DNA from: Erythrobacter sanguineus
GTDB lineage: Bacteria; Pseudomonadota; Alphaproteobacteria; Sphingomonadales; Sphingomonadaceae
Direction: 5' to 3'
NCBI RefSeq assembly: GCF_900143235.1
Contig: NZ_FRDF01000005.1
Span: 62,001 to 126,000, forward strand
DNA length: 64,000 nt
Shown: positions 1 to 64,000 of the stretch, piece after piece
Numbering within the stretch: the first letter of the stretch is position 1
Layout: the number at the start of each line of letters is the position of its first letter
Notes under the pieces: model-generated
The model's database searches: none
The model's input: only the letters and a program-made list of their open reading frames with translations
Told to the model about the DNA's origin: nothing
Program-made: the position numbers and the translations under genes

Positions 1-331
1 ATTGTTCTGGGGCGGGTGGCTGCCGCCGATTGACTGGGCGCCGCTGTACCTGGTGCCCGGGATCATCTGGTTCCTGCTCAAGACCTTCGCCTTCTTCCTG
101 ATGTTTAGCTGGATCTGGGCGACCGTGCCGCGCTACCGCTACGACCAGCTGATGCGCCTCGGATGGAAGGTGTTTCTGCCGATGAGCCTTCTGTTTGTCG
201 CGGTGACGAGCGGCTACCTGATGGCGACGGGGCATTTCGACAAGGTCAGCACCGCCGACATGCCCGCACCTGCCACCGAAATCGTTGAAGCCAATCCCGC
301 GCAGCCCACCGCTGTGAGAGGCCAGTCATGA
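1..331 (+). CDS. nuoH: NADH-quinone oxidoreductase subunit H, C-terminal part (cut by window start)
   Basis: Only the last ~109 codons are present; the frame is open back to base 1, so the gene begins upstream. Subunit H is the membrane-arm protein of complex I that helps form the quinone-binding chamber. The segment has the conserved [13 protein letters not shown] stretch between the last two hydrophobic helices, followed by a C-terminal helix and a short polar Ala/Pro-rich tail. Its stop overlaps the nuoI start as ATGA (328-331), so the two genes are translationally coupled. The downstream nuoIJKLMN order confirms the assignment. Confidence 0.95.
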
Positions 332-816
332 CCACCGTCTCCCACCTCATCAAGAGCTTCACCCTCTGGGAATTCCTCAAGGCGCACGCCTTGACGCTGA
401 AGTATTTCTTCAAGCCCAAGGTGACGATCAACTATCCGTTCGAGAAGTCGCCGCTTAGCCCGCGCTTCCGCGGGGAGCATGCTTTGCGGCGCTATCCCAA
501 TGGCGAGGAACGCTGCATCGCCTGCAAGCTGTGCGAGGCCGTCTGCCCCGCGCAGGCGATCACCATCGAGAGCGAACCGCGCGAGGATGGCAGCCGTCGC
601 ACCACCCGCTACGACATCGACATGACCAAGTGCATCTATTGCGGCTTCTGTCAGGAAGCCTGCCCGGTCGATGCCATCGTCGAAGGGCCGAATTTCGAAT
701 ACGCCACCGAAACCCGCGAGGAGCTGCTGTATGACAAGGCCAAGCTGCTCAGCAATGGTGACAAGTGGGAACGGGCCATCGCGGCCAACCTTGAAGCCGA
801 CGCACCCTACCGCTAG
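328..816 (+). CDS. nuoI: NADH-quinone oxidoreductase subunit I (two 4Fe-4S clusters)
   Basis: This is the 162-aa peripheral ferredoxin-like subunit of complex I that carries clusters N6a and N6b and passes electrons towards N2 and quinone. Two CxxCxxCxxxCP motifs are visible: C63, C66, C69, C73 ([12 protein letters not shown]) and C102, C105, C108, C112 ([12 protein letters not shown]). The length is normal for the family. The ATG at 328 overlaps the nuoH stop. About 144 bp, including a palindromic repeat, separate it from nuoJ, which is unusually long for this operon. Confidence 0.97.
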
Positions 817-857
817 GGCGCGCTGCGACGAGGGACACGGGGTCTTGGAATTTACTT

Positions 858-942
858 CGTCATCCCGGCGCAGGCCGGGATCCAGTTTGGACTAAGGGAT
901 CGCATTGCCGCTTTCTGGACCCCGGCCTTCGCCGGGGTGACG
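858..942. repeat. Palindromic intergenic repeat between nuoI and nuoJ
   Basis: Two 28-base arms, 858-885 and 915-942, are inverted copies that differ at about four positions. Each arm also contains its own dyad (CCCGGC...GCCGGG). The transcript would fold into one long hairpin or two small ones. The arms start with CGTCA(T/C)CCCGGCG, a pattern I recognise from abundant intergenic repeats in sphingomonads and other alphaproteobacteria. It could tune the nuoI to nuoJ mRNA ratio or simply be a neutral insertion. Confidence 0.8.
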
Positions 943-960
943 GACCGGCGGAGACACAAC

Positions 961-1584
961 ATGATACAGGCCATCGCCTTCTATTTCTTCGCGACCATCG
1001 TGGTCGGTGCCGCCGTGATGACGATCATGGCGAAGAACCCTGTGCACTCGGTGCTGTGGCTGATCATGGCGTTCTTCAACGCCGCCGGCCTGATGGTGCT
1101 GGTGGGGGCAGAGTTCATCGCGATGCTGCTGGTGATCGTCTATGTCGGCGCGGTCGCGGTGCTGTTCCTGTTCGTGGTGATGATGCTCGATATTGATTTT
1201 GCCGCGATGCGCGCAGGCTTCAGCCGCAATGCGCCGCTGGGGCTGGCGGTGGCGGCGGTGCTGCTGGCGGAACTGCTGCTGGCAGTTGGCGCGTATAATG
1301 CGGGCGGCATCACGCTGGGATCGCCCGATGGCAGCGCGATGCAGGCGGCTGAGGTCAGCAATATCGAGGCCTTGGGCGCGCTGCTTTACGGGCGTTACAT
1401 CCTGCTATTTGAAATTGCGGGCATCATCCTGCTGGTGGCGATGATCGGCGCGATCGTGCTGACTTTCCAGCCGCCCAAGCCCGGCGCACGTGCGCGGCAG
1501 GACGTGGGCAAGCAGACCCGCCGCCGTCCGGAGGATGCAACCGTCATGAAAAACCCGGAGATCGGGCAGGGGGTCGAGCTGTGA
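961..1584 (+). CDS. nuoJ: NADH-quinone oxidoreductase subunit J
   Basis: This 207-aa protein has five hydrophobic segments and is a membrane-arm subunit of complex I next to NuoK. The stretch [20 protein letters not shown] is the conserved third helix carrying the pi-bulge region of NuoJ. The ATG at 961 has a GGAG-type ribosome site (CGGCGGAG) at a good distance. A GTG at 937 in the same frame lies inside the palindromic repeat and is unlikely to be used. The C-terminus has a basic, polar tail. Confidence 0.95.
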
Positions 1585-1601
1585 TCGGCATTTCGCAAAC
1601 G

Positions 1602-1682
1602 CCGTTCGTGTCGAGCGAAGTCGAGACACTTTCGGCTCTGGTATCTCGACTGCGCGCTGCGCGCTCCGCTCGATACGAACGG
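1602..1682. repeat. Palindromic intergenic repeat between nuoJ and nuoK
   Basis: The outer arms CCGTTCGT(G/A)TCGAGCG at 1602-1617 and their inverted copy ending at 1682 pair, and the inner parts (TCGAGACAC / GTATCTCGA) pair as well. The right arm carries about 14 extra bases of GCGC repeats. The sequence differs from the nuoI-J element, so this is a second repeat family. It ends 11 bases before the nuoK start, and a hairpin there could limit ribosome access. Confidence 0.75.
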
Positions 1683-1693
1683 AAGGATGCACA

Positions 1694-1999
1694 ATGATCG
1701 GCATCGAACATTACCTTACCGTGGGCGCGATCTTGTTCGTGCTCGGGGTGCTGGGGATCTTCCTCAACCGCAAGAACGTGATCGTCATCCTGATGGCGGT
1801 CGAACTGATCCTGCTGGCGGTGAACATCAACCTCGTTGCCTTCAGCGCCTTCATGCAGGATCTGGTGGGTCAGGTGTTTGCCATGCTGGTGCTGACGGTC
1901 GCGGCGGCGGAGGCGGCCATCGGGCTCGCCATTCTGGTGATCTATTTCCGCGGCCACGGATCAATTGCGGTTGATGATATCAACCGGATGAAGGGGTAA
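1694..1999 (+). CDS. nuoK: NADH-quinone oxidoreductase subunit K
   Basis: This is a 101-aa, three-helix complex I subunit homologous to MrpC. Two buried glutamates used in proton transfer are recognisable, in [14 protein letters not shown] (helix 2) and [12 protein letters not shown] (helix 3). Length and helix pattern match the family exactly. The start is an ATG with GGAAGGA upstream, right after the second palindromic repeat. nuoL follows after seven bases. Confidence 0.97.
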
Positions 2000-2006
2000 G
2001 GTTTTC

Positions 2007-3998
2007 GTGAATACCATCCTCATCATCGTGTTTGCGCCGTTGCTGGCTGCCCTGATCGCAGGGCTGGGCAACCGGATGCTTGGTAATGTCGCGGCCAAAT
2101 CCATTACCACTGGCGCGCTGCTGCTGTCGGCGGGCCTCAGCTGGCCGATCTTCCTTGGCTTCATCGGCGGAACCGAAACCGCCGAAGTGGTGCAGGTCCT
2201 GAAGTGGGTCGAAAGCGGCACGCTCTCGTTCGACTGGTCACTGCGGGTCGATACGCTGACCGCGATCATGCTGGTGGTGATCAATTCGGTCTCGGCGCTC
2301 GTGCACCTCTATTCATGGGGTTACATGGAGGAGGACCCGGATCAGCCGCGCTTCTTTGCCTACCTGTCGCTGTTCACCTTTGCGATGCTGATGCTGGTGA
2401 CGGCAGATAACCTTGTCCAGATGTTCTTCGGGTGGGAAGGGGTTGGCCTTGCCTCCTATCTGCTGATCGGTTTCTGGTTCAAGAAGCCGAGCGCTGGGGC
2501 CGCCGCGATCAAGGCCTTTGTGGTCAACCGCGTGGGCGATCTGGGCTTCATGCTCGGCATTTTCGGCACGTTTCTGGTGTTCCAGACCACCTCGATCCCC
2601 GAAATCCTTGCCGCCGCCCCGGCGATGAGCGGATCGACGATCACCTTTGTCGGCATGCGCCTGTACACCATGGATATTCTGTGCATCCTGCTGTTCATCG
2701 GCGCGATGGGCAAGTCGGCGCAACTGGGCCTGCACACCTGGCTGCCGGATGCGATGGAAGGCCCGACTCCGGTCTCCGCGCTGATCCACGCCGCGACCAT
2801 GGTGACGGCGGGCGTGTTCATGCTGTGCCGCCTTTCGCCGATGTTCGAGACCGCACCGACCGCGCTGATGATCGTGACGGTGATCGGGGCTGCCACCTGC
2901 TTCTTTGCTGCCACCATCGGCACCACCCAGTGGGACATCAAGCGGGTGATCGCCTATTCGACCTGTTCGCAGCTGGGCTACATGTTCTTTGCTGCTGGCG
3001 TTGGCGCATACGGGGTGGCGATGTTCCACCTGTTCACCCACGCCTTCTTCAAGGCGCTGCTGTTCCTTGGCGCAGGCAGCGTGATCCACGCGATGCACCA
3101 TGAACAGGACATGCGCTATTACGGCGGCCTCAGGAAGGCGATCCCGTTCACCTTTTACGCCATGCTGGCAGGCACGCTCGCGATCACGGGGCTGGGGGTC
3201 TATCACCTTGGCGTCGGCTTTGCCGGGTTCTGGTCGAAGGACGCGGTGCTCGAAGTCGCCTTTGCGCGCGGCACCCAGATTTCGGTCACTGCCTTCTGGC
3301 TCGGCGTTGTCGCGGCGCTGCTGACCAGTTTTTACAGCTGGCGGCTGATGTTCCTCACCTTCTGGGGCAAGCCGCGCTGGATCGAGAGCGAACATATCCA
3401 GCATTTCGTCCACAAGACGCCCGCCGAAGCCGGTGATGACACCACTGGCGGATATCACCCGCATGAAAGCCCGGTATCGATGCTGATCCCGCTTGGCGTG
3501 CTGACGATTGGTGCGGTTGCTGCCGGGCAGGTGTTTGCTCCCGCATTCCTTGATAGCGCCGCGTTCTGGGCTGGGTCGATATTCTATAACGAGCCGCTGA
3601 TCCACGCGATGCACGCGGTGCCATACTGGGTGAAGTATTCAGCGCTGGTCGTGATGCTCATCGGCTTTGCGGGGGCTTGCTTAGCCTATATTGCCAAGCC
3701 CGATATCCCGGCGAAGTTCGTCGCCACCTTCGGCGCTCTGCACAATTTCGTCTTCCGCAAGTGGTACTTCGATGAGCTGTATGATGCGGTCTTCGTGAAG
3801 CCCGCCTTCTGGCTCGGCGCGAAGTTCTGGAAGCTTGGCGATATCGGGACGATCGACCGCTTCGGCCCCAATGGCATCGCCTGGGTGGTCGATCGCAGCG
3901 CTACCGCTGCCAAGTCGATCCAGTCGGGATACGTCTACACCTATGCGTTGATCATGCTGCTCGGGCTGGTCGCCGCCATCACCTACGTTCTGCTTTAG
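2007..3998 (+). CDS. nuoL: NADH-quinone oxidoreductase subunit L (antiporter-like)
   Basis: This 663-aa protein is the distal proton-pumping subunit of complex I, with about 16 membrane helices and the long lateral helix at the C-terminus. Signature segments include [16 protein letters not shown] (the glutamate of the Glu/Lys pair) and [19 protein letters not shown] (the lysine and the broken-helix region). The start is GTG at 2007, preceded by AAGGGGTAAGG. The intact length and motifs indicate a functional subunit. Confidence 0.97.
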
Positions 3999-4013
3999 GA
4001 GCGCATTTCGCCA

Positions 4014-5594
4014 ATGGACGGCCTTCCCATCCTGTCGCTGATGATGCTCGTGCCGCTGGCGGGCGCGTGCGCGTGCCTGTTTGCGGGTGCGAGCCTTGCG
4101 CGCTGGATTGCGCTCGGGGCGACGCTCGTCACCTTTTTGCTCGGCGTTGTGCTGTGGTCGAATTACCAGATTGGCGGCCCGCAGTGGCAGTTCACCGAAC
4201 GCGCCGATCTGTTCGCGGGCTTCAGCTATGCGCTGGGGATTGATGGGATCGCGCTGCTGCTGATCATGCTGAGCGTGTTCCTGATGCCGATCTGCATCCT
4301 TGCCAGCTGGGACGGGATCCGGAAACGCGTCGGCGAATACATGGCCGCCTTCCTGTTCATGGAAGTGCTGATGATCGGCACATTCTCGGCGCAGGATCTG
4401 TTCCTGTTCTACGTCTTCTTCGAAGCGGGCCTGATCCCGATGTATCTGATCATCGGGGTATGGGGCGGGGATAACCGCATCTACGCCAGCTACAAGTTCT
4501 TTCTCTACACGCTGCTTGGATCGGTGCTGATGCTGATCGCGATGTTCTGGATGGTGGCCGAGGCCGGCACGTCCGACATCCCGACGCTGATGCAGTACGA
4601 TTTCCCGGCAGAGGCGCAGACCTGGCTGTGGCTGGCCTTCTTTGCGAGTTTCGCGGTCAAAGTGCCGATGTGGCCGCTGCACACCTGGCTGCCCGATGCC
4701 CACGTGCAGGCGCCGACCGCCGGGTCGGTGATCCTTGCAGGCGTGCTACTGAAGCTGGGCGGATACGGCTTCATCCGCTTCAGCCTGCCGATGTTCCCTG
4801 AGGCTTCCGCCGATTTCGCGTGGCTGGTCTTCATCCTGTCAATGATCGCGGTGGTCTATACCTCGCTGGTCGCGCTGGTGCAGGCCGACATGAAAAAGCT
4901 GATCGCCTATTCCAGCGTAGCGCACATGGCGATTGTCACGGTGGGCCTGTTCGCCTTCAACGTGCAGGGCCTAGAAGGTGCGATGATCATCATGCTCAGC
5001 CACGGCCTCGTCTCGGGCGCGCTGTTCCTGTGCGTGGGCGTGATCTATGATCGCCTGCACACCCGCGAAATCGCGCGCTATGGGGGCCTTGCGATCAACA
5101 TGCCCTATTACGCGCTGTTCTTTCTGCTGTTCACCATGGCGAGCATCGGCTTGCCGGGAACGAGTGGATTTGTCGGCGAATTTCTGGCGCTGGCGGGGAT
5201 CTACCAGACCTCCAGCCTCGTCGCGCTGGTGGCGACCACCGGGATCATCCTTGGCGCGGCCTATATGCTCTACCTCTATCGCCGCGTGGCGTTTGGGGGG
5301 CAGACCAATGAAGACGCGGCGGCGATGGGGGATATCTCGCCGCGGGAATGGGTGATGATGGCCCCTATTGCCGCAGCGGTGCTGTGGATGGGGGTTTACC
5401 CGGAAAGCTTCCTTGCGCCGATGCGCGCTGATATCGCGGTGCTTGATGCGCGGCTTGCGGCGGCGGCTCCGGCTTCCGATGCGCAGCTTGCCCCCGGCAC
5501 CCCGCGGGCAGACGCTGCCAATGCGCTGCCGCACCATGAAAACGCCGATCATGCCAACGACCAACCCGCAAGCGCCGGGGAGGGCGCGCACTGA
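4014..5594 (+). CDS. nuoM: NADH-quinone oxidoreductase subunit M (antiporter-like)
   Basis: This 526-aa antiporter-like pumping subunit has the glutamate motif [18 protein letters not shown] and the lysine/broken-helix motif [20 protein letters not shown]. After the last helix there is a C-terminal tail of about 45 residues rich in Ala, Asp, Asn and His that is not part of the core fold. The start ATG at 4014 follows TAGGAGCG. Its stop overlaps the nuoN ATG by one base (TGATG at 5592-5596). Confidence 0.97.
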
Positions 5595-7072
5595 TGGATT
5601 TCGTTCCTTCCTTCGCGCTCATCGCGCCTGAATTGCTGCTGATTGCCGCGGGTCTCGTGCTGCTGCTGGTTGCCGCATGGGGCGGGGACAAGGCCGCACG
5701 CGGTATTGCGATTGCCGCTGCCGCTGCTCTGTTCGGTGCCGGTTTCATGCTGGTACCGGGCCTGCATTTCGGCACCGATGGCCCGGCGACGCTCGCCTTT
5801 GGCGGACTGCTCAAGGTCGATAGCTTCGCGCTGTTTGCCAAGGCGCTGATTTATCTGGCGGCAATTGGCGCATTGATGGTCGCCCCGGCATTTTTCAGCA
5901 GCGCTGCTGCTGGAACCGAGCGCATGATGCGCGCCGAATATCCGGTGCTGGTGATCTTCGCTTGTGTCGGTATGAGCATCATGGTCTCGGCCAATGATTT
6001 CATGAGCCTTTATCTCGGGCTCGAACTCAACAGCCTGTCGGCCTATGTGCTGGCCGCGATCCTGCGGCGCGATGTGCGCTCGGGCGAGGCGGGGTTGAAG
6101 TATTTCGTGCTGGGCGCGCTCGCCTCGGGCATCCTGCTTTACGGAATGAGCCTGCTTTACGGCTTTACCGGCGGCACCGCGTTCACCGCCGTGCGCGCGG
6201 GCCTGACGGGCGAGATGGGAACCGGCGCACTGTTCGGGGTGATCTTTGTCCTGTCCGGCCTTGCCTTCAAGATTTCCGCGGTGCCGTTCCACATGTGGAC
6301 GCCCGATGTTTACGAGGGCGCGCCCACGCCTGTCACCGCGTTCTTTGCCACCGCACCCAAGGTCGCTGCCGTGGCGCTGACCGCGCGCGTCGTGTTCGAG
6401 GTGTTCGGCGGGCAGGTGGACGCATGGCAGCAGATCGTCATGTTCACTGCGCTTGCATCGATTGTCTTCGGCGCATTGGGTGCGATCGGGCAGGAAAGTC
6501 TGAAGCGTCTGCTGGCCTATTCCTCGATCAATAATATCGGGTTCATCCTGCTCGGCCTTGCGGTGGCCAATCAGGCGGGGGCCAGCGCCATGCTGGTCTA
6601 CCTGTTCATTTATGTCGCCATGAGCCTTGGCAGTTTTGTCGCGCTGCTGATGCTGCGCGGCGAGGACGGCAACCTCTACGAGACCTTTGCCGATATTCGC
6701 GGGCTTTCAGTGACGCAGCCGGCGATTGCATGGGCGCTGCTGCTGTTCATGTTCAGCCTTGCGGGCATCCCGCCGCTGCTTGGCTTCTACAGCAAGTTCG
6801 TGGTGTTTCAGGCCACGGTCGAGGCCGGATTGATCGCCTTTGGTGCGATCGCCATCGCTGCCAGCGTGATCGGTGCGTTCTATTACATCAAGTTCGTCAA
6901 GGCGATGTTCTTCGACGAACCGGCAGGCGTGGTCACCGGCAAGAGCGGCGCGGGCCATTGGGCGCTGCTGGGGCTGACCGCCGTGATCATCTCGCCGCTC
7001 GGCTATCTGCTCACCCCGTCGCTGACCGATCTGGCTGACAAGGCCGCGGCTTCGCTGTTCCTCGCGGTTTGA
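5594..7072 (+). CDS. nuoN: NADH-quinone oxidoreductase subunit N (antiporter-like)
   Basis: This 492-aa third antiporter-like subunit of the complex I membrane arm closes the nuo cluster. Recognisable motifs are YLGLELNSLSAYVLAA and FKISAVPFHMWTPDVYEGAP, the segment with the conserved lysine and broken helix. The stop codon 7070-7072 overlaps a TTG start (7069-7071) of the biotin ligase gene as TTGA. Translation of the downstream housekeeping genes is therefore probably coupled to nuo. Confidence 0.97.
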   Translation: MDFVPSFALIAPELLLIAAGLVLLLVAAWGGDKAARGIAIAAAAALFGAGFMLVPGLHFGTDGPATLAFGGLLKVDSFALFAKALIYLAAIGALMVAPAFFSSAAAGTERMMRAEYPVLVIFACVGMSIMVSANDFMSLYLGLELNSLSAYVLAAILRRDVRSGEAGLKYFVLGALASGILLYGMSLLYGFTGGTAFTAVRAGLTGEMGTGALFGVIFVLSGLAFKISAVPFHMWTPDVYEGAPTPVTAFFATAPKVAAVALTARVVFEVFGGQVDAWQQIVMFTALASIVFGALGAIGQESLKRLLAYSSINNIGFILLGLAVANQAGASAMLVYLFIYVAMSLGSFVALLMLRGEDGNLYETFADIRGLSVTQPAIAWALLLFMFSLAGIPPLLGFYSKFVVFQATVEAGLIAFGAIAIAASVIGAFYYIKFVKAMFFDEPAGVVTGKSGAGHWALLGLTAVIISPLGYLLTPSLTDLADKAAASLFLAV

Positions 7073-7794
7073 ACGCTGCGCCTGCCATCAGACTGGTCGA
7101 GGAAACCGGATCGACCAATGCCGATCTTGCTGGCGCAATCCGCGGCGGTCAGACCCTGGCGGAAGGCACATGGCTGGTGGCGCGGCGCCAGACTGCCGGC
7201 CGCGGGCGGCAGGGGCGCGCATGGTTTGATGGCGCTGGCAATTTCATGGGTTCGACCGTGGTGACGCTGGAAACGGACGGACCGCCGCCGGCCTCGCTCA
7301 GCTTCGTTGCCGCGCTGGCGGTGCGCGATGCCGCTCGAAAGGCGCTGGGCAAGGGGGCCGACCTCGCGCTCAAATGGCCCAATGATGTGCTGCTGAACGG
7401 CGGCAAGCTGTCAGGCATCCTGCTTGAGATGGTGCGCGGTCAGATCGTGGTCGGGATCGGGGCCAACCTTGGACGGGCGCCCGATCTGCCTGACCGCAAG
7501 ACCGCGGCGCTGGCTGACGTGATCGCCCCGCCTCGGCCCGAGGATTTTGCGGCCAGCCTTGCCGCCAGTTTCGCCCGCAGGCTGGAAAGCTGGCGCATCC
7601 ACGGCCTTGGCGCGACGTTGCAGGCGTTTCTGGATGGTTCGATCCATGCCCAGGGCTCACCCGTCACTGTGCATGATGCCGACGGATCGGTGCTTTCCGG
7701 CTCCTTTGCCGGGTTGGAAGAAAGCGACGGCGCGTTGCGGCTGCGCTTGGCGGACGGCAGCGAACGTGTCATTCGCGCCGGGGACATATCCTAG
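7069..7794 (+). CDS. birA: Biotin--[acetyl-CoA-carboxylase] ligase (BirA without DNA-binding domain)
   Basis: This 241-aa enzyme makes biotinyl-AMP and transfers biotin to the biotin carboxyl carrier protein. Visible motifs are the N-terminal TGSTNADL, the adenylate-binding loop RQTAGRGRQGRAW and LKWPNDVLLNGGKLSGILLE. There is no N-terminal winged helix, so this is a monofunctional ligase and not a repressor. The start appears to be TTG at 7069, inside the nuoN stop (TTGA). Placement after nuoN and before coaX and rnj is a conserved alphaproteobacterial order. Confidence 0.93.
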   Translation: MNAAPAIRLVEETGSTNADLAGAIRGGQTLAEGTWLVARRQTAGRGRQGRAWFDGAGNFMGSTVVTLETDGPPPASLSFVAALAVRDAARKALGKGADLALKWPNDVLLNGGKLSGILLEMVRGQIVVGIGANLGRAPDLPDRKTAALADVIAPPRPEDFAASLAASFARRLESWRIHGLGATLQAFLDGSIHAQGSPVTVHDADGSVLSGSFAGLEESDGALRLRLADGSERVIRAGDIS

Positions 7795-7809
7795 AAAGGA
7801 ATGCATCAG

Positions 7810-8604
7810 ATGCTGCTCGCCGCCGATGTCGGGAACACCAATGTCGTCTTCGCCTTGTTCAATTACGACGAGGACGGGACGCACCATATCCGCGCGCGCT
7901 GGCGGATCGCCACTGACCCGCGCCGCACGGGCGATGAATATGCGGTATGGCTGCTGCAATTGCTCAAGATCGAAGGCGTCGATCGCACCGACATCACCCA
8001 GATCATCGTCGCCTCGGTGGTGCCGCGCGCGGATCATAACCTTACCGTGCTGTGCCAGAAATATTTCGGCCTCACGCCGCTGTTCGCAGGGCAGGGCAAG
8101 GCGGCGTGGCGGTTTGATATTGATGTCGACCAGCCATCCTCGCTCGGGGCCGACCGTGCGCTCAATATCCTTGCCGCGCATCACAAGTTTGGCGGCGATC
8201 TGATCGTCGTCGATTTCGGCACCGCCACCAAGTTCGAAGCGGTTGATTTCACCGGCGCTTACAAGGGCGGATCGATTGCGCCGGGGATCAACCTGTCATT
8301 GGATGCGCTGGTGGGCAAGACCGCGAAGCTGCCGCGCATCGCCATCCGCACCCCTTCCAGCCGCAGCGTGATCGGGCGCAACACCGAAGATCAGATGCTG
8401 ATCGGTGTGTTCTGGGGCTATGTCGCGATGATGGAAGGCATGGTTGCGCGGATGCAGGCCGAAATTGGTCGCCCCGCGAAGGTTGTAGCGACCGGCGGGC
8501 TCGCCATATTGTTCGATGACGCCACAGACATTTTCGATCACGTCGATGCCGACCTGACACTGGACGGCCTCGCGATCCTTGCCCGTCAGGCCGAAACCGC
8601 CTGA
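7810..8604 (+). CDS. coaX: Type III pantothenate kinase
   Basis: This enzyme phosphorylates pantothenate, the first step of coenzyme A synthesis. The ASKHA-fold motifs are clear: DVGNTN near the N-terminus, [25 protein letters not shown] and a late ATGGLA. An in-frame ATG at 7801 directly abuts the AAAGGA at 7795-7800, whereas the ATG at 7810 lies nine bases after it. I therefore prefer 7810 (264 aa, starting [11 protein letters not shown]). It lies between birA and rnj in one transcription unit. Confidence 0.94.
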
Positions 8605-8629
8605 CGCTTCAAACAGAACCGGAAACCCA

Positions 8630-10285
8630 TTGAAGAAAGATTTTACCCCCGAAGACGAATTGCTGTTCCTTGCGCTCGGAGGCTCGGGCGAGATTGGCAT
8701 GAACGTCAATCTCTATGGCTGCCAGGGCAAGTGGATCATGGTTGATCTCGGCATGACCTTTTCCGGCACCGAATATCCCGGCGTCGATCTGGTCTTTGCC
8801 GATCTCGATTTCATCGAGGAACGCGCGAAGGATCTTATCGGCATCGTCCTCACCCACGCGCATGAGGATCATATCGGCGCAGTTCCCTATTTTGCAGGAG
8901 AACTGGGCGTGCCGCTTTACGCAACGCCCTTCACCGCCGATCTGGTGGCGCGCAAGCTGGAAGAGGCCGGGTTGCTCGGCAAGGTCGAGTTGAACATCAT
9001 CGAGGAGGATCATGGCGAGATCGCGCTCGGCCCGTTCACCATCACCTACCTGCCGCTGGCGCATTCAATTGCAGAGGGCAACGCGCTGCTGATCGACACG
9101 CCGCACGGGCGCATCTTCCACACCGGCGACTGGAAGCTGGACGAAGAACCGATCATCGGCGAACCCACGACCGAGGAAGAACTGCGCGAAATCGGCGATG
9201 AAGGCGTGCTGGCGCTGGTGTGCGATTCGACCAATGTCTTCAATCCGGAGCCGTCCGGTTCCGAAGGCGCGGTGCATCGCGCACTGATGGAGGAGGTCGC
9301 GCGCCACAAGGGTAAGCGGGTGGTTGTCACAACCTTTGCCAGCAATGTCGCGCGGCTTCAGACGCTGGGCGAAGTCGCGCGTGAGACCGGGCGGCAGATC
9401 TGCGTCGCGGGCCGCTCGCTCGACCGCATCATCGAGGTCGCGCAGGATAATGGCTATCTTGAAGATTTCCCGACGCCTGTCAGTTTCGACACCGCGATGG
9501 GCCTGCCACGCGGCGAAGTGCTGATCATTGCCACCGGCGGGCAGGGCGAGCCACGCGCCGCACTGGGCCGGATGGCAGACAATAGTCACCCCATCGAACT
9601 GGCCGCAGGCGATGTCGTGCTGTTCTCCTCGCGCCAGATTCCCGGCAATGAAATTTCGATTGGCAAGATCCAGAACCAGCTGGCCGCGCGCGGTATTCAG
9701 ATGGTGACCGACCGGCAGGCTTTGATCCATGTCTCGGGCCATCCCGGGCGACCCGAGCTTGAAGCGCTGTATGGATGGCTGCGCCCCGAAGTGCTGGTGC
9801 CGGTGCACGGCGAGATCCGCCACATGGCGGAACAGGCACGGGTCGGCAAGGAAAGCGGCATTCCGGCGCAGGTGGTCCAAAAAAATGGCGACATCATCCG
9901 TCTCGCTCCGGGATCGCCGGGCAAGCTGGCCGAGGTGCGCGCGGGCCGTCTGGTGCTTGATGGCGACATCATAACACCGGCCAATGGCGATTCGGTCACC
10001 ATGCGCCGCCGCATCGCCGCCGAAGGCGTGCTGGTGGTGGTGCTGGCCCGCGGCACCCGTCCGCAGATCGAGGCGATCGGCCTGCCGCTGGAGGAAGATC
10101 TGCCCGATTTCCTGGAGGAAGCAGCAGGTGATGTGCTGACCGCGCTGGGCCGCCTCAAGGGCAAGGACGCGCGCGATGAAGCGGTGATCCGCGAAGCCGC
10201 TCGCCTTGCCGCGCGGCGTGCGGCGCAGCGATGGTCAGGCAAGAAGCCGCAGGTGCGAGTGGTCATGCCCGGAAGCCCTGCCTGA
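8630..10285 (+). CDS. rnj: Ribonuclease J (metallo-beta-lactamase/beta-CASP nuclease)
   Basis: This is a zinc-dependent 5' exo- and endoribonuclease for mRNA turnover and rRNA maturation. With the TTG at 8630 as start it has 551 aa, the usual length. The catalytic HxHxDH is H76, H78, D80, H81 (THAHEDHIG), and the beta-CASP region ends with SGHPGRPELE. The frame is open upstream to a TTG at 8579, but that would overlap coaX by 26 bases. GGAA lies five bases before 8630, and homologues begin close to ELLFLALGGSGEIGMN. Confidence 0.93.
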   Translation: MKKDFTPEDELLFLALGGSGEIGMNVNLYGCQGKWIMVDLGMTFSGTEYPGVDLVFADLDFIEERAKDLIGIVLTHAHEDHIGAVPYFAGELGVPLYATPFTADLVARKLEEAGLLGKVELNIIEEDHGEIALGPFTITYLPLAHSIAEGNALLIDTPHGRIFHTGDWKLDEEPIIGEPTTEEELREIGDEGVLALVCDSTNVFNPEPSGSEGAVHRALMEEVARHKGKRVVVTTFASNVARLQTLGEVARETGRQICVAGRSLDRIIEVAQDNGYLEDFPTPVSFDTAMGLPRGEVLIIATGGQGEPRAALGRMADNSHPIELAAGDVVLFSSRQIPGNEISIGKIQNQLAARGIQMVTDRQALIHVSGHPGRPELEALYGWLRPEVLVPVHGEIRHMAEQARVGKESGIPAQVVQKNGDIIRLAPGSPGKLAEVRAGRLVLDGDIITPANGDSVTMRRRIAAEGVLVVVLARGTRPQIEAIGLPLEEDLPDFLEEAAGDVLTALGRLKGKDARDEAVIREAARLAARRAAQRWSGKKPQVRVVMPGSPA

Positions 10286-10569
10286 TGCAGTTCACCTCGA
10301 TTGCGGCGATCTATTTCCTGTTCTGGGTCATGAGCGCCTTCATTATGCTGCCCTTTGGCGTGCGCACCGCCGACGAGGTGGGCGCGCCCAAGGTGCCGGG
10401 GCAGGCGGACAGCGCGCCGGTCAACTTTCGCCCTGGCAAGCTGGCGTTGCGTGCGACCATCATTGCAGCAGTGTTTACCGGATTGTTCGTGGCCAATTAC
10501 GAATATGGCTGGATCACCGTCGCGGATATTGACGTCCTGCCAAAACCGCCGGGCGCTCGCCCGGCATAG
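10285..10569 (+). CDS. DUF1467 family small membrane protein
   Basis: This 94-aa protein has two hydrophobic segments, at about residues 4-24 and 53-74, with PFGVRTADEVG after the first. This is the characteristic pattern of DUF1467, a family of unknown function found next to rnj in alphaproteobacteria. The ATG at 10285 shares its first base with the rnj stop (TGATG), so the two are coupled. The frame is open further upstream inside rnj, but nothing there looks like this protein. Confidence 0.85.
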   Translation: MQFTSIAAIYFLFWVMSAFIMLPFGVRTADEVGAPKVPGQADSAPVNFRPGKLALRATIIAAVFTGLFVANYEYGWITVADIDVLPKPPGARPA

Positions 10570-10615
10570 AGGGCTTTCATGCCGGTTGAAATCACCCGGC
10601 GACCCGGAAACCGCT

Positions 10616-13171
10616 CTAGGTGCGCAGGCGCTGGATCGCCTGCGCCAGCGCGACATAAAGCTTGCCCATGTCCGAACCCAGCATCGTCACGCTCAGCACG
10701 TGGCCGTCGCGGGTCGACAAGGTCGAACGCAGCATTGCCTCGAAATCGTGAATGTAGCGGGTGACATTGGACTTGAAGTCATGGTCGCTCTGATAAAGCT
10801 CGGCAATGTCGCGCGCCGTGCCATTGTCGATCAGCCGCACGGCGCGGCGGGTGAAGATCCCGCGGTCGCCCTTGAGATAGGTGTCCCACGCGGTGTCGGC
10901 GACTTCGGCCGATAGCGCACCGGTGATGTCGATCGCCGCCGAATTGAGGCTGTCGGCGATCAGCGCCATGCGCCGCGCGAAGTCGTTATTGACCTGCTCC
11001 TCCGCCAGCTCGCGCGCCCGCGAGACGCGCTGTTCGAGATTGCCGGTAAGCTCGTTGACCCGCACCATCTGGTCGCGCAACTGGATCACCACCTCGCGGC
11101 CGACCCCCGAAGCATGGGCGGCGGCTTGCTCGATCTTGCCCATGGTGGCGGCGGTTTCGTTGCGCAGCGTGCGTTCGAGCACCTGCACCGTCTCGCCGCC
11201 AAGCGCCTTGGCCAGCACGGCGGCTTTTTCGCGCACACCATTATCGAGCGTGACAAACGCCTGCGCGATGGCATTTTCCAGCGCGGCCAAAGCCGCACGC
11301 AACCGTTCCTGCGTGTCGTCTGCCAGCGTTCCGCTTTCTTCGGCCAGCTGGGCAAATCCGCCGCGCAGCCCCTGCAATCGGGCCAATGTGTCGTCGGATT
11401 GTTCGGCAAGGCGGGTGCGGAAGCCGGCAATGGCTTCGTCGGCGGCGTCGATCTCTGCGCGGGTCTTGAGAAGATAGTCGGACAGATCCCCGGCCTGTTC
11501 GCTGGTGCGTAGCATCAACTGGTTGACCTCGCCCGCCCGATTTTTGACCGATTCGAGGCTGCCGTCAGCGGCGGCGATGGCCTGTTGCAGATCATCGCGG
11601 CTCGTGCGCGCGCCTGACTGGATGATTTCAAGCAGCCGCACGCCGCTTTCGGTCAGCTGGGCAAGGCGGGCCTCGGTTTCGGCGAGACCGATGCGCTGGG
11701 CCGACAGCTTTTCGTCCAGATCATCGAAGCCGCTCGAAAGGCTGGTGCGTGCGGTATCACCGTTTTGGCTGATCTTGCCGAGCAGCGCGCCGAATGTCTC
11801 AAGCTGTGCCGCAATAGCCTCGCCATGCGCGACCAGCTTTTCAGTATCGGCAAGCTGGGCTTCGCGCCGCTGGGCAAGGGCATCGTCAAGCGCGGCGAGC
11901 CGCTGAGCCAGAACCTCGCTGGCCTGCGCCTCGCGGGTGTCGAATTCCGCCTGCCGTTGCTCGATCGCCTCGGCAAACCTGACATCGCGCTCGGCGATAC
12001 GCGCATCGATCTGCCCCGCTTCCTCGGTGATGGCGGCAATCCGCTGGCGCGCGGCGGCCAGGGCGCTGGCTTCTGTCTGTTCGACCAGCCTGAGCCGGGC
12101 GGCGACTTCCTGTTCGAGCGCTTCAAGTTCGGCGCGCATCTGCTGGCGGGCGTTCTCGTCGGCTTCGCGCAGGCGTTCAGCCGCGGCGGCGATATCTGTT
12201 TCAAGCTGGCTTGTCTGTGCGCGCATGGTGCCCAGCGCGGTGGTTTCCATCGCCTCGATCCGCTCACGATATGCAGCGGTTTCACCTTGCAGACCGGCGA
12301 AGCGTTCGGCCACGAGGGTTTCGATCCGCGCAACCTGCGCCTCGAAGCTGTCCAGTGTTTCGCCAATCGTGGTGCTGAGGCCCTGCACCCGGGTTTCGCT
12401 CGTGCTGCCGAGCTGGCCCAGCCGTTGAAAGCCCTCGGTCAGGCGTTCAAGCTGGCTTTGCGCATTATGGCCCGCACCGCCGATCTGGTTGGCGACATCG
12501 CGCGCGGCATTGGCAATCACCGGCAGATCGTCGCGCAGCTGGTTCATGTTGCCCAGAGCGGTGTCGCTGGCGGTACCGATCGCCTCGACCTGCGCGCCGT
12601 TGCTGGTGATAAGCTGCTGCAATTCGGCGGCATTGGTGGAAATCCGCTCGGCCGCGATCCGGCCCAGCGCTTCAAGATCGCGCGATTGCGCGGCGAGAAA
12701 CTCCCGCGCAAGGCTGAGCTCGCGGTTCACCACCTTGAGCCGCACCTCAAGCTCGGCGCTTTCCCGGCTGAGCAGGGCTGCGCTGGCAGCAAACCGGTTC
12801 GCTTCGGCGCGCGAGGACCGCATTGCCAGCAGCCACATGATTGCGATCAGCGCGACCGGCACCGACCATTGCACAATCCACCCGGCCCAGGCGGCAGGAG
12901 GCGGCCCGGCGATGAGTTCAGCACTGATTGTCCAGCCGAAAAAGCCCGTCCAGCCGGCGATTGCCAGCAGGGCGAGGGCAGGGGCAAGCCAGCCGAAACG
13001 GGACGCGGGCGGGGCGGCAGGTTCACTGTCATCCCACGCATCCTCCAGCAGCATGTCACCGCTGTCCTGGGGCGCATCGGGCATGCCCGCAGCCTCCGTC
13101 GAACCGGGTTGCGATGCGTCATCCGCGCCGCTCTTGCGCCCCAAGGCGCGTATCTGGTGCCGTTCTGCCAT
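10616..13171 (-). CDS. TipN-like polarity protein: two N-terminal helices and a long coiled coil
   Basis: With ATG at 13171 (GAGGGGG just upstream) the product has 851 aa. An acidic N-terminus is followed by two transmembrane segments (about 59-82 and 96-117), then some 600 residues of Ala/Glu/Gln/Arg-rich heptad helices. A compact C-terminal block of about 100 residues contains YLKGDRGIFTRRAVRLIDNG and SDMGKLYVALAQAIQRL. Size and layout match TipN, the Caulobacter birth-scar protein of about 880 aa that sets the polarity axis. I recall a similar C-terminal block there but cannot align it here. Alternatively it is an unrelated coiled-coil membrane protein. Confidence 0.6.
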   Translation of the reverse strand: MAERHQIRALGRKSGADDASQPGSTEAAGMPDAPQDSGDMLLEDAWDDSEPAAPPASRFGWLAPALALLAIAGWTGFFGWTISAELIAGPPPAAWAGWIVQWSVPVALIAIMWLLAMRSSRAEANRFAASAALLSRESAELEVRLKVVNRELSLAREFLAAQSRDLEALGRIAAERISTNAAELQQLITSNGAQVEAIGTASDTALGNMNQLRDDLPVIANAARDVANQIGGAGHNAQSQLERLTEGFQRLGQLGSTSETRVQGLSTTIGETLDSFEAQVARIETLVAERFAGLQGETAAYRERIEAMETTALGTMRAQTSQLETDIAAAAERLREADENARQQMRAELEALEQEVAARLRLVEQTEASALAAARQRIAAITEEAGQIDARIAERDVRFAEAIEQRQAEFDTREAQASEVLAQRLAALDDALAQRREAQLADTEKLVAHGEAIAAQLETFGALLGKISQNGDTARTSLSSGFDDLDEKLSAQRIGLAETEARLAQLTESGVRLLEIIQSGARTSRDDLQQAIAAADGSLESVKNRAGEVNQLMLRTSEQAGDLSDYLLKTRAEIDAADEAIAGFRTRLAEQSDDTLARLQGLRGGFAQLAEESGTLADDTQERLRAALAALENAIAQAFVTLDNGVREKAAVLAKALGGETVQVLERTLRNETAATMGKIEQAAAHASGVGREVVIQLRDQMVRVNELTGNLEQRVSRARELAEEQVNNDFARRMALIADSLNSAAIDITGALSAEVADTAWDTYLKGDRGIFTRRAVRLIDNGTARDIAELYQSDHDFKSNVTRYIHDFEAMLRSTLSTRDGHVLSVTMLGSDMGKLYVALAQAIQRLRT

Positions 13172-13239
13172 AGCCCCCTCATACCACAGCCGGAATCGGG
13201 ATAAACCCCGCTTTAACCTTGCCGGTGTAAGTCCATCCC

Positions 13240-13551
13240 ATGGCTTATGACAATGGAGCACTCGACGCGACACTGGCGGCAGCAGCCGGCAATGATGCCG
13301 TGCTGATGCGCGAGCTGCGCGGTGCGTTCCTGGAAAGCGCCCGCCGTCAGCTTGATCTGCTCAAGCGGGCGCGCTGCGATGGCAACTGGACCGTCGCGGC
13401 AATGCGCATCAAAGGGCTGGCAGCAAGTTTCCACGCCGACGAATTGCTGGCCGCTGCCGACCACGCGCTGAATTCTGCGCCGGGTGAACCGATGGCGATC
13501 CGTGAGATCGAGTCGGTTCTGACCCGGTTTGGCGGCACCGCGCGGATTTGA
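13240..13551 (+). CDS. Hpt-like four-helix protein lacking the phospho-acceptor histidine
   Basis: This is a 103-aa all-helical protein. The segment AAMRIKGLAASFHADEL (about residues 53-69) lines up with the Hpt signature AHxLKGxxxxxGAxxL: K58 and G59 are kept, but the histidine position is M55. It would therefore keep a response-regulator docking surface without being phosphorylated there. It is transcribed away from the TipN-like gene with 68 bp between the starts and lies upstream of a His-less kinase gene. The Hpt relation is pattern-based; another helical bundle is possible. Confidence 0.55.
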   Translation: MAYDNGALDATLAAAAGNDAVLMRELRGAFLESARRQLDLLKRARCDGNWTVAAMRIKGLAASFHADELLAAADHALNSAPGEPMAIREIESVLTRFGGTARI

Positions 13552-13659
13552 TCAGGCAAACTGGCCGCTAATTCGGGCAAAGTCCGGGCACGTGGCTTGA
13601 ACCGCTGCGTCGAAACCGCCAATCCCGGTGCATCAGACCCCTTGTGAAAGGCGGCCACG

Positions 13660-14856
13660 ATGCGCACGGCCCTGGTTGCAGCCCTCAGAAGAACCGCTAG
13701 CGGTGCCTTGCGCGCCGAGCTCCCGCTTGCCGGGCGTTCGGTGCTGGCGCGGCAGGTTGAAGTGTTGCGTGCACAAGGCTGCGAGCGGATCTTGTGCCTG
13801 TGCGAGCGGGTTGATGGCGAGGTGTTGCGGGTGCAGCAGGCGGTCGAGGCCTCGGGCGGCACGTTTCAGGCCTTGCGCGGGTTCCTGCACTTGCCCGCGC
13901 TGGTGCGCGCGGAAGATGATCTGGTGATCCTTGCCGACGGCCTGCTGCCGGATCCGGGGCTTGTCCGCGCCCTGTTTGCAGATGGCGCGCAGCCGCCGCG
14001 CTTCGTTGCGTCGCTGCCGGCCGATAGTCCGCTGGTTGCGCTGCATCCGGATGATTTTGAACGTATTGATGCCGGGCATCATTGGGCCGGGTTGCTGGCG
14101 ATGCGCGGCGCCCCGGTGCAGCAACTGGCCGATTTTCCGTCCGATGCCGATGCTGTCTCGCTGCTCTTGCGGCTTGCCCTGCAGGCCGGGACCCCATGCC
14201 GTGCGCTTCCAGATGAGGAGCCTTCGTCCAAGGTGTGGTTGCTGGCTGACGACCCGGCCGCGCTGGCGGTGAAGGAACAGGCATTGATCGCACGCGCGGC
14301 CGGTCCGGTGGATTGGCGCGCACCGATGATTGCGCTGGCCAACCGACTGGTCGAAAGCCTCATGCCGCGCGCTTTGCCGCAAGGAGCGCAGGCGGGGGCG
14401 GCTGCATCGATCCTGTTTCTGGCGCTGGGGGTGCTCACCGCTGCATCGGGCGCTGCGGCCGCCGGGCTGGGACTGGCCGCGTGCGGTGCCTTTGCCCTGA
14501 ATATCGCCGGTGCCTTTGCCCGGCTGCGGTTGCTGCTGCTGGGTGAAGGGCCATCGCCGGTTGTTCTGGCGCGACTGGGCTGGGTGGCAGACGGGCTGGC
14601 CGCGATCGTTCTGCTATTCGCGCTTGCGCCATGGCCTGTGGTCTTGCCGCTGGCCGTGCTGGGGCCGCTCGCGATCGGGCTGGCGAGGCTGGCGGCGCAG
14701 GGCCGGCGCGGGGCGGTGGCGATCATCCTGTCCGACCGCATAGCGCTGTTGGCTGGCTTTGCGATTGCCCATCTTGCAGCTCTCCTGCCCGAGGCGCTGG
14801 CGCTGTTCTGCCTTGTTGTTCTTGCTGCTTTGCTGCTGCGCAGCGCGCCGGATTGA
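13660..14856 (+). CDS. Predicted nucleotidyltransferase-like domain fused to a membrane domain; function unknown
   Basis: This 398-aa protein is very rich in Ala and Leu. Residues 1 to about 235 resemble a degenerate nucleotide-sugar or MobA-type transferase fold (GRSVLARQVEVLRAQG, DDLVILADGLLPD). From about 245 it has five or so hydrophobic helices. The overall plan recalls cytidylyltransferase/CDP-alcohol phosphotransferase fusions, but neither a GxGxR loop nor the DGxxAR...GxxxDxxxD motif is present. Catalysis is therefore doubtful. GAAAGGCGG precedes the ATG. I do not recognise a named family. Confidence 0.55.
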   Translation: MRTALVAALRRTASGALRAELPLAGRSVLARQVEVLRAQGCERILCLCERVDGEVLRVQQAVEASGGTFQALRGFLHLPALVRAEDDLVILADGLLPDPGLVRALFADGAQPPRFVASLPADSPLVALHPDDFERIDAGHHWAGLLAMRGAPVQQLADFPSDADAVSLLLRLALQAGTPCRALPDEEPSSKVWLLADDPAALAVKEQALIARAAGPVDWRAPMIALANRLVESLMPRALPQGAQAGAAASILFLALGVLTAASGAAAAGLGLAACGAFALNIAGAFARLRLLLLGEGPSPVVLARLGWVADGLAAIVLLFALAPWPVVLPLAVLGPLAIGLARLAAQGRRGAVAIILSDRIALLAGFAIAHLAALLPEALALFCLVVLAALLLRSAPD

Positions 14857-14857
14857 A

Positions 14858-14872
14858 CTAACACGGATTTAA
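14858..14872. promoter_or_regulatory. Candidate CtrA-binding site (CTAA-N7-TTAA)
   Basis: CTAA at 14858-14861, seven bases, then TTAA at 14869-14872 differs by one base from the alphaproteobacterial CtrA consensus TTAA-N7-TTAA. It lies in the short gap before the gene starting at 14888 or 14912, where cell-cycle-regulated promoters would place it. A 15-base degenerate site occurs by chance now and then, so this is suggestive only. Confidence 0.4.
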
Positions 14873-14887
14873 CTATGCGCAGGCTAT

Positions 14888-15835
14888 ATGCGCATGATGG
14901 GCGAAGAAGCGATGGACTTTGCTGGCGGCGGAATGGTCGAGGCGATCCTGCGGGATGAACTCGCGCGTGAGGAGCGCGCGCTGGGTTCTGTCGTCCCTGT
15001 TTTGCGTCATTTGCTGGCAAGCGAAGGGCAGACGCTGGTGAGTGACGCCATTCTGGCGCGGGTGCGCGGGATGCTGGCGGATCTTGCGGCGCAAATGCTG
15101 GCGGTGGCCGAAGGGCGCGATGCTGCCCTGCGGATGTCGGGCGCAGGCGATACGGCCGCGCGCGATATGCTGGCCAATGCACTGGCGGGTGATCCTGCCC
15201 TGCTGTCGTTCTGCCATGCGCTTGCCACTGAAAGCCAGCTTGCCCTGCGGCTTCAACAGCGCAGCGGGATCGACCCGGTGCTGAGCCCGCTGCTGCAGGA
15301 ACTGATCGCTTCGGATATGCCGGCAATCGCGGAACTGGCGATGAACACGCTCGCCGCACAATCGCGCTTCATCCAGAGCCAGCGCCGCATGGAATTGCCG
15401 CTTGGCGAACTTCCGGCAGAGCTGTTTCATGCACTCGTTGCAGGGGTTGAGCGGCAGATTGATGACGCCGCCGGGATCGCGCGTCTCCAGCAGACCTATG
15501 ATGAGGGTGCGAGCCGGCTTGGCCTGCTGGCCCGGCTTGTTTCGACCATGCGGCGCGGGGCGGTGGCGGCGCTCGCGCTTGATCATGCCGGACTGGCGCT
15601 GTTCTCCAGCGCGCTCGCAGCCCTTGCCCGCCAGCCGCGCGCGGCAGCCGTGATTGCCTGCCATGAAGGCCAGGGCGCACGGCTTGCACTTGGCTTGCGC
15701 GCCGCTGGTCTGGGGCCGGAGGCGATCGAGCGCCAGTTCTTGGCTGTCCAGCCTTCCGCGCGCATCACACCGGGCATTGCCGATGTCTCGCCCGATCAGG
15801 CACGCCTGCTGCTGGCCGCGGGGCAGGCTGGATGA
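14888..15835 (+). CDS. Helical protein of unknown function, possibly DUF2336-like
   Basis: This 315-aa soluble protein is predicted almost entirely helical with HEAT-like spacing. The central segment SRFIQSQRRMELPLGELPAE resembles what I remember of sphingomonad DUF2336 proteins, which often sit beside sensor kinases; the match is from memory. The start is uncertain: ATG at 14888 or 14912 (MDFAGGG, with GAAGAAGCG in front). Its stop overlaps the next gene (ATGA at 15832-15835), so it is co-translated with the atypical kinase. A candidate CtrA box precedes it. Confidence 0.6.
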   Translation: MRMMGEEAMDFAGGGMVEAILRDELAREERALGSVVPVLRHLLASEGQTLVSDAILARVRGMLADLAAQMLAVAEGRDAALRMSGAGDTAARDMLANALAGDPALLSFCHALATESQLALRLQQRSGIDPVLSPLLQELIASDMPAIAELAMNTLAAQSRFIQSQRRMELPLGELPAELFHALVAGVERQIDDAAGIARLQQTYDEGASRLGLLARLVSTMRRGAVAALALDHAGLALFSSALAALARQPRAAAVIACHEGQGARLALGLRAAGLGPEAIERQFLAVQPSARITPGIADVSPDQARLLLAAGQAG

Positions 15836-17238
15836 ACAGCATGGACCGCCGCGACAGCCTGCTTGGCGCCCGCGGGTTTACCGATGCGGCCGACCGCCTG
15901 ATCAGCGCGGACGAGGCGCTGGCCGAGCTGCACCAGCGCTGCGGTGGGCAGATGTCCGGCACGCTGGCGATTCCGGAATTGCTGGCACTGGTGCGGCAGG
16001 GCCGCCGCATGGGCCTCAGGATCGCGCGGGAATTCTTCGCCTTTGACGGCGAGGCCCGGATCAGCGGCTTTGCGCGGATTCACCCGCTTGCCGAGGCTGA
16101 GGGCGGCGGCTGCGAGGTGCTGGTTGAAAACTGGCAGCGCAGCGCGGCCTCGCCATCGCAGGGCCGCGAATTGGCCGAGCGGCTTGATGCGATTGACCGT
16201 GCCACCGCCGAAATCAGCGCCCGGCTAGACGCGCGCCAGCGCGTGCAGGTGCTGAGCGCGCTCGCGCCCGATGCGGCCGAACTGCAAACGGCGGCAATGA
16301 TGGCGCCGGGCAAGGTATGGAGCGATCTGGTCGCGCTTTCCGGCATCTCCCATCAGCAACCGCTGCACTGGCGGCTGCTGGATGGCACGGCGTGCCAGTT
16401 TGCCGGATCGCAGCGCCACTGGCGCGTGCGGCTGATTCCGCTCGGTTCCGATCCGCAGGCCCCCACAGGGTTTGAACTGCTGTTGATCGCCGAAGAGCCG
16501 CTGGTGGCAGAGGCGGCGGGAGACGAATATGGGCAGGGTGAAGAGGCAACGCCCACGCGCCTGATCGGCACTGCGCTTGCCCCGGTCTTGCGCCAGCCGG
16601 TGGCGCGGATCATCGCCAATGCCGAAACCATCCGCGCGCGCCTTGCTGGCCCGTTGCGCGATGAATACAGCGATTACGCCGGCACCATCGCCAGCGCCGG
16701 ACAACACCTTGCAGCAATGCTGGATGATCTTGCCGATCTTGAAGTGGTCGAAACGCCGGGCTTTGCAACGGTGCGCGAACAGGTCGATCTTGTAGATGCG
16801 GCGGGGCGGGCAGCGGGGATCCTTGGTGTTCGGGCGCAGAACCGCGAGATCAAGCTGATTGTCGCGGGTGAGAGCAGCGGTGCGGCGGCGATGGCCGAGT
16901 TTCGCCGGGTGCTGCAGATCCTGATCAACCTGATCGGCAATGCGATTGCCTATTCGCCGGTCGGCAGCACCGTCACAATCACCGCCGCTGCGGCGGACGA
17001 GGGCCGCGTGGCGGTCAGCGTCGCCGACGAAGGGCCGGGGGTGACGCCCGAGCAGGCACAGCGCATCTTCGAGAAATTCGAACGCTTGGGGCGCGACAAT
17101 GACGGCGGGAAGGATGGAGGTTCGGGCCTGGGCCTCTATATCTCGCACCGCCTTGCCGAGGCGATGGACGGCAGCCTGACGGTGGAGAGCGCCAAGGGCG
17201 GAGGTGCGCTGTTCACGCTGGAACTGCCGGCGGCTTGA
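15832..17238 (+). CDS. Histidine kinase-like protein lacking the phospho-acceptor histidine
   Basis: This 468-aa soluble protein has an N-terminal region of about 240 residues without a clear sensor fold. A dimerisation segment follows, in which the H-box (normally SHELRTPL) reads APVLRQPV at residues 250-257, so no histidine is present. The ATPase domain is intact: N-box LINLIGNAIAYS (around 364-375), G1 DEGPGV (399-404) and G2 GSGLGLYIS (430-438). It may bind ATP and dimerise but should not autophosphorylate at the usual place, like the pseudokinase DivL. It overlaps the preceding gene by four bases. Confidence 0.8.
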   Translation: MNSMDRRDSLLGARGFTDAADRLISADEALAELHQRCGGQMSGTLAIPELLALVRQGRRMGLRIAREFFAFDGEARISGFARIHPLAEAEGGGCEVLVENWQRSAASPSQGRELAERLDAIDRATAEISARLDARQRVQVLSALAPDAAELQTAAMMAPGKVWSDLVALSGISHQQPLHWRLLDGTACQFAGSQRHWRVRLIPLGSDPQAPTGFELLLIAEEPLVAEAAGDEYGQGEEATPTRLIGTALAPVLRQPVARIIANAETIRARLAGPLRDEYSDYAGTIASAGQHLAAMLDDLADLEVVETPGFATVREQVDLVDAAGRAAGILGVRAQNREIKLIVAGESSGAAAMAEFRRVLQILINLIGNAIAYSPVGSTVTITAAAADEGRVAVSVADEGPGVTPEQAQRIFEKFERLGRDNDGGKDGGSGLGLYISHRLAEAMDGSLTVESAKGGGALFTLELPAA

Positions 17239-17244
17239 GACGCA

Positions 17245-17355
17245 CTAGTTGCGCACGGCTTCGAACTCGGCGGGCGTGAATTCGCAGATGCATTTGGCGG
17301 CAAGCGAGGCTTTGCGAGTGTACTCAAGACGAGCACCGCTTGCGGGTCTGGCCGC
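17245..17355 (-). pseudogene. Coding-like in-frame continuation after the stop of the 17356-17649 gene
   Basis: On the minus strand, the frame continues past the TAA (17356-17358) for 36 codons to a TAG at 17245-17247. These codons have a G/C-rich third position, and the end reads KCICEFTPAEFEAVRN, which looks like a genuine protein terminus. No start codon lies inside. The TAA may therefore be a recent nonsense mutation or a sequencing error that split one 134-aa protein. Confidence 0.35.
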
Positions 17356-17649
17356 TTATGGCCGGTAGCAGGTTTCCAACTCGCGCGGCTGAAGTATTTG
17401 AAGGGTCAGGCTTTGGGGGGGCAGGCCGAAAACGCTCTTGCCGGTGCTGAACGCGATCAGATCACCGCCACCATGCAGACCGGGGAAAGGCTTGACCGGG
17501 GTCTGGCTCAATACCTCGAGCGATGCCATCGCCATTATCGCGTCGCGAAAGGGCAAATCGCAGTCGAACGCGTTTCTCGCGTCCTGTCCCTGAGCCGTGC
17601 CTGCAAAAGCAAGCGAATCGAATGCAGAGACGTAGGTCGGCGTGTTCAT
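17356..17649 (-). CDS. Hypothetical 97-aa protein
   Basis: The ATG at 17649 is preceded by AAAGGATGGA at ideal spacing, which argues that it is a real gene. The product starts MNTPTYVSAFDSLAF and has no transmembrane segment. It contains two cysteines (C30 and C94). I do not recognise a family. It follows a small membrane-protein gene and gltA on the same strand. It may be truncated, because the reading frame continues in a coding-like manner beyond its TAA. Confidence 0.5.
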   Translation of the reverse strand: MNTPTYVSAFDSLAFAGTAQGQDARNAFDCDLPFRDAIMAMASLEVLSQTPVKPFPGLHGGGDLIAFSTGKSVFGLPPQSLTLQILQPRELETCYRP

Positions 17650-17693
17650 TCCATCCTTTTGCAAAAAGGATCGCGACCGCCAGCACCATCGGC

Positions 17694-17900
17694 CTAGTCG
17701 CGCGGACGGCCAAGCCTGCTGGCGCCCCAAATCACAAACGCTCCCCCGACTGCGGTAAGCGCGCCGTAGAGTGCCCATTCGGAGCTTGCCAGCATGAAGG
17801 TACCGGCGGGCCAGTTGAGCAGGCCCAGCCCTTGGAGTGCCCACATGGTGCCGAACGCAATCAGCAAGCCGCCAAACGCTTTCAGCACCATCCGGAACAT
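17694..17900 (-). CDS. Small two-helix membrane protein, hypothetical
   Basis: This 68-aa protein has two hydrophobic segments: about residues 8-28 (GGLLIAFGTMWALQGLGLLN) and 44-60 (YGALTAVGGAFVIWGAS). The spacing includes the NWPAGTFM loop that recurs in small inner-membrane proteins of sphingomonads. It starts 13 bases after the gltA stop, so it is probably co-transcribed with gltA. No function can be deduced. Confidence 0.7.
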   Translation of the reverse strand: MFRMVLKAFGGLLIAFGTMWALQGLGLLNWPAGTFMLASSEWALYGALTAVGGAFVIWGASRLGRPRD

Positions 17901-17913
17901 CGCAGCAAAGGCC

Positions 17914-19200
17914 TTAACGCTTGTCCAGCGGCACGTAATCGCGCTGGGTCGGGCCGGTGTAGAGCTGGCGCGGACGCCCGATCTTCTGGCCGGGATCGGA
18001 GATCATCTCGTTCCACTGCGCTACCCAGCCGACCGTGCGGGCCAGCGCGAACAGCGCGGTGAACATGGTGGTCGGGAAACCGATCGCCGACAGGATGATG
18101 CCCGAATAGAAATCGACGTTCGGGAACAGCTTCTTCTCGATGAAATAGGGATCATTGAGCGCCAGTTCTTCCAGCCGCAGCGCGGTTTCGAACAGCGGAT
18201 CATCGACCTTGAGCGCATCGAACACCTCGCGCACGGTCTTCTGCATCACCGCAGCGCGCGGATCGTAGTTCTTGTAGACGCGGTGACCAAAGCCCATCAG
18301 TCGGAACGGATCATTCTTGTCCTTGGCGCGCTCGATGTAATGCGGGATCTTGTCGGGGGTGCCGATTTCACGCAGCATGTTGAGCGCGGCTTCGTTGGCT
18401 CCGCCATGCGCCGGGCCCCACAGACAGGCAATGCCCGCCGCGATGCAGGCGAACGGGTTTGCGCCCGATGAACCGGCGAGGCGCACGGTCGAGGTCGAGG
18501 CGTTCTGTTCATGGTCGGCATGGAGGATGAATATCCGGTCCATCGCCCGCTCCACCGCCGGGACCACTTCATATTCCTCGGCCGGAACGCCAAAGGTCAT
18601 GCGCAGGAAATTGCCGGTGTAGGACAGACGGTTGTCCGGATACATGAAGGGCTGACCGACCGCATATTTGAACGCCATTGCCGCAATTGTCGGCATCTTG
18701 GCGATCAGCCGGTGCGAGCTGATCTTGCGGTGTTCGGGATCGGAAATGTCCGTGCTGTCGTGATAGAATGCCGACAGCGCGCCAACCACGCCGCACATGA
18801 TCGCCATCGGGTGCGCATCGCGGCGGAAGCCGCGATAAAAGGTCATCAGCTGTTCGTGCAGCATGGTGTGGCGGGTGATGGTGTAGGTGAAATCGTCAAG
18901 CTCGTGGCTGCTCGGCAGTTCGCCATTGAGCAGCAGGTAGGAGACCTCCATGAAGCTCGAATGTTCGGCCAGCTGGCCGATCGGGTAACCGCGGTGCAGC
19001 AGCACGCCTTCGTCGCCATCGATATAGGTCAGCGCGCTTTCGCAAGATGCGGTCGATGTGAAACCGGGGTCGAAGGTGAAGGCACCCGTCTGCGCATAGA
19101 GCTTGCGGATGTCGACCACATCCGGGCCGGTGCTGCCTTCGAGCACGGGATACTGATACGAATTTCCGCCCAGATCGAGTTTCGCCGACTTGTCTGCCAA
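17914..19200 (-). CDS. gltA: Citrate synthase
   Basis: This is a type II, hexameric bacterial citrate synthase of 428 aa that condenses acetyl-CoA and oxaloacetate to start the TCA cycle. Catalytic regions are visible: the His of [15 protein letters not shown], the His of [13 protein letters not shown] and the Asp-containing stretch near NVDFYSG. I place the start at a TTG at 19200 (MADKSAKLD), seven bases after AGGAG. An upstream in-frame TTG at 19218 lacks a ribosome site. gltX lies 18 bases upstream on the same strand. Confidence 0.95.
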
Positions 19201-19218
19201 GGTCTGTCTCCTGTCCAA

Positions 19219-20691
19219 TTACCCTGCCTGATCCTGCTCTTGGGCAGCTTGTGCCTCGAGCCGGGCCAGAGCTTCATCCCGTCCCAGAAGGACCAGAACA
19301 TCGAAAATACCGGGTGAGGTGGTCGTCCCGGTCAGCGCCGCGCGCATCGGCTGCGCCAGCTTGCCGAGGCCCAATCCCAGATCCTCTGCCAGCGACTTCG
19401 TAGTGGCTTCGAGCGCTTCGCTTGTCCAGTCGTTTTCGGCACCCAGCCGGTCGCAAATTTTGCGCAAGGTGGTGCGTGCATCGCCATCGAGCAGCTGGGC
19501 GGCCTTCTCGGTCATTTCCAGCGGACGTTTTGCGAAAAGGAAGGTAGCGCCTTCAGTCACTTCGTTAAGGTTCTTTGCACGCACTTTAAGTACCGGCATG
19601 GCCCGCGCCAGCAAGCCTTCGTCGGCCGCATCGCCGATCCGCGCAGCCACCAGCGCCGCAAGCCGCGTATCGTCGGCCTCGCGCAGGTAATGGCCGTTGA
19701 GGTTCTCGAGCTTTTTCATGTCGAAGCGCGACGGGCTTTTGCCCACGCCATCAAGATCGAACAGCTCGACCGCCTCGGCGCGGGTGATTTCCTCACGGTC
19801 GCCGTGGCCCCAGCCCAGTCGCAGCAGGTAGTTGAACAGCGCTTCGGGCAGGATGCCGAATTCGTCGCGATAGGCCTCGACCCCCAACGCGCCGTGGCGC
19901 TTGGAAAGCTTCGCCCCGTCCGAGCCGTGGATCAGCGGAGTATGGGCATAGACCGGATCGGGCCACCCGGCCTCTCCGGTGTCCTTGGCGATTGCGTTCA
20001 TAGCGCGGATGATCGGCAGTTGGCGAAAGGCGTTATTGAGGTGATCATCGCCGCGGATCACATGGGTCACGCCCATATCGTGATCGTCCACCACCACCGC
20101 GAGCATATAAGTCGGCGTGCCATCGGCGCGCAGGATGATGTAATCGTCGATTTCCTCATTCCTGACCGTAACGGTGCCCTGCACCCGGTCATGGATGGTG
20201 ATTTCGCCTTCGTTCGGTGTCTTGAGGCGGATGGTGAAGGGCGCGCCTTCGGGTGCTTCGGAAGGATCGCGGTCGCGCCAGCGCCCGTCGTAACGCAAGG
20301 GCTTCTTGAGTGCGCGCTGTTCCGCACGCATGGATTCCAGTTCCTCGGTGGTGGCAAAGCACTTGTAGGCATGGCCCGCATCGAGCAGCTGCCAAGCCAC
20401 CTCGGCATGGCGTTCCGCCCGGTCGGACTGGAACAGCGGCGGCGCATCGTAATCCAGCCCGAGCCAGTCCAGCCCTTCGATGATCGCGTCAATCGCCTCC
20501 TGGGTGGAACGCTTGCGGTCAGTATCCTCGATCCTGAGCAACGTGCGACCGCCATGGTGACGGGCATAAAGCCAGTTGAACAACGCGGTCCGCGCCCCGC
20601 CGATATGCAGAAAGCCGGTGGGCGACGGGGCGAAACGGGTGACCACCTGTCTGGTGTCCTGATCACCGGTCACGCTGCTTTCGCTTGCCAT
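19219..20691 (-). CDS. gltX: Glutamate--tRNA ligase
   Basis: This is a 490-aa class I aminoacyl-tRNA synthetase that charges tRNA-Glu. The HIGH motif appears as [14 protein letters not shown] near residue 28, and the KMSKS motif as KLSKRHG around residue 255. The C-terminal helical anticodon-binding domain is complete. The start ATG at 20691 is divergent from comEC, with 77 bp between the starts. gltA follows immediately downstream, so gltX and gltA probably share a promoter. Confidence 0.96.
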
Positions 20692-20768
20692 GGCGTATCA
20701 TTTCCTGTTCACTTTGAGCGGCTTGGGCGCTGACTTGATTTGGGCCTGGCCGGTCGGGGGACGAGCCG

Positions 20769-23021
20769 ATGCGCGATGTGCCGATCATTCCAATGGGAGA
20801 CGATCCCGGCAGCATGCCTGCCGCAAGCGTCGTATCGGCGCGGCCTTGGCAAAGCGGGGGCGGAATGTCCAGCGCTGGCAAGGGCGTATCGGGCAGGTTT
20901 GCCGACACGGCGGAGCGCTTTCTCGCCGACGCCGGGTTCGATCGCGGGCCGTGGCTGGCTGTGCTGTTCATGGCCGGTATCATGGTCTGGTTCATGCTGC
21001 CGGGGATGTGGCACTGGCTGGCGGCAATGGCCGCAGGGGGTGTTCTGGCGGCGGCGGGGCTGGCATTATGGCCGCCGGGGGGGGCCGGTGATGAGACGCG
21101 TGTCCGGCTCCGCCTTGCGATGATTGCCGCAGGGCTGGTGTTCGCCGCCGGGGTTGCGGTGATCTGGCTACGATCGGAGGTCGTCGGTGCCGAACCGATC
21201 GCTCACCCTCAGGTCGCGCTGCTGGTCGGCCATGTGCTCGAACGCGAGGACCAGCCCGCCGAGGGCCGAACCCGGCTGACGCTGGCCGTGCGCGGTGTCG
21301 ACAATCCTGAAGCCATAAAGGTGCGGATCAATGTGCCGTTGGAAGCGCTTGCCGGGGCTGAAGGGGTGCTGGCCGAGGGCAAGGTGGCCGAGGGCGCAGT
21401 GGTGCGGCTGCGTGCGCGGCTGATGCCGCCTGCCAGCCCGATGTTGCCGGGTGCCTACAACTTCGCGCGCGCAGCATGGTTCAAGGGGCTGGCTGCAACA
21501 GGTAGCGTCGTCGGCCCGGTTGAACTTGTCCGCGCGGCACCGACAAGCGGCGGGATCGCGACAATCCAGCGGGCCTTGTCGGCCCATGTCCGCGCGCGGG
21601 TCGATGGCTCGGCGGGTACCATCGCCGCCGCCTTTGCCAGCGGTGATCGCGGCGGCATTGCCCGCGCCGATGAAGAGGCGATGCGCGATGCGGGGCTTAC
21701 CCATCTTCTGTCGATCAGCGGGCTGCATGTCAGCGCGGTGATTGCGGCGGCCTATCTTGCGGTTCTGAAGTCGCTCGCCCTGTGGCCAGCACTGGCGCTG
21801 CGGGTGCGATTGCCGGTCATGGCGGCGGCAGGCGGGGCTTTGGCGGGGGTTGGGTACACTCTGCTGACCGGGGCCGAGGTGCCGACCGTGCGAAGCTGCG
21901 TTGCCGCCATGCTGGTGCTGATCGCGCTGGCGCTGGGACGTGACGCCCTGTCTCTGCGGATGGTGGCTGTAGCGGCGGGGTTCGTGCTGCTGCTATGGCC
22001 GGAGAGCGCGATTGGCCCGAGTTTCCAGATGAGTTTCAGCGCGGTGCTGGCGATCATTGCGCTTTCCACCAGCGCACCGGTGCGGGCATTTCTGGCGGCC
22101 CGCGAGGAAGCGTGGTGGACGCGGTTCGGGCGGCGGGTGGTGATGTTGTTTGTCACCGGTATGGTGATCGAACTGGCATTGATGCCGGTGGTGCTGTTCC
22201 ATTTCCATCGTGCCGGGCTTTACGGTGCATTTGCCAATGTGATCGCGATCCCGCTGGTTACCTTTGTCTCGATGCCGCTGATTGCCCTGGGCTTGCTGTT
22301 CGACCTTGTCGGAGCGGGCGCGCCGGTCTGGTGGCTGGTGGAGCGATCGCTCGATCTGCTGCTGGGGATCGCGCATTTCACCGCGAGCCAGCCAGGCGCG
22401 GTGAAGCTGATGCCGCAAATCGGCGATGTGGCGATCGCGCTGTTCGCGTCGGGCGGCTTGTGGCTGGCGCTGTGGAGTGGGCGGGCGCGCTTGTTGGGAC
22501 TGGTGCCGGTGATTGTCGCAAGCCTGATTACGGTTCTGACTCCGGTACCCGATCTGCTGGTGTCGGGCGACGGGCGACAAGTGGGCGTCACCATAACCGC
22601 AGCCGACGGCACGCGGCGGTTGCTGTCTTTGCGGGACAGCCGATCATCCTATGCGCGCGACAATCTCATTGAGCTGGCGGGGGTAAAGGGCGATCCGGTG
22701 CCGCTTGCAAAGTGGCCCGGCGCCCGCTGTTCCAGCGTTTTTTGCACGCTGGTGATCAATCGGGGCGGACGCGACTGGGCGATCCTGATGGCGCGCAGCC
22801 GTGATCGGGTGGAAGAACGCGCACTTGCGAGCGCCTGCGCCGAGGCCGATATCGTGATTGCCGACCGTTACCTGCCACGTTCGTGCCGCCCGCGCTGGCT
22901 GAAGGCCGACCGGCGGTTACTGACCGCCACCGGAGGGCTATCGATCGACCTTGATCGTCGGACTGTCACCACCGTGGCCCAGCGTGAAGGCGGGCATGGC
23001 TGGTGGCGCGGGGACGGTTAG
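20769..23021 (+). CDS. comEC: ComEC/Rec2-family DNA-uptake channel protein
   Basis: This 750-aa polytopic inner-membrane protein is predicted to move single-stranded DNA into the cytoplasm during natural transformation. It has an N-terminal soluble DUF4131-like part after the first helices. The Competence domain carries the hallmark HLLSISGLHVSAV near residue 315, then about ten helices. The C-terminal ~150 residues are soluble but show no HxHxDH metal motif, so this is a form without an active metallo-beta-lactamase domain. Starts at 20769, 20793 or 20814 are all possible. Confidence 0.88.
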   Translation: MRDVPIIPMGDDPGSMPAASVVSARPWQSGGGMSSAGKGVSGRFADTAERFLADAGFDRGPWLAVLFMAGIMVWFMLPGMWHWLAAMAAGGVLAAAGLALWPPGGAGDETRVRLRLAMIAAGLVFAAGVAVIWLRSEVVGAEPIAHPQVALLVGHVLEREDQPAEGRTRLTLAVRGVDNPEAIKVRINVPLEALAGAEGVLAEGKVAEGAVVRLRARLMPPASPMLPGAYNFARAAWFKGLAATGSVVGPVELVRAAPTSGGIATIQRALSAHVRARVDGSAGTIAAAFASGDRGGIARADEEAMRDAGLTHLLSISGLHVSAVIAAAYLAVLKSLALWPALALRVRLPVMAAAGGALAGVGYTLLTGAEVPTVRSCVAAMLVLIALALGRDALSLRMVAVAAGFVLLLWPESAIGPSFQMSFSAVLAIIALSTSAPVRAFLAAREEAWWTRFGRRVVMLFVTGMVIELALMPVVLFHFHRAGLYGAFANVIAIPLVTFVSMPLIALGLLFDLVGAGAPVWWLVERSLDLLLGIAHFTASQPGAVKLMPQIGDVAIALFASGGLWLALWSGRARLLGLVPVIVASLITVLTPVPDLLVSGDGRQVGVTITAADGTRRLLSLRDSRSSYARDNLIELAGVKGDPVPLAKWPGARCSSVFCTLVINRGGRDWAILMARSRDRVEERALASACAEADIVIADRYLPRSCRPRWLKADRRLLTATGGLSIDLDRRTVTTVAQREGGHGWWRGDG

Positions 23022-23051
23022 CGCCGTCCGCCCCGCGCGCCGCCTGCGCGA

Positions 23052-23738
23052 TCAATGATAGCGCCGCAGCAATCCGGCGAGCTTTCCCTGCACCTTGACT
23101 TCATCGGGCCGGTAGACCTGCGGTTCGTAGGCGCCGTTGGCCGGATCGAGCCGGACCATCCCGCTTTCCTTGCGCAGATATTTGAGTGTCGCTTCCTCTC
23201 CCCGCACCAGCGCCACCACAATCTCGCCGTCGCGGGCGGTTTCGGTGCGCCGGACGAGCGCGAAATCGCCATCGAAAATGCCGGCTTCGATCATCGAATC
23301 CCCGGACACTTCAAGTGCGTAATGCTCGCCGGGGCCAAGCAGGGCCGCCGGAACGGGCAGGGTGCTCTGGCCTTCAAGCGCCTCGATCGGGGCGCCGGCG
23401 GCGATCCGGCCGTGGAGCGGCAGTTCGATCACGTCATTGGCCGGTTCGGGCGCGGTGCGCGCCTGCGCGAGCGGCACGACATTACCCGCACCTGCACTGG
23501 ATGAGCGGGCAGCCGGGGTGGTATCGCCGGGCTGGCGGATCACTTCGAGCGCGCGCGCGCGGTTGGGCAGGCGGCGCAGGAACCCGCGTTCCTCCAGCGC
23601 AGAGATCAAGCGGTGCACGCCCGATTTGCTCTTCAGGTCGAGCGCTTCCTTCATTTCTTCGAAACTGGGCGAGATGCCGGTTTCTTCCAGCCGCTGCTGG
23701 ATGAAACGGATCAGTTCGTGCTGCTTTGCCGTCAGCAT
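23052..23738 (-). CDS. lexA: LexA repressor (SOS regulator)
   Basis: This 228-aa repressor has an N-terminal winged helix (residues 1-66, [14 protein letters not shown]) and a C-terminal S24 peptidase fold. The self-cleavage bond is A114-G115 ([10 protein letters not shown]), with nucleophile S148 (SGDSMIEAG) and general base K186 (ATLKYL). AAAGGAG precedes the ATG. The linker of about 35 residues is longer than in E. coli. A GTTC-N7-GTTC SOS box overlapping its own promoter (23872-23914) shows autoregulation. It converges with comEC. Confidence 0.97.
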
Positions 23739-23871
23739 TGATCAAGTCTCCTTTGGTCGCATCAACACCCGCCCGCGCGGGCAAAGCGTGCCAATTTCCT
23801 GTGTGCGCCAACAGCCACCTGCCCGGAGGGCAACAGGAGCGTCAGGCGCAGGCCCCGCCCACCGATAAGGT

Positions 23872-23886
23872 GAACGAACAAGGAAC
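23872..23886 (-). promoter_or_regulatory. SOS box (LexA operator), alphaproteobacterial GTTC-N7-GTTC type
   Basis: Read on the minus strand the site is GTTCCTTGTTCGTTC, an exact match to the GTTC-N7-GTTC operator of alphaproteobacterial LexA. It overlaps the last base of the -10 hexamer and covers the likely transcription start, so bound LexA would block initiation. It lies 134 bp before the lexA start codon. Confidence 0.85.
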
Positions 23887-23914
23887 AATTAGGCAACCAT
23901 TAAGCACAAGTCAA
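23886..23914 (-). promoter_or_regulatory. Promoter of lexA
   Basis: On the minus strand TTGACT (23914-23909) and TAATTG (23891-23886) are separated by exactly 17 bases, a good housekeeping-type promoter. The SOS box begins at the -10 element. The leader to lexA would be about 140 bases. Strength and start site are inferred. Confidence 0.65.
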
Positions 23915-23941
23915 GCGCCACGCGCCGCAAACCCGCGCAAT

Positions 23942-25123
23942 TCAGCCGTTCTGGAGCGGGAACACCCGCAAGGCCTCGCCAAGCGATGCTGCCGGGGCTC
24001 CCGCGGGGCGGTCGATCAGACAATTGGCGAGGGCGAGCGCGGTCAGGGCGCTCGAATCCTGCGAACCGGCGAGGCGCACGCCTTGCCCGTCGCTCACCGC
24101 ACGCAGGAACTCGCGGCGCTTGCCCACGGCGGGCAAGGGTTGCGCCGCTGGCAGGGTGATGCTGCGCGGAAGCGGATCGGGACTGCCCATCGCCGCGCGC
24201 ACCAGCGGCAGGGCGAACAGGAAGGCGGTGACAAAACTCGATACCGGATTGCCCGGCAGGCCCAGCACAACCTGCGCGCCGCGCGTTGCCACCAGCAACG
24301 GCTTGCCCGGCTTGATTGCGACCTTCCAGAAGGCCGTCTGCGCGCCCCACTGGCCGAGCGCGGGCTTGATGAGGTCGTGATCGCCCACCGATGCTCCGCC
24401 CGATGTGATCAGGATATCCGCGTTTTCGGCCTGGGCCAGCGCGGCGGCAAGTGCAGCCATATCGTCACCAATGGGGCCGAGCCGGAGCACCTCGCAGCCC
24501 ACTGGCGCCAGCATTGCAGCGATCATCGCGCCGTTGCTGGCGGGGATCTGGTGAGGGGCGCAATTGGCCGGATCGGGGGCGAGTTCGTCGCCGCTGTCCA
24601 TCACCGCAACCCGCACCGGGCGCGCAGCGGCAAGTTGCCGATGCCCTGCGGCAAGCGCGAGGGCAATATGCCCTGCGGTCATCCGTGTGCCACGTGCTAG
24701 CACCACATCACTGGCCCGAAAATCGAACCCGCGCCGCCGGATATGCCGCCCGTGATCCGGGATGGCACTGGCTGTGACACGTCCATCAGCCATTGCGGCG
24801 TCTTCCTGCAACAGCACGCAGGTCGCGCCGTCGGGCACCACCGCGCCGGTCGATATCCGCACGCATTGTCCCGCTGTCAGCGCGTTGCCAAACGGTGATC
24901 CGGCGCGGCTCTCGCCGACCAGCGCCCATGGCCCGTTTCCGGGAGCAAGCGCATAGCCATCCATGGCAGAAAGATCGGCCGGAGGCTGGGTCCGGGCGGC
25001 GCGCACATCCTCGGCGGGGTAGCGGCCCAGCATGGCCTCAACCGGGACATTTTCGAGCGGCAGCACCGGGGCCAGCGCCAGCAGCCGGGCTTGCGCTTCC
25101 TCCAGGCCAAGCAGCGCGCTCAA
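23942..25123 (-). CDS. moeA: Molybdopterin molybdotransferase
   Basis: This 393-aa enzyme inserts molybdate into adenylyl-molybdopterin to make molybdenum cofactor. Family motifs are present: the N-terminal [27 protein letters not shown], the MoCF-fold [17 protein letters not shown] and [11 protein letters not shown]. The start is TTG at 25123, overlapping the moaC stop as TTGA, so it is coupled to moaC. A 203-bp gap holding the lexA promoter follows. The moa genes for step 1 and MPT synthase are not in this window. Confidence 0.95.
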
Positions 25124-25620
25124 ACCGCGCTTGCCTTCCAGTCGCCCGACTTGCCGCCGGTCTTTTCGATCAGGCGCACTTCGGAAATGACCATGCCCTT
25201 GTCGATCACCTTGGCCATGTCGTAAATCGTCAGGAGTGCGATCGAAGCGGCTGTCATCGCTTCCATTTCCACGCCTGTCCGCCCTGTCAAAGAGGCGGTG
25301 GCCGTGGCCCGGATCGCTCCGGCCCCGTCGGCATCTTCATAGGTGAAATCCACGTTCACCGCCTCAAGGCCGAGCGGATGGCATAGCGGGATCAATTCGC
25401 CAGTGCGTTTGGCCGCCATGATCCCGGCGATACGCGCAGTGCCCAGCACATCACCCTTGGGCGCATTGCCAGCCCGGATCGCGGCGAGTGCCTCTGCCGA
25501 CATGGAGATGATCCCCGATGCGACCGCGCGGCGCCGGGTCGCTGGCTTGCCGCCGACATCGACCATGCGCGCTGCACCATCATCATCGAGATGGGTCAAT
25601 CGGGGATCGGTTTCGTTCAT
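25120..25620 (-). CDS. moaC: Cyclic pyranopterin monophosphate synthase
   Basis: This 166-aa enzyme acts after MoaA in molybdenum cofactor synthesis, forming cyclic pyranopterin monophosphate. The diagnostic segments [17 protein letters not shown] and [23 protein letters not shown], with active-site His and Lys residues (MAKVIDKGM), are all present. ATG at 25620 gives the normal length. The frame is open 15 codons further up, but that extension has no homologue-like sequence. A gap of 177 bases separates it from trpC upstream, so it may have its own promoter. Confidence 0.95.
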
Positions 25621-25797
25621 GTTGAAGCCCGCGATGCTTTCCGAAGCGGCGTGTAGGAGACACATGAGACACTGTTCAGGGCAAGAAATCCCGCCCGGTC
25701 GCCATCGGGTACGAGGCGAGCAGGCGGCAAGGGAATGAACATGGTCATGCGCCCGGTCTTGCCCGATTTTGCCGCTGTAGGACAGCCAGCGATTTGA

Positions 25798-26592
25798 TCA
25801 GGATTGGCCTTCGAGCAGGGCGCGGGTGGCTGCCGCGATATCGGGCTGGCGCATCAGGCTTTCCCCGACAAGGAAAGTGTGCACGCCCGAGGCGGCAAGA
25901 CGGGTGATGTCGGCATGGCTGTTGATGCCGCTTTCGCCCACCAGCAGCGTGCCTTCGGGTGCGAGCGGCGCGAGCCGTTCGGTGACGCAAAGCGACGTGG
26001 TGAAGGTTTTGAGATCGCGGTTGTTGACCCCGATCAGGCGGGATTTGAGCAACCGTGCAGCGCGCTCCATTTCAGCCTCGTCATGCACTTCGACCAGCAC
26101 GTCCATGCCGCATTCGGTCGCCGCCACCTCGATCTCGGCCATCAGCGTGTCATCCAGCGCGGCGACAATGATCAGGATCGCATCGGCCCCGATGGCCCGC
26201 GCTTCGAGGCATTGCCACGGATCGACCATGAAATCCTTGCGCAGCACCGGGAGGGCGCAGGCGGCGCGGGCCTGTATCAGGCAATCCTCGTGTCCCTGAA
26301 AATAGGGCGCATCGGTCAGCACCGAAAGGCACGTCGCGCCGCCCTGTTCATAGGCTGCGGCGTGTTCGGCGGGGCGGAAATCGTTGCGGATCAGACCTTT
26401 GGAAGGGCTCGCCTTCTTGATCTCGGCAATCAGCGCATAGCCTGAAGCGGCGCGGGCGCGCAGGGCGGCCTCGAACCTGCGCGGCGGTGTCTGGACGCGC
26501 GCGGCGGCGGCCAGTTGCTGTTCGCTGATCGCCAGCTTGCGGGCGGCGACAATTTCGCGCTTGGCGGCGCAGATTTCTTCAAGCTTGTTCAT
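25798..26592 (-). CDS. trpC: Indole-3-glycerol phosphate synthase
   Basis: This 264-aa (beta/alpha)8 enzyme converts CdRP to indole-3-glycerol phosphate in tryptophan synthesis. The catalytic pattern is complete: [12 protein letters not shown] (Glu, Lys), [12 protein letters not shown] (Lys), the later Glu in [11 protein letters not shown], and [10 protein letters not shown]. It follows trpD by 36 bases. It is monofunctional, with no TrpF domain fused. trpF, trpB and trpA are outside this window. Confidence 0.97.
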
Positions 26593-26612
26593 CGTCTCAC
26601 TTCGTTGGCGAT

Positions 26613-26641
26613 TTAACGGGCCAGCGCATTAACGGGCCAGC
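26613..26641. repeat. 16-bp tandem duplication at the end of trpD
   Basis: TTAACGGGCCAGC occurs at 26613-26625 and again at 26629-26641. The second copy contains the trpD stop codon and the end of its coding sequence. The first lies just downstream of the gene. A slippage event probably duplicated the last codons and stop of trpD. Confidence 0.7.
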
Positions 26642-27621
26642 TCAATCCATTGTTCGAGCAGCGCCAATGCACGCCCGGAATCGAGCGCCTCTGCCGCCAT
26701 GCCAGCGCGATTCTGCCAATCGCTCCCGCGGTCCGCGACCAGCAGCGCGCCCGCCGCGTTGAACAGAACTGCATCGCGATAGGGACCGGGCGCGCCCATC
26801 AGCAGCGCCTTGAGCGCGGCAGCATTGTGCTGCGCGTCATCGCCGCGGATCGCCTCGATCGGCGCGTGCGGCAGGCCCGCTGCGCTGGCATCGACCCGCT
26901 CCATCGCAAAGCTCGTGCCGGTCACCACCGCGACTTCGTTGCCGCCCGCAAGGCTCAACTCGTCCAGCCCTTCATCGCCCGATACAATCAGCGACCGGCC
27001 AGTGCCAAGCCGCGCCAGCGCGCCAGCATAGATCGGAACATAGGCGGGCCGGGCAATGCCGATCAGCTGGCTTTTGACCTTGGCCGGATTGGACAGCGGC
27101 CCCATCAGGTTAAAGATCGTGCGCTTGCCGATCTTCTGGCGGATGGGCTGGATGCGCGCCATCGCCGGGTGGTGGTTCCTGGCGAACAGGAAACAGATGC
27201 CGATTTCGGCGAGGGTTCTTTCCGCAGTGCGCCCGGCGGCGTCCATATCAAGGCCCAAGGCTTCGAGCGTGTCCGCCGCTCCTGCCTTTGATGATGCCGC
27301 ACGGTTGCCATGCTTGGCGACCGGCACGCCGCAGGCCGCGACCACAAGGCTGACGGCGGTGGAGACATTGAGCGTATGGTGTCCGTCGCCCCCTGTGCCG
27401 CAAACGTCGATCGCGTTTTCGGGTGCGGTAATCGGAATCAGCCGCGCCCTGAGGGCCCGCGCAGCACCGGCGATTTCATCAGCCGTCTCGCCGCGTTCGG
27501 ACAGTGCGATAAGGAAGGTTTCGATGTCGGATTCTGAGGGCGCCCCATCAAGCAGCAGGCCAAACGCGGTTTCGGCCTCAGCCTCGCTCAGCGGCGTGGA
27601 AAGGTCAGGGAGCGTGCTCAT
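26629..27621 (-). CDS. trpD: Anthranilate phosphoribosyltransferase
   Basis: This 330-aa enzyme joins anthranilate to PRPP in tryptophan synthesis. The PRPP and magnesium-binding motifs are visible: [38 protein letters not shown] and the GDEGLDEL region. The ATG at 27621 overlaps the trpG stop (ATGA), which fits co-translation with the glutaminase subunit. The last codons and stop are duplicated just downstream. Confidence 0.97.
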
Positions 27622-28244
27622 GCGCCGAGCCTTGCGGGCAGCTTTGGTTCGATCCCGCAAACGCGCAGGAAATTGGCCAGCAGCGCGTGGCCATGTTCGG
27701 TGGCGATGCTTTCGGGATGGAACTGCACGCTGTGGATCGGCCGGCTTTCATGCCGGAAGCCCATCACGCTGGCCTGGCCCGCGCCCGGCGTTTGCGCATG
27801 GGCATTGGCGATCAGCACGTCCGGCATGTCGACCACTTCAAGGCTGTGATAGCGCGTGGCGATGAAGGGCGAGGGCAGCCCGGCAAACACTCCGGTCCCG
27901 TCATGCGTGACTGGAGAGGTCTTGCCATGCATCAACCCGCCGCGCACCACGCGCCCGCCGAAATGCTGGCCGATCGCCTGATGGCCCAGACACACGCCCA
28001 TCAAGGGCTTGCCCGCATCCGCGCAGGCGGCGACCAGATCAAGGCTGATCCCGGCCTCGTTGGGGGTGCAGGGGCCGGGCGAGATCAGGAAGCCCGCGGC
28101 ATTCGTCCGCAGCGCCTCGGCAGCGGTAAGCGCGTCGTTGCGCTCCACGCGCACCTCCGCCCCCAGTTCCATCAGGTAATGGACGAGGTTGAAGGTGAAG
28201 CTGTCGTAATTGTCGATGACAAGGATCGTGCCGGAAGGTGTCAT
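27618..28244 (-). CDS. trpG: Anthranilate synthase component II (glutamine amidotransferase)
   Basis: This 208-aa class I amidotransferase supplies ammonia to TrpE. The catalytic Cys is C85 ([11 protein letters not shown]), and the His/Glu pair is in [13 protein letters not shown]. The oxyanion loop [11 protein letters not shown] is present. It starts at ATG 28244, overlapping the stop of the glycosidase gene (ATGA). It may serve both TrpE and PabB, as is common where a single trpG exists, but that is not visible here. Confidence 0.96.
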
Positions 28245-29107
28245 TGGGCGGCTCCTTCGCGTTTTGTCACCACGATGATCGGGCCCACGCGGCCGCCATC
28301 CATGCGGCCGCCTTGCTGTTCGTTGGCAGGATCCCACAACGCGGACACCTGCCCATCGAGATAGAGCGCATTGCTCACCTTCAATTCGTCACGGAAATAG
28401 CGCGCCAGCTGTCCGAAGCTGAGCGGTGCATCGGCGATGACGAAGTGGGCGCGGCCTGTCTGGTCCACGCCCACGCCATTGCGGATGGCGCGCGAAGGGC
28501 CATTCTCCTGAATGGCAGGGTGCAACTTGCCATCCACCACCAGCATCGGGCCGGACTGGGTGCCGAACTGCGGGCGGTCGCTGACTGTGGCAAAGAAGGC
28601 ATCGCTCGCCAGCACCCGCCACGTGCCGCCGGTGCCGAAGAACACCCCGTTGGGCTTCATGTAGAAATTGCCGTCACCGTCGCTGCGGTTCAGCTCGGAC
28701 AGACGCTCGCCATTTTCGACGTAATATCCGATCGCCTTCAGGTCATCGCCATAGATCCCGCCGTTGATGGCAAAGGCGATGGTGGCGGCATCGGCGCTGG
28801 CGGCAAAGGCGGCAAGCGAACCAAAAGGCTGCCCGCCAGCAGGCGCGTTTGCCATGGCGATGCGGTGCGTGGCCGGATCGGCGATGCAATGGGTGATCGG
28901 CACTTCCTCGAACACAGCACTGCGGCAGGCGGAATCCACCGCCGCGACGCTGGGCGTGGGCGTGGGCGTGGGCGCAGGAGGAACGATTTCCTCCGGCGGC
29001 GTCGATCCATCAAGATGCGCCCGCACCACTGGTTCGCCCGCGGGCGGATCGGAACAGGCGGCAAGAGCGAGCAGCAAGCTTGCGGCAAGGGCAGCGGCGC
29101 GGATCAT
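28241..29107 (-). CDS. Phosphodiester glycosidase (DUF2233/NAGPA family) lipoprotein
   Basis: This 288-aa protein begins [20 protein letters not shown], a lipoprotein signal with the modified cysteine in LAAC, followed by a Pro/Thr repeat linker (PTPTPTPS). The mature part has the family features [31 protein letters not shown] and the late [12 protein letters not shown]. Members resemble the uncovering enzyme that hydrolyses GlcNAc-phosphodiesters; the bacterial substrate is unknown. It overlaps trpE upstream and trpG downstream by four bases each, so it is embedded in the trp operon. Confidence 0.85.
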
Positions 29108-30642
29108 TGCCCATACCCCGGTTCTCCCGCCACGCGGACTGCCTCGCGGGCGGCGGCGATCAGGGCGCCGGCCTTGGCGCGGCATTCGGCAAGTTCGTAA
29201 TCGGGTTCTGAATCGGCAACGATCCCTGCGCCTGCCTGCACGTGCATCACCCCGTCCTTGACCACGGCAGTGCGCAGCACGATGCACGAATCAAGGCTGC
29301 CGTCGGGCGCGAAATAGCCGACCCCGCCAGCATAGGCCCCGCGCGTTTCCGGCTCCAGTTCGGCGATGATCTCGCACGCCCGGATTTTCGGGGCGCCTGA
29401 CACAGTGCCCGCTGGAAAACCTGCAAACAACGCGTCCAATGCGTCCTTATCGGACGCAAGCTTGCCCACCACATTGCTGACGATATGCATGACATGGCTA
29501 TAGCGTTCGACCGTGAAGCTGTCGGTGACAGTAACGCTGCCTGTCGCCGCCACCCGGCCCACATCATTGCGCCCCAGATCCAGCAGCATCAGATGTTCGG
29601 AGCGTTCCTTGGGATCGGCCAGCAGGCTGGCTTCGTTGGCGATGTCTTCCTCGCGCGTGGCCCCGCGAGGCCGGGTGCCGGCAATCGGACGGATGGTGAC
29701 CTCATCGTCGCGCACCCGCACCAGAATTTCGGGACTGGACCCCACCAGCGCAAAGCCGGGCAGGTCGAGGAAATAGAGAAACGGCGAAGGATTTACCCGG
29801 CGCAGGGCGCGGTACAGCGCCAGCGGCGGCAGCGGGAAGGGGCAGGTAAAGCGCTGGGCGAGCACGACCTGAAAAATGTCGCCTGCGAGGATGTAGTCCT
29901 TCGCCCGCAACGCCATGGCCTTGTAATCATCGGGTGCGATTACCGGTGCAAGGTCGGGCAGCGCATCGGGCAGGGCAGGCTGCTCCGCCTGCGGAGCTGC
30001 CTGGGCAAGCTGGCTCAGCACGGCATCGATCCGTTCGCCGGCATGTTCAACCGCAGCTTGCGGATTGTCCGCCTGCCAGATCGGTGCAACGGCATAAAGC
30101 GCGTCGGTCAGCCCATCGAAAACAAGGATCACCCCTGGCCGCACGAACAGCAGATCAGGCAGGGCAAGCGGGCTGTCGGCGGCGCGTGGCAGGCGCTCGA
30201 CCAGGCCAATCGTCTCATAGCCGAGATAGCCGACCAGACAGGCGAGGGCAGGGGGCAGGCCTTCGGGCAGGGGATCGACCCGGCAGGTCGCGGCCAGCGC
30301 ACGCAATTCAGCCAGCGCATCGCCGCTGCACGGCTCAAAGGCCTCGCGGTCGCGGCGCCAGTCTCGGTTGATTTCGGCGGTGGTGCCGCTGGCCCGGAAC
30401 ACCAGATCGGGATCGAGGCCCAGCAGGCTGTAACGTCCGCGCACCTCGCCGCCCTCGACCGATTCGAGCAGGAAATCGCCGCGCCCGGGCACAATCAACC
30501 GCCGCGCCGCGCCGACCGGCGTGTCGCTGTCGGCGATGATCCGCCGCCACACCAGCGCCGGGCCGCCCAGCGCCAGCGCTGCGGCGGCAGCAGCTGCGTT
30601 TTCGGGCAGACCGGTCGAATTGGGATCGGATCGGGTGGTCAC
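29104..30642 (-). CDS. trpE: Anthranilate synthase component I
   Basis: This 512-aa chorismate-binding enzyme makes anthranilate with TrpG. The C-terminal catalytic motifs are clear: IRPIAGTRPRGATREED, LMLLDLGRNDVGRVA, GTVSGAPKIRACEII and GAYAGGVGYF. The N-terminal region has a LLESVEGGEVRGRYS motif, which suggests feedback inhibition by tryptophan. GTG start at 30642. Only 19 bases separate it from ppiD, too little for a trp leader-peptide attenuator directly in front. Confidence 0.96.
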   Translation of the reverse strand: MTTRSDPNSTGLPENAAAAAAALALGGPALVWRRIIADSDTPVGAARRLIVPGRGDFLLESVEGGEVRGRYSLLGLDPDLVFRASGTTAEINRDWRRDREAFEPCSGDALAELRALAATCRVDPLPEGLPPALACLVGYLGYETIGLVERLPRAADSPLALPDLLFVRPGVILVFDGLTDALYAVAPIWQADNPQAAVEHAGERIDAVLSQLAQAAPQAEQPALPDALPDLAPVIAPDDYKAMALRAKDYILAGDIFQVVLAQRFTCPFPLPPLALYRALRRVNPSPFLYFLDLPGFALVGSSPEILVRVRDDEVTIRPIAGTRPRGATREEDIANEASLLADPKERSEHLMLLDLGRNDVGRVAATGSVTVTDSFTVERYSHVMHIVSNVVGKLASDKDALDALFAGFPAGTVSGAPKIRACEIIAELEPETRGAYAGGVGYFAPDGSLDSCIVLRTAVVKDGVMHVQAGAGIVADSEPDYELAECRAKAGALIAAAREAVRVAGEPGYGQ

Positions 30643-30661
30643 GAAGCGGCTGTGCCTGCGC

Positions 30662-32596
30662 TCATTGTTCGCCGGTCAGCTGCTTGCGCACCGCCGCGAT
30701 GGCCGCCTCGTTGCGCGTCGTGCCCAGCTCTGCACGCATCGCTGCCTGCGCCTGACTGCGATATTCCTCTGTCAGGGTGGGCGCGAGCTGGCGGCGGGTC
30801 TGTTCCAGCAGACCCGGTTCGCCGTCGACCGGATCGGTGGTGATTTCATCAAGGCTGATAATATACCAGCCCAGATCGCGCGGAGCCTCCAGCACCTTGA
30901 TCGATCCTTCGGCCATGGAGAACATCAGCACCAGCGGCGGCGGGAGATTGCCCTGCCGCTGGGCTAGCAATTCACGGCGTTTCAGATCGATCGGCTCACG
31001 CTCGAAACCGGACTTTTCCTCGGCGGCGATGGCCGCGGAAAGGGCCATGTCGCCTCGTGCCTTTTCGATGATCCGGTCGGCTGCCGCGCGGGCGGCTTTT
31101 GCGCCTTGCGCCCGGCTCCACGCTGCCTCGGCCTGCTGTTTGATCTCGTCCAGCGGCGGGGCGGCGGCTTCCTCGATTCGTGCGACTTCGAAAACCACGA
31201 ATTGCTGCCCGGGCACGACCTCGGCCAGTTGCGGTTCGCTTTCATCCATCTGGAATGCGGTTGAAAGCACCGGCACCAGTTGCGGTACGATCTGCACATC
31301 AGCCCGCCCGAAGGCCTGCCCGCTGGCAAGCAGGGCGGGCGTGGTCTCGATGGTGAGGTCATAGGCCTTGGCCACTTCGGCCAGCGCCGTGCCGCCGTCG
31401 ATCTCGGCCTCGATCTCCGCCGTCAGGTCGGCCACGGCAGCGCCGCGCTTTTCAGTGGCAAGCTGCTCGGTGATTTCGGGGCTGGCCTGGGCAAGGGTGC
31501 GCGCCGGGATGCGCTCGATTTCATCGACCCGCGCGACATACCACCCAAGCGTGCCCTGCGCCGGTTCGACCGCCGTGCCGCGCTCGGCCTTGAAGACATT
31601 TTCCGCAAAGGCGAAGCTGGTCGCATTGGCGAGCGTTTCGCGATCGCGCAGCTCGGCGCTCGATGAATTGAAGCCCGCCTCGAGCGCCGCCGCCTCAAGC
31701 GAGGTTCCCGCGCGGATCCGCGCTGCCAAAGCCTTGGCGGCATCCTCGGTCGGAACGACAAAGGACGTCACCGCGCGGCGCTCGATTGCCTTGTATTGGT
31801 CGGCATCACGCTTGTACCGCGCCGCGATTTCCGCTTCGCTTGGCGTGGCGGACACTTCGAGCGTGTCGGCACCAAATACGGCAAAGCGCAAGGTGCGGCG
31901 TTCGGGGCGGATGAACTGGGTGCGGTTTTCGCCATACCATTGGGTCAGCTGGGCCTCGCTCGGCCCGCTTTCCGGCGCAAAGATGCTGCTTGGCACCAGC
32001 GCGATTTCCCCGCGCCGCCGTTCCAGCACCAGCGCGGCATATTGCCGGGCGATCCTCTCGGGCATCTGCGGTGCGACCACGGCGGGCTTCAGCAATTGCT
32101 GTTCGAGCAGGCCGTCCTTCAGATCGCGGCGGAACACCGCATCGCTCAGCCCGGCCTGGCGCAGCGCGGCAAGGTAGCTGTCCTCGTCAAATTCGCCGGT
32201 CAGCCCGCGGAACGCTTCGATCTTGAGGATTTCGCTGTTGACCAGATTCTGGCCCGCCCTGAGGTCGTATTTCTCGGCATAATTGCCCACCGCATAGCGA
32301 TTGATCAGCTGGCGCAGCACTTCGTCCAGCCCGCCTTCGGTGACGAATTCGGGCATGGTCAGGGTCGGGTTCTGGCGCCGCATCTGATCAAGCCCGGTGG
32401 TGGCTGCGGTGACCAGTTCGGAATTGGCGACAGGTTCGCCGCCGACCACAGCCACCCGGTCGCCGCCCGACACCCCGCCGAACGTCGACCCGGTGATATC
32501 CGCCGCTGCAAAAGCGAGCGCGATCAGCACCAGAAAACCGATGAAGATCGGCAGACCGATCTTCGACTGGAAAAAGCGACGGAAAAAGGACAGCAT
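30662..32596 (-). CDS. ppiD: PpiD-type periplasmic folding chaperone (SurA/parvulin family)
   Basis: This 644-aa protein has an N-terminal cytoplasmic MLSFFRRFFQSK, one membrane anchor (about 13-32) and a large periplasmic part. A SurA-like N-domain is followed by a parvulin-like region and a long C-terminal helical arm, the layout of PpiD, which helps proteins leaving the Sec translocon. The peptidyl-prolyl isomerase module is poorly conserved, so isomerase activity is uncertain. ATG 32596 follows AAAAAGGACAGC at good spacing. It begins the ppiD-trp transcription unit and diverges from tpiA. Confidence 0.88.
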   Translation of the reverse strand: MLSFFRRFFQSKIGLPIFIGFLVLIALAFAAADITGSTFGGVSGGDRVAVVGGEPVANSELVTAATTGLDQMRRQNPTLTMPEFVTEGGLDEVLRQLINRYAVGNYAEKYDLRAGQNLVNSEILKIEAFRGLTGEFDEDSYLAALRQAGLSDAVFRRDLKDGLLEQQLLKPAVVAPQMPERIARQYAALVLERRRGEIALVPSSIFAPESGPSEAQLTQWYGENRTQFIRPERRTLRFAVFGADTLEVSATPSEAEIAARYKRDADQYKAIERRAVTSFVVPTEDAAKALAARIRAGTSLEAAALEAGFNSSSAELRDRETLANATSFAFAENVFKAERGTAVEPAQGTLGWYVARVDEIERIPARTLAQASPEITEQLATEKRGAAVADLTAEIEAEIDGGTALAEVAKAYDLTIETTPALLASGQAFGRADVQIVPQLVPVLSTAFQMDESEPQLAEVVPGQQFVVFEVARIEEAAAPPLDEIKQQAEAAWSRAQGAKAARAAADRIIEKARGDMALSAAIAAEEKSGFEREPIDLKRRELLAQRQGNLPPPLVLMFSMAEGSIKVLEAPRDLGWYIISLDEITTDPVDGEPGLLEQTRRQLAPTLTEEYRSQAQAAMRAELGTTRNEAAIAAVRKQLTGEQ

Positions 32597-32659
32597 TGCG
32601 GTTAAGACCCTACCGGTAAGTATTGGCTGCCGGCGGGCAAGGCGGGGTCCCCCGTCTGC

Positions 32660-32687
32660 CGCAAGCGAAATGGCGCAAGCGAAATAG
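32660..32687. repeat. 14-bp tandem repeat in the ppiD-tpiA intergenic region
   Basis: CGCAAGCGAAATGG (32660-32673) and CGCAAGCGAAATAG (32674-32687) are adjacent copies with one mismatch. They lie upstream of ppiD. No function is evident. Confidence 0.75.
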
Positions 32688-32733
32688 CGCGAGCGCGCTT
32701 TATCCACCCTGAGACCGCGCGGCAACAGGTCTC

Positions 32734-32798
32734 CCGGCCTTTTGTTCAACCGGCGCCTTTTGTGCAACCGGCGTGTTTTGTTGATCGGGCCTTTTGAC
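32734..32798. repeat. Imperfect 16-18 bp repeats (about four copies) upstream of tpiA
   Basis: Units CCGGC(GC)CTTTTGT(T/G)CAA start at 32734, 32750 and 32768, with a decayed fourth from 32786. They run straight into the likely tpiA -35 box. Repeats of one helical turn and a half could be a protein-binding array or the result of slippage. Confidence 0.6.
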
Positions 32799-32822
32799 TG
32801 CGGGGTCTACCTCGGCTAGCGG
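32794..32822 (+). promoter_or_regulatory. Candidate tpiA promoter
   Basis: TTGACT at 32794-32799 and TAGCGG at 32817-32822 are 17 bases apart. The -35 is good and the -10 is weak. It would give a 5' leader of about 60 bases containing a perfect inverted repeat (32850-32865). Confidence 0.4.
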
Positions 32823-32849
32823 ACGCTCCCCCAAGGGCGTAATGTCTAT

Positions 32850-32865
32850 GGGAATCGCTATTCCC
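32850..32865. promoter_or_regulatory. Perfect 6+6 inverted repeat in the tpiA leader
   Basis: GGGAAT (32850-32855), four bases, then ATTCCC (32860-32865) lie 24 bases before the tpiA start codon. It could be an operator or an RNA hairpin close to the ribosome site. No regulator is identified. Confidence 0.4.
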
Positions 32866-32889
32866 TCTCCAAAGGTCCAGGACAAACCC

Positions 32890-33663
32890 ATGACACGCCG
32901 ACCTTACATCGTCGGAAACTGGAAGATGCACGGCACCCGCGCGATGCTGTCCGAAGCGCGCGCCATTGATCGCGCAGCCCAGCGGCACATGAAGGTGGAG
33001 GTTGCGCTGGCGCCGCCCTTCACGCTGATCCACCCGATCCACCGCGAGGCCGAGCAGATCTCGGTCGGCGCGCAGGATTGCCACCATGCCGATGGCGGTG
33101 CGCATACCGGCGACATATCGGCAGCGATGGTCGCCGATGCCGGGGCCAAGTTCGTGATCCTCGGCCACTCCGAACGGCGGCAGGATCATGCCGAGGACGA
33201 CGCGCTGGTGCGCGCCAAGGCCGGGGCGGCGCTGGCGGCGGGCCTGAGAATCATCATGTGTTGCGGCGAAAGCGCCAAGACCCGCGAATCGGGCCGTGCG
33301 GTCGCCTTTGTCAAAACACAGCTCAAGGCCTCGCTCCCGTCGCCGGACGATGTGCCGGCCGACCTCGCCGAGCGCATCACGGTGGCCTATGAACCGATCT
33401 GGGCGATCGGCACGGGCAATGCCGCCACCACCGATGACATCGCCGAGATGCATGATGCGATCCGGCACCTGCTAGTCGAGCTTTACGGCGAGGAACAGGG
33501 CGGCGCGGTGCGCATCCTGTATGGCGGCTCGGTCAAGGCCGAGAACGCTGCCGAAATCTTCGCCGTGCCCGAAGTGGGCGGGGCGCTGGTGGGCGGGGCA
33601 AGCCTGACGGCCGACAGCTTCATGGGCATTGCGCTGGCGGCGGGCGAGCCGACGGATCATTGA
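32890..33663 (+). CDS. tpiA: Triose-phosphate isomerase
   Basis: This 257-aa (beta/alpha)8 enzyme interconverts dihydroxyacetone phosphate and glyceraldehyde 3-phosphate. The catalytic residues are all visible: Asn/Lys in VGNWKMHG, His in ILGHSERR, Glu in AYEPIWAIGTG, then YGGSVKAEN for phosphate binding. ATG at 32890 follows CCAGGACAAACC, with AGGA at good spacing. A longer frame opens from a GTG at 32794, but it covers promoter-like sequence and is not needed. Confidence 0.97.
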   Translation: MTRRPYIVGNWKMHGTRAMLSEARAIDRAAQRHMKVEVALAPPFTLIHPIHREAEQISVGAQDCHHADGGAHTGDISAAMVADAGAKFVILGHSERRQDHAEDDALVRAKAGAALAAGLRIIMCCGESAKTRESGRAVAFVKTQLKASLPSPDDVPADLAERITVAYEPIWAIGTGNAATTDDIAEMHDAIRHLLVELYGEEQGGAVRILYGGSVKAENAAEIFAVPEVGGALVGGASLTADSFMGIALAAGEPTDH

Positions 33664-33770
33664 TCGCAGCAACGGGCCTGTGCCGGCCACCCTTGCCGAG
33701 ACCGCGCGCGTTGCCTACATGGCGCGCAGATTGCCACACCGGGCGCAACGCCCTTTGACGAGTTTTGTCC

Positions 33771-34145
33771 ATGTCCCTGTTTATCTTCCTCACCGTGATT
33801 CAGGCTGTGGTGGCCGCAGCGCTGGTCGGCGTGGTGCTGATGCAGCGCTCCGAAGGCGGGGGACTGGGCATTGGCGGAAACCCGTCCGGCGGGATCGGTG
33901 CGCGTGGGGCTGCAGATTTCCTGACCCGGTCGACCAAGTGGCTGGCCGTGGCGTTCGTGGTGCTGTCGATCGTGCTGGCCGCGCTCGCCGTGCGTGAGAG
34001 CAGCCTTGGCACCGTAAGCTCGACGCTTGATCGCGCTGCACCGGCCGCTGCACCCGATCTGCTGGCCGATTCGGCGGATACCCCGGCAAATGCTCCCGCT
34101 GAAACGGCACCGGCCGCTCCGGCCAAAGACCCGCTCGCTGAATAA
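33771..34145 (+). CDS. secG: Protein-export membrane protein SecG
   Basis: This is the 124-aa small subunit of the SecYEG translocon. It has two helices (about 3-22 and 54-73) with the conserved loop MQRSEGGGLGIGGNPSGGIG between them, which is diagnostic. The C-terminal tail of about 45 residues is rich in Ala, Pro and Asp, common in alphaproteobacterial SecG. ATG at 33771 is preferred over an in-frame TTG two codons earlier. A terminator-like structure follows at once. tpiA-secG-pyrG is a frequent alphaproteobacterial order. Confidence 0.95.
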   Translation: MSLFIFLTVIQAVVAAALVGVVLMQRSEGGGLGIGGNPSGGIGARGAADFLTRSTKWLAVAFVVLSIVLAALAVRESSLGTVSSTLDRAAPAAAPDLLADSADTPANAPAETAPAAPAKDPLAE

Positions 34146-34148
34146 GCG

Positions 34149-34182
34149 CGGCGCGTGCGCCGTCTGGCGTTTTTTGCCAGAC
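34149..34182 (+). terminator. Terminator-like hairpins after secG
   Basis: CGCC-GTCT-GGCG (34158-34169) is followed by six T residues (34170-34175), a short intrinsic terminator. Two competing stems overlap it: CGGCGC/GCGCCG (34149-34162), and GTCTGGC/GCCAGAC (34162-34182), which puts the T-run in its loop. The alternative folds could make termination conditional. Confidence 0.55.
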
Positions 34183-34491
34183 CTCAGGCGGGATGCATCA
34201 TCATGTTGATGGGGTGTTCAATCCGCGATCTTTCCAAGCCAGCGGCGGCGACCATGATCCGTGCTGCGGATCTTGCGCGCTTTTCCCATGCATGACCTGG
34301 ATTCTTCCTGGCTGATCTCGTTTTTTTCCAAAAGCACGATCTTGGCTGCTGGAAGCGACATGGTGTCCGCCGTGTCCACCCTGATTACCGTTCAGAATGC
34401 GGCCTTCGGACGACACGCCTGTGGATGGCCGCGCACAAGTGCCGCAATTCGCTTGCCCCGAATCCCTCTCGCTGCTTAAGGCCCGTCTCCC
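34183..34491. other. Intergenic region between secG and pyrG without a convincing gene
   Basis: This stretch of about 309 bases is less GC-rich than its surroundings and contains runs such as TTTTTTTCC. Short reading frames exist but lack ribosome sites and protein-like composition. It probably holds the pyrG promoter and leader. I see no clear -35/-10 pair and no known riboswitch. Confidence 0.5.
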
Positions 34492-36129
34492 ATGGCGCGG
34501 TACATTTTCATCACCGGCGGCGTGGTCTCCTCGCTCGGCAAAGGTCTCATGGCTGCCTCACTGGCGGCCCTCCTGCAGGCGCGTGGCTACAAGGTCCGCA
34601 TCCGCAAGTTCGATCCCTATCTCAACGTCGATCCGGGCACGATGAGCCCCTATCAGCACGGCGAGGTCTATGTCACCGATGACGGGGCAGAGACCGATCT
34701 CGATCTCGGGCATTACGAACGTTTCACCGGCGTTTCCGCGCGGCAGAGCGACAATATCACCAGCGGGCGGGTTTACCGCGACATCATCGCCAAGGAACGC
34801 CGCGGCGATTATCTGGGCGCGACAGTGCAGGTGATCCCGCACGTGACCGACGCGATCAAGGCGTTTGCGCTCGCCGATCAGGGCGATCACGATTTCATCC
34901 TGTGCGAGATCGGCGGGACGGTGGGCGACATCGAATCGCTGCCCTTCATGGAAGCAATCCGCCAGCTCCGGAACGAACTCGAACCGCTCCAGACCCTTTC
35001 GGTTCATGTGACGCTGGTGCCCTATATCAAGGCGGCGGGCGAGCTGAAGACCAAGCCGACCCAGCATTCGGTGCGCGAACTCGCCAGCCTCGGGATCAAG
35101 CCCGACTTGCTGCTGTGCCGTGCGGAACATCCGATCCCCGACAGCGAGCGTCAGAAAATCGCGAATTTCTGCAACGTGCGCAAAGAGGCGGTGATCCCGG
35201 CGCTGGATGCGCCGTCGATCTATTCGGTGCCGCTGCAATATCATGCCGAAGGGCTGGATGCCGAAGTCCTGCGCGGTTTCGGCATTACCGATGCGCCTGC
35301 CCCTGACCTGACGGCGTGGAATGATGTAACCGACCGCTATTTCAACCCCGAAGGCGAGGTCACCATAGCTGTCGTCGGCAAATATGTTGGGCTGCCTGAT
35401 GCCTACAAGAGCCTGAACGAAGCGCTGGTGCATGGCGGCCTTGCCAACCGGGTCAGGGTCAACATCAAGTGGATCGATGCCGAGATTTTTGAGGGTGACG
35501 ACACCTCGCAGATCATCGCCGCGCTGGAACCGATGCACGGCATTCTGGTGCCCGGCGGTTTCGGGACCCGTGGGAGCGAGGGCAAGATCGCCGCGGTAGG
35601 CTTTGCCCGGACGCGCAATGTGCCGTTCTTCGGCATTTGTCTGGGCATGCAGATGGCCTGCGTCGAAGGCGCGCGCACGGCGGGGCTCGCCAAGGCTTCG
35701 TCAACCGAGTTCGGGCCGACCGATACCCCGGTGGTAGGCATCATCACCGAGTGGATGAGCAAGGAAGGCTTGCAGCAGCGCGAGGCAGGGGGCGATCTTG
35801 GCGGAACGATGCGGCTTGGCGCCTATCCGGCAAAGCTCAGCGCCAACAGCCACACCTCGCGTATCTATGGCGGGGTGGAGATGATTTCCGAGCGCCACCG
35901 GCACCGCTACGAGGTCAACAGCGCCTTTATCGAGCCGCTGGAAAAGGACGGGCTGCTATTTGCGGGCATGTCGCCCGACGGGTTGCTGCCCGAAATTGTC
36001 GAGCGTCCCGATCACCCGTGGTTTGTCGGTGTGCAGTTCCACCCTGAGCTGAAATCCCGCCCGTTCGATCCGCATCCCTTGTTCGCCGGGTTCATCGCAG
36101 CGGCACTGGAGCAATCGCGACTCGTGTAG
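34492..36129 (+). CDS. pyrG: CTP synthase
   Basis: This 545-aa enzyme makes CTP from UTP, ATP and glutamine. The N-terminal synthase domain begins [20 protein letters not shown] with the P-loop, followed by the Mg/UTP site [15 protein letters not shown]. The C-terminal glutaminase domain has the catalytic Cys in [13 protein letters not shown] and His/Glu in [11 protein letters not shown]. Length and motifs are entirely normal. It probably has its own promoter, because a terminator-like hairpin follows secG. Confidence 0.98.
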
Positions 36130-36140
36130 AGTGCAGAGCA

Positions 36141-36177
36141 ATCTCAGGCCCCGATCTCAGGCCCCGATCTCAACTGG
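36141..36177. repeat. 13-bp direct repeat downstream of pyrG
   Basis: ATCTCAGGCCCCG is present at 36141-36153 and 36154-36166, with a third partial copy (ATCTCA) from 36167. The repeat begins 11 bases after the pyrG stop. Confidence 0.7.
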
Positions 36178-36249
36178 ATCAGATTAGGCTGCACGGCTGC
36201 GCACAAGCCGCCGATTGTCAGTTTGTTGGGCCAGCTTGTTACAACCCGC

Positions 36250-36291
36250 GGCCAACATGTGTCGTATCTTTACAAAGATGTAAGTTTGGCC
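36250..36291. other. Nested dyad in the pyrG-hsp20 intergenic region
   Basis: GGCCAA (36250-36255) pairs with TTGGCC (36286-36291), and inside them ATCTTT/AAAGAT (36266-36279) forms a second stem. It sits in a 425-base gap (36130-36554) with no convincing gene. It may be a structured RNA or an operator. I could not match it to tmRNA, 6S or SRP RNA. Confidence 0.4.
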
Positions 36292-36483
36292 TTGCGTGAG
36301 GTTACGGTTAAGCATTAAACGCGCATTATCAGATGGCGTCTCGTACCCACTGCGCGGCCAGGCAGGCAGCGCTTGCAAGCGGGGCAGTAGCGGTATTCCC
36401 GCAAGGTGCCCGGATCCTCTGGCGAATTTGGCTTGCTGGATTTTGTCCGTCTTCTGCGACCCGGACGGACAGGATCAGGCAAG

Positions 36484-36533
36484 GCGGCGAAAGCCGCGGG
36501 GGCGGATCGAAAGATCCGCCCCCTTTGATTTTC
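36484..36533 (+). terminator. Strong hairpin terminator between pyrG and hsp20
   Basis: A perfect 11-bp stem GGGGGCGGATC/GATCCGCCCCC (36498-36508 and 36513-36523) with a GAAA loop is followed by TTTGATTTT on the plus strand. A small stem GCGGC-GAAA-GCCGC precedes it. The T-rich tail means it ends plus-strand transcripts, although pyrG stops 370 bases earlier. It could also stop minus-strand hsp20 transcripts. Confidence 0.75.
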
Positions 36534-36554
36534 AAACGAAAAAGCTGTTCCCTG

Positions 36555-37037
36555 TCAGGCCGCGCTGGCCTGATCTTTATTGTCGCCGTCCACCGGAACG
36601 GCGGTTAGCTGGGCGGCGCCGTTGATCGCGATTTTCTTGGGCTTCATCGCCTCGGGCACTTCACGCACCAGATCGATGGTCAGCAGACCGTCGGCGAGGT
36701 CGGCGTTTTCGACGCGGACGAAATCGGCCAGTTCAAATCTCCGGTCGAACCCGCGATTGGCGATGCCGACGTGGATCAGTTCCGAGCCGTCCGCTGTCTC
36801 CTCGCGCTTTTTGCCTTGCACAACCAGCAGGTTCTGCTGCGCGGTGATGTCGATATCAGCCGCGCGGAAACCGGCCACCGCAAGTGTGATGCGGTAATTG
36901 TCCTCGCCCTGGCGCGAGATGTTGAAGGGCGGGTAATTGTCCCCCGCATTCAGACGCGCCTGATTTTCGAGCAGGTCAAACAGGCGATCAAAGCCCACGG
37001 TGCTGCGGCGGTAGGGGGTGAAATCGAAACGTGACAT
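36555..37037 (-). CDS. Small heat-shock protein (Hsp20/IbpA type)
   Basis: This 160-aa alpha-crystallin-domain chaperone holds unfolding proteins during heat stress. The N-terminus MSRFDFTPYRRSTVGFDRLFDLLE is typical of IbpA-like class A proteins, followed by PPFNISRQGEDNYRITLAVAGF and the domain end ADGLLTIDLVREVPEAMKP. An I-A-I motif follows (KKIAINGAA), the usual IxI contact for oligomerisation. A sigma-32-like promoter may lie at 37153-37181. Confidence 0.93.
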   Translation of the reverse strand: MSRFDFTPYRRSTVGFDRLFDLLENQARLNAGDNYPPFNISRQGEDNYRITLAVAGFRAADIDITAQQNLLVVQGKKREETADGSELIHVGIANRGFDRRFELADFVRVENADLADGLLTIDLVREVPEAMKPKKIAINGAAQLTAVPVDGDNKDQASAA

Positions 37038-37152
37038 AATCGCAAATCCTCTTGTCTGAGCAATTTGGCACCTGATTGCGGGCCTGCCGGATGCAGCACC
37101 CGCTTTGCCGCTTGCGCGTTCCCCAAGACTGGCGGAATACAGCGACAGCCCC

Positions 37153-37181
37153 TATCTGGTTTGCAAATCTTACCTTTCAAG
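37153..37181 (-). promoter_or_regulatory. Candidate heat-shock (sigma-32) promoter for hsp20
   Basis: On the minus strand CTTGAA (37181-37176) and CAGATA (37158-37153) are 17 bases apart, resembling alphaproteobacterial RpoH promoters. The leader to the hsp20 start would be about 110 bases. It overlaps the region just before grxC on the other strand. Confidence 0.35.
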
Positions 37182-37190
37182 AGGATCGCA

Positions 37191-37454
37191 ATGGCTGGCC
37201 CACAGATCGACATCTATACCAAATTCGGTTGCCCTTATTGTGTGCGTGCCAAGCACCTGCTCGACCAGAAGGGCGCGGCCTATTCCGAGCATGACATCAC
37301 CATGGGCGGGCCCAAGCGCGACGAAATGCGCGCGCGCGCACCGCAGGCGATGACAGTGCCGCAGATCTTCATCGGCGATACGCATGTGGGCGGGTCTGAT
37401 GATCTCGCCGCGCTGGAACGAGCAGGCCGGCTCGACGCGCTGCTGGCTGGCTGA
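37191..37454 (+). CDS. grxC: Glutaredoxin 3
   Basis: This 87-aa thiol-disulfide oxidoreductase uses glutathione. The dithiol active site is CPYC (FGCPYCVRAKHLL), with the conserved TVPQIFIGDTHVGGSDDL for glutathione binding. The ATG at 37191 has AAGAGGATCGC in front. The frame extends upstream without homologous sequence, so 37191 is the start. It overlaps the nitrilase-family gene by one base (TGATG), giving a grxC/nit/DUF1178 unit that is common in alphaproteobacteria. Confidence 0.96.
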   Translation: MAGPQIDIYTKFGCPYCVRAKHLLDQKGAAYSEHDITMGGPKRDEMRARAPQAMTVPQIFIGDTHVGGSDDLAALERAGRLDALLAG

Positions 37455-38290
37455 TGGCGCGAATCGCCGTCCTGCAGATGTGTTCCGGGATCGATCCGGA
37501 GGCGAACCTCTTCGCCATCGAGGACGCGGCGCGCGATGCGGCGGCGGCGGGCGCGCAGGTGCTGTTCACGCCGGAAATGTCGATCCTGCTCGACCGCAAT
37601 CGCGAACGCGCGCGCGACTGGATCGAAGGGAGCGGGCCCGGCGAAGCGACCGGGCGGCTGTTCAATCATGCAGGCGAATTCGGCATCGACATCGCGCTCG
37701 GCTCGCAAGCCGTGCGGGGCGCGAACGGCAAGTGGGCCAACCGCTCGATGTATTTCAGCCGCCACGGCGAAAGCGCGGTTGATCCGGTCACATATGACAA
37801 GATCCACATGTTCGATGTCCAGCTCGGCACAGGCGAAAAGTGGCGCGAAAGTGCCGCATACGAGCCGGGAACCCAGGTCGTCACCGTCGAGGATACGCCA
37901 ATCGGCAGGCTGGGCCTGACAGTCTGCTATGACCTCCGCTTCCCCGCGCTTTTCGGTGAACTGGGCGACCGGTGCTGCGATGTGATCGCCGTGCCTGCCG
38001 CCTTCACCCGCCCCACCGGCGCTGCGCATTGGCACGTGATGCTGCGCGCCCGAGCTATTGAGGCCAGCGCCTTTGTCATTGCCGCCGCGCAGGTCGGCCA
38101 GCATGCAGACGGGCGCGAAACCTATGGCCACAGCCTTGTGGTCGATCCCTGGGGCGAGGTGCTGCTCGACATGGGGGGCGATGAACCGGGGCTGGCGTTC
38201 TACGACATCGATCATGCCCGGATTGCCGAGGTACGCGCCCAGGTGCCGGCTCTTGCCAACCGCCGCAACATTCCCGGATCGGACGCATAA
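37454..38290 (+). CDS. Carbon-nitrogen hydrolase (Nit2-like amidase)
   Basis: This 278-aa member of the nitrilase superfamily has the Glu-Lys-Cys triad visible in FTPEMSILL, YDKIHMFDV and LTVCYDLRFPALF. It most resembles Nit1/Nit2 proteins, which repair deaminated glutathione or hydrolyse omega-amides. The position directly behind a glutaredoxin gene fits a role in glutathione metabolism, though that is inference. It is coupled to both neighbours by one-base overlaps. Confidence 0.9.
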   Translation: MARIAVLQMCSGIDPEANLFAIEDAARDAAAAGAQVLFTPEMSILLDRNRERARDWIEGSGPGEATGRLFNHAGEFGIDIALGSQAVRGANGKWANRSMYFSRHGESAVDPVTYDKIHMFDVQLGTGEKWRESAAYEPGTQVVTVEDTPIGRLGLTVCYDLRFPALFGELGDRCCDVIAVPAAFTRPTGAAHWHVMLRARAIEASAFVIAAAQVGQHADGRETYGHSLVVDPWGEVLLDMGGDEPGLAFYDIDHARIAEVRAQVPALANRRNIPGSDA

Positions 38291-38763
38291 TGATCGTATT
38301 CGACCTCTCCTGCGCTGACGGCCACCGGTTCGAGGGCTGGTTCGGTTCCTCGGCAGATTACGCGGACCAGCAGGCGCGCGGGCTGGTGGCCTGCCCGCAT
38401 TGCGGCACGGCCGAGGTCAGCAAGGCGCCCATGGCCCCGGCGGTTCCGGCCAAGGGCAACGCAAGGCCTGAGCGTTCCATCCCCGCGCCCGAAGCATCCC
38501 GGCAGCTCGCCAATGCGCCGATGTCGCCGCAGGTGCAGCAGGCGCTCACCGCGCTCGCCAAGGCGCAGGCCGACGCACTCAAGACCAGCACATGGGTCGG
38601 CGACAGATTCGCTGACGAAACGCGCGCGATGCATTATGGCGAGCGCGATGAGGCACCGATCCACGGGCAGGCCACTCTTGCCGAGGCAAAAGCGCTGATC
38701 GATGAGGGTGTGCCGGTTGCTCCGCTGCCGTTCCCGGTCGCTCCCCCAGACAAACTGAATTGA
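38290..38763 (+). CDS. DUF1178 family protein
   Basis: This 157-aa protein starts MIVFDLSCADGHRFEGWF and has a CPHCG zinc-ribbon-like motif near residue 36. The C-terminus has RFADETRAMHYGERDEAPIHGQ and EAKALIDEGVPVAPLPFP, the signature pattern of DUF1178. Its function is unknown. It shares one base with the nitrilase gene (TAATG) and ends the grxC operon. A GC-rich hairpin follows at 38778-38797. Confidence 0.9.
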   Translation: MIVFDLSCADGHRFEGWFGSSADYADQQARGLVACPHCGTAEVSKAPMAPAVPAKGNARPERSIPAPEASRQLANAPMSPQVQQALTALAKAQADALKTSTWVGDRFADETRAMHYGERDEAPIHGQATLAEAKALIDEGVPVAPLPFPVAPPDKLN

Positions 38764-38777
38764 TCGGCATTATCGTG

Positions 38778-38797
38778 CGCACGCCGTCTGGCGTGCG
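38778..38797 (+). terminator. Hairpin after the DUF1178 gene
   Basis: CGCACGCC-GTCT-GGCGTGCG is a perfect 8-bp stem with the same CGCC-GTCT-GGCG core as the hairpin after secG. It lacks a long T-run (ATTCCC follows). It lies 14 bases after the stop and 60 before tRNA-Arg. Confidence 0.5.
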
Positions 38798-38858
38798 ATT
38801 CCCTCGCTCCTGCGGGCCGATATTGCGCCGTCCACTGACGCTGCTATGTGGGTTCCGG

Positions 38859-38935
38859 GACCCCGTAGCTCAGCCGGATAGAGCACCAGATTCCTAATCT
38901 GGGGGCCGCGCGTTCGAATCGCGCCGGGGTCACCA
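38859..38935 (+). tRNA. tRNA-Arg (anticodon CCT)
   Basis: This is a 77-base cloverleaf with the acceptor stem GACCCCG/CGGGGTC, discriminator A and encoded CCA (38933-38935). The D-arm contains TAGCTCAGCCGGATAGAGC. The anticodon stem CCAGA/TCTGG encloses the loop TTCCTAA, giving anticodon CCT at 38893-38895 for AGG codons. The T-arm carries GTTCGAATC. No integrase or duplicated 3' end is seen nearby. Confidence 0.96.
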
Positions 38936-38951
38936 TCCAGCCGGTTCGCCG

Positions 38952-40169
38952 TTAAAGCGCGGCTTTCCGCCAGCGCCGCTCGGCATGAAAGGCGAGAGAA
39001 ACCACCCCCAGCGACATGATCAACATCAGCGCGCAGGTTCCGGCCCAGCCACCCCAATCATAGACAGCTGTTCCAAGCGCACTGCCGATCGCACCGCCGA
39101 TGAACATGACCACGATGTAGGATGTTATCAGCCGGGTGCGAATCTCGGGAGCGAGCGCGAACAGGATCATGCGTCCGGTCACATCAATGGTCGGGCCGAC
39201 GAGGTTAACGAGCAGCAGCGGCACAACCAGCGGCAGGATCCCGAAACCGAGGGGGTAGAACAGGGCGATCCCTGCCAGTTGCACGACTGCCGCCGTCAGC
39301 CGTGCCCGGCGCGCGCCCACCTTATCCGCCCAGCGCCCAAGCCGCGGCGTGGAAAAAATGCTGATCGCGGCAATCCCTGCAAGGTAGCCGACGCTGTCTG
39401 TGCCATAGCCCATTTCGGGGCTGGTAAGGTGGAGCGCCAGCGCCAGCCAGCTGGCTGTGAAGATCGCGAAATTGAGGCCCTGGATCGTTGCTGAAATCCG
39501 CATCTCGGGGTGCTGCGCGGCAAGGGCGAAAACCGAGCGGATCAAGGCGCCATAGCTCGCCTGCGGCTGCTTGCGCGGCAGGTTCTCGCTGCGCATGGCG
39601 AAGGGCAGGAATACCGCGACCCCTCCCATCAGTGCAAAGGCGAACCAGTAAACCGCTCGCCAATCGGCATGTTCGGCGATCACCCCGGCGCTGAGCCGGG
39701 CGACGAGAATGCCGAAAATCACCCCCGCCGTCAGCAGTGCGGTGACCTGCCCAAGCCGCTCTGGCGCGACCCGTTTCGATGCGAAGGCAGGGATCAGATA
39801 GGGCGCGATGGTGACGAAGCCGAGCAGGGTCGAGGCGAGGGTGAAAAGGGCGAAGTCTTTGGCCATCGCCATGCCCAGCATGCACAATGTCTGGCCCACA
39901 ACGAACAACAGGCACAATCGCCGGTTGGAATAGAAATCGCCCAGCGGCAGCAGCAGCAGGATGCCCAGCGCCAGCGCAAGCTGGTTGAGCGCGGGAACAA
40001 TACCGATCTGCGCCTCGCCAACCCCGAAGCCGCGCGCAACCTCGCCGATGATCGGGTGGATGTAATAGGCATTGGCAGTCACCACCGCGACAGTCACGGC
40101 GAGGGCATATTCCTGCCCCCGGCTCAGATAGGCTGCGGCCCCGCCGGGTTGGTCTGTTGGCAGGTTCAA
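38952..40169 (-). CDS. MFS transporter (drug/arabinose-efflux type)
   Basis: This 405-aa protein has twelve predicted helices, and the two halves carry the MFS loop-2 pattern (GDFYSNRRLCLL in the first, GRWADKVGARRARL in the second). It belongs to the proton-driven efflux (DHA1/YnfM-like) group, with substrate unknown. The only plausible start is TTG at 40169, which overlaps the stop of the upstream hydrolase gene (TTGA). The two are therefore coupled, perhaps transporting a product or substrate of that hydrolase. Confidence 0.85.
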   Translation of the reverse strand: MNLPTDQPGGAAAYLSRGQEYALAVTVAVVTANAYYIHPIIGEVARGFGVGEAQIGIVPALNQLALALGILLLLPLGDFYSNRRLCLLFVVGQTLCMLGMAMAKDFALFTLASTLLGFVTIAPYLIPAFASKRVAPERLGQVTALLTAGVIFGILVARLSAGVIAEHADWRAVYWFAFALMGGVAVFLPFAMRSENLPRKQPQASYGALIRSVFALAAQHPEMRISATIQGLNFAIFTASWLALALHLTSPEMGYGTDSVGYLAGIAAISIFSTPRLGRWADKVGARRARLTAAVVQLAGIALFYPLGFGILPLVVPLLLVNLVGPTIDVTGRMILFALAPEIRTRLITSYIVVMFIGGAIGSALGTAVYDWGGWAGTCALMLIMSLGVVSLAFHAERRWRKAAL

Positions 40170-41080
40170 GCGGGAAAGCCTGCCTTGTGCGCCATGTCGA
40201 TCATCGCCTGCGCAAGTTCGGCAGGGCGGTCTTCCTGGCTGAAATGGCCACAGGTCGAAAGCATGGCATGGGGCTGACCTTGTGCGCCCATGATCCGCTC
40301 TGCAAGCAGCGGCCCCGCCATGCCCAGCACCGGATCATCTTCGCCAAACAGGGTCAGGAACGGCCTGTCATACCCTTCCAGCCCCTGCCACGCGGCGATG
40401 TTGTCGGCGACACCGGGCCTGTCATCCTCGACCGGCACCAGTTGCGGGAAAGCGCGCGCGCCGGCCTTGCTGGGTTCGTCGGGGAAGGGGGCATCATAGG
40501 CGGCAATCTCGGCTGCACTCAAAGCACACTGACAGCCGCGGTCCATGATCCCGCCGATCCTGAAATCGGGCGAGGTGCGGGCAAATTCGCGCCACGCCAG
40601 AAAACCCGGCGAAGCCCTGCCGCCGGTGGGCAGAAAGGTGTTGCTGGCGACGACGAAAGCAAAGCGTTCCGGTTCCTGCCCGACCATCCTGAGGCCCAGA
40701 AGCCCGCCCCAGTCCTGACAGAACAGGCCCGCCACATCAGGCACCACCGCATTGCGCCACTGTTTCAACCACGCGACATGGCGGGCGTAGGTGTAGAAGC
40801 TCTGGTCGCCGGGTTTGTCGCTTTTGCCGAAACCGATCAGGTCGGGCGCAAGGCAGCGAAATCCTGCCGCAACCAGCAAGGGAATCATCTTGCGATAAAG
40901 ATAGCTCCAGCTCGGCTCGCCGTGGAACAGTAGCAGCGCTGGGGCGCCGCGAGGGCCCTCGTCGAGATAATGCATCCGGCCCGAATATCCCTCGCCAAGG
41001 TCTATGGTCAGCCAGTTTTCAGCAAAGGGGTAATCCGGGATCCCGGCAAACCGGGCCGGATCGTGGGCGATGATCTGCAT
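40166..41080 (-). CDS. Haloalkane dehalogenase-like alpha/beta hydrolase
   Basis: This 304-aa protein carries the haloalkane dehalogenase set: oxyanion loop FHGEPSWSYLYRKM (53-66), nucleophile D123 in CQDWGG, acid D249 in FGEDDPVLG and base H279 in CGHFSQED. Both halide-holding tryptophans of the DhlA-like subfamily seem present: W124 next to the nucleophile and W163 in FLAWREF. An acid at this place distinguishes subfamily I. Substrate is unknown. It is coupled to an MFS gene and divergent from an acyl-CoA dehydrogenase. Confidence 0.8.
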   Translation of the reverse strand: MQIIAHDPARFAGIPDYPFAENWLTIDLGEGYSGRMHYLDEGPRGAPALLLFHGEPSWSYLYRKMIPLLVAAGFRCLAPDLIGFGKSDKPGDQSFYTYARHVAWLKQWRNAVVPDVAGLFCQDWGGLLGLRMVGQEPERFAFVVASNTFLPTGGRASPGFLAWREFARTSPDFRIGGIMDRGCQCALSAAEIAAYDAPFPDEPSKAGARAFPQLVPVEDDRPGVADNIAAWQGLEGYDRPFLTLFGEDDPVLGMAGPLLAERIMGAQGQPHAMLSTCGHFSQEDRPAELAQAMIDMAHKAGFPA

Positions 41081-41255
41081 GGCCGTAGCCTCTCCTGCTT
41101 TGCCGTTTCAGTATCAGATCGAAACGGGATTGCCAGTGCGCCTGTCTTGCGAGAAGGGGATGGGCGTCTTGCCGGATTGACCATCATTTTTGTGCGCTGG
41201 ACGTAGCATTGAAGGCGGGGCAATCCGCCGGACGTTATCAGGAGAATGATCAGGC

Positions 41256-42416
41256 ATGCCGCATGATACCGAAGAGCTTGCTGAAATCCGCCGCGCGGTG
41301 CGCAGCCTGTGCGAAGGATTTCCCGGGGAATACTGGCGTGCGAAGGATGCTGCCCGTGAATATCCCGGCGAGTTCGTTGATGCCCTGACCCGTGCGGGTT
41401 TCCTCGCAGCGCTGATCCCGGTTGACCATGGCGGCAGCGGTCTCAGCCTTGAGGCGGCCTGCGTGATCATGGAAGAAATTCAGGCGAGCGGGTGCAACGG
41501 ATCATCCGCCCATGCGCAAATGTACATCATGAACACGCTGCTGCGCTATGGCAGCGAGGCGCAGAAAGCGCATTACCTGCCGCGCATCGCCAGCGGGGAA
41601 CTGCGGCTGCAAGCCTTTGGCGTCAGCGAACCCGCCAGCGGCACGGACACGCTCAGCCTCAAGACCCGCGCAGTCCGCGATGGCGAGGAATATGTCATCA
41701 CCGGACAGAAGATCTGGACCAGCCGCGCCGAACATTCCGACCTGATGCTGCTGCTCGCCCGCACCACGCCGCGCGAGGAGGTGGAAAAGAAGACCGATGG
41801 CCTCTCGATCTTTCTGGTCGACATGCAGGCGGCGCTGGACAACGGGATGACGGTGAAGCCGATCCGCACGATGATGAACCATTCATCCTGCGAGGTGTTC
41901 TTCGATGATCTGCGCATTCCCGCCTCCGCGCTGGTGGGGGAGGAAGGCAGGGGCTTCCGCTACATCCTGTCAGGCATGAATGCCGAGCGTATCCTGATTG
42001 CCGCAGAATGCATCGGCGATGCCAAGTGGTTCATCGGGAAAGCCACCGACTATGCCAAGGATCGCAATGTGTTTGCGCGCCCGATCGGCCAGAATCAGGG
42101 CGTGCAGTTCCCGATCGCGCGCGCCTATGCCCAGATGCGCGCGGCCGAGCTGATGGTGCTCCATACCGCCAAGGTCTATGATGAAGGCGGCAATCCGGGC
42201 GAGGAAGCCAACATGGCCAAACTGCTCGCATCCGAAGCCAGCTGGGCGGCGGCCGACATGTGCGTGCAGACCTTCGGCGGGTTCGGATTCGCCGAGGAAT
42301 ACGATGTCGAACGCAAGTTCCGCGAAGCACGGCTCTACACCGTCGCGCCGATCTCGACCAACCTCATCCTTTCTTATCTCGCCGAACACGTGCTGGGCCT
42401 GCCGCGCAGCTATTGA
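41256..42416 (+). CDS. Acyl-CoA dehydrogenase family protein
   Basis: This 386-aa flavoenzyme has the family order: helical N-domain, LQAFGVSEPASGTDTLS (FAD loop), VITGQKIWTSRAEHSDL and the C-terminal helical domain with VQTFGGFGFAEEYDVER. The C-terminus RLYTVAPISTNLI replaces the YEGT-type motif that holds the catalytic Glu in short-chain enzymes. The base may therefore lie elsewhere and the substrate is open. AGGAG lies 11 bases before the ATG. The gene is alone, with no CoA-transferase or enoyl-CoA hydratase beside it. Confidence 0.9.
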   Translation: MPHDTEELAEIRRAVRSLCEGFPGEYWRAKDAAREYPGEFVDALTRAGFLAALIPVDHGGSGLSLEAACVIMEEIQASGCNGSSAHAQMYIMNTLLRYGSEAQKAHYLPRIASGELRLQAFGVSEPASGTDTLSLKTRAVRDGEEYVITGQKIWTSRAEHSDLMLLLARTTPREEVEKKTDGLSIFLVDMQAALDNGMTVKPIRTMMNHSSCEVFFDDLRIPASALVGEEGRGFRYILSGMNAERILIAAECIGDAKWFIGKATDYAKDRNVFARPIGQNQGVQFPIARAYAQMRAAELMVLHTAKVYDEGGNPGEEANMAKLLASEASWAAADMCVQTFGGFGFAEEYDVERKFREARLYTVAPISTNLILSYLAEHVLGLPRSY

Positions 42417-42519
42417 GCCGCAATCCGCAAGGATAATCGCACGGGCCAGCACTTGGGTCTTGCAGACGGGTGGCAAGTGTGATTCTGTGGCAATATCGAC
42501 AAAAGGGGTTAAGGCAGGG

Positions 42520-42822
42520 ATGCGCAAGACAGGATCAGGCGAAAGGTTGAAGCAGGTCGTGGCACTGGCTGCGCTGCTGGCGCTGGCCGGTTTTGCTGTC
42601 GCCGGCCCGACTGGATTGCTTGCCTGGAGCGAGAACCTCGCTGCGCTTGGACAGCGCGAGGCCGAGGTTGATCGCCTGACCGCTGAACGCAATGCCTTGC
42701 GCAACCGTGTGATGCTGCTCGATCCCGAAGCCGCCGATCCCGACCTCGCCAGCGAGTTGGTGCGCGAGCAGCTCGGCGTCATTCATGAGGATGAGCTCGT
42801 CATCACGCTTGAGGACGAGTAA
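42520..42822 (+). CDS. ftsB: Septum formation initiator FtsB/DivIC family protein
   Basis: This 100-aa bitopic protein has a short basic N-terminus, one membrane helix (about 12-31), then a coiled coil (REAEVDRLTAERNALRNRVMLL) and the conserved end DLASELVREQLGVIHEDELVI. It connects with FtsL and FtsQ in the divisome. ATG at 42520 follows AAGGCAGGG. The stop codon TAA (42820-42822) is also the outer end of a palindromic mini-element. Location just before pdhA is conserved in alphaproteobacteria. Confidence 0.85.
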   Translation: MRKTGSGERLKQVVALAALLALAGFAVAGPTGLLAWSENLAALGQREAEVDRLTAERNALRNRVMLLDPEAADPDLASELVREQLGVIHEDELVITLEDE

Positions 42823-42926
42823 TACCAATGCCCGATGCGGTTGACTCATCAAGCATTGGTTAAGCCCGTGCGGGTCTTGAGCATTTCCAGCGCGTGATGC
42901 GTTGGCATCATAACGCGCTGGTATAA
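42820..42926. repeat. 107-bp palindromic mini-element between ftsB and pdhA
   Basis: The ends TAATACCA(A)TGC and its imperfect inverted copy GCGCTGGTATAA (42915-42926) match at nine of twelve positions. Inside are three stems: ACCAATGC/GCATTGGT (42824-42860), CCCG/CGGG (42864-42873) and a long CCAGCGCGT-GATGC/GCATC-ATA-ACGCGCTGG (42887-42921). It has no coding potential. It looks like a miniature inverted-repeat element or structured intergenic repeat. A TTTTTT run follows at about 42933, so it may also end ftsB transcripts. Confidence 0.6.
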
Positions 42927-43074
42927 GCCTGCGGGTTTTTTGCATAATCGGCTGATTTCGTATGCGAGCGTGTGATCACGGTTCGCTTGACGTTGCGCGG
43001 TGGGTAAATCCCTGCCTATAGCGAAATCACGCGCACCTCCTCCCCCGAAGCGCGCCTGAGAGAGGAACCCGATC

Positions 43075-44181
43075 TTGGCAAAACAACCTTCCAAGTCCGC
43101 ACCGCCGGCAAAGAAGCCCGCCTCGCGCAACCCCAAACCTGCCGCTCCGGCGGAAGATCCCGATTTTATCCTGCACTCGCTGCAAGAGGCATTCGAAGCC
43201 AGCAAGCGTTATGATGCAAGCGAAGCAGAGATGCTCGAATTCTACCGGCAGATGCTGCTGATCCGGCGGTTCGAGGAAAAGGCCGGGCAGCTTTACGGGC
43301 TTGGGCTGATCGGCGGATTCTGCCATCTTTACATCGGGCAGGAAGCGGTCGCCATCGGCCTCCAGAGCGCGCTCGACAATGATCGCGACAGCGTGATCAC
43401 CGGCTATCGCGATCACGGCCACATGCTCGCCTACGGGATCGATCCCAAGGTGATCATGGCGGAACTGACCGGTCGCGAGGCCGGGATTTCCAAGGGCAAG
43501 GGCGGGTCGATGCACATGTTCTCGACCGAGCATAAGTTTTACGGCGGCCACGGCATCGTCGGCGCACAGGTGGCGCTGGGCGGCGGCCTCGCTCTGGCGC
43601 ACCAGTACAACGAGGATGGCGGCATCTGCCTCGCCTATTTCGGTGATGGGGCGGCCAATCAGGGCCAGGTCTACGAAACCTTCAACATGGCCGCCCTGTG
43701 GAAGCTGCCGATTGTCTTCGTGGTCGAGGACAACCAATACGCGATGGGCACTGCGACCAAGCGTTCGTCTGCCGAAACCCGCTTTTACCGCCGCGGCACC
43801 GCGTTCCGCATTCCCGGCATGGAAGTGAACGGCATGGACGTGCTCGAAGTGCGCGCGGCGGCCGAAGTCGCCTTTGCCCATGTGCGCGCCGGGAAAGGCC
43901 CGGTGCTGATGGAGTGCAACACCTATCGCTATCGCGGCCATTCCATGTCCGACCCGGCCAAGTACCGCACCCGCGAGGAAGTGCAGGACCAGCGCGATCA
44001 CCACGATCCGATCGAACGGCTGAAAAAGACGCTGGTCGAAGCCGGCAAGACCGAAGACGAATTGAAGGCCATCGACAAGGCGATCCGTTCCGAAGTGGCT
44101 CAGGCCGCCGATTTTGCCGAAACTTCGCCAGAACCAGAGACGAGCGAACTCTACACCGATGTGCTGGTGGGGGAGTACTGA
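43075..44181 (+). CDS. pdhA: Pyruvate dehydrogenase E1 component, alpha subunit
   Basis: This is the 368-aa thiamine-diphosphate subunit of the pyruvate dehydrogenase complex. It has an N-terminal Lys/Pro/Ala-rich tail of about 30 residues, then RRFEEKAGQLYG, GGFCHLYIGQEAV, the TPP motif (FGDGAANQGQVYET to VVEDNQYAMGT) and the regulatory-loop region YRYRGHSMSDPAKYR. The start is TTG at 43075, with GAGAGGA eight bases upstream. pdhB follows after three bases. Confidence 0.96.
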   Translation: MAKQPSKSAPPAKKPASRNPKPAAPAEDPDFILHSLQEAFEASKRYDASEAEMLEFYRQMLLIRRFEEKAGQLYGLGLIGGFCHLYIGQEAVAIGLQSALDNDRDSVITGYRDHGHMLAYGIDPKVIMAELTGREAGISKGKGGSMHMFSTEHKFYGGHGIVGAQVALGGGLALAHQYNEDGGICLAYFGDGAANQGQVYETFNMAALWKLPIVFVVEDNQYAMGTATKRSSAETRFYRRGTAFRIPGMEVNGMDVLEVRAAAEVAFAHVRAGKGPVLMECNTYRYRGHSMSDPAKYRTREEVQDQRDHHDPIERLKKTLVEAGKTEDELKAIDKAIRSEVAQAADFAETSPEPETSELYTDVLVGEY

Positions 44182-44184
44182 GCC

Positions 44185-45537
44185 ATGGCGATCGAACTGA
44201 AGATGCCGGCCCTGTCGCCGACCATGGAGCAGGGCACGCTGGCCAAGTGGCTGAAGGCAGAAGGCGACCGGATCGAACCGGGCGATATCATCGCCGAGAT
44301 CGAGACCGACAAGGCAACGATGGAATTCGAAGCCATCGACGAAGGCGTTTTGTCGAAGATCCTGATTGCGGCGGGCACAGAGGATGTCGCGGTGGGCGCA
44401 GTGATTGCGCTGATCGAAGGGGAAGGGGAGGAAGCGGCGCCTGCGCCTGCGCCAGCGGAAACACAAGCTCCAGCACCAACTCCGTCACCAACACCGAAAG
44501 CCGAAAAGCCCGTTTCTGCACCCGCTTCTGACCCCGCAATCCCGGCGGGCACCAACATGCGCTCGATCACCGTGCGCGAAGCCTTGCGCGATGCGATGGC
44601 CGAAGAAATGCGCCGTGATGGCCGGGTGTTCGTAATGGGTGAGGAAGTCGCCGAATATCAGGGCGCCTACAAGGTCACGCAGGGCCTGCTGGCCGAATTC
44701 GGGCCGAAGCGGGTGATCGACACCCCGATCACCGAATATGGGTTTGCCGGGATCGGCACCGGGGCGGCGATGGGCGGATTGCGTCCGATTGTCGAATTCA
44801 TGACCTTCAACTTCGCCATGCAGGCGATTGATCACATCATCAATTCGGCGGCCAAGACCAATTACATGTCCGGCGGTCAGATGCGCTGTCCGATCGTGTT
44901 CCGCGGCCCCAATGGTGCGGCCTCACGCGTCGGCGCGCAGCACTCGCAGAACTACGGCCCGTGGTATGCCAGCGTCCCCGGCCTGATCGTGATCGCGCCC
45001 TATGATGCGTCGGATGCCAAAGGGCTGATGAAGGCCGCGATCCGCTGCGAAGACCCGGTTGTCTTCCTTGAAAACGAGCTGATTTACGGCCGGACCTTTG
45101 AACTGCCGGAACTGGATGATCACGTCCTGCCCATCGGCAAGGCACGGATCATGCGCGAAGGCACCGATGTCACCATCGTCAGCTACTCGATCGGCGTGGG
45201 CATGGCATTGGAAGCCGCCGAAACGCTGGCGGACGAAGGAATTGATGCCGAAGTGATCGACCTGCGCACGCTGCGCCCGCTCGATACCGCGACGATCCTC
45301 AGCAGTCTGGCCAGGACCAACCGCCTGATCATTGCCGAGGAAGGCTGGCCCACCTGCTCCATCGCCAGCGAAGTGATTGCGGTGTGCATGGAGCAGGGCT
45401 TTGACCACCTCGATGCGCCGGTGCTGCGGGTGTGCAACGAGGATGTGCCGTTGCCCTATGCGGCCAACCTTGAAAAGCTTGCGCTGATCGATGCGGCACG
45501 CATTGCCGATGCCGCGCGCAAGGTGTGCTACAAATAG
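44185..45537 (+). CDS. pdhB: Pyruvate dehydrogenase E1 beta subunit with N-terminal lipoyl domain
   Basis: This 450-aa fusion consists of a lipoyl domain (residues 1-78) with the modified K43 in [13 protein letters not shown], an Ala/Pro/Thr/Glu linker (about 80-120), and the E1-beta domain with [28 protein letters not shown] and [13 protein letters not shown] lipoyl domain on E1-beta is characteristic of many alphaproteobacteria. lipA at 57848 makes the cofactor. E2 and E3 genes are not in this window. Confidence 0.97.
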
Positions 45538-45547
45538 CGGCGCGGGG

Positions 45548-45574
45548 CCGCCCGGTCATGATCAGGCCGGGCGG
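45548..45574. terminator. GC hairpin between convergent pdhB and the Tad-like genes
   Basis: CCGCCCGG (45548-45555) and CCGGGCGG (45567-45574) form an 8-bp stem across the 24-bp gap and the end of the opposing gene. It has no T-run. It could end transcription from both sides or be Rho-assisted. Confidence 0.4.
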
Positions 45575-46290
45575 TCTGCCGAATAGATGTTGCAGTTGGC
45601 GACGGGTGCGGGCGGGTTGCGCTGGAACAGGCCCGTAAGATTGCGATTGTCGCGGATGTTGAACGCAGCGGTGTAGGTAATGGCGTTCCCGTCGAAAATA
45701 TCGAACGGGGTAAGCGCCTCATAATCATAGGATATTTCGACAAAGATCACCGCGGTCCCGGGGCTTGCGGTAATCTCGCGGCCGGCCTCGCCCATTCCGG
45801 GAAAGGTCGTGCCGGTGGCTCCGTTGCCCTGAACGCCGAATGTCGAATCATGAACCTTCGCGCCGCGGCAGCGCTGCCATGCGATCCATTGGCCGCCATC
45901 GGCGTTCTGCTGGAGGCTCGAGACGATGATCCGTCCCTGCTCGAAGATGTCGATCTGCTCGCCCAGGCGCTCTGCACCGATGAAGGATTCGTTAATATCG
46001 GACTCGAACACCTGGCGGGCGATCAGCACATCCTGTTCGCCCACGCGTGAGACGTTGTCGGCAATCTGCATGGCCACCTGACTGACCTGCATATGCGTGA
46101 TTACGTAAAAGGCGGTTTCGGTGCCGAGCATCCCCATGCCGAGCACGAGCGGCGCGGCAAAGGCGAATTCGACAAAGGCGACACCCGAATTGTTCCGGGC
46201 CAGCGTCCGGGGCAGGCGGCACGCACGGCGGCAAAGTCTTGCCGCTGACTTGCCCAGCGTCGCGGGTGTGAAAGCGCTAACAGGCATCAT
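45562..46290 (-). CDS. TadE-family pseudopilin-like protein
   Basis: This 242-aa protein has a basic N-terminal part, then a single hydrophobic helix preceded by NNSGVAFVEFAFAAPLVLG, the TadE-like prepilin motif with Glu five residues into the helix. The rest (AETAFYVITHMQVSQVA onward) is a predicted outer domain. TadE/F proteins are minor pseudopilins of Flp/Tad pili. Its ATG overlaps the stop of the upstream TadE-like gene, so the three tad-like genes are translationally coupled. Confidence 0.8.
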   Translation of the reverse strand: MMPVSAFTPATLGKSAARLCRRACRLPRTLARNNSGVAFVEFAFAAPLVLGMGMLGTETAFYVITHMQVSQVAMQIADNVSRVGEQDVLIARQVFESDINESFIGAERLGEQIDIFEQGRIIVSSLQQNADGGQWIAWQRCRGAKVHDSTFGVQGNGATGTTFPGMGEAGREITASPGTAVIFVEISYDYEALTPFDIFDGNAITYTAAFNIRDNRNLTGLFQRNPPAPVANCNIYSADRPA

Positions 46291-46904
46291 GGGCAGTTCC
46301 CCGTTTCGCTCGAACGGACCTGTTCATCAAAGGGCTGGTTGCGCAGCACGGTCGAGGCGCGCAGCGTTACACTATCGGGCATTCCGACAAGGCCGAACAT
46401 CGGGAACAGTCGGGGATAGGAGACGATCGCGGTATAAAGCACCGCATCGCGCGCGCCGCCGATGCCTTCGCGCCCGCGATTGGCATCCCACTGGCCATTC
46501 TCGTTTGCATCGACAAAGACCTCGCCGTTGTTGCATTCGCCGTCGCCATTATCATCGGTATATTCTTCAGCCTCGCCGATATCGCTGAAGTCGAAATGCG
46601 ACAGCTTTTCGAACTCAACGGTCGCCTCGGGCGGGACAACGGACATCACCTGGGTCCGCACGGCATCATCAATCGAAACCTGCCGACTGCCCGCATTTTC
46701 CAGCGTCAGATCGCGGCCGGCCTTTTGCAAGGCACCATTGACCAGCGAGGTGGTGTATTGCGTGTGGGCCATGTCGAAGATACCCATCACCATCACGATC
46801 AACACCGGCCCGACAAAGGCGAATTCGGTCAGAGTGGCTGCGCGCTCGTCACCAGCAAGGCGGGCCACGAGCGCGCGACAGCGGGATGCAACAGCGCGGA
46901 TCAT
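46287..46904 (-). CDS. TadE-family pseudopilin-like protein with Asp/Asn-rich calcium-type loops
   Basis: This 205-aa protein has the TadE signature ERAATLTEFAFVGPVLIVMV (Glu in the first turn of the membrane helix). The outer domain contains DDNGDGECNNGE, which fits an EF-hand loop (D-x-N-x-D...E), and a nearby DANENGQWDANRG that resembles a dockerin or EF loop. This suggests calcium binding outside the membrane. It overlaps genes on both sides by four bases (46287-46290 and 46901-46904). Confidence 0.8.
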   Translation of the reverse strand: MIRAVASRCRALVARLAGDERAATLTEFAFVGPVLIVMVMGIFDMAHTQYTTSLVNGALQKAGRDLTLENAGSRQVSIDDAVRTQVMSVVPPEATVEFEKLSHFDFSDIGEAEEYTDDNGDGECNNGEVFVDANENGQWDANRGREGIGGARDAVLYTAIVSYPRLFPMFGLVGMPDSVTLRASTVLRNQPFDEQVRSSETGNCP

Positions 46905-48883
46905 GACGTAAGCCTCAGGGCGGCGATCCTCTGCGCGATTTCCTGGAACCGGGCGTTGAGTGTGGCCGAATCGTTGGCCTGGAACGCACGGCCGGGCGAA
47001 GCGCAGTCAATCAGGTTCTGCGTCAGCGTGGTCCCGAAAGCGACCACCCAGACGGTGATGTTTTCCTGCCGGGCAGCCCTGCACACAGCTTGCAGACGGG
47101 CCGCGCGGCGGGTGATTTCGGTCGACCCGTTACCATCGCCGGTGATGCGGCGGTCCCAGAATTCGATACCGTGGGTGGAATAGTTCCCGTTGGAGTTCAC
47201 CTGCTCACCATCGGTCATGAACACGATGTGGCGCGCAATCGCATCGCCATTGGGCGCGGACGCGTTTTCTGCGGCAAAGATACCGCGCGGCGAAATGAAG
47301 CGTGCGCCCCAGGTCATGCCGATATCGTGATAGGTCTGGCCGTCGGCATCGAGACCGTTGACATAGGTGGTGAGATCCGCCCTGCTGATTTCGCTCAGCT
47401 TGCGCGCCGCTGCGGGGCAGATGTAGCCGGGACGGGTCTGTTCACCAGTCCGTACAAGCGGGTTTTGCTGCCACCACACCGCATTGCGCAGCGCGGGCTT
47501 CCACATTTGCGCCTCGTTTGCGGGCACAAGGTTGATGTTGATGTCAAACGCATTGGCTGGCAGCGGATTATAGGTGCCGGTATCGACGGTCGCTGCTTCT
47601 TCAACGCAGCCATCCCACGTGTGATTGACCATCGCGCCCTCGTTGCCGGTCGGCAGCAGGATCTGGTTGTCATCATAAAGCGTGGCGAGGTCGACTGTTT
47701 CCCAACCGGCCGGGCTGCCGGCCGGGTTGGTGACCCCGCATGGCGTAGCGGCAGCCGTATCGACCGGGCAATAGAGATAATCCTGCCACACGATGTTGCG
47801 GATCTCCTGTTCCGGCTGGAACGGGATCACGTCGTCCTGAGTCGCAATCCGGGTCTTGCGCACCCGTCCGGCGCAAGCGCCGCGGTTGTTGGAGTTGCCT
47901 CCGCTCCAGACGTCAGTGTAATACTGCGTGCCGGAAAAGATTTCCCAGGTGTCCCCGCCGACGTTGTAGGTGCCGGGCAGTGTGTTCCAGCAGAAATTCT
48001 GCGCGCTGTTGCGCGCACTGCTTCCGCTGGTGCGGAAACGATAATGATTCATGTTGTTTGAATTGAAGTTCGACAGCGACCGCGGTAACCATTCAAACTG
48101 GTCGGAGATCACAATCTCATCGCCAACATTGATTCCATTGCCGGGGACTTCCGGAATAATGGTGATGTCTTCACGGAAACGGGCGACGCGTGATTGGTAG
48201 GTGTGGCGGTCCGCCATGAATTCGCGCGGGATCGAGAAGCCGACATTGACCTGCTGCGAATAGGGTACGAAGCCGTACCGCACCTGTGCGCTATTGGATG
48301 TGGCGCTTTCCACTGTGTCATAGAAATTGATCACGGCCGAACGCAGCGACGCAATCTTCGAATCCGGGCCGGAGGAGCAGCTGGAGTTATTTGGCAAACA
48401 CGCCATCGACCCGGTCACGTCGAGGACGAACATGATGTCGGTGTTCGAAATGTTGATTTCCGACGTACAGCTCACGTCGATCGTGAAATTGTCGTAGCCG
48501 AACATCCCCATGATGCTGGTCGGCAGGGTGCCGCTGGCCGTGCCGGTGACCAGGCCTTGGCCATCGCTGGTGTAATCGCGCTGACCACTCTCGATACCGA
48601 ACATGCCATCGGAAAAGTTCTGATCGAAGAAATCGAGCCCGAGCTGCTTGTGTTCGTTGGTGAAGGTGTCATCCAGCATGGCGCGCCGCGCGGCGAGGGC
48701 GCCTGCGTCACAGGCTGCCTGCATGCGCGATGCGGTCATGAAATACCGGCTTGCGTCAACGCCGCCGCCAACCATCGCCACCAGCGGGATCATCGCCGCT
48801 GCCGCGATGGCGAGCGTATTCGCGGTCCGGTCGCGCACGAGCGAACGGAGAAACGCTCGTCGCTGGTGTTTGTCTTGCCCCAT
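46901..48883 (-). CDS. TadG-like protein with von Willebrand factor A domain
   Basis: This 660-aa protein has an N-terminal membrane helix with the TadG/TadE-type motif RTANTLAIAAAAMIPLVAMVG (trimmed here), then a VWA region. The metal-ion-dependent adhesion motif is FVLDVTGSMACL near residue 150, with a later FMTDGEQVNSNG near residue 550. A long insertion with several cysteines separates the VWA elements. Proteins like this sit with Flp pili and may act in adhesion. It heads the three-gene operon, with a CtrA-like site upstream. Confidence 0.82.
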   Translation of the reverse strand: MGQDKHQRRAFLRSLVRDRTANTLAIAAAAMIPLVAMVGGGVDASRYFMTASRMQAACDAGALAARRAMLDDTFTNEHKQLGLDFFDQNFSDGMFGIESGQRDYTSDGQGLVTGTASGTLPTSIMGMFGYDNFTIDVSCTSEINISNTDIMFVLDVTGSMACLPNNSSCSSGPDSKIASLRSAVINFYDTVESATSNSAQVRYGFVPYSQQVNVGFSIPREFMADRHTYQSRVARFREDITIIPEVPGNGINVGDEIVISDQFEWLPRSLSNFNSNNMNHYRFRTSGSSARNSAQNFCWNTLPGTYNVGGDTWEIFSGTQYYTDVWSGGNSNNRGACAGRVRKTRIATQDDVIPFQPEQEIRNIVWQDYLYCPVDTAAATPCGVTNPAGSPAGWETVDLATLYDDNQILLPTGNEGAMVNHTWDGCVEEAATVDTGTYNPLPANAFDININLVPANEAQMWKPALRNAVWWQQNPLVRTGEQTRPGYICPAAARKLSEISRADLTTYVNGLDADGQTYHDIGMTWGARFISPRGIFAAENASAPNGDAIARHIVFMTDGEQVNSNGNYSTHGIEFWDRRITGDGNGSTEITRRAARLQAVCRAARQENITVWVVAFGTTLTQNLIDCASPGRAFQANDSATLNARFQEIAQRIAALRLTS

Positions 48884-48987
48884 CGAATTCTCGTCCTTCC
48901 CTGATCATTCCCCTTGAAATAAGGGAAATTCCAGTCGCACCGGACCGCCATAAGACGGTCTGGTAAGCGGATTGCGAAAAGGCTTGG

Positions 48988-49002
48988 TTAACCGGGTCCT
49001 AA
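48988..49002. promoter_or_regulatory. Candidate CtrA-binding site upstream of the Tad-like operon
   Basis: TTAA (48988-48991), seven bases, CTAA (48999-49002) is one mismatch from TTAA-N7-TTAA, and its first half extends to TTAACC as in known CtrA half-sites. It lies 105 bases before the TadG-like start and 95 before the opposing gene. Flp/Tad pilus genes are CtrA-controlled in Caulobacter, which makes the position plausible. Confidence 0.4.
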
Positions 49003-49096
49003 CGCTGCAATGAGGGTTGCCGATGATGGCCTTTGTGCCGTTAGGGGACACCTCGCTTGCCAATCCTTCGCCGCCGCGGCTAGGCGCATTGCCGTG

Positions 49097-49753
49097 ATGA
49101 GCGAGGAAACCGAAATCCTGCCGCCCGAGGCTGCGCTCGCGCTGGCATGGAGCCCGCAAGAGGTTCGCGCGCGGTTAACCATGTTGCTCCAGCTTGATCG
49201 GCGCCTCGCCCGGATTGTTGCGCGCACCAGCGAACCGATGCTGGGGCAGATGCGGCTTGCCTGGTGGCGCGATGCACTGCGTCAGCCCAAGGCCGCGCGG
49301 CCGCGCGGTGACGCGGTGCTCGACGGGATCGGAATGGTCTGGGGCGGGCATGAGGCCGGTCTGATCGCCATGATCGATGGCTGGGAAGTGCTGATCGGCG
49401 AAACGGCTCTGGATTTGGTTGCCATTGCCGATTTTGCGGCGGGCCGGGCCGCGCCGTTCATGGCGCTGAGTGATGATCTTAAGGATGGGCAGCGCCCGGT
49501 TGTCGCGCAAGGGGCGCGATGCTGGGCGCTGACCGATGCGGCGATCGCGATGTCCGACCCGGCCGAGCGGGCGCTGTTTCTTGAAGCGGCGCGCGAATGC
49601 TGTGATCGAATCGGCAAAATGCCCCGTGATCTGCGCGGCCTGGCCGTGCTTGCGGCACTGGCGCGGCGGTCAGTCAGGCTGGGAGGTGTACCGCTCATGG
49701 CAGGAAGGGGCGCATCGCTTGCAGTCTTGCAGGCGGCTATCTTCCGGGTCTGA
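49097..49753 (+). CDS. Squalene/phytoene synthase-family protein (NDUFAF6-like, probably non-catalytic)
   Basis: This 218-aa protein has the family segment TSEPMLGQMRLAWWRDAL near residue 40. It is shorter than true synthases, and I see neither of the aspartate-rich DxxxD motifs that bind prenyl diphosphates. It therefore resembles the NDUFAF6 branch, which helps assemble complex I in mitochondria. ATG at 49097 (MSEETEILPPE) fits homologue starts better than the upstream frame. Function is inferred and uncertain. Confidence 0.65.
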   Translation: MSEETEILPPEAALALAWSPQEVRARLTMLLQLDRRLARIVARTSEPMLGQMRLAWWRDALRQPKAARPRGDAVLDGIGMVWGGHEAGLIAMIDGWEVLIGETALDLVAIADFAAGRAAPFMALSDDLKDGQRPVVAQGARCWALTDAAIAMSDPAERALFLEAARECCDRIGKMPRDLRGLAVLAALARRSVRLGGVPLMAGRGASLAVLQAAIFRV

Positions 49754-49797
49754 AAGGCGTATATTGCGGGAATCGTTCAGCAACAGGGGGCAGACCG

Positions 49798-50262
49798 TTG
49801 CGTCAGATGATTATCGGGGTGGTTGGCGGACTGGGCATGGCCGGAATCGGGATGTTCTGGTGGCAAGGCCGCGCGGCGGTTGAATCCAATGCGCCGCCGC
49901 CGCCCGTCGCCGAGGCACCAGCGCCCGATCCCGAAGACCTGCCGGTGACCGACCCAGGCGACATGCAGGGCCCCACGCCGCCCGAAGTCAGCGACCTTAC
50001 GCGGGAGCAGCAACGCTTCTACCGCTATGATCGCAATCGTGACGGGATCATTACCCGCAATGAAATGCTCTCGACCCGTACCGACGCGTTTCGCGCGCTC
50101 GATGTCGACGGGAACAATTTGCTGACGTTCGAGGAATGGGCGGTAACGACGGTCAGGCGTTTCGAAAACGCCGATGCGGATGGCGACGAGCGGCTCACCC
50201 CGCGTGAATTCGCCACCACTGCGCCCAAGCCGGCAGCGAAAAAGCCCGCCTGCAAATGCTGA
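49798..50262 (+). CDS. Membrane-anchored EF-hand protein
   Basis: This 154-aa protein has an N-terminal membrane anchor (about residues 5-22), a Pro/Ala/Asp-rich linker and three EF-hand loops: DRNRDGIITRNE, DVDGNNLLTFEE and DADGDERLTPRE. The tail is Lys/Ala-rich and ends CKC. The start is TTG at 49798, with AGGGGG seven bases upstream; the ATG three codons later is too far away. It is a likely periplasmic calcium sensor or buffer. Its stop directly abuts the trmFO stop on the other strand. Confidence 0.82.
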   Translation: MRQMIIGVVGGLGMAGIGMFWWQGRAAVESNAPPPPVAEAPAPDPEDLPVTDPGDMQGPTPPEVSDLTREQQRFYRYDRNRDGIITRNEMLSTRTDAFRALDVDGNNLLTFEEWAVTTVRRFENADADGDERLTPREFATTAPKPAAKKPACKC

Positions 50263-51648
50263 TCAGGCCGGCAAGGCCTCGCGCGTTGCGGCGATCCAGC
50301 GCGCCAGATCGGCCTTCGCGCGGCTGGTATAGGCTTCCTTGCGCACCTTCTTGCCGACTTCGTGGAGCGGCGGGAACAGACCGAAATTGACGTTCATGGG
50401 CTGAAAGGTCTCGGCCTCGGCATCGCCGGTGATATGGCTGAGCAGCGCGCCCAGCGCAGTGGTGGAGGGCAGGGGCTGCCAATCCCGACCGCCCAGTTCG
50501 GCTGCGGTCATCATCCCGGCCACAAGGCCGATGGCCGCGCTTTCGACATAGCCTTCGCAGCCCGTCACCTGGCCGGCAAAGCGGATATGCGGCGCGGCGC
50601 GCAGGCGCAGCTGGCGGTCGAGCACCTGCGGCGAATTGAGGAAGGTGTTGCGATGCAAGCCGCCAAGCCGCGCAAACTCCGCATTCTCCAGTCCCGGAAT
50701 CGTGCGGAACAGTTCCACCTGCGCGGCATATTTGAGCTTGGTCTGAAAGCCCACCATGTTCCACAGCGTGCCCAGCTTGTTGTCCTGCCGCAATTGCACC
50801 ACGGCATAGGGCCAGCGTCCTTGCGGAAACTCCGGGCTGGTGTCGAAGGGGTTATCCAGCCCCACGCCCTTCATCGGGCCATAGCGTAGCGTTTCCACCC
50901 CGCGTTCCGCCATCACCTCGATCGGCATGCAGCCGTTGAAATAGGGCGTGTCCTTTTCCCACTGCTTGAATTCGGACTTTTCACCTTCGATCAGGCCCTT
51001 GTGGAAGGCCAGATACTGTTCCTGCGTCATCGGGCAGTTGATATAGTCCCCGCCTTCGTTCGAAGCCTCGGTCCGCTTGTTCCAGCGCGACTGGATCCAG
51101 CATTTGCTCATGTCGATGCTGTCGCGGTGGATGATCGGAGCAATGGCGTCGAAAAAGGCGAGCCGCTCGTTACCGGTGGCCCTGACGATGCTGGCGGCAA
51201 GTGCCTCTGCCGTGAGCGGCCCGGTGGCGACAATGGTGAGCCCTGCGGCGGGCAGGCTGTCCACCCGTTCCCGAACGATGGTGATGTTCGGATGGTTGCC
51301 GAGCGCCTTTTCGACCTCGGCGGAGAACACATCGCGATCAACCGCCATTGCGCTGCCCGCAGGCACCTGCGCGATATGCCCCGCGCGCATGACAAGGCTG
51401 TCGAGTTCGCGCATCTCGTGGTGCAGCAGTCCGACCGCGTTCTTCGTGTCGTCGTCCGAGCGGAACGAATTTGAGCAAACCAGTTCGGCAAGCCCATCGG
51501 TCTGGTGCGCCGGAGTCATTTCGCCGGTCCCGCGCATCTCGGACAGCCGCACCTTCACGCCGCGCCGGGCAAGCTGCCACGCCGCCTCGCTCCCGGCGAG
51601 CCCGCCGCCGATGATGTGAACATCGTGAATAGTCGCTGACGCTGTCAT
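50263..51648 (-). CDS. trmFO: Methylenetetrahydrofolate--tRNA-(uracil-5-)-methyltransferase
   Basis: This 461-aa flavoprotein makes m5U54 in the T-loop of tRNA with methylene-THF as carbon donor. The N-terminal FAD fingerprint is [18 protein letters not shown], followed by [12 protein letters not shown] (a conserved Cys) and later [11 protein letters not shown] and [16 protein letters not shown] at 51648 gives the standard length. It diverges from the YhhN-like gene (68 bp between starts) and converges on the EF-hand gene with no spacer. Confidence 0.95.
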
Positions 51649-51716
51649 GGCGGGGCAGGTAATTGCGTGATAGCCCGGCTGCAAGCCCCAAGGGCTCTGC
51701 AAGGGAATTCACAGGG

Positions 51717-52382
51717 ATGGCAAAACAGGCGCTGATCCAGCAACGGCCATGGCTGCTGGCCAGTATCGCGGCAGCGGGCGCATTCTATTTCTTGCGCGAT
51801 AACCCGCTGGGCGAGGGGACGTGGGGGCTGCTTGCCAAAGGCGCTGCGGTCGGGCTGCTCACAATTTATGCATGGCTGCGGGTGCCGCCCGAACGGCGCG
51901 GACTGGATGGCGCCCTGCTGGTGACAGCGCTGGTGCTGGCGGCGGCCGGGGATGTGGCAATCGAGCTTTACTTCACGGTCGGCGGGGCATTCTTCACAGC
52001 CGCGCATTGCGTTGCGGTGGTGCTTTATTTGCGCAATCCGCGCCCGCGCAAATCGCCCAGCCAGCGGATGCTCGGTCTGGCACTGTTCATCGCGACCCCG
52101 CTGGTGAGCTACCTGCTGAGCGGTAAGGCCGAGATCGCGCTTTACGGGGCGTTCCTTGGCGCAATGGCCGCGGCGGCGTGGGTCAGCCGCTTCCCGCGCT
52201 ATCGGGTGGGAACGGGCGCAGTCCTGTTTGTGATCAGCGACTGGCTGATCTTTTCGCGCGCCGGCAGTTTCGATCTGGGCGTGTTGCCCGACCTGTTGAT
52301 CTGGCCGCTCTACTATGCCGGACAGGTGATGATCGCCACCGGCGTGGTGCAATGCCTGCGCGGCGAACAGCCGGTCAGGTAG
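51717..52382 (+). CDS. YhhN/TMEM86-family membrane protein (lysoplasmalogenase family)
   Basis: This 221-aa protein has about eight hydrophobic segments and the family pattern AAGDVAIELYFTVGGAFFTAAH (trimmed to core AAGDVAIEL), then FVISDWLIF and LIWPLYYAGQVMIATG near the C-terminus, where conserved Asp residues sit. The animal homologue hydrolyses lysoplasmalogens; bacterial function is mostly unknown. ATG at 51717 follows ACAGGG. A bidirectional terminator separates it from gyrA. Confidence 0.85.
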   Translation: MAKQALIQQRPWLLASIAAAGAFYFLRDNPLGEGTWGLLAKGAAVGLLTIYAWLRVPPERRGLDGALLVTALVLAAAGDVAIELYFTVGGAFFTAAHCVAVVLYLRNPRPRKSPSQRMLGLALFIATPLVSYLLSGKAEIALYGAFLGAMAAAAWVSRFPRYRVGTGAVLFVISDWLIFSRAGSFDLGVLPDLLIWPLYYAGQVMIATGVVQCLRGEQPVR

Positions 52383-52406
52383 GGGCTGCCTGTTTTGTAA
52401 TCATAT

Positions 52407-52447
52407 AAAAAAGGGCAGCCGGTGCACGCGCCGACTGCCCATTTTTT
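52407..52447. terminator. Bidirectional terminator between the YhhN-like gene and gyrA
   Basis: GGGCAG (52413-52418) pairs with CTGCCC (52435-52440), extended by CGG/CCG after one mismatch. ATTTTTT follows on the plus strand, and AAAAAA before it gives TTTTTT on the minus strand. This is a classical intrinsic terminator for both converging genes. Confidence 0.88.
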
Positions 52448-52469
52448 CATCACGTCGCGCAATAGCGGA

Positions 52470-55271
<2,802 letters not shown>

Positions 55272-55396
55272 GGCTCGGGCCGTTTCTGTTAGTGTTTATC
55301 GGGCCCCGCGCGTGGGGGCGGCGACCATTATGGCCGATCGTTCCATGCATGTAGGCTTCCCGCTGGCGTTTCGCCACCTATGCAGGAGAACGCAGC

Positions 55397-55486
55397 ATGA
55401 ACAGCAGTGGTTTTTCCACATTTCACGCGCGGCCGTCGCAAGTCCGCCGGACGCCATTCAATAGCCGTTCAGCCCGGCTCGCCTAG
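55397..55486 (+). CDS. Possible 29-residue small protein or leader ORF
   Basis: ATG at 55397 is preceded by AGGAG (55384-55388) at the ideal eight-base distance and followed by 28 sense codons and TAG. The peptide MNSSGFSTFHARPSQVRR continues with TPFNSRSARLA and is strongly basic, with six arginines. It lies 102 bases before the TTG start of the TPR-like gene and diverges from gyrA. It may be a leader peptide or a real small protein. No homologue is known to me. Confidence 0.45.
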   Translation: MNSSGFSTFHARPSQVRRTPFNSRSARLA

Positions 55487-55588
55487 CGACAATTGCAAAT
55501 TCGTCGCAAGCCGTTCAAAGGCTGCAACACGTTTCATCCGCTCCCGGCATGCATGTGTCGCGGATTGCGGCAATTTCTGGAGGAAGAA

Positions 55589-56953
55589 TTGACCGATCTG
55601 TCTTCGATCCGCCGGCGCTCGCTTGGCCTGACGCGCCAGCTTGCCCTGGCGCTGGCACTGGCTGGCGGGACTGCAATCCTTGCGGTGCCGGGCTTTGCCG
55701 ATGCCGCCCACGCGCAGAAGCGCGACAAGAAGAAAGACAAGAAGGGCGAAGCCAAGCCGCAATATTCTTCGGAATTTGTTGCGGCCTATCAACCCGCCAA
55801 CGAGGCGGTGCTCGCGGAGGGTGCGGATATCAATGCCGTAAAGCCCCAGCTGGCATCGCTTGCGGCAATGGCCGTATCGCCCGACGAACTGGCAGCCACT
55901 GGTGGGCTGATCCTGAATGCCGGGATCAAATCAAAGGACCCCGCACTGCAAATTCAGGGCGTGGAAATGGTGCTTTCGAGTGGCAAGCTCCAGCCTGAAG
56001 AAGTGGGCCGCTACAACTTCGTGGCCTATCAGATTTCCAACAATCTCGCCGATTATGGCAAGGCAGAGACCTATCTTCAGCGGGCGATTGATGGCGGCTT
56101 CACCACGGAAGGTGTGACCACCAACGACCTCAAACTGAATATGTCCGAACTGTTCTTTTCGCAGCAACAGTACCAGCGCGGTCTGGATTATCTGCTCGAA
56201 ACGATCAGAGCCCGCAAGGCGGCGGGCGAAACCATCGAAGAGGCATGGTATCGCCGCGGGATCAGCTTCGGGTACAACTACGAGATTGTCCCGCAGACCT
56301 ATGACTTCGCGATGAGTTGGGTGAACGATTATCCCTCGAGCGACAATTGGCGTGATGCGATCAACCTCACGCGCAATCTCAACGAGTTCGAGCCCGATGT
56401 GCTGATCGATGTGCTGCGGCTCAGCAAGCTTGTCGGAGGCTTGCGCGACAAGCAGGACTACGTTCAGTATGTCGAGGCCGCAGATCGCGGGATCGTTGGC
56501 AACGGGGCGCTGCTGATGCCGCAGGAACTGAAGGGCCTGATCGAGGAAGCCTACGACAGAGGCGTGATCGGCAAGGATGACACATTTATTGCCGACACTC
56601 TGGCTTCGGCCAAACGGCGCATCGCCGCCGACGTTGCGGAACTGCCTTCATTCGAAAAGGACGCCGATGCGGCAAACGCACGGGTGCGCACCGTCACTGC
56701 CGCAGCCAACACCTTCCTGAGCTATGGTGAATGGGCCAAGGCCGCGCGCTTTTACGAAAAGAGCCTCGGCATGGACGGCGTTGACCGTGATCAGGCGCTT
56801 GTGCGGCTTGGCATCGCCCAGACGAACATGGGCGATTACGCCGCTGCTGAGGCGACCTTTGCCAAGGTCACCGGCCAGCGTGCGCCGATTGCGCGGCTGT
56901 GGGCGACCTATGCCGCCCAGAAGGCGCAAGGCAGCGCGACTGCCGCCAGCTGA
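55589..56953 (+). CDS. Secreted tetratricopeptide-like protein
   Basis: This 454-aa protein begins at a TTG with GGAGGA five bases upstream. It has a signal peptide (RRRSLGLTRQLALALALAGG... cleavage after AHA before QKRDKK) and a Lys/Asp linker. The body has repeated helical hairpins of TPR type (YGKAETYLQRAIDGGFT, FYEKSLGMDG, MGDYAAAEATFAKVTG). It is predicted periplasmic, probably a protein-binding scaffold. Frames upstream of the TTG lack a ribosome site. A strong terminator follows. Confidence 0.8.
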   Translation: MTDLSSIRRRSLGLTRQLALALALAGGTAILAVPGFADAAHAQKRDKKKDKKGEAKPQYSSEFVAAYQPANEAVLAEGADINAVKPQLASLAAMAVSPDELAATGGLILNAGIKSKDPALQIQGVEMVLSSGKLQPEEVGRYNFVAYQISNNLADYGKAETYLQRAIDGGFTTEGVTTNDLKLNMSELFFSQQQYQRGLDYLLETIRARKAAGETIEEAWYRRGISFGYNYEIVPQTYDFAMSWVNDYPSSDNWRDAINLTRNLNEFEPDVLIDVLRLSKLVGGLRDKQDYVQYVEAADRGIVGNGALLMPQELKGLIEEAYDRGVIGKDDTFIADTLASAKRRIAADVAELPSFEKDADAANARVRTVTAAANTFLSYGEWAKAARFYEKSLGMDGVDRDQALVRLGIAQTNMGDYAAAEATFAKVTGQRAPIARLWATYAAQKAQGSATAAS

Positions 56954-56974
56954 TCTGTCAGGGTCGTTACAGGA

Positions 56975-57011
56975 GGGGCGGCGGATGATGATCCGCCGCC
57001 CCTTTTTTTTG
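56975..57011 (+). terminator. Intrinsic terminator after the TPR-like gene
   Basis: A perfect 12-bp stem GGGGCGGCGGAT/ATCCGCCGCCCC (56975-56986 and 56991-57002) with a GATG loop is followed by nine T residues (57003-57011). It lies 22 bases after the stop codon. Confidence 0.95.
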
Positions 57012-57030
57012 TTTTCGGCCAGCGATGCAT

Positions 57031-57750
57031 TCAGCGCAGACGCTTGACCCAGATCTGGTTGTCAGCGCGCCGTTCCAGCTTGAAATTGGCGAGCGATTCG
57101 AACAATTCCGACAGGCTCTTGAAGCCGTAATTGCGCACATCGAAACTCGATCGATTGCCTGCAATCTGACCGACCTGATGCAATCTGGCAAACCCCTCTT
57201 CGTCGCGCTTCGCCTCCCGGTAGGCGGCGAGGATCAGGTCTTCGAGGTCTGCCATTTGCGCTGTGGACTCCAGCTTGGCAGCCGGTGCCTCGTCCCTTGT
57301 GCTGGCGATCAGTTCGTCGATGTAGAGAAACCGGGTGCAGACAGCCTGAAACGCCTCCGGGGTCTTTTTCTCGCCGAACCCATAGACAAGGATCCCGTCC
57401 TGCCGCAGCCGGGTGACGAGCGGGGTGAAATCACTGTCCGAGGTCATGAGCCCGAATCCATCGACCTTGCCCTGATACAGCAGATCGATGGCATCGATCG
57501 TCATCGCCATGTCGGTGGCGTTCTTGCCCTTGGAGATGTCGAACTGCTGCTGCGGGCGGATACCGAACTTGTTGGTGATCTTGTCCCAGCGCGAAAGATT
57601 GTCCTTGGCAAAATTGCCATAGGCACGGCGGATATTGACCTGTCCAAGCTCTGCCATGACAGTCAGCACCGGGTCGATGGCCTGCGGTGAGGTGTTATCC
57701 GCATCGATCAGCAGGGCGATGTTGTTGAGCGTGGTTTCAGCCATGGGCAT
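57031..57750 (-). CDS. NYN-domain (LabA-like) ribonuclease-type protein with C-terminal OST-HTH/LOTUS domain
   Basis: The protein has about 239 aa. The N-terminal NYN (PIN-like) domain carries the acidic residues of NIALLIDADNTSPQ, FDISKGKNATDMAMTIDAI (trimmed core GKNATDMAM) and GLMTSDSDFTPLV, which form a metal-dependent nuclease site. The last 70 residues (FARLHQVGQIAGNRSSFD, YGFKSLSELFESL) fit an OST-HTH/LOTUS RNA-binding fold. Starts at 57750 and 57744 are both possible, and neither has a strong ribosome site. It diverges from lipA with about 97 bp between starts. Confidence 0.85.
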   Translation of the reverse strand: MPMAETTLNNIALLIDADNTSPQAIDPVLTVMAELGQVNIRRAYGNFAKDNLSRWDKITNKFGIRPQQQFDISKGKNATDMAMTIDAIDLLYQGKVDGFGLMTSDSDFTPLVTRLRQDGILVYGFGEKKTPEAFQAVCTRFLYIDELIASTRDEAPAAKLESTAQMADLEDLILAAYREAKRDEEGFARLHQVGQIAGNRSSFDVRNYGFKSLSELFESLANFKLERRADNQIWVKRLR

Positions 57751-57847
57751 GTTATGCAGCGCGCTGCCGGCGCGGACAAGCGCGCTATTGATATGGTGAT
57801 GCCCGACGTGCTTGCGGGAGCGGGTTTGCACCCCTAAATGGCAGGAC

Positions 57848-58819
57848 ATGAACGATCTCGCCAGCACGCCGCAACCCGACCAGCCCAAACAGCGCCCCGC
57901 TCGCCAGCGCAAGCCAGACTGGATCCGCGTGCGCGCGCCGGTGAGCGAGGGCTATCACGAAACCCGCCGCCTGATGCGCGAGCTCAATCTCAACACCGTG
58001 TGCGAGGAAGCTGCCTGCCCCAATATCGGCGAGTGCTGGACCAAGAAGCACGCGACGGTGATGATCCTCGGCGATGTCTGCACGCGGGCCTGTGCGTTCT
58101 GCAACGTCAAGACCGGGATGCCGCGCGCCGTCGATCCGATGGAGCCGGAAAACACCGCCATTGCCGCTGCCAAGATGGGGCTTGAACACATCGTTATTAC
58201 CAGCGTCGATCGCGATGACTTGCCCGATGGCGGGGCGATGCAGTTCGTCAAGGTGATCGAGGCCCTGCGCCGCAACACGCCCAGCACCACCATCGAGATC
58301 CTCACGCCCGATTTTCGCGGCAAGATGCGCCGTGCGGTGGAAATGATCTGCGAAGCCGGGCCGGATGTTTACAACCACAATCTCGAAACCGTGCCGCGGC
58401 TCTATCCCACGATCCGCCCCGGCGCGCGGTACTATGCCTCGCTGCGGTTGCTCGAAGAAGTGAAGGCGCACAACCCGCTGATCTTCACCAAGTCGGGCAT
58501 CATGCTGGGTCTGGGTGAACAGCGGCTCGAAGTGCATCAGGTGATGGACGACATGCGCTCGGCCGAGGTCGATTTCATCACCATGGGGCAATATCTGCAA
58601 CCGACGCCCAAGCACGCGAATGTCGAGGAATTCGTCACCCCCAAGGCCTTTACAGCCTATGGCGCGATCGCGCGGGCCAAGGGCTTTCTGCAGGTCGCTT
58701 CCAGCCCGCTCACCCGTTCAAGTTACCACGCGGGCGATGATTTCGCGGTGATGCGCGCCGCCCGCGAGGAAAAGCTGGCACGCGTGAACAAAGCGTCGCG
58801 GGAGCGGGCGGGCGACTGA
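57848..58819 (+). CDS. lipA: Lipoyl synthase
   Basis: This 323-aa radical-SAM enzyme inserts two sulfurs into octanoyl chains on lipoyl domains. Both cluster motifs are present: the auxiliary cluster [13 protein letters not shown] (CX4CX5C) and the radical-SAM cluster [10 protein letters not shown] (CX3CX2C). The C-terminal RSSYHAGD has the conserved RSSY serine ligand. ATG at 57848 is preceded by GGCAGGA. Its stop overlaps the ratA start (TGATG). It would modify PdhB in this window. Confidence 0.97.
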
Positions 58820-59280
58820 TGCCGGGCATCCGCGAAACCCGGCGCCTGCCCTATAGTGCCGAACAGATGTATGATCTTGTTGCCGACGTGGGACGCTATG
58901 GCGAGTTTCTGCCATGGGTTATTGCCACCCGTGTTCGTTCCGACAGCGAAACCGAAATGATCGCCGACATGGTGGTGGGCTTCAAGTCCCTGCGTGAAAG
59001 CTTCACGTCGCGCGTCGCCAAGGAACGTCCGCGCATGATCGATGTCCACTATCTCGATGGCCCCTTGAGCGATCTCGACAATGTCTGGACCTTCCGGGCG
59101 ATTGACGAGTCCACCTGTGAAATCGATTTCCTGGTCGAATTCACCTTCAAGAACCGCTTGTTCGAAAAGATCGCTGGCCAGTATTTCGACAAGGCCTTCC
59201 GCAAGATGGTCGAAGCCTTTGAAAAGCGCGCGGCGGATCTTTACGGCAGTAGCAATTCAAGCGCGCAGAGCGTCGCCTGA
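58819..59280 (+). CDS. ratA: RatA/COQ10-family START-domain protein
   Basis: This 153-aa protein has the START-like signature TRRLPYSAEQMYDLVADVGRY and WTFRAI...CEIDFLVEFTFKNRL, matching the polyketide cyclase/COQ10 family. In E. coli RatA blocks 70S ribosome formation, while COQ10 proteins bind ubiquinone and support respiration. The alphaproteobacterial members next to lipA are closer in context to COQ10, so the toxin role is not implied. Its last 40 bases overlap the convergent pncC gene. Confidence 0.88.
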   Translation: MPGIRETRRLPYSAEQMYDLVADVGRYGEFLPWVIATRVRSDSETEMIADMVVGFKSLRESFTSRVAKERPRMIDVHYLDGPLSDLDNVWTFRAIDESTCEIDFLVEFTFKNRLFEKIAGQYFDKAFRKMVEAFEKRAADLYGSSNSSAQSVA

Positions 59281-59753
59281 CGCCGGATTTCGGCGCGGCC
59301 ATCGGGGCCGTCGCCACCTTCGAAAAACTTGAGTTCGCCTTCTGGCTCAGCAGTGGCATCGCGCACCACCCGGGCAAATACCACCGTGCCGACCGGTTTC
59401 AATGCCGTACCGCCGCCCGGTCCGGCCACGCCGCTGATTGCCACTGCAACATCGGCCCCCGACCGTTCCAGCGCGCCCTTGGCCATCGACCATGCACAGG
59501 CAATCGATACCGCGCCGAAGGTTTCGACAATATCCTGTGCAACGCCAAGCATCTCCATCTTGGCTTCGTTGGAATAGCTCACGAACCCGCGGTCGAGGAC
59601 AGCGGAAGATCCGGCAATCTCGGTCAGCGCGCCTGCCACAAGACCCCCGGTACAGCTTTCAGCGAGTGCGATCTTGCGCCCGGCTGCGACATTTTCGGCC
59701 ACGACCCGGGCGGCGAGTGCTGTGATGTCATCGGGGAGGAGATATCCGGGCAT
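59241..59753 (-). CDS. pncC: Nicotinamide-nucleotide amidohydrolase (CinA C-terminal domain)
   Basis: This 170-aa enzyme converts nicotinamide mononucleotide to nicotinate mononucleotide in pyridine-nucleotide salvage. The core motif ALAESCTGGLVAGALTEIAG contains the catalytic Ser, and AISGVAGPGGGTALKPVGTV is the second conserved block. It lacks the N-terminal molybdopterin-binding part of full CinA. Its C-terminal coding end overlaps ratA on the other strand by 40 bases. Confidence 0.95.
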   Translation of the reverse strand: MPGYLLPDDITALAARVVAENVAAGRKIALAESCTGGLVAGALTEIAGSSAVLDRGFVSYSNEAKMEMLGVAQDIVETFGAVSIACAWSMAKGALERSGADVAVAISGVAGPGGGTALKPVGTVVFARVVRDATAEPEGELKFFEGGDGPDGRAEIRRQATLCALELLLP

Positions 59754-59760
59754 GGGACAG

Positions 59761-60321
59761 CTAGTTCTTTGCCGCTGCCGGATCGGCGGAACAGATCGAC
59801 GGGTTCTTGATATCGGCTATTTCGGCGATGAAGGCCATCAGACCGGCCAGATTATCGGCAGGCAAGGGGCTCAGCAATTCCATCCCGCGCTCGATCTTGC
59901 CGCAGCTGTCGGGTTTGATTTCCTTGGCGATCATCTGGCCGACCAACCCGTCGACAAAGGGACGCAGGTTTTCTTCCGGAAGCGCGGAAAGCAGGGCTGT
60001 CATATCAGCATCGCTCTTGCCTTTTTCGGCATTGTTCTGCGCCATGAAAGTCTTGAGCAGACGAAAGGCTCCGGGCCAGGCACTGTCCTGACGCGCGCGG
60101 AAATTGTTGATGAAGGCGCCACCATCGCGGGCGATGAAACCATCGGCCTTGAGCTGCCTTGCACAAGTCGTGCTGACCGCATCATAGGCAATCGGCATGG
60201 CATAAAGCACCGTATCGCCAAGATCGGCTGATCCCACGCAGTCCTGCTGCTGGGCATGGGCCGCGTTTGCAGTGGCAAGCGCAACGATGGCGAGGGCAGG
60301 GGCAACAACACGCTTGGTCAT
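59761..60321 (-). CDS. Secreted protein of unknown function
   Basis: This 186-aa protein has a clear signal peptide (MTKRVVAPALAIVALATANA, cleavage after AHA). The mature part is helical with four cysteines (DCVGS, TTCARQ, DSCGKIE, SICSAD) that could form two disulfides. AAAGGA lies eight bases before the ATG at 60321. It sits between ispDF and pncC on the same strand. I do not recognise a family. Confidence 0.75.
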   Translation of the reverse strand: MTKRVVAPALAIVALATANAAHAQQQDCVGSADLGDTVLYAMPIAYDAVSTTCARQLKADGFIARDGGAFINNFRARQDSAWPGAFRLLKTFMAQNNAEKGKSDADMTALLSALPEENLRPFVDGLVGQMIAKEIKPDSCGKIERGMELLSPLPADNLAGLMAFIAEIADIKNPSICSADPAAAKN

Positions 60322-60334
60322 GGATGGCGTCCTT

Positions 60335-61492
60335 TCATGCAAGGATAAGCGCAATGATGGCTTGTGCGGCGATCCCTTCGCCGCGGCCGGTGAAACCGAG
60401 TCTTTCGGTGGTGGTGGCCTTGATGCTTACCGCGCTTTCGTCAAGTCCGGTGATCCGGGCCACTTCGGCGCGCATGGCCGGACGATGCGGGCCGATCTTC
60501 GGTGCCTCGCAGATCAGGGTGAGATCGATATTGGCGATCCCATAACCGGCCGCGCGGGCAAGGCCGACCGCATGTTCGAGAAACCGGCCCGAACGCGCGC
60601 CGCGCCACTGCGGATCGCTTGGCGGGAAATGGGTGCCGATATCCCCGGCGCCGATCGCACCAAGCACCGCGTCGGTAATGGCATGGAGCGCGACATCGGC
60701 ATCCGAATGGCCTGAAAGCCCTTTGTCGTGCGGAATCTGCACGCCGCACAGCCACAATTCCTCGCCCGGTTCAAGCCGGTGGACATCATATCCCTGTCCG
60801 ACCCGAAAGACGGGGGTTGGCCTGCTCTCCACCAAGTCCTCCGCAAAGGTGATCTTCTTCAATCGCTCGTCCCCATCGACCAGCGCGGCTGAACCTGAGC
60901 TTGCCATGAGCACTTGCGCATCGTCGCCAGCATCGCTCGCGCCCTGCCACGCCTGATGCGCGGCGAGGATATCGGCAAAGCGGAAAGCCTGCGGGGTCTG
61001 GACCCGGCGCAATGTCTCGCGCGCGGCCTTGCCGGTCATGATGCCCTGTTCGCCCGCGATGGCAATGCTGTCGACCACTGGCAGCACAGGTATCGCGCCG
61101 GGGTGGGCGGCGAGCGCGGCAAGCAGACGCGCGATCACGGCGCGGGGCAGATCCGGGCGGGCGGCATCGTGGATCAGCACCCGTGCCGGCGCATCATCGG
61201 CAAGCGATTGCAATCCGTTGCGGACTGAATCCTGTCGGCTGGCACCGCCGGTCACAAAACGGACCCCGCCAATCCCTTTGAGCGCTGTTTCGGCATCGGA
61301 GCGTGCATCAGCGCCGATCACGACCACCAGTGGATCGGCCCCGCCGTCAAGCAAAGCTTCCACCGAATGTCGCAGCAGCGGCTTGCCGCGCCAGTTGCGG
61401 AACTGCTTGGGCACCTCGCCGCCAACGCGCAGCCCCTTGCCTGCGGCAACCACAATCGCCGCAAAGGAGGGAAGGGGGAGCTCGCTCGCCAT
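60335..61492 (-). CDS. ispDF: Bifunctional IspD/IspF (MEP isoprenoid pathway)
   Basis: This 385-aa fusion has an N-terminal cytidylyltransferase (Isp[28 protein letters not shown]) that makes CDP-methylerythritol. The C-terminal cyclodiphosphate synthase (IspF, from about residue 228) has [33 protein letters not shown] and [12 protein letters not shown] for zinc and product binding. Such fusions are common in alphaproteobacteria. ATG at 61492 (MASELPLPS) matches homologues; the longer open frame runs into dusB antisense and is not used. Confidence 0.97.
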
Positions 61493-61571
61493 TGCGGGCA
61501 AGCGCTTAAGGTCTGGACGGGCTTTCGGCAATCCACTATGCGACTGCCCAATTATTAGGCACACCGGCACC

Positions 61572-62588
61572 ATGAGCATGCTTCCCACCCCTCCGGCCCT
61601 TAAGCCGATCGCCATCGGCCCTGTCACAGTGGCCGAACCGGTGGTGCTTGCGCCAATGACCGGGGTGACCGACATGCCGTTCCGTACGCTGGTGCGGCGC
61701 TATGGCTCGGGCCTCAACGTCACCGAAATGGTGGCAAGCGAGGCGGCGATCCGTGAAACCCGCCAGTCGGTGCAGAAAACCGCGTGGGACCGGATCGAGG
61801 AGCCGGTTTCGATGCAGCTGGTCGGTTGCGATCCCGCCAGCATGGCTGAAGCCGCCAGATTGCAGGAAGGCAATGGCGCGGCGATCATCGATATCAATTT
61901 CGGCTGCCCGGTGCGCAAGGTCGTGGGCCAGCTCGCCGGCAGCGCGCTGATGCGCGAAGTGCCGCTGGCGGTGCGGCTGATGGAAGCGACCGTCAAGGCA
62001 GTGAAGGTGCCGGTTACGGTTAAGATGCGGATGGGCTGGTGTCACGATAGCCTCAACGCCCCGGAACTCGCCCGCATGGCCGAAGATATCGGGGTGCAGA
62101 TGGTCACCGTCCACGGAAGGACCCGCAACCAGATGTACAAGGGCAGCGCCGACTGGAGTTTCGTGCGCAAGGTCAAGGATGCAGTGAACATTCCAGTGAT
62201 CGTCAACGGCGATATCTGCGCCATCGAGGACGCAGCCAGGGCGCTCGCGCAATCGGGCGCAGACGGATTGATGATCGGGCGGGGCGCTTATGGCAAACCG
62301 TGGCTGCTGGGGCAGGTGATGCATTGGTGGCGCACCGGCGAGGCCTTACCCACGCCGGGCATGGACGAACAATACGCCGTATTGGTCGAACATTATAACC
62401 GGATGCTGGATCATTACGGGCGCGATACGGGGGTCAAGATGGCGCGAAAGCACCTTGGTTGGTATACTAAGGGGCTGCATGGATCGGCTGAATTCCGCAA
62501 CCAGGCCAACTTCATCGACGATCCCGAACAGGTGCTGGGCGAGATTGAACGGTTCTATGAACCTTTTCGCCTGCAGCAGGCGGCCTGA
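61572..62588 (+). CDS. dusB: tRNA-dihydrouridine synthase
   Basis: This 338-aa FMN enzyme reduces uridines in the D-loop of tRNA. The motifs [15 protein letters not shown] (FMN), the catalytic Cys in [15 protein letters not shown] and [16 protein letters not shown] all fit DusB. ATG occurs at 61572 and 61578; the first is kept. It stands directly before ntrB, the nifR3-ntrB-ntrC order typical of alphaproteobacteria, and is probably co-transcribed with them. Confidence 0.95.
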
Positions 62589-62591
62589 CCT

Positions 62592-63722
62592 GTGGCAGCC
62601 AGCATCCCCGCCCGGGAGGGCGGCCCTTCCGGACCTGCCGATCCGACCCTGATCGATGCTTATCCCGATGCGCGGGCGCAGATCGCCGGCATGATCTTTG
62701 CCGTTTTGCTGATCGACGGATCGGGACGGATCGTGGAAGTGAACCATGCAGCCGAAAACCTGCTCGGCACCAGCGCAAGCCGCCTTGTCGGCACTCTGCT
62801 TTCGGAGCGCATCGGCCCGCTTGATCCGCGGGTTGAAACGCGCCTTTCGCTTGTCGACGAGGCGCTTGTTGCACGTGAACTTGCGATCACGGTGGGTAAC
62901 ACGGTCATCCGGGCAAACCTGACGGTCTCGCCGCTTGGAAGTTTCCCCGGGTGGCGGGTGGTCACTCTGTCGGAGATGGGCCATGAGGATGTCGTGCAGA
63001 ACCAGGGAGGGGAGACAATGCTTGCCGCTCCCGCGGTGCTGGCGCACGAGATCAAGAACCCGCTCTCCGCCATTCGCGGCGCTGGTCAGCTGATTGCGCG
63101 CAAGCTTCCTCCAGCCGACAAGAAGCTGGCCCGCATGATCACCGACGAGGTTGATCGGATCGCGCGGCTGATCGACCGGATGCAGGAACTCGGCAGCACC
63201 CGCACCGGGCCGGTCGATGCGTGCAACCCGCATGAAGCCATCCGTGCGGCAGTAGCAACCATACGCGTGGCCGGAGCGAACCGGGGCGGGGTTGATATCC
63301 GCGAGGAGTTTGATCCTTCGCTGCCGCCTGTCCTTGTTAACCGCGATGGGTTTGAGCAGGTGCTGATAAACCTGCTTTCGAATGCCGGTGATGCCGCGCG
63401 CGCAGGGGATAACGAGCCCAAGATCGTGGTCCAGACCCGCTTTGCCAGCGGCCTTGCTTTCAGCGCGGTTCGCCATGGGCGCCCGGTTCCTCTCCCGATC
63501 GAGATCACCATTACCGATAACGGGCCGGGCATTCCGCCTGATCTGCGCGATCACGTGTTCGAGCCGTTCGTCTCGTCCAAGCCATCAGGGCAGGGCCTCG
63601 GCCTGTCGCTGGTGCGCAAACTGGTGCGCGACATGGACGGCAATATCAGCCACGAGCGCGACCAGCGCAGCGGGCTCACGCACTTCCGCCTGCATCTCCC
63701 GCAAGCTCCGCGCGGGCGCTAG
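62592..63722 (+). CDS. ntrB: Nitrogen regulation sensor histidine kinase NtrB
   Basis: This 376-aa soluble kinase senses nitrogen status through PII. An N-terminal PAS domain (about 30-130) is followed by the H-box LAHEIKNPLSAIRGAGQL with its histidine near residue 153. The ATPase domain has LINLLSNAGDAARAG, TDNGPGIPPDL and GQGLGLSLVRKLV. The start is GTG at 62592, three bases after the dusB stop. ntrC follows after three bases. Unlike the 15832 kinase, all catalytic residues are present. Confidence 0.95.
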   Translation: MAASIPAREGGPSGPADPTLIDAYPDARAQIAGMIFAVLLIDGSGRIVEVNHAAENLLGTSASRLVGTLLSERIGPLDPRVETRLSLVDEALVARELAITVGNTVIRANLTVSPLGSFPGWRVVTLSEMGHEDVVQNQGGETMLAAPAVLAHEIKNPLSAIRGAGQLIARKLPPADKKLARMITDEVDRIARLIDRMQELGSTRTGPVDACNPHEAIRAAVATIRVAGANRGGVDIREEFDPSLPPVLVNRDGFEQVLINLLSNAGDAARAGDNEPKIVVQTRFASGLAFSAVRHGRPVPLPIEITITDNGPGIPPDLRDHVFEPFVSSKPSGQGLGLSLVRKLVRDMDGNISHERDQRSGLTHFRLHLPQAPRGR

Positions 63723-63725
63723 ACC

Positions 63726-64000
63726 ATGTCCGGAAACACCATGAAGACCGTTCTGCTGGTCGAAGATGACACCGCCATCGCCACGGTCATCATGGCCGCG
63801 CTGGAGGACGAAGGCTTTGCGATACAGCATTGCACCAGCATCGCCGCGCGCGATCGGCTGCTGGCTGAAAGGCGCTATGCGGTCATGCTGACCGATGTCA
63901 TGCTTGAAGATGGCGATGGGCTGGCGAGCCTTGAGGCGGTGCGCGAACGCGCAGCCGACATGCCGATTATCGTGCTTTCAGCCCAGAACACGCTCGATAC
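63726..64000 (+). CDS. ntrC: Nitrogen regulation response regulator NtrC, N-terminal part (cut by window end)
   Basis: Only about 91 codons of the receiver domain are in the window. The start ATG is at 63726, or possibly 63741 (MKTVLLVEDD). The acidic pair is in VLLVEDDTAI, the phospho-acceptor Asp in MLTDVMLEDGDGL and the conserved Ser in IIVLSAQNT. Adjacent ntrB identifies it as NtrC, a sigma-54 activator of nitrogen genes. The AAA+ and DNA-binding domains lie beyond base 64000. Confidence 0.92.
   Translation, partial: MSGNTMKTVLLVEDDTAIATVIMAALEDEGFAIQHCTSIAARDRLLAERRYAVMLTDVMLEDGDGLASLEAVRERAADMPIIVLSAQNTLD

Follow-up and report, generated by a model that had tools for sequence, protein, structure and literature searches.

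In the crown Sphingomonadaceae, a TipN-linked phosphorelay locus may, with a chance that we put slightly short of even, have become a non-catalytic module. Established by sequence comparison are the residue losses in three of its proteins (HK, Hpt and NT), the retention and constraint of the genes, and the intact ATP pocket of HK; a joint function of the five genes is presumed from their synteny. The locus lies in the window, the 64,000-nucleotide stretch of DNA analysed here, and comprises the following features.

10616..13171, minus strand: TipN-like protein, 851 aa, with an N-terminal hydrophobic part, a long coiled-coil-like middle and a C-terminal domain of ~120 aa
13202..13217, plus strand: CtrA-like site TAAA-N7-TTAAC, within the 68-bp TipN/Hpt intergenic stretch
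13240..13551, plus strand: Hpt-like protein, 103 aa, without the phosphoacceptor His
13660..14856, plus strand: NT, a degenerate IPCT-DIPPS-like membrane protein
14888..15835, plus strand: DUF2336-related helical protein
15832..17238, plus strand: histidine kinase (HK) homologue, H box PVLRQP (no His), ATP-binding boxes intact

All five genes lie where the initial annotation had placed them, with TipN divergent from Hpt, NT, the DUF2336-related gene and HK. The four-gene group had also been described as partly overlapping, which holds for the DUF2336-related and HK genes, sharing four bases. For TipN, a start at 13171 is preferred over one at 13273, the N terminus MAERHQIRALG resembling the starts of relatives, and with this start the two genes do not overlap.

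TipN of Caulobacter is a polar coiled-coil protein, to which the window protein is likened by its putative membrane anchor, coiled-coil-like middle, similar size and C-terminal domain rather than by the sequence of Caulobacter TipN itself. A single segment (residues 98–116) passes the 19-residue hydropathy threshold, with another candidate at ~63–85 (by eye) below it; the coiled coil is assigned from look-alike matches in a PDB sequence search, which yielded nothing else. The C-terminal domain occurs in 54 of the 60 genomes of a family (f11) that is probably Caulobacteraceae, judging by its DivJ-like kinases; none of the genomes scanned for Caulobacter passes the DivJ family cut-off (best 327 of 1000 bits). 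Within the order, 133 of 147 genomes have a TipN-like match, with listed identities of 24–42% in its other families; within the class, 88 of 289 have one, 78 with the C-terminal domain and 10 with the coiled coil alone (counted by eye). Outside the Sphingomonadaceae, a divergent Hpt neighbour accompanies 34 of 72 TipN-like loci. This class-wide sharing of a C-terminal domain next to a divergent Hpt supports a TipN-like kinship, and we propose the combination as a definition of TipN. In several alphaproteobacterial families, TipN-like proteins are thereby associated with an Hpt gene, a pairing not found in the available parts of the TipN literature searched; nor did literature searches return anything joining TipN with Sphingomonadales, or combining Sphingomonas, cell polarity, coiled-coil and polar.

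The absence of the Hpt histidine, recognized in the initial annotation, extends through the family. Met occupies the acceptor position in the window (MRIKGLAAS), and the phosphoacceptor His of the HxxKG motif is missing here and from 69 of 71 Sphingomonadaceae rows; a separate, smaller alignment has another residue in 57 of 58. In other alphaproteobacterial families the His is intact in all 34 TipN-adjacent Hpts, as it would have been in the presumed ancestral form. The predicted model of the window protein is a helical bundle (pLDDT 87.5) with HptB as its best match (PDB 7c1i; Z-score of 12.2, 2.9 Å over 101 residues, where helical bundles can reach 13 and unrelated bundles up to 10.5). In a second look at structure matches, the ten best were all Hpt proteins, ShpA (PDB 2ooc) having a Z-score of 9.3; Foldseek with the same model returned nothing at E ≤ 0.001. 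Unlike HptB and ShpA, the window protein lacks the phosphoacceptor His and carries an RxRCDxNW patch that is nearly invariant (at least 12 of 14 rows). Kinship in sequence with Pfam Hpt proteins is found through relatives: PF01627 matches the Hpt of L296 above the cut-off and that of L075 below it (7.7e-4), and a single profile unites the relatives with the Pfam-matched Hpts L191 and L194. A chance helix was considered, the window protein giving no Pfam hit at E ≤ 1, and dropped, as relatives match PF01627.

Located in the TipN/Hpt intergenic stretch is the sole TWAAN7TTAAC of the 64 kb (0.11 expected). In all 53 loci compared (the window and 52 others), NNAA-N7-TTAAC begins 38–41 bp upstream of the Hpt start, against 0.7 loci expected from its density in the same loci; the exact consensus TTAA-N7-TTAAC occurs in just 2 of them. 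The CtrA-like site noted earlier ahead of the four-gene group is thus conserved between TipN and Hpt. The available part of a paper on CtrA in sphingomonads (PMC7200025) makes no mention of TipN.

Such a site at the promoter, together with the Hpt kinship and helical bundle, would suit a His-less Hpt acting as a decoy, binding receiver domains of the CckA–ChpT–CtrA or DivK branch and tuning CtrA, with HK as its partner. A receiver-domain gene is present in the cluster of the early-branching locus L302 (Pfam), with a similar frame in L299 (by resemblance); the window cluster, however, contains no receiver gene, and we consider the decoy rather unlikely, noting that it overlaps the explanation favoured here and that the two do not compete for the same share of probability.

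Next in the run is NT, initially taken for an NTase-like membrane protein; the membrane assignment stands, and the identity can be refined to a degenerate relative of IPCT-DIPPS. The predicted model (pLDDT 90.6) adopts the overall two-domain fold of IPCT-DIPPS and CDP-alcohol phosphotransferases, both domains aligning with the membrane inositol enzyme IPCT-DIPPS of A. fulgidus (PDB 4mnd; Z-score of 22.9, 4.7 Å, 361 of 398 residues). Of the motif of these enzymes, which also has a G-x3-D-x3-D part, the portion D-x2-DG-x2-AR is absent from the window NT, in contrast to IPCT-DIPPS, and three genes of the run are therefore without catalytic residues. A crude glycine-loop pattern in the N-terminal half is missing from all 91 rows, including motif-bearing ones, so that this half, to judge from sequence, may have degenerated earlier. 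A PDB sequence search gave weak matches only (nucleotidyltransferases, designed and other proteins), and NCBIfam nothing useful for the window TipN, Hpt, NT or DUF2336-related protein.

The protein previously described only as helical can now be given an identity: by sequence intermediates, it is a divergent DUF2336 relative. It gives no match to PF10098 itself, but four of five distant proteins at the same locus position pass the cut-off of that family, and canonical DUF2336 proteins are matched by a profile made from such same-place proteins together with that of the window. A PDB sequence search with a DUF2336 protein returned nothing below 0.6, and a literature search no match for DUF2336.

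Overlapping this gene is HK, for which the label pseudokinase is apt in one respect: the acceptor His and the following acidic residue are missing (PVLRQP in place of HELRTP), but the ATP-binding boxes, including the N and G boxes, have been preserved. Of 94 rows, 93 have a residue other than His as the acceptor, and all 94 retain the ATP-site residues; over 103 rows the residue at the acceptor site varies (P 67, H 8, R 7, Q 5, A 5, G 3, others), and the ATP-site positions are conserved in 101 to 103. DUF2336–HK pairs of other Alphaproteobacteria (three pairs fetched for adjacency) have the same gene order and homologous proteins, differing in their canonical H boxes, SHELRTPL or SHELMTPL. Another kinase without an acceptor His, the histidine pseudokinase DivL of Caulobacter, is used for polarity and cell-cycle control; it has Tyr at the site that drifts in the sphingomonad HK, and its partner genes differ.

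With the ATP-site N, N, D and G in 102–103 of 103 rows, HK might still be a kinase, phosphorylating another protein on Ser, Thr or Asp in the manner of SpoIIAB, a GHKL kinase; DUF2336 or TipN could be its substrate. This is improbable: the old site holds no conserved alternative acceptor, and SpoIIAB-like kinases have no DHp helix pair.

The non-catalytic module favoured here has residue-intact relatives within the family. L296 retains the His of its Hpt, a canonical HK and, in NT, the sequence DGVDGKLAR, and its NT adjoins INO1 and IPCT genes; L305–L309 have canonical HKs, and motif-bearing NT relatives adjoin INO1 and mostly IPCT genes too. Because early-branching relatives carry them, the His residues of Hpt and HK are, on this sequence comparison, secondarily lost. 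In an HK tree of 41 rows, from which long-branch or unrelated kinases (L200, L205, L214, L217, L187_HKb and L291) and some other rows had been dropped and to which new rows had been added, nine HELRTP kinases (six from the family and three from DUF2336–HK pairs of other families) are all separated from the other kinases by a 100/100 branch. An earlier tree of 46 rows, in agreement, placed L296, then the sole known HELRTP member of the family, apart from the remaining 37 kinases of the family (99/83). By its sequences, HK has lost both the acceptor His and the acidic residue after it; a single event is the simplest account, since the one branch parting canonical kinases from the rest fits one loss. 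Zymomonas-type kinases do have His at the aligned place (L101 HSFKPP, L301 HSFKPS); that they are retained active kinases was rejected, as both nest inside the clade without HELRTP, and reappearance of His by drift is simpler.

The losses were not simultaneous: in L310, HK is without its His but NT retains the motif and lies next to INO1 and IPCT genes. In L075 and L324, a His-less HK is accompanied by an Hpt that keeps its His. With both residue-intact and residue-less forms of the locus, this one bacterial family amounts to a natural experiment, which allows one to ask, gene by gene, which functions of two-component proteins need no phosphotransfer.

The residue-intact forms seem, from their motifs, to represent an active relay. 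In the proposed course of events, an ancestral locus with a His-bearing Hpt divergent from TipN and a DUF2336–HK pair would have taken up an inositol-lipid enzyme (NT), and in the crown Sphingomonadaceae would have become a non-catalytic, ATP-binding protein scaffold. HK could then serve as an ATP-dependent conformational switch of GHKL type holding its DUF2336 partner, the His-less Hpt as an adaptor on which HK or receiver domains dock, and NT and TipN as membrane tethers of the assembly, probably at a pole, with CtrA timing expression from the shared promoter region. That such a pseudoenzyme complex marks or reads a cell pole via the TipN-like protein, by ATP binding alone and timed by CtrA, in place of the ancestral TipN-coupled phosphorelay, is a possibility that we regard as doubtful.

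The initial annotation had asked for a survey of the neighbourhood, which proves to be conserved far beyond close relatives: the TipN–Hpt–NT–DUF2336–HK arrangement recurs over the Sphingomonadaceae between rnj and gltA, with exceptions. These bear on a reading of TipN–Hpt, NT and DUF2336–HK as separate units, neighbours by synteny only, co-located historically and each with its own non-catalytic function. Members do move or vanish independently: 13 of the 82 TipN loci of the family, among them Zymomonas and Sphingomicrobium, yielded no Hpt; L096 leaves no room for a DUF2336 gene between NT and HK, and a DUF2336 profile search found none in L250; in L285–L287, NT and HK lie next to gltA at a distance from TipN, together with DUF2336 where it was found; and L293 and L300 have TipN and NT but no match for any of the other three. 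TipN–Hpt without the remaining genes in view is also common in other families. Yet the run of four genes is kept across divergent genera, as is the CtrA-like site, and a His-bearing HK was never found with a His-less Hpt, although only three genomes (L296, one locus; G040; G007) are informative. Such separate units are, in our judgement, somewhat unlikely.

The failure to find an Hpt in those 13 loci could also be expected of relics under relaxed selection, heading for loss, as could the dN/dS of NT, the least constrained gene (0.25–0.39). Relics are nevertheless very improbable, given that NT has a match in 143 of the 149 genomes of the family (E ≤ 0.001) and HK in 121 of 149 (E ≤ 1e-60), and that the Hpt has a new invariant patch. 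Values of dN/dS are 0.14–0.20 for HK and 0.08–0.13 for Hpt, the latter as low as those of the housekeeping genes gltA, rnj and gltX (0.08–0.14).

The module is a conserved cluster from which three sets of catalytic residues have been lost, and relatives with intact residues occur at that address or one like it; its history is very probably one of residue losses from residue-intact ancestors. In the window genome (2.98 Mb; nearest named relatives Erythrobacter and Porphyrobacter), the genes are arranged in this order:

rnj
DUF1467 gene
TipN-like gene (putative cell-pole protein), minus strand
Hpt gene (phosphotransfer-like protein without its His), plus strand
NT gene (degenerate IPCT-DIPPS-like membrane protein), plus strand
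DUF2336-related gene (helical protein), plus strand
HK gene (histidine kinase homologue), plus strand
17914–19218, gltA (citrate synthase), minus strand
gltX, minus strand
comEC

The gene starts and overlaps of the initial annotation hold except for the TipN start, which is most likely 13171, leaving 68 bp between TipN and Hpt. Of 80 loci gathered, 16 (L105–L120) were set aside as unrelated kinases; in the 64 kept (L041–L104) the module order recurs, some exceptions apart, on every sufficiently long contig. Hpt was not found in Zymomonas (L101), Sphingomicrobium (L102), L103, L073 or L078, the NT–HK gap of L096 is too small for a DUF2336 gene, and in three loci of Novosphingobium (L077, L080, L086) HK and gltA stand 2 to 4 kb apart with other DNA in between. 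A plain-sequence search did not find the DUF2336-related protein in L085–L094 and L100; in L085, the only one of these checked, a frame at that position has a weak PF10098 match (E 0.005). Across the 149 genomes of the family Sphingomonadaceae, NT is matched in 143 (E≤0.001), HK in 121 (E≤1e-60) and the DUF2336-related protein in 70 (by plain sequence, which misses divergent ones); at order level, 133 of 147 genomes match the TipN-like protein.

The next gene past the module in most loci is gltA. The Caulobacter citrate synthase CitA is a cell-cycle regulator, according to a study that employs tipN deletion strains (PMC7083601). In loci that separate TipN from the kinase (L285–L287), gltA remains with the kinase genes, and its adjacency to the module may thus be coincidence.

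Both the HisKA and HATPase domains of the window HK match Pfam. In a set of 94 rows (the window, 29 loci and 64 loci, many of them close kin), the acceptor position is P in 86, A in 3, Q in 2, and R, G and H in one each, followed by Val or Ala in 90, and the ATP site is retained, with the N-box Asn and the G1 Asp and Gly invariant. A 103-row set gives P 67, H 8, R 7, Q 5, A 5, G 3, E 2, D 2 and single occurrences of K, T, V and S, the ATP-site positions being kept in 101–103 rows. As the acceptor place drifts, a new phosphoacceptor there is unlikely. Six of the eight H rows are canonical MSHELRTPL (L296, L305–L309); the other two are Zymomonas-type (L101 HSFKPP, L301 HSFKPS).

In the window Hpt, Met replaces the His of HxxKG, the Hpt criterion given in PMC11481889. 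This His is absent from 69 of 71 family rows (M 40, L 14, W 10, five others) and present in L075 (Pontixanthobacter rizhaonensis) and L254 (genome G040), and also in L296, L302 and L324, fetched after that count. Apart from that His the signature (LKGxAASF) is conserved, as is a patch RxRCDxNW. Structure prediction gives a helical bundle (pLDDT 87.5), for which Foldseek gave no significant match; the ten best matches of a second structure comparison are all Hpt proteins (HptB top, Z 12.2, 2.9 Å, 101 residues), with unrelated bundles scoring up to Z 10.5. The assignment as an Hpt relative therefore leans on sequence intermediates. Of 72 loci from other families that hold a TipN-like frame, 34 also match Hpt and the other 38 mix short contigs with real absences; all 34 Hpts are divergent from TipN and retain the His. 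Near the two genes, mostly between them, 12 of the 34 carry an NnrU-like membrane protein gene (L191, L194, L199, L202, L216, L219, L225, L227, L228, L230, L231, L232).

The best reading of NT is that of a one-time inositol-lipid enzyme. Its predicted model (pLDDT 90.6) matches A. fulgidus IPCT-DIPPS across both domains (Foldseek rank 1, E 6e-10; VIA Z 22.9, 4.7 Å, 361 residues). The motif D-x2-DG-x2-AR is missing from the window NT and from 84 of 91 rows, L043 having DG..AR only, and is present in seven (L290, L292, L294–L297, L304), with L310 added later. Since the count covers the stretch before the G-x3-D-x3-D part and a crude glycine-loop pattern occurs in none of the 91 rows, an NT called 'intact' is one that carries the first part of a single motif. 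An inositol-3-phosphate synthase gene (INO1) adjoins NT in all seven motif-bearing loci and in L288, whose NT lacks the motif; in six of the seven, a gene like IPCT and one more CDP-alcohol phosphotransferase are also close by. INO1 is absent from the window genome at E≤1e-30 and present in 36 of 149 family genomes. The TipN locus L296 carries:

2946–6235 and 7726–8550, genes for INO1, IPCT-like protein, CDP-alcohol phosphotransferase and Wzi capsule protein

In a 41-row HK tree, a 100/100 branch parts all nine HELRTP-type kinases from the other 32, within which both Zymomonas-type kinases nest. With three pairs from other families as outgroup (L185, L186, L187, fetched because a canonical kinase directly follows a DUF2336 gene), this argues for one loss of the kinase His. 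The first branch on the HELRTP-less side, L310, still has INO1, IPCT and an NT bearing PLDGVDGKLAR, so there the kinase His was lost before the NT motif; L308 has a canonical kinase at the same address (NT-DUF2336-HK-gltA-gltX) and an NT already without the motif. Hence these losses did not happen in a single event. Among 70 loci showing both Hpt and HK, 67 have neither His, two have the Hpt His alone (L075, L324), one has both (L296) and none the HK His alone. Genome G040 also has the two His residues, with Hpt (L254) and HK (L305) on separate contigs; G007 has both too (L302, L309), though its Hpt frame looks broken; a linked loss is thus tested on three His-bearing genomes.

CtrA binds the consensus TTAA-N7-TTAAC. 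A putative CtrA-like site, TAAA-N7-TTAAC at 13202–13217, is the sole TWAAN7TTAAC in 64 kb and is conserved: in each of 53 upstream stretches an NNAA-N7-TTAAC begins between −41 and −38 from the Hpt start (0.7 expected), and two of them have the exact consensus. Measured against six relatives, the window genes have NG86 dN/dS values, rough because dS is near or above 1, of 0.08–0.13 for Hpt, 0.14–0.20 for HK, 0.15–0.30 for TipN, 0.15–0.27 for the DUF2336-related gene and 0.25–0.39 for NT (gltA, rnj and gltX, 0.08–0.14), which speaks against decay of the module genes, most weakly for NT.

HK could serve as an ATP-switch scaffold and Hpt as a docking adaptor, with NT and TipN tethering the assembly to the membrane or pole. 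The chain as a whole is a tentative proposal to which we give slightly less than an even chance.

Counted by eye, 78 of 289 class genomes match the C-terminal domain of TipN (about 120 residues), and ten further ones match in the coiled coil only. In family f11 (probably Caulobacteraceae) the domain is matched in 54 of 60 genomes. The f11 kinases have the best DivJ likeness among those tested, yet far below cut-off. Pfam and NCBIfam gave no credible match for residues about 726–848 of the window TipN-like protein, a candidate new domain family. TipN also features in PMC10127582 and PMC7403779. Several class-wide domain matches (L126–L150 and others) lie in open frames far longer than TipN, up to 2752 aa.

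The clusters of two early-branching family members, L302 and (by resemblance only) L299, include a receiver-domain frame and an extra stretch that is Hpt-like and has AHDxKGQGG. In L302 a single frame (6045–7094) matches a Pfam receiver domain at 4.6e-15 and, weakly and below cut-off, Hpt at 0.0012; two frames of L299 (7903–8965) look like it.
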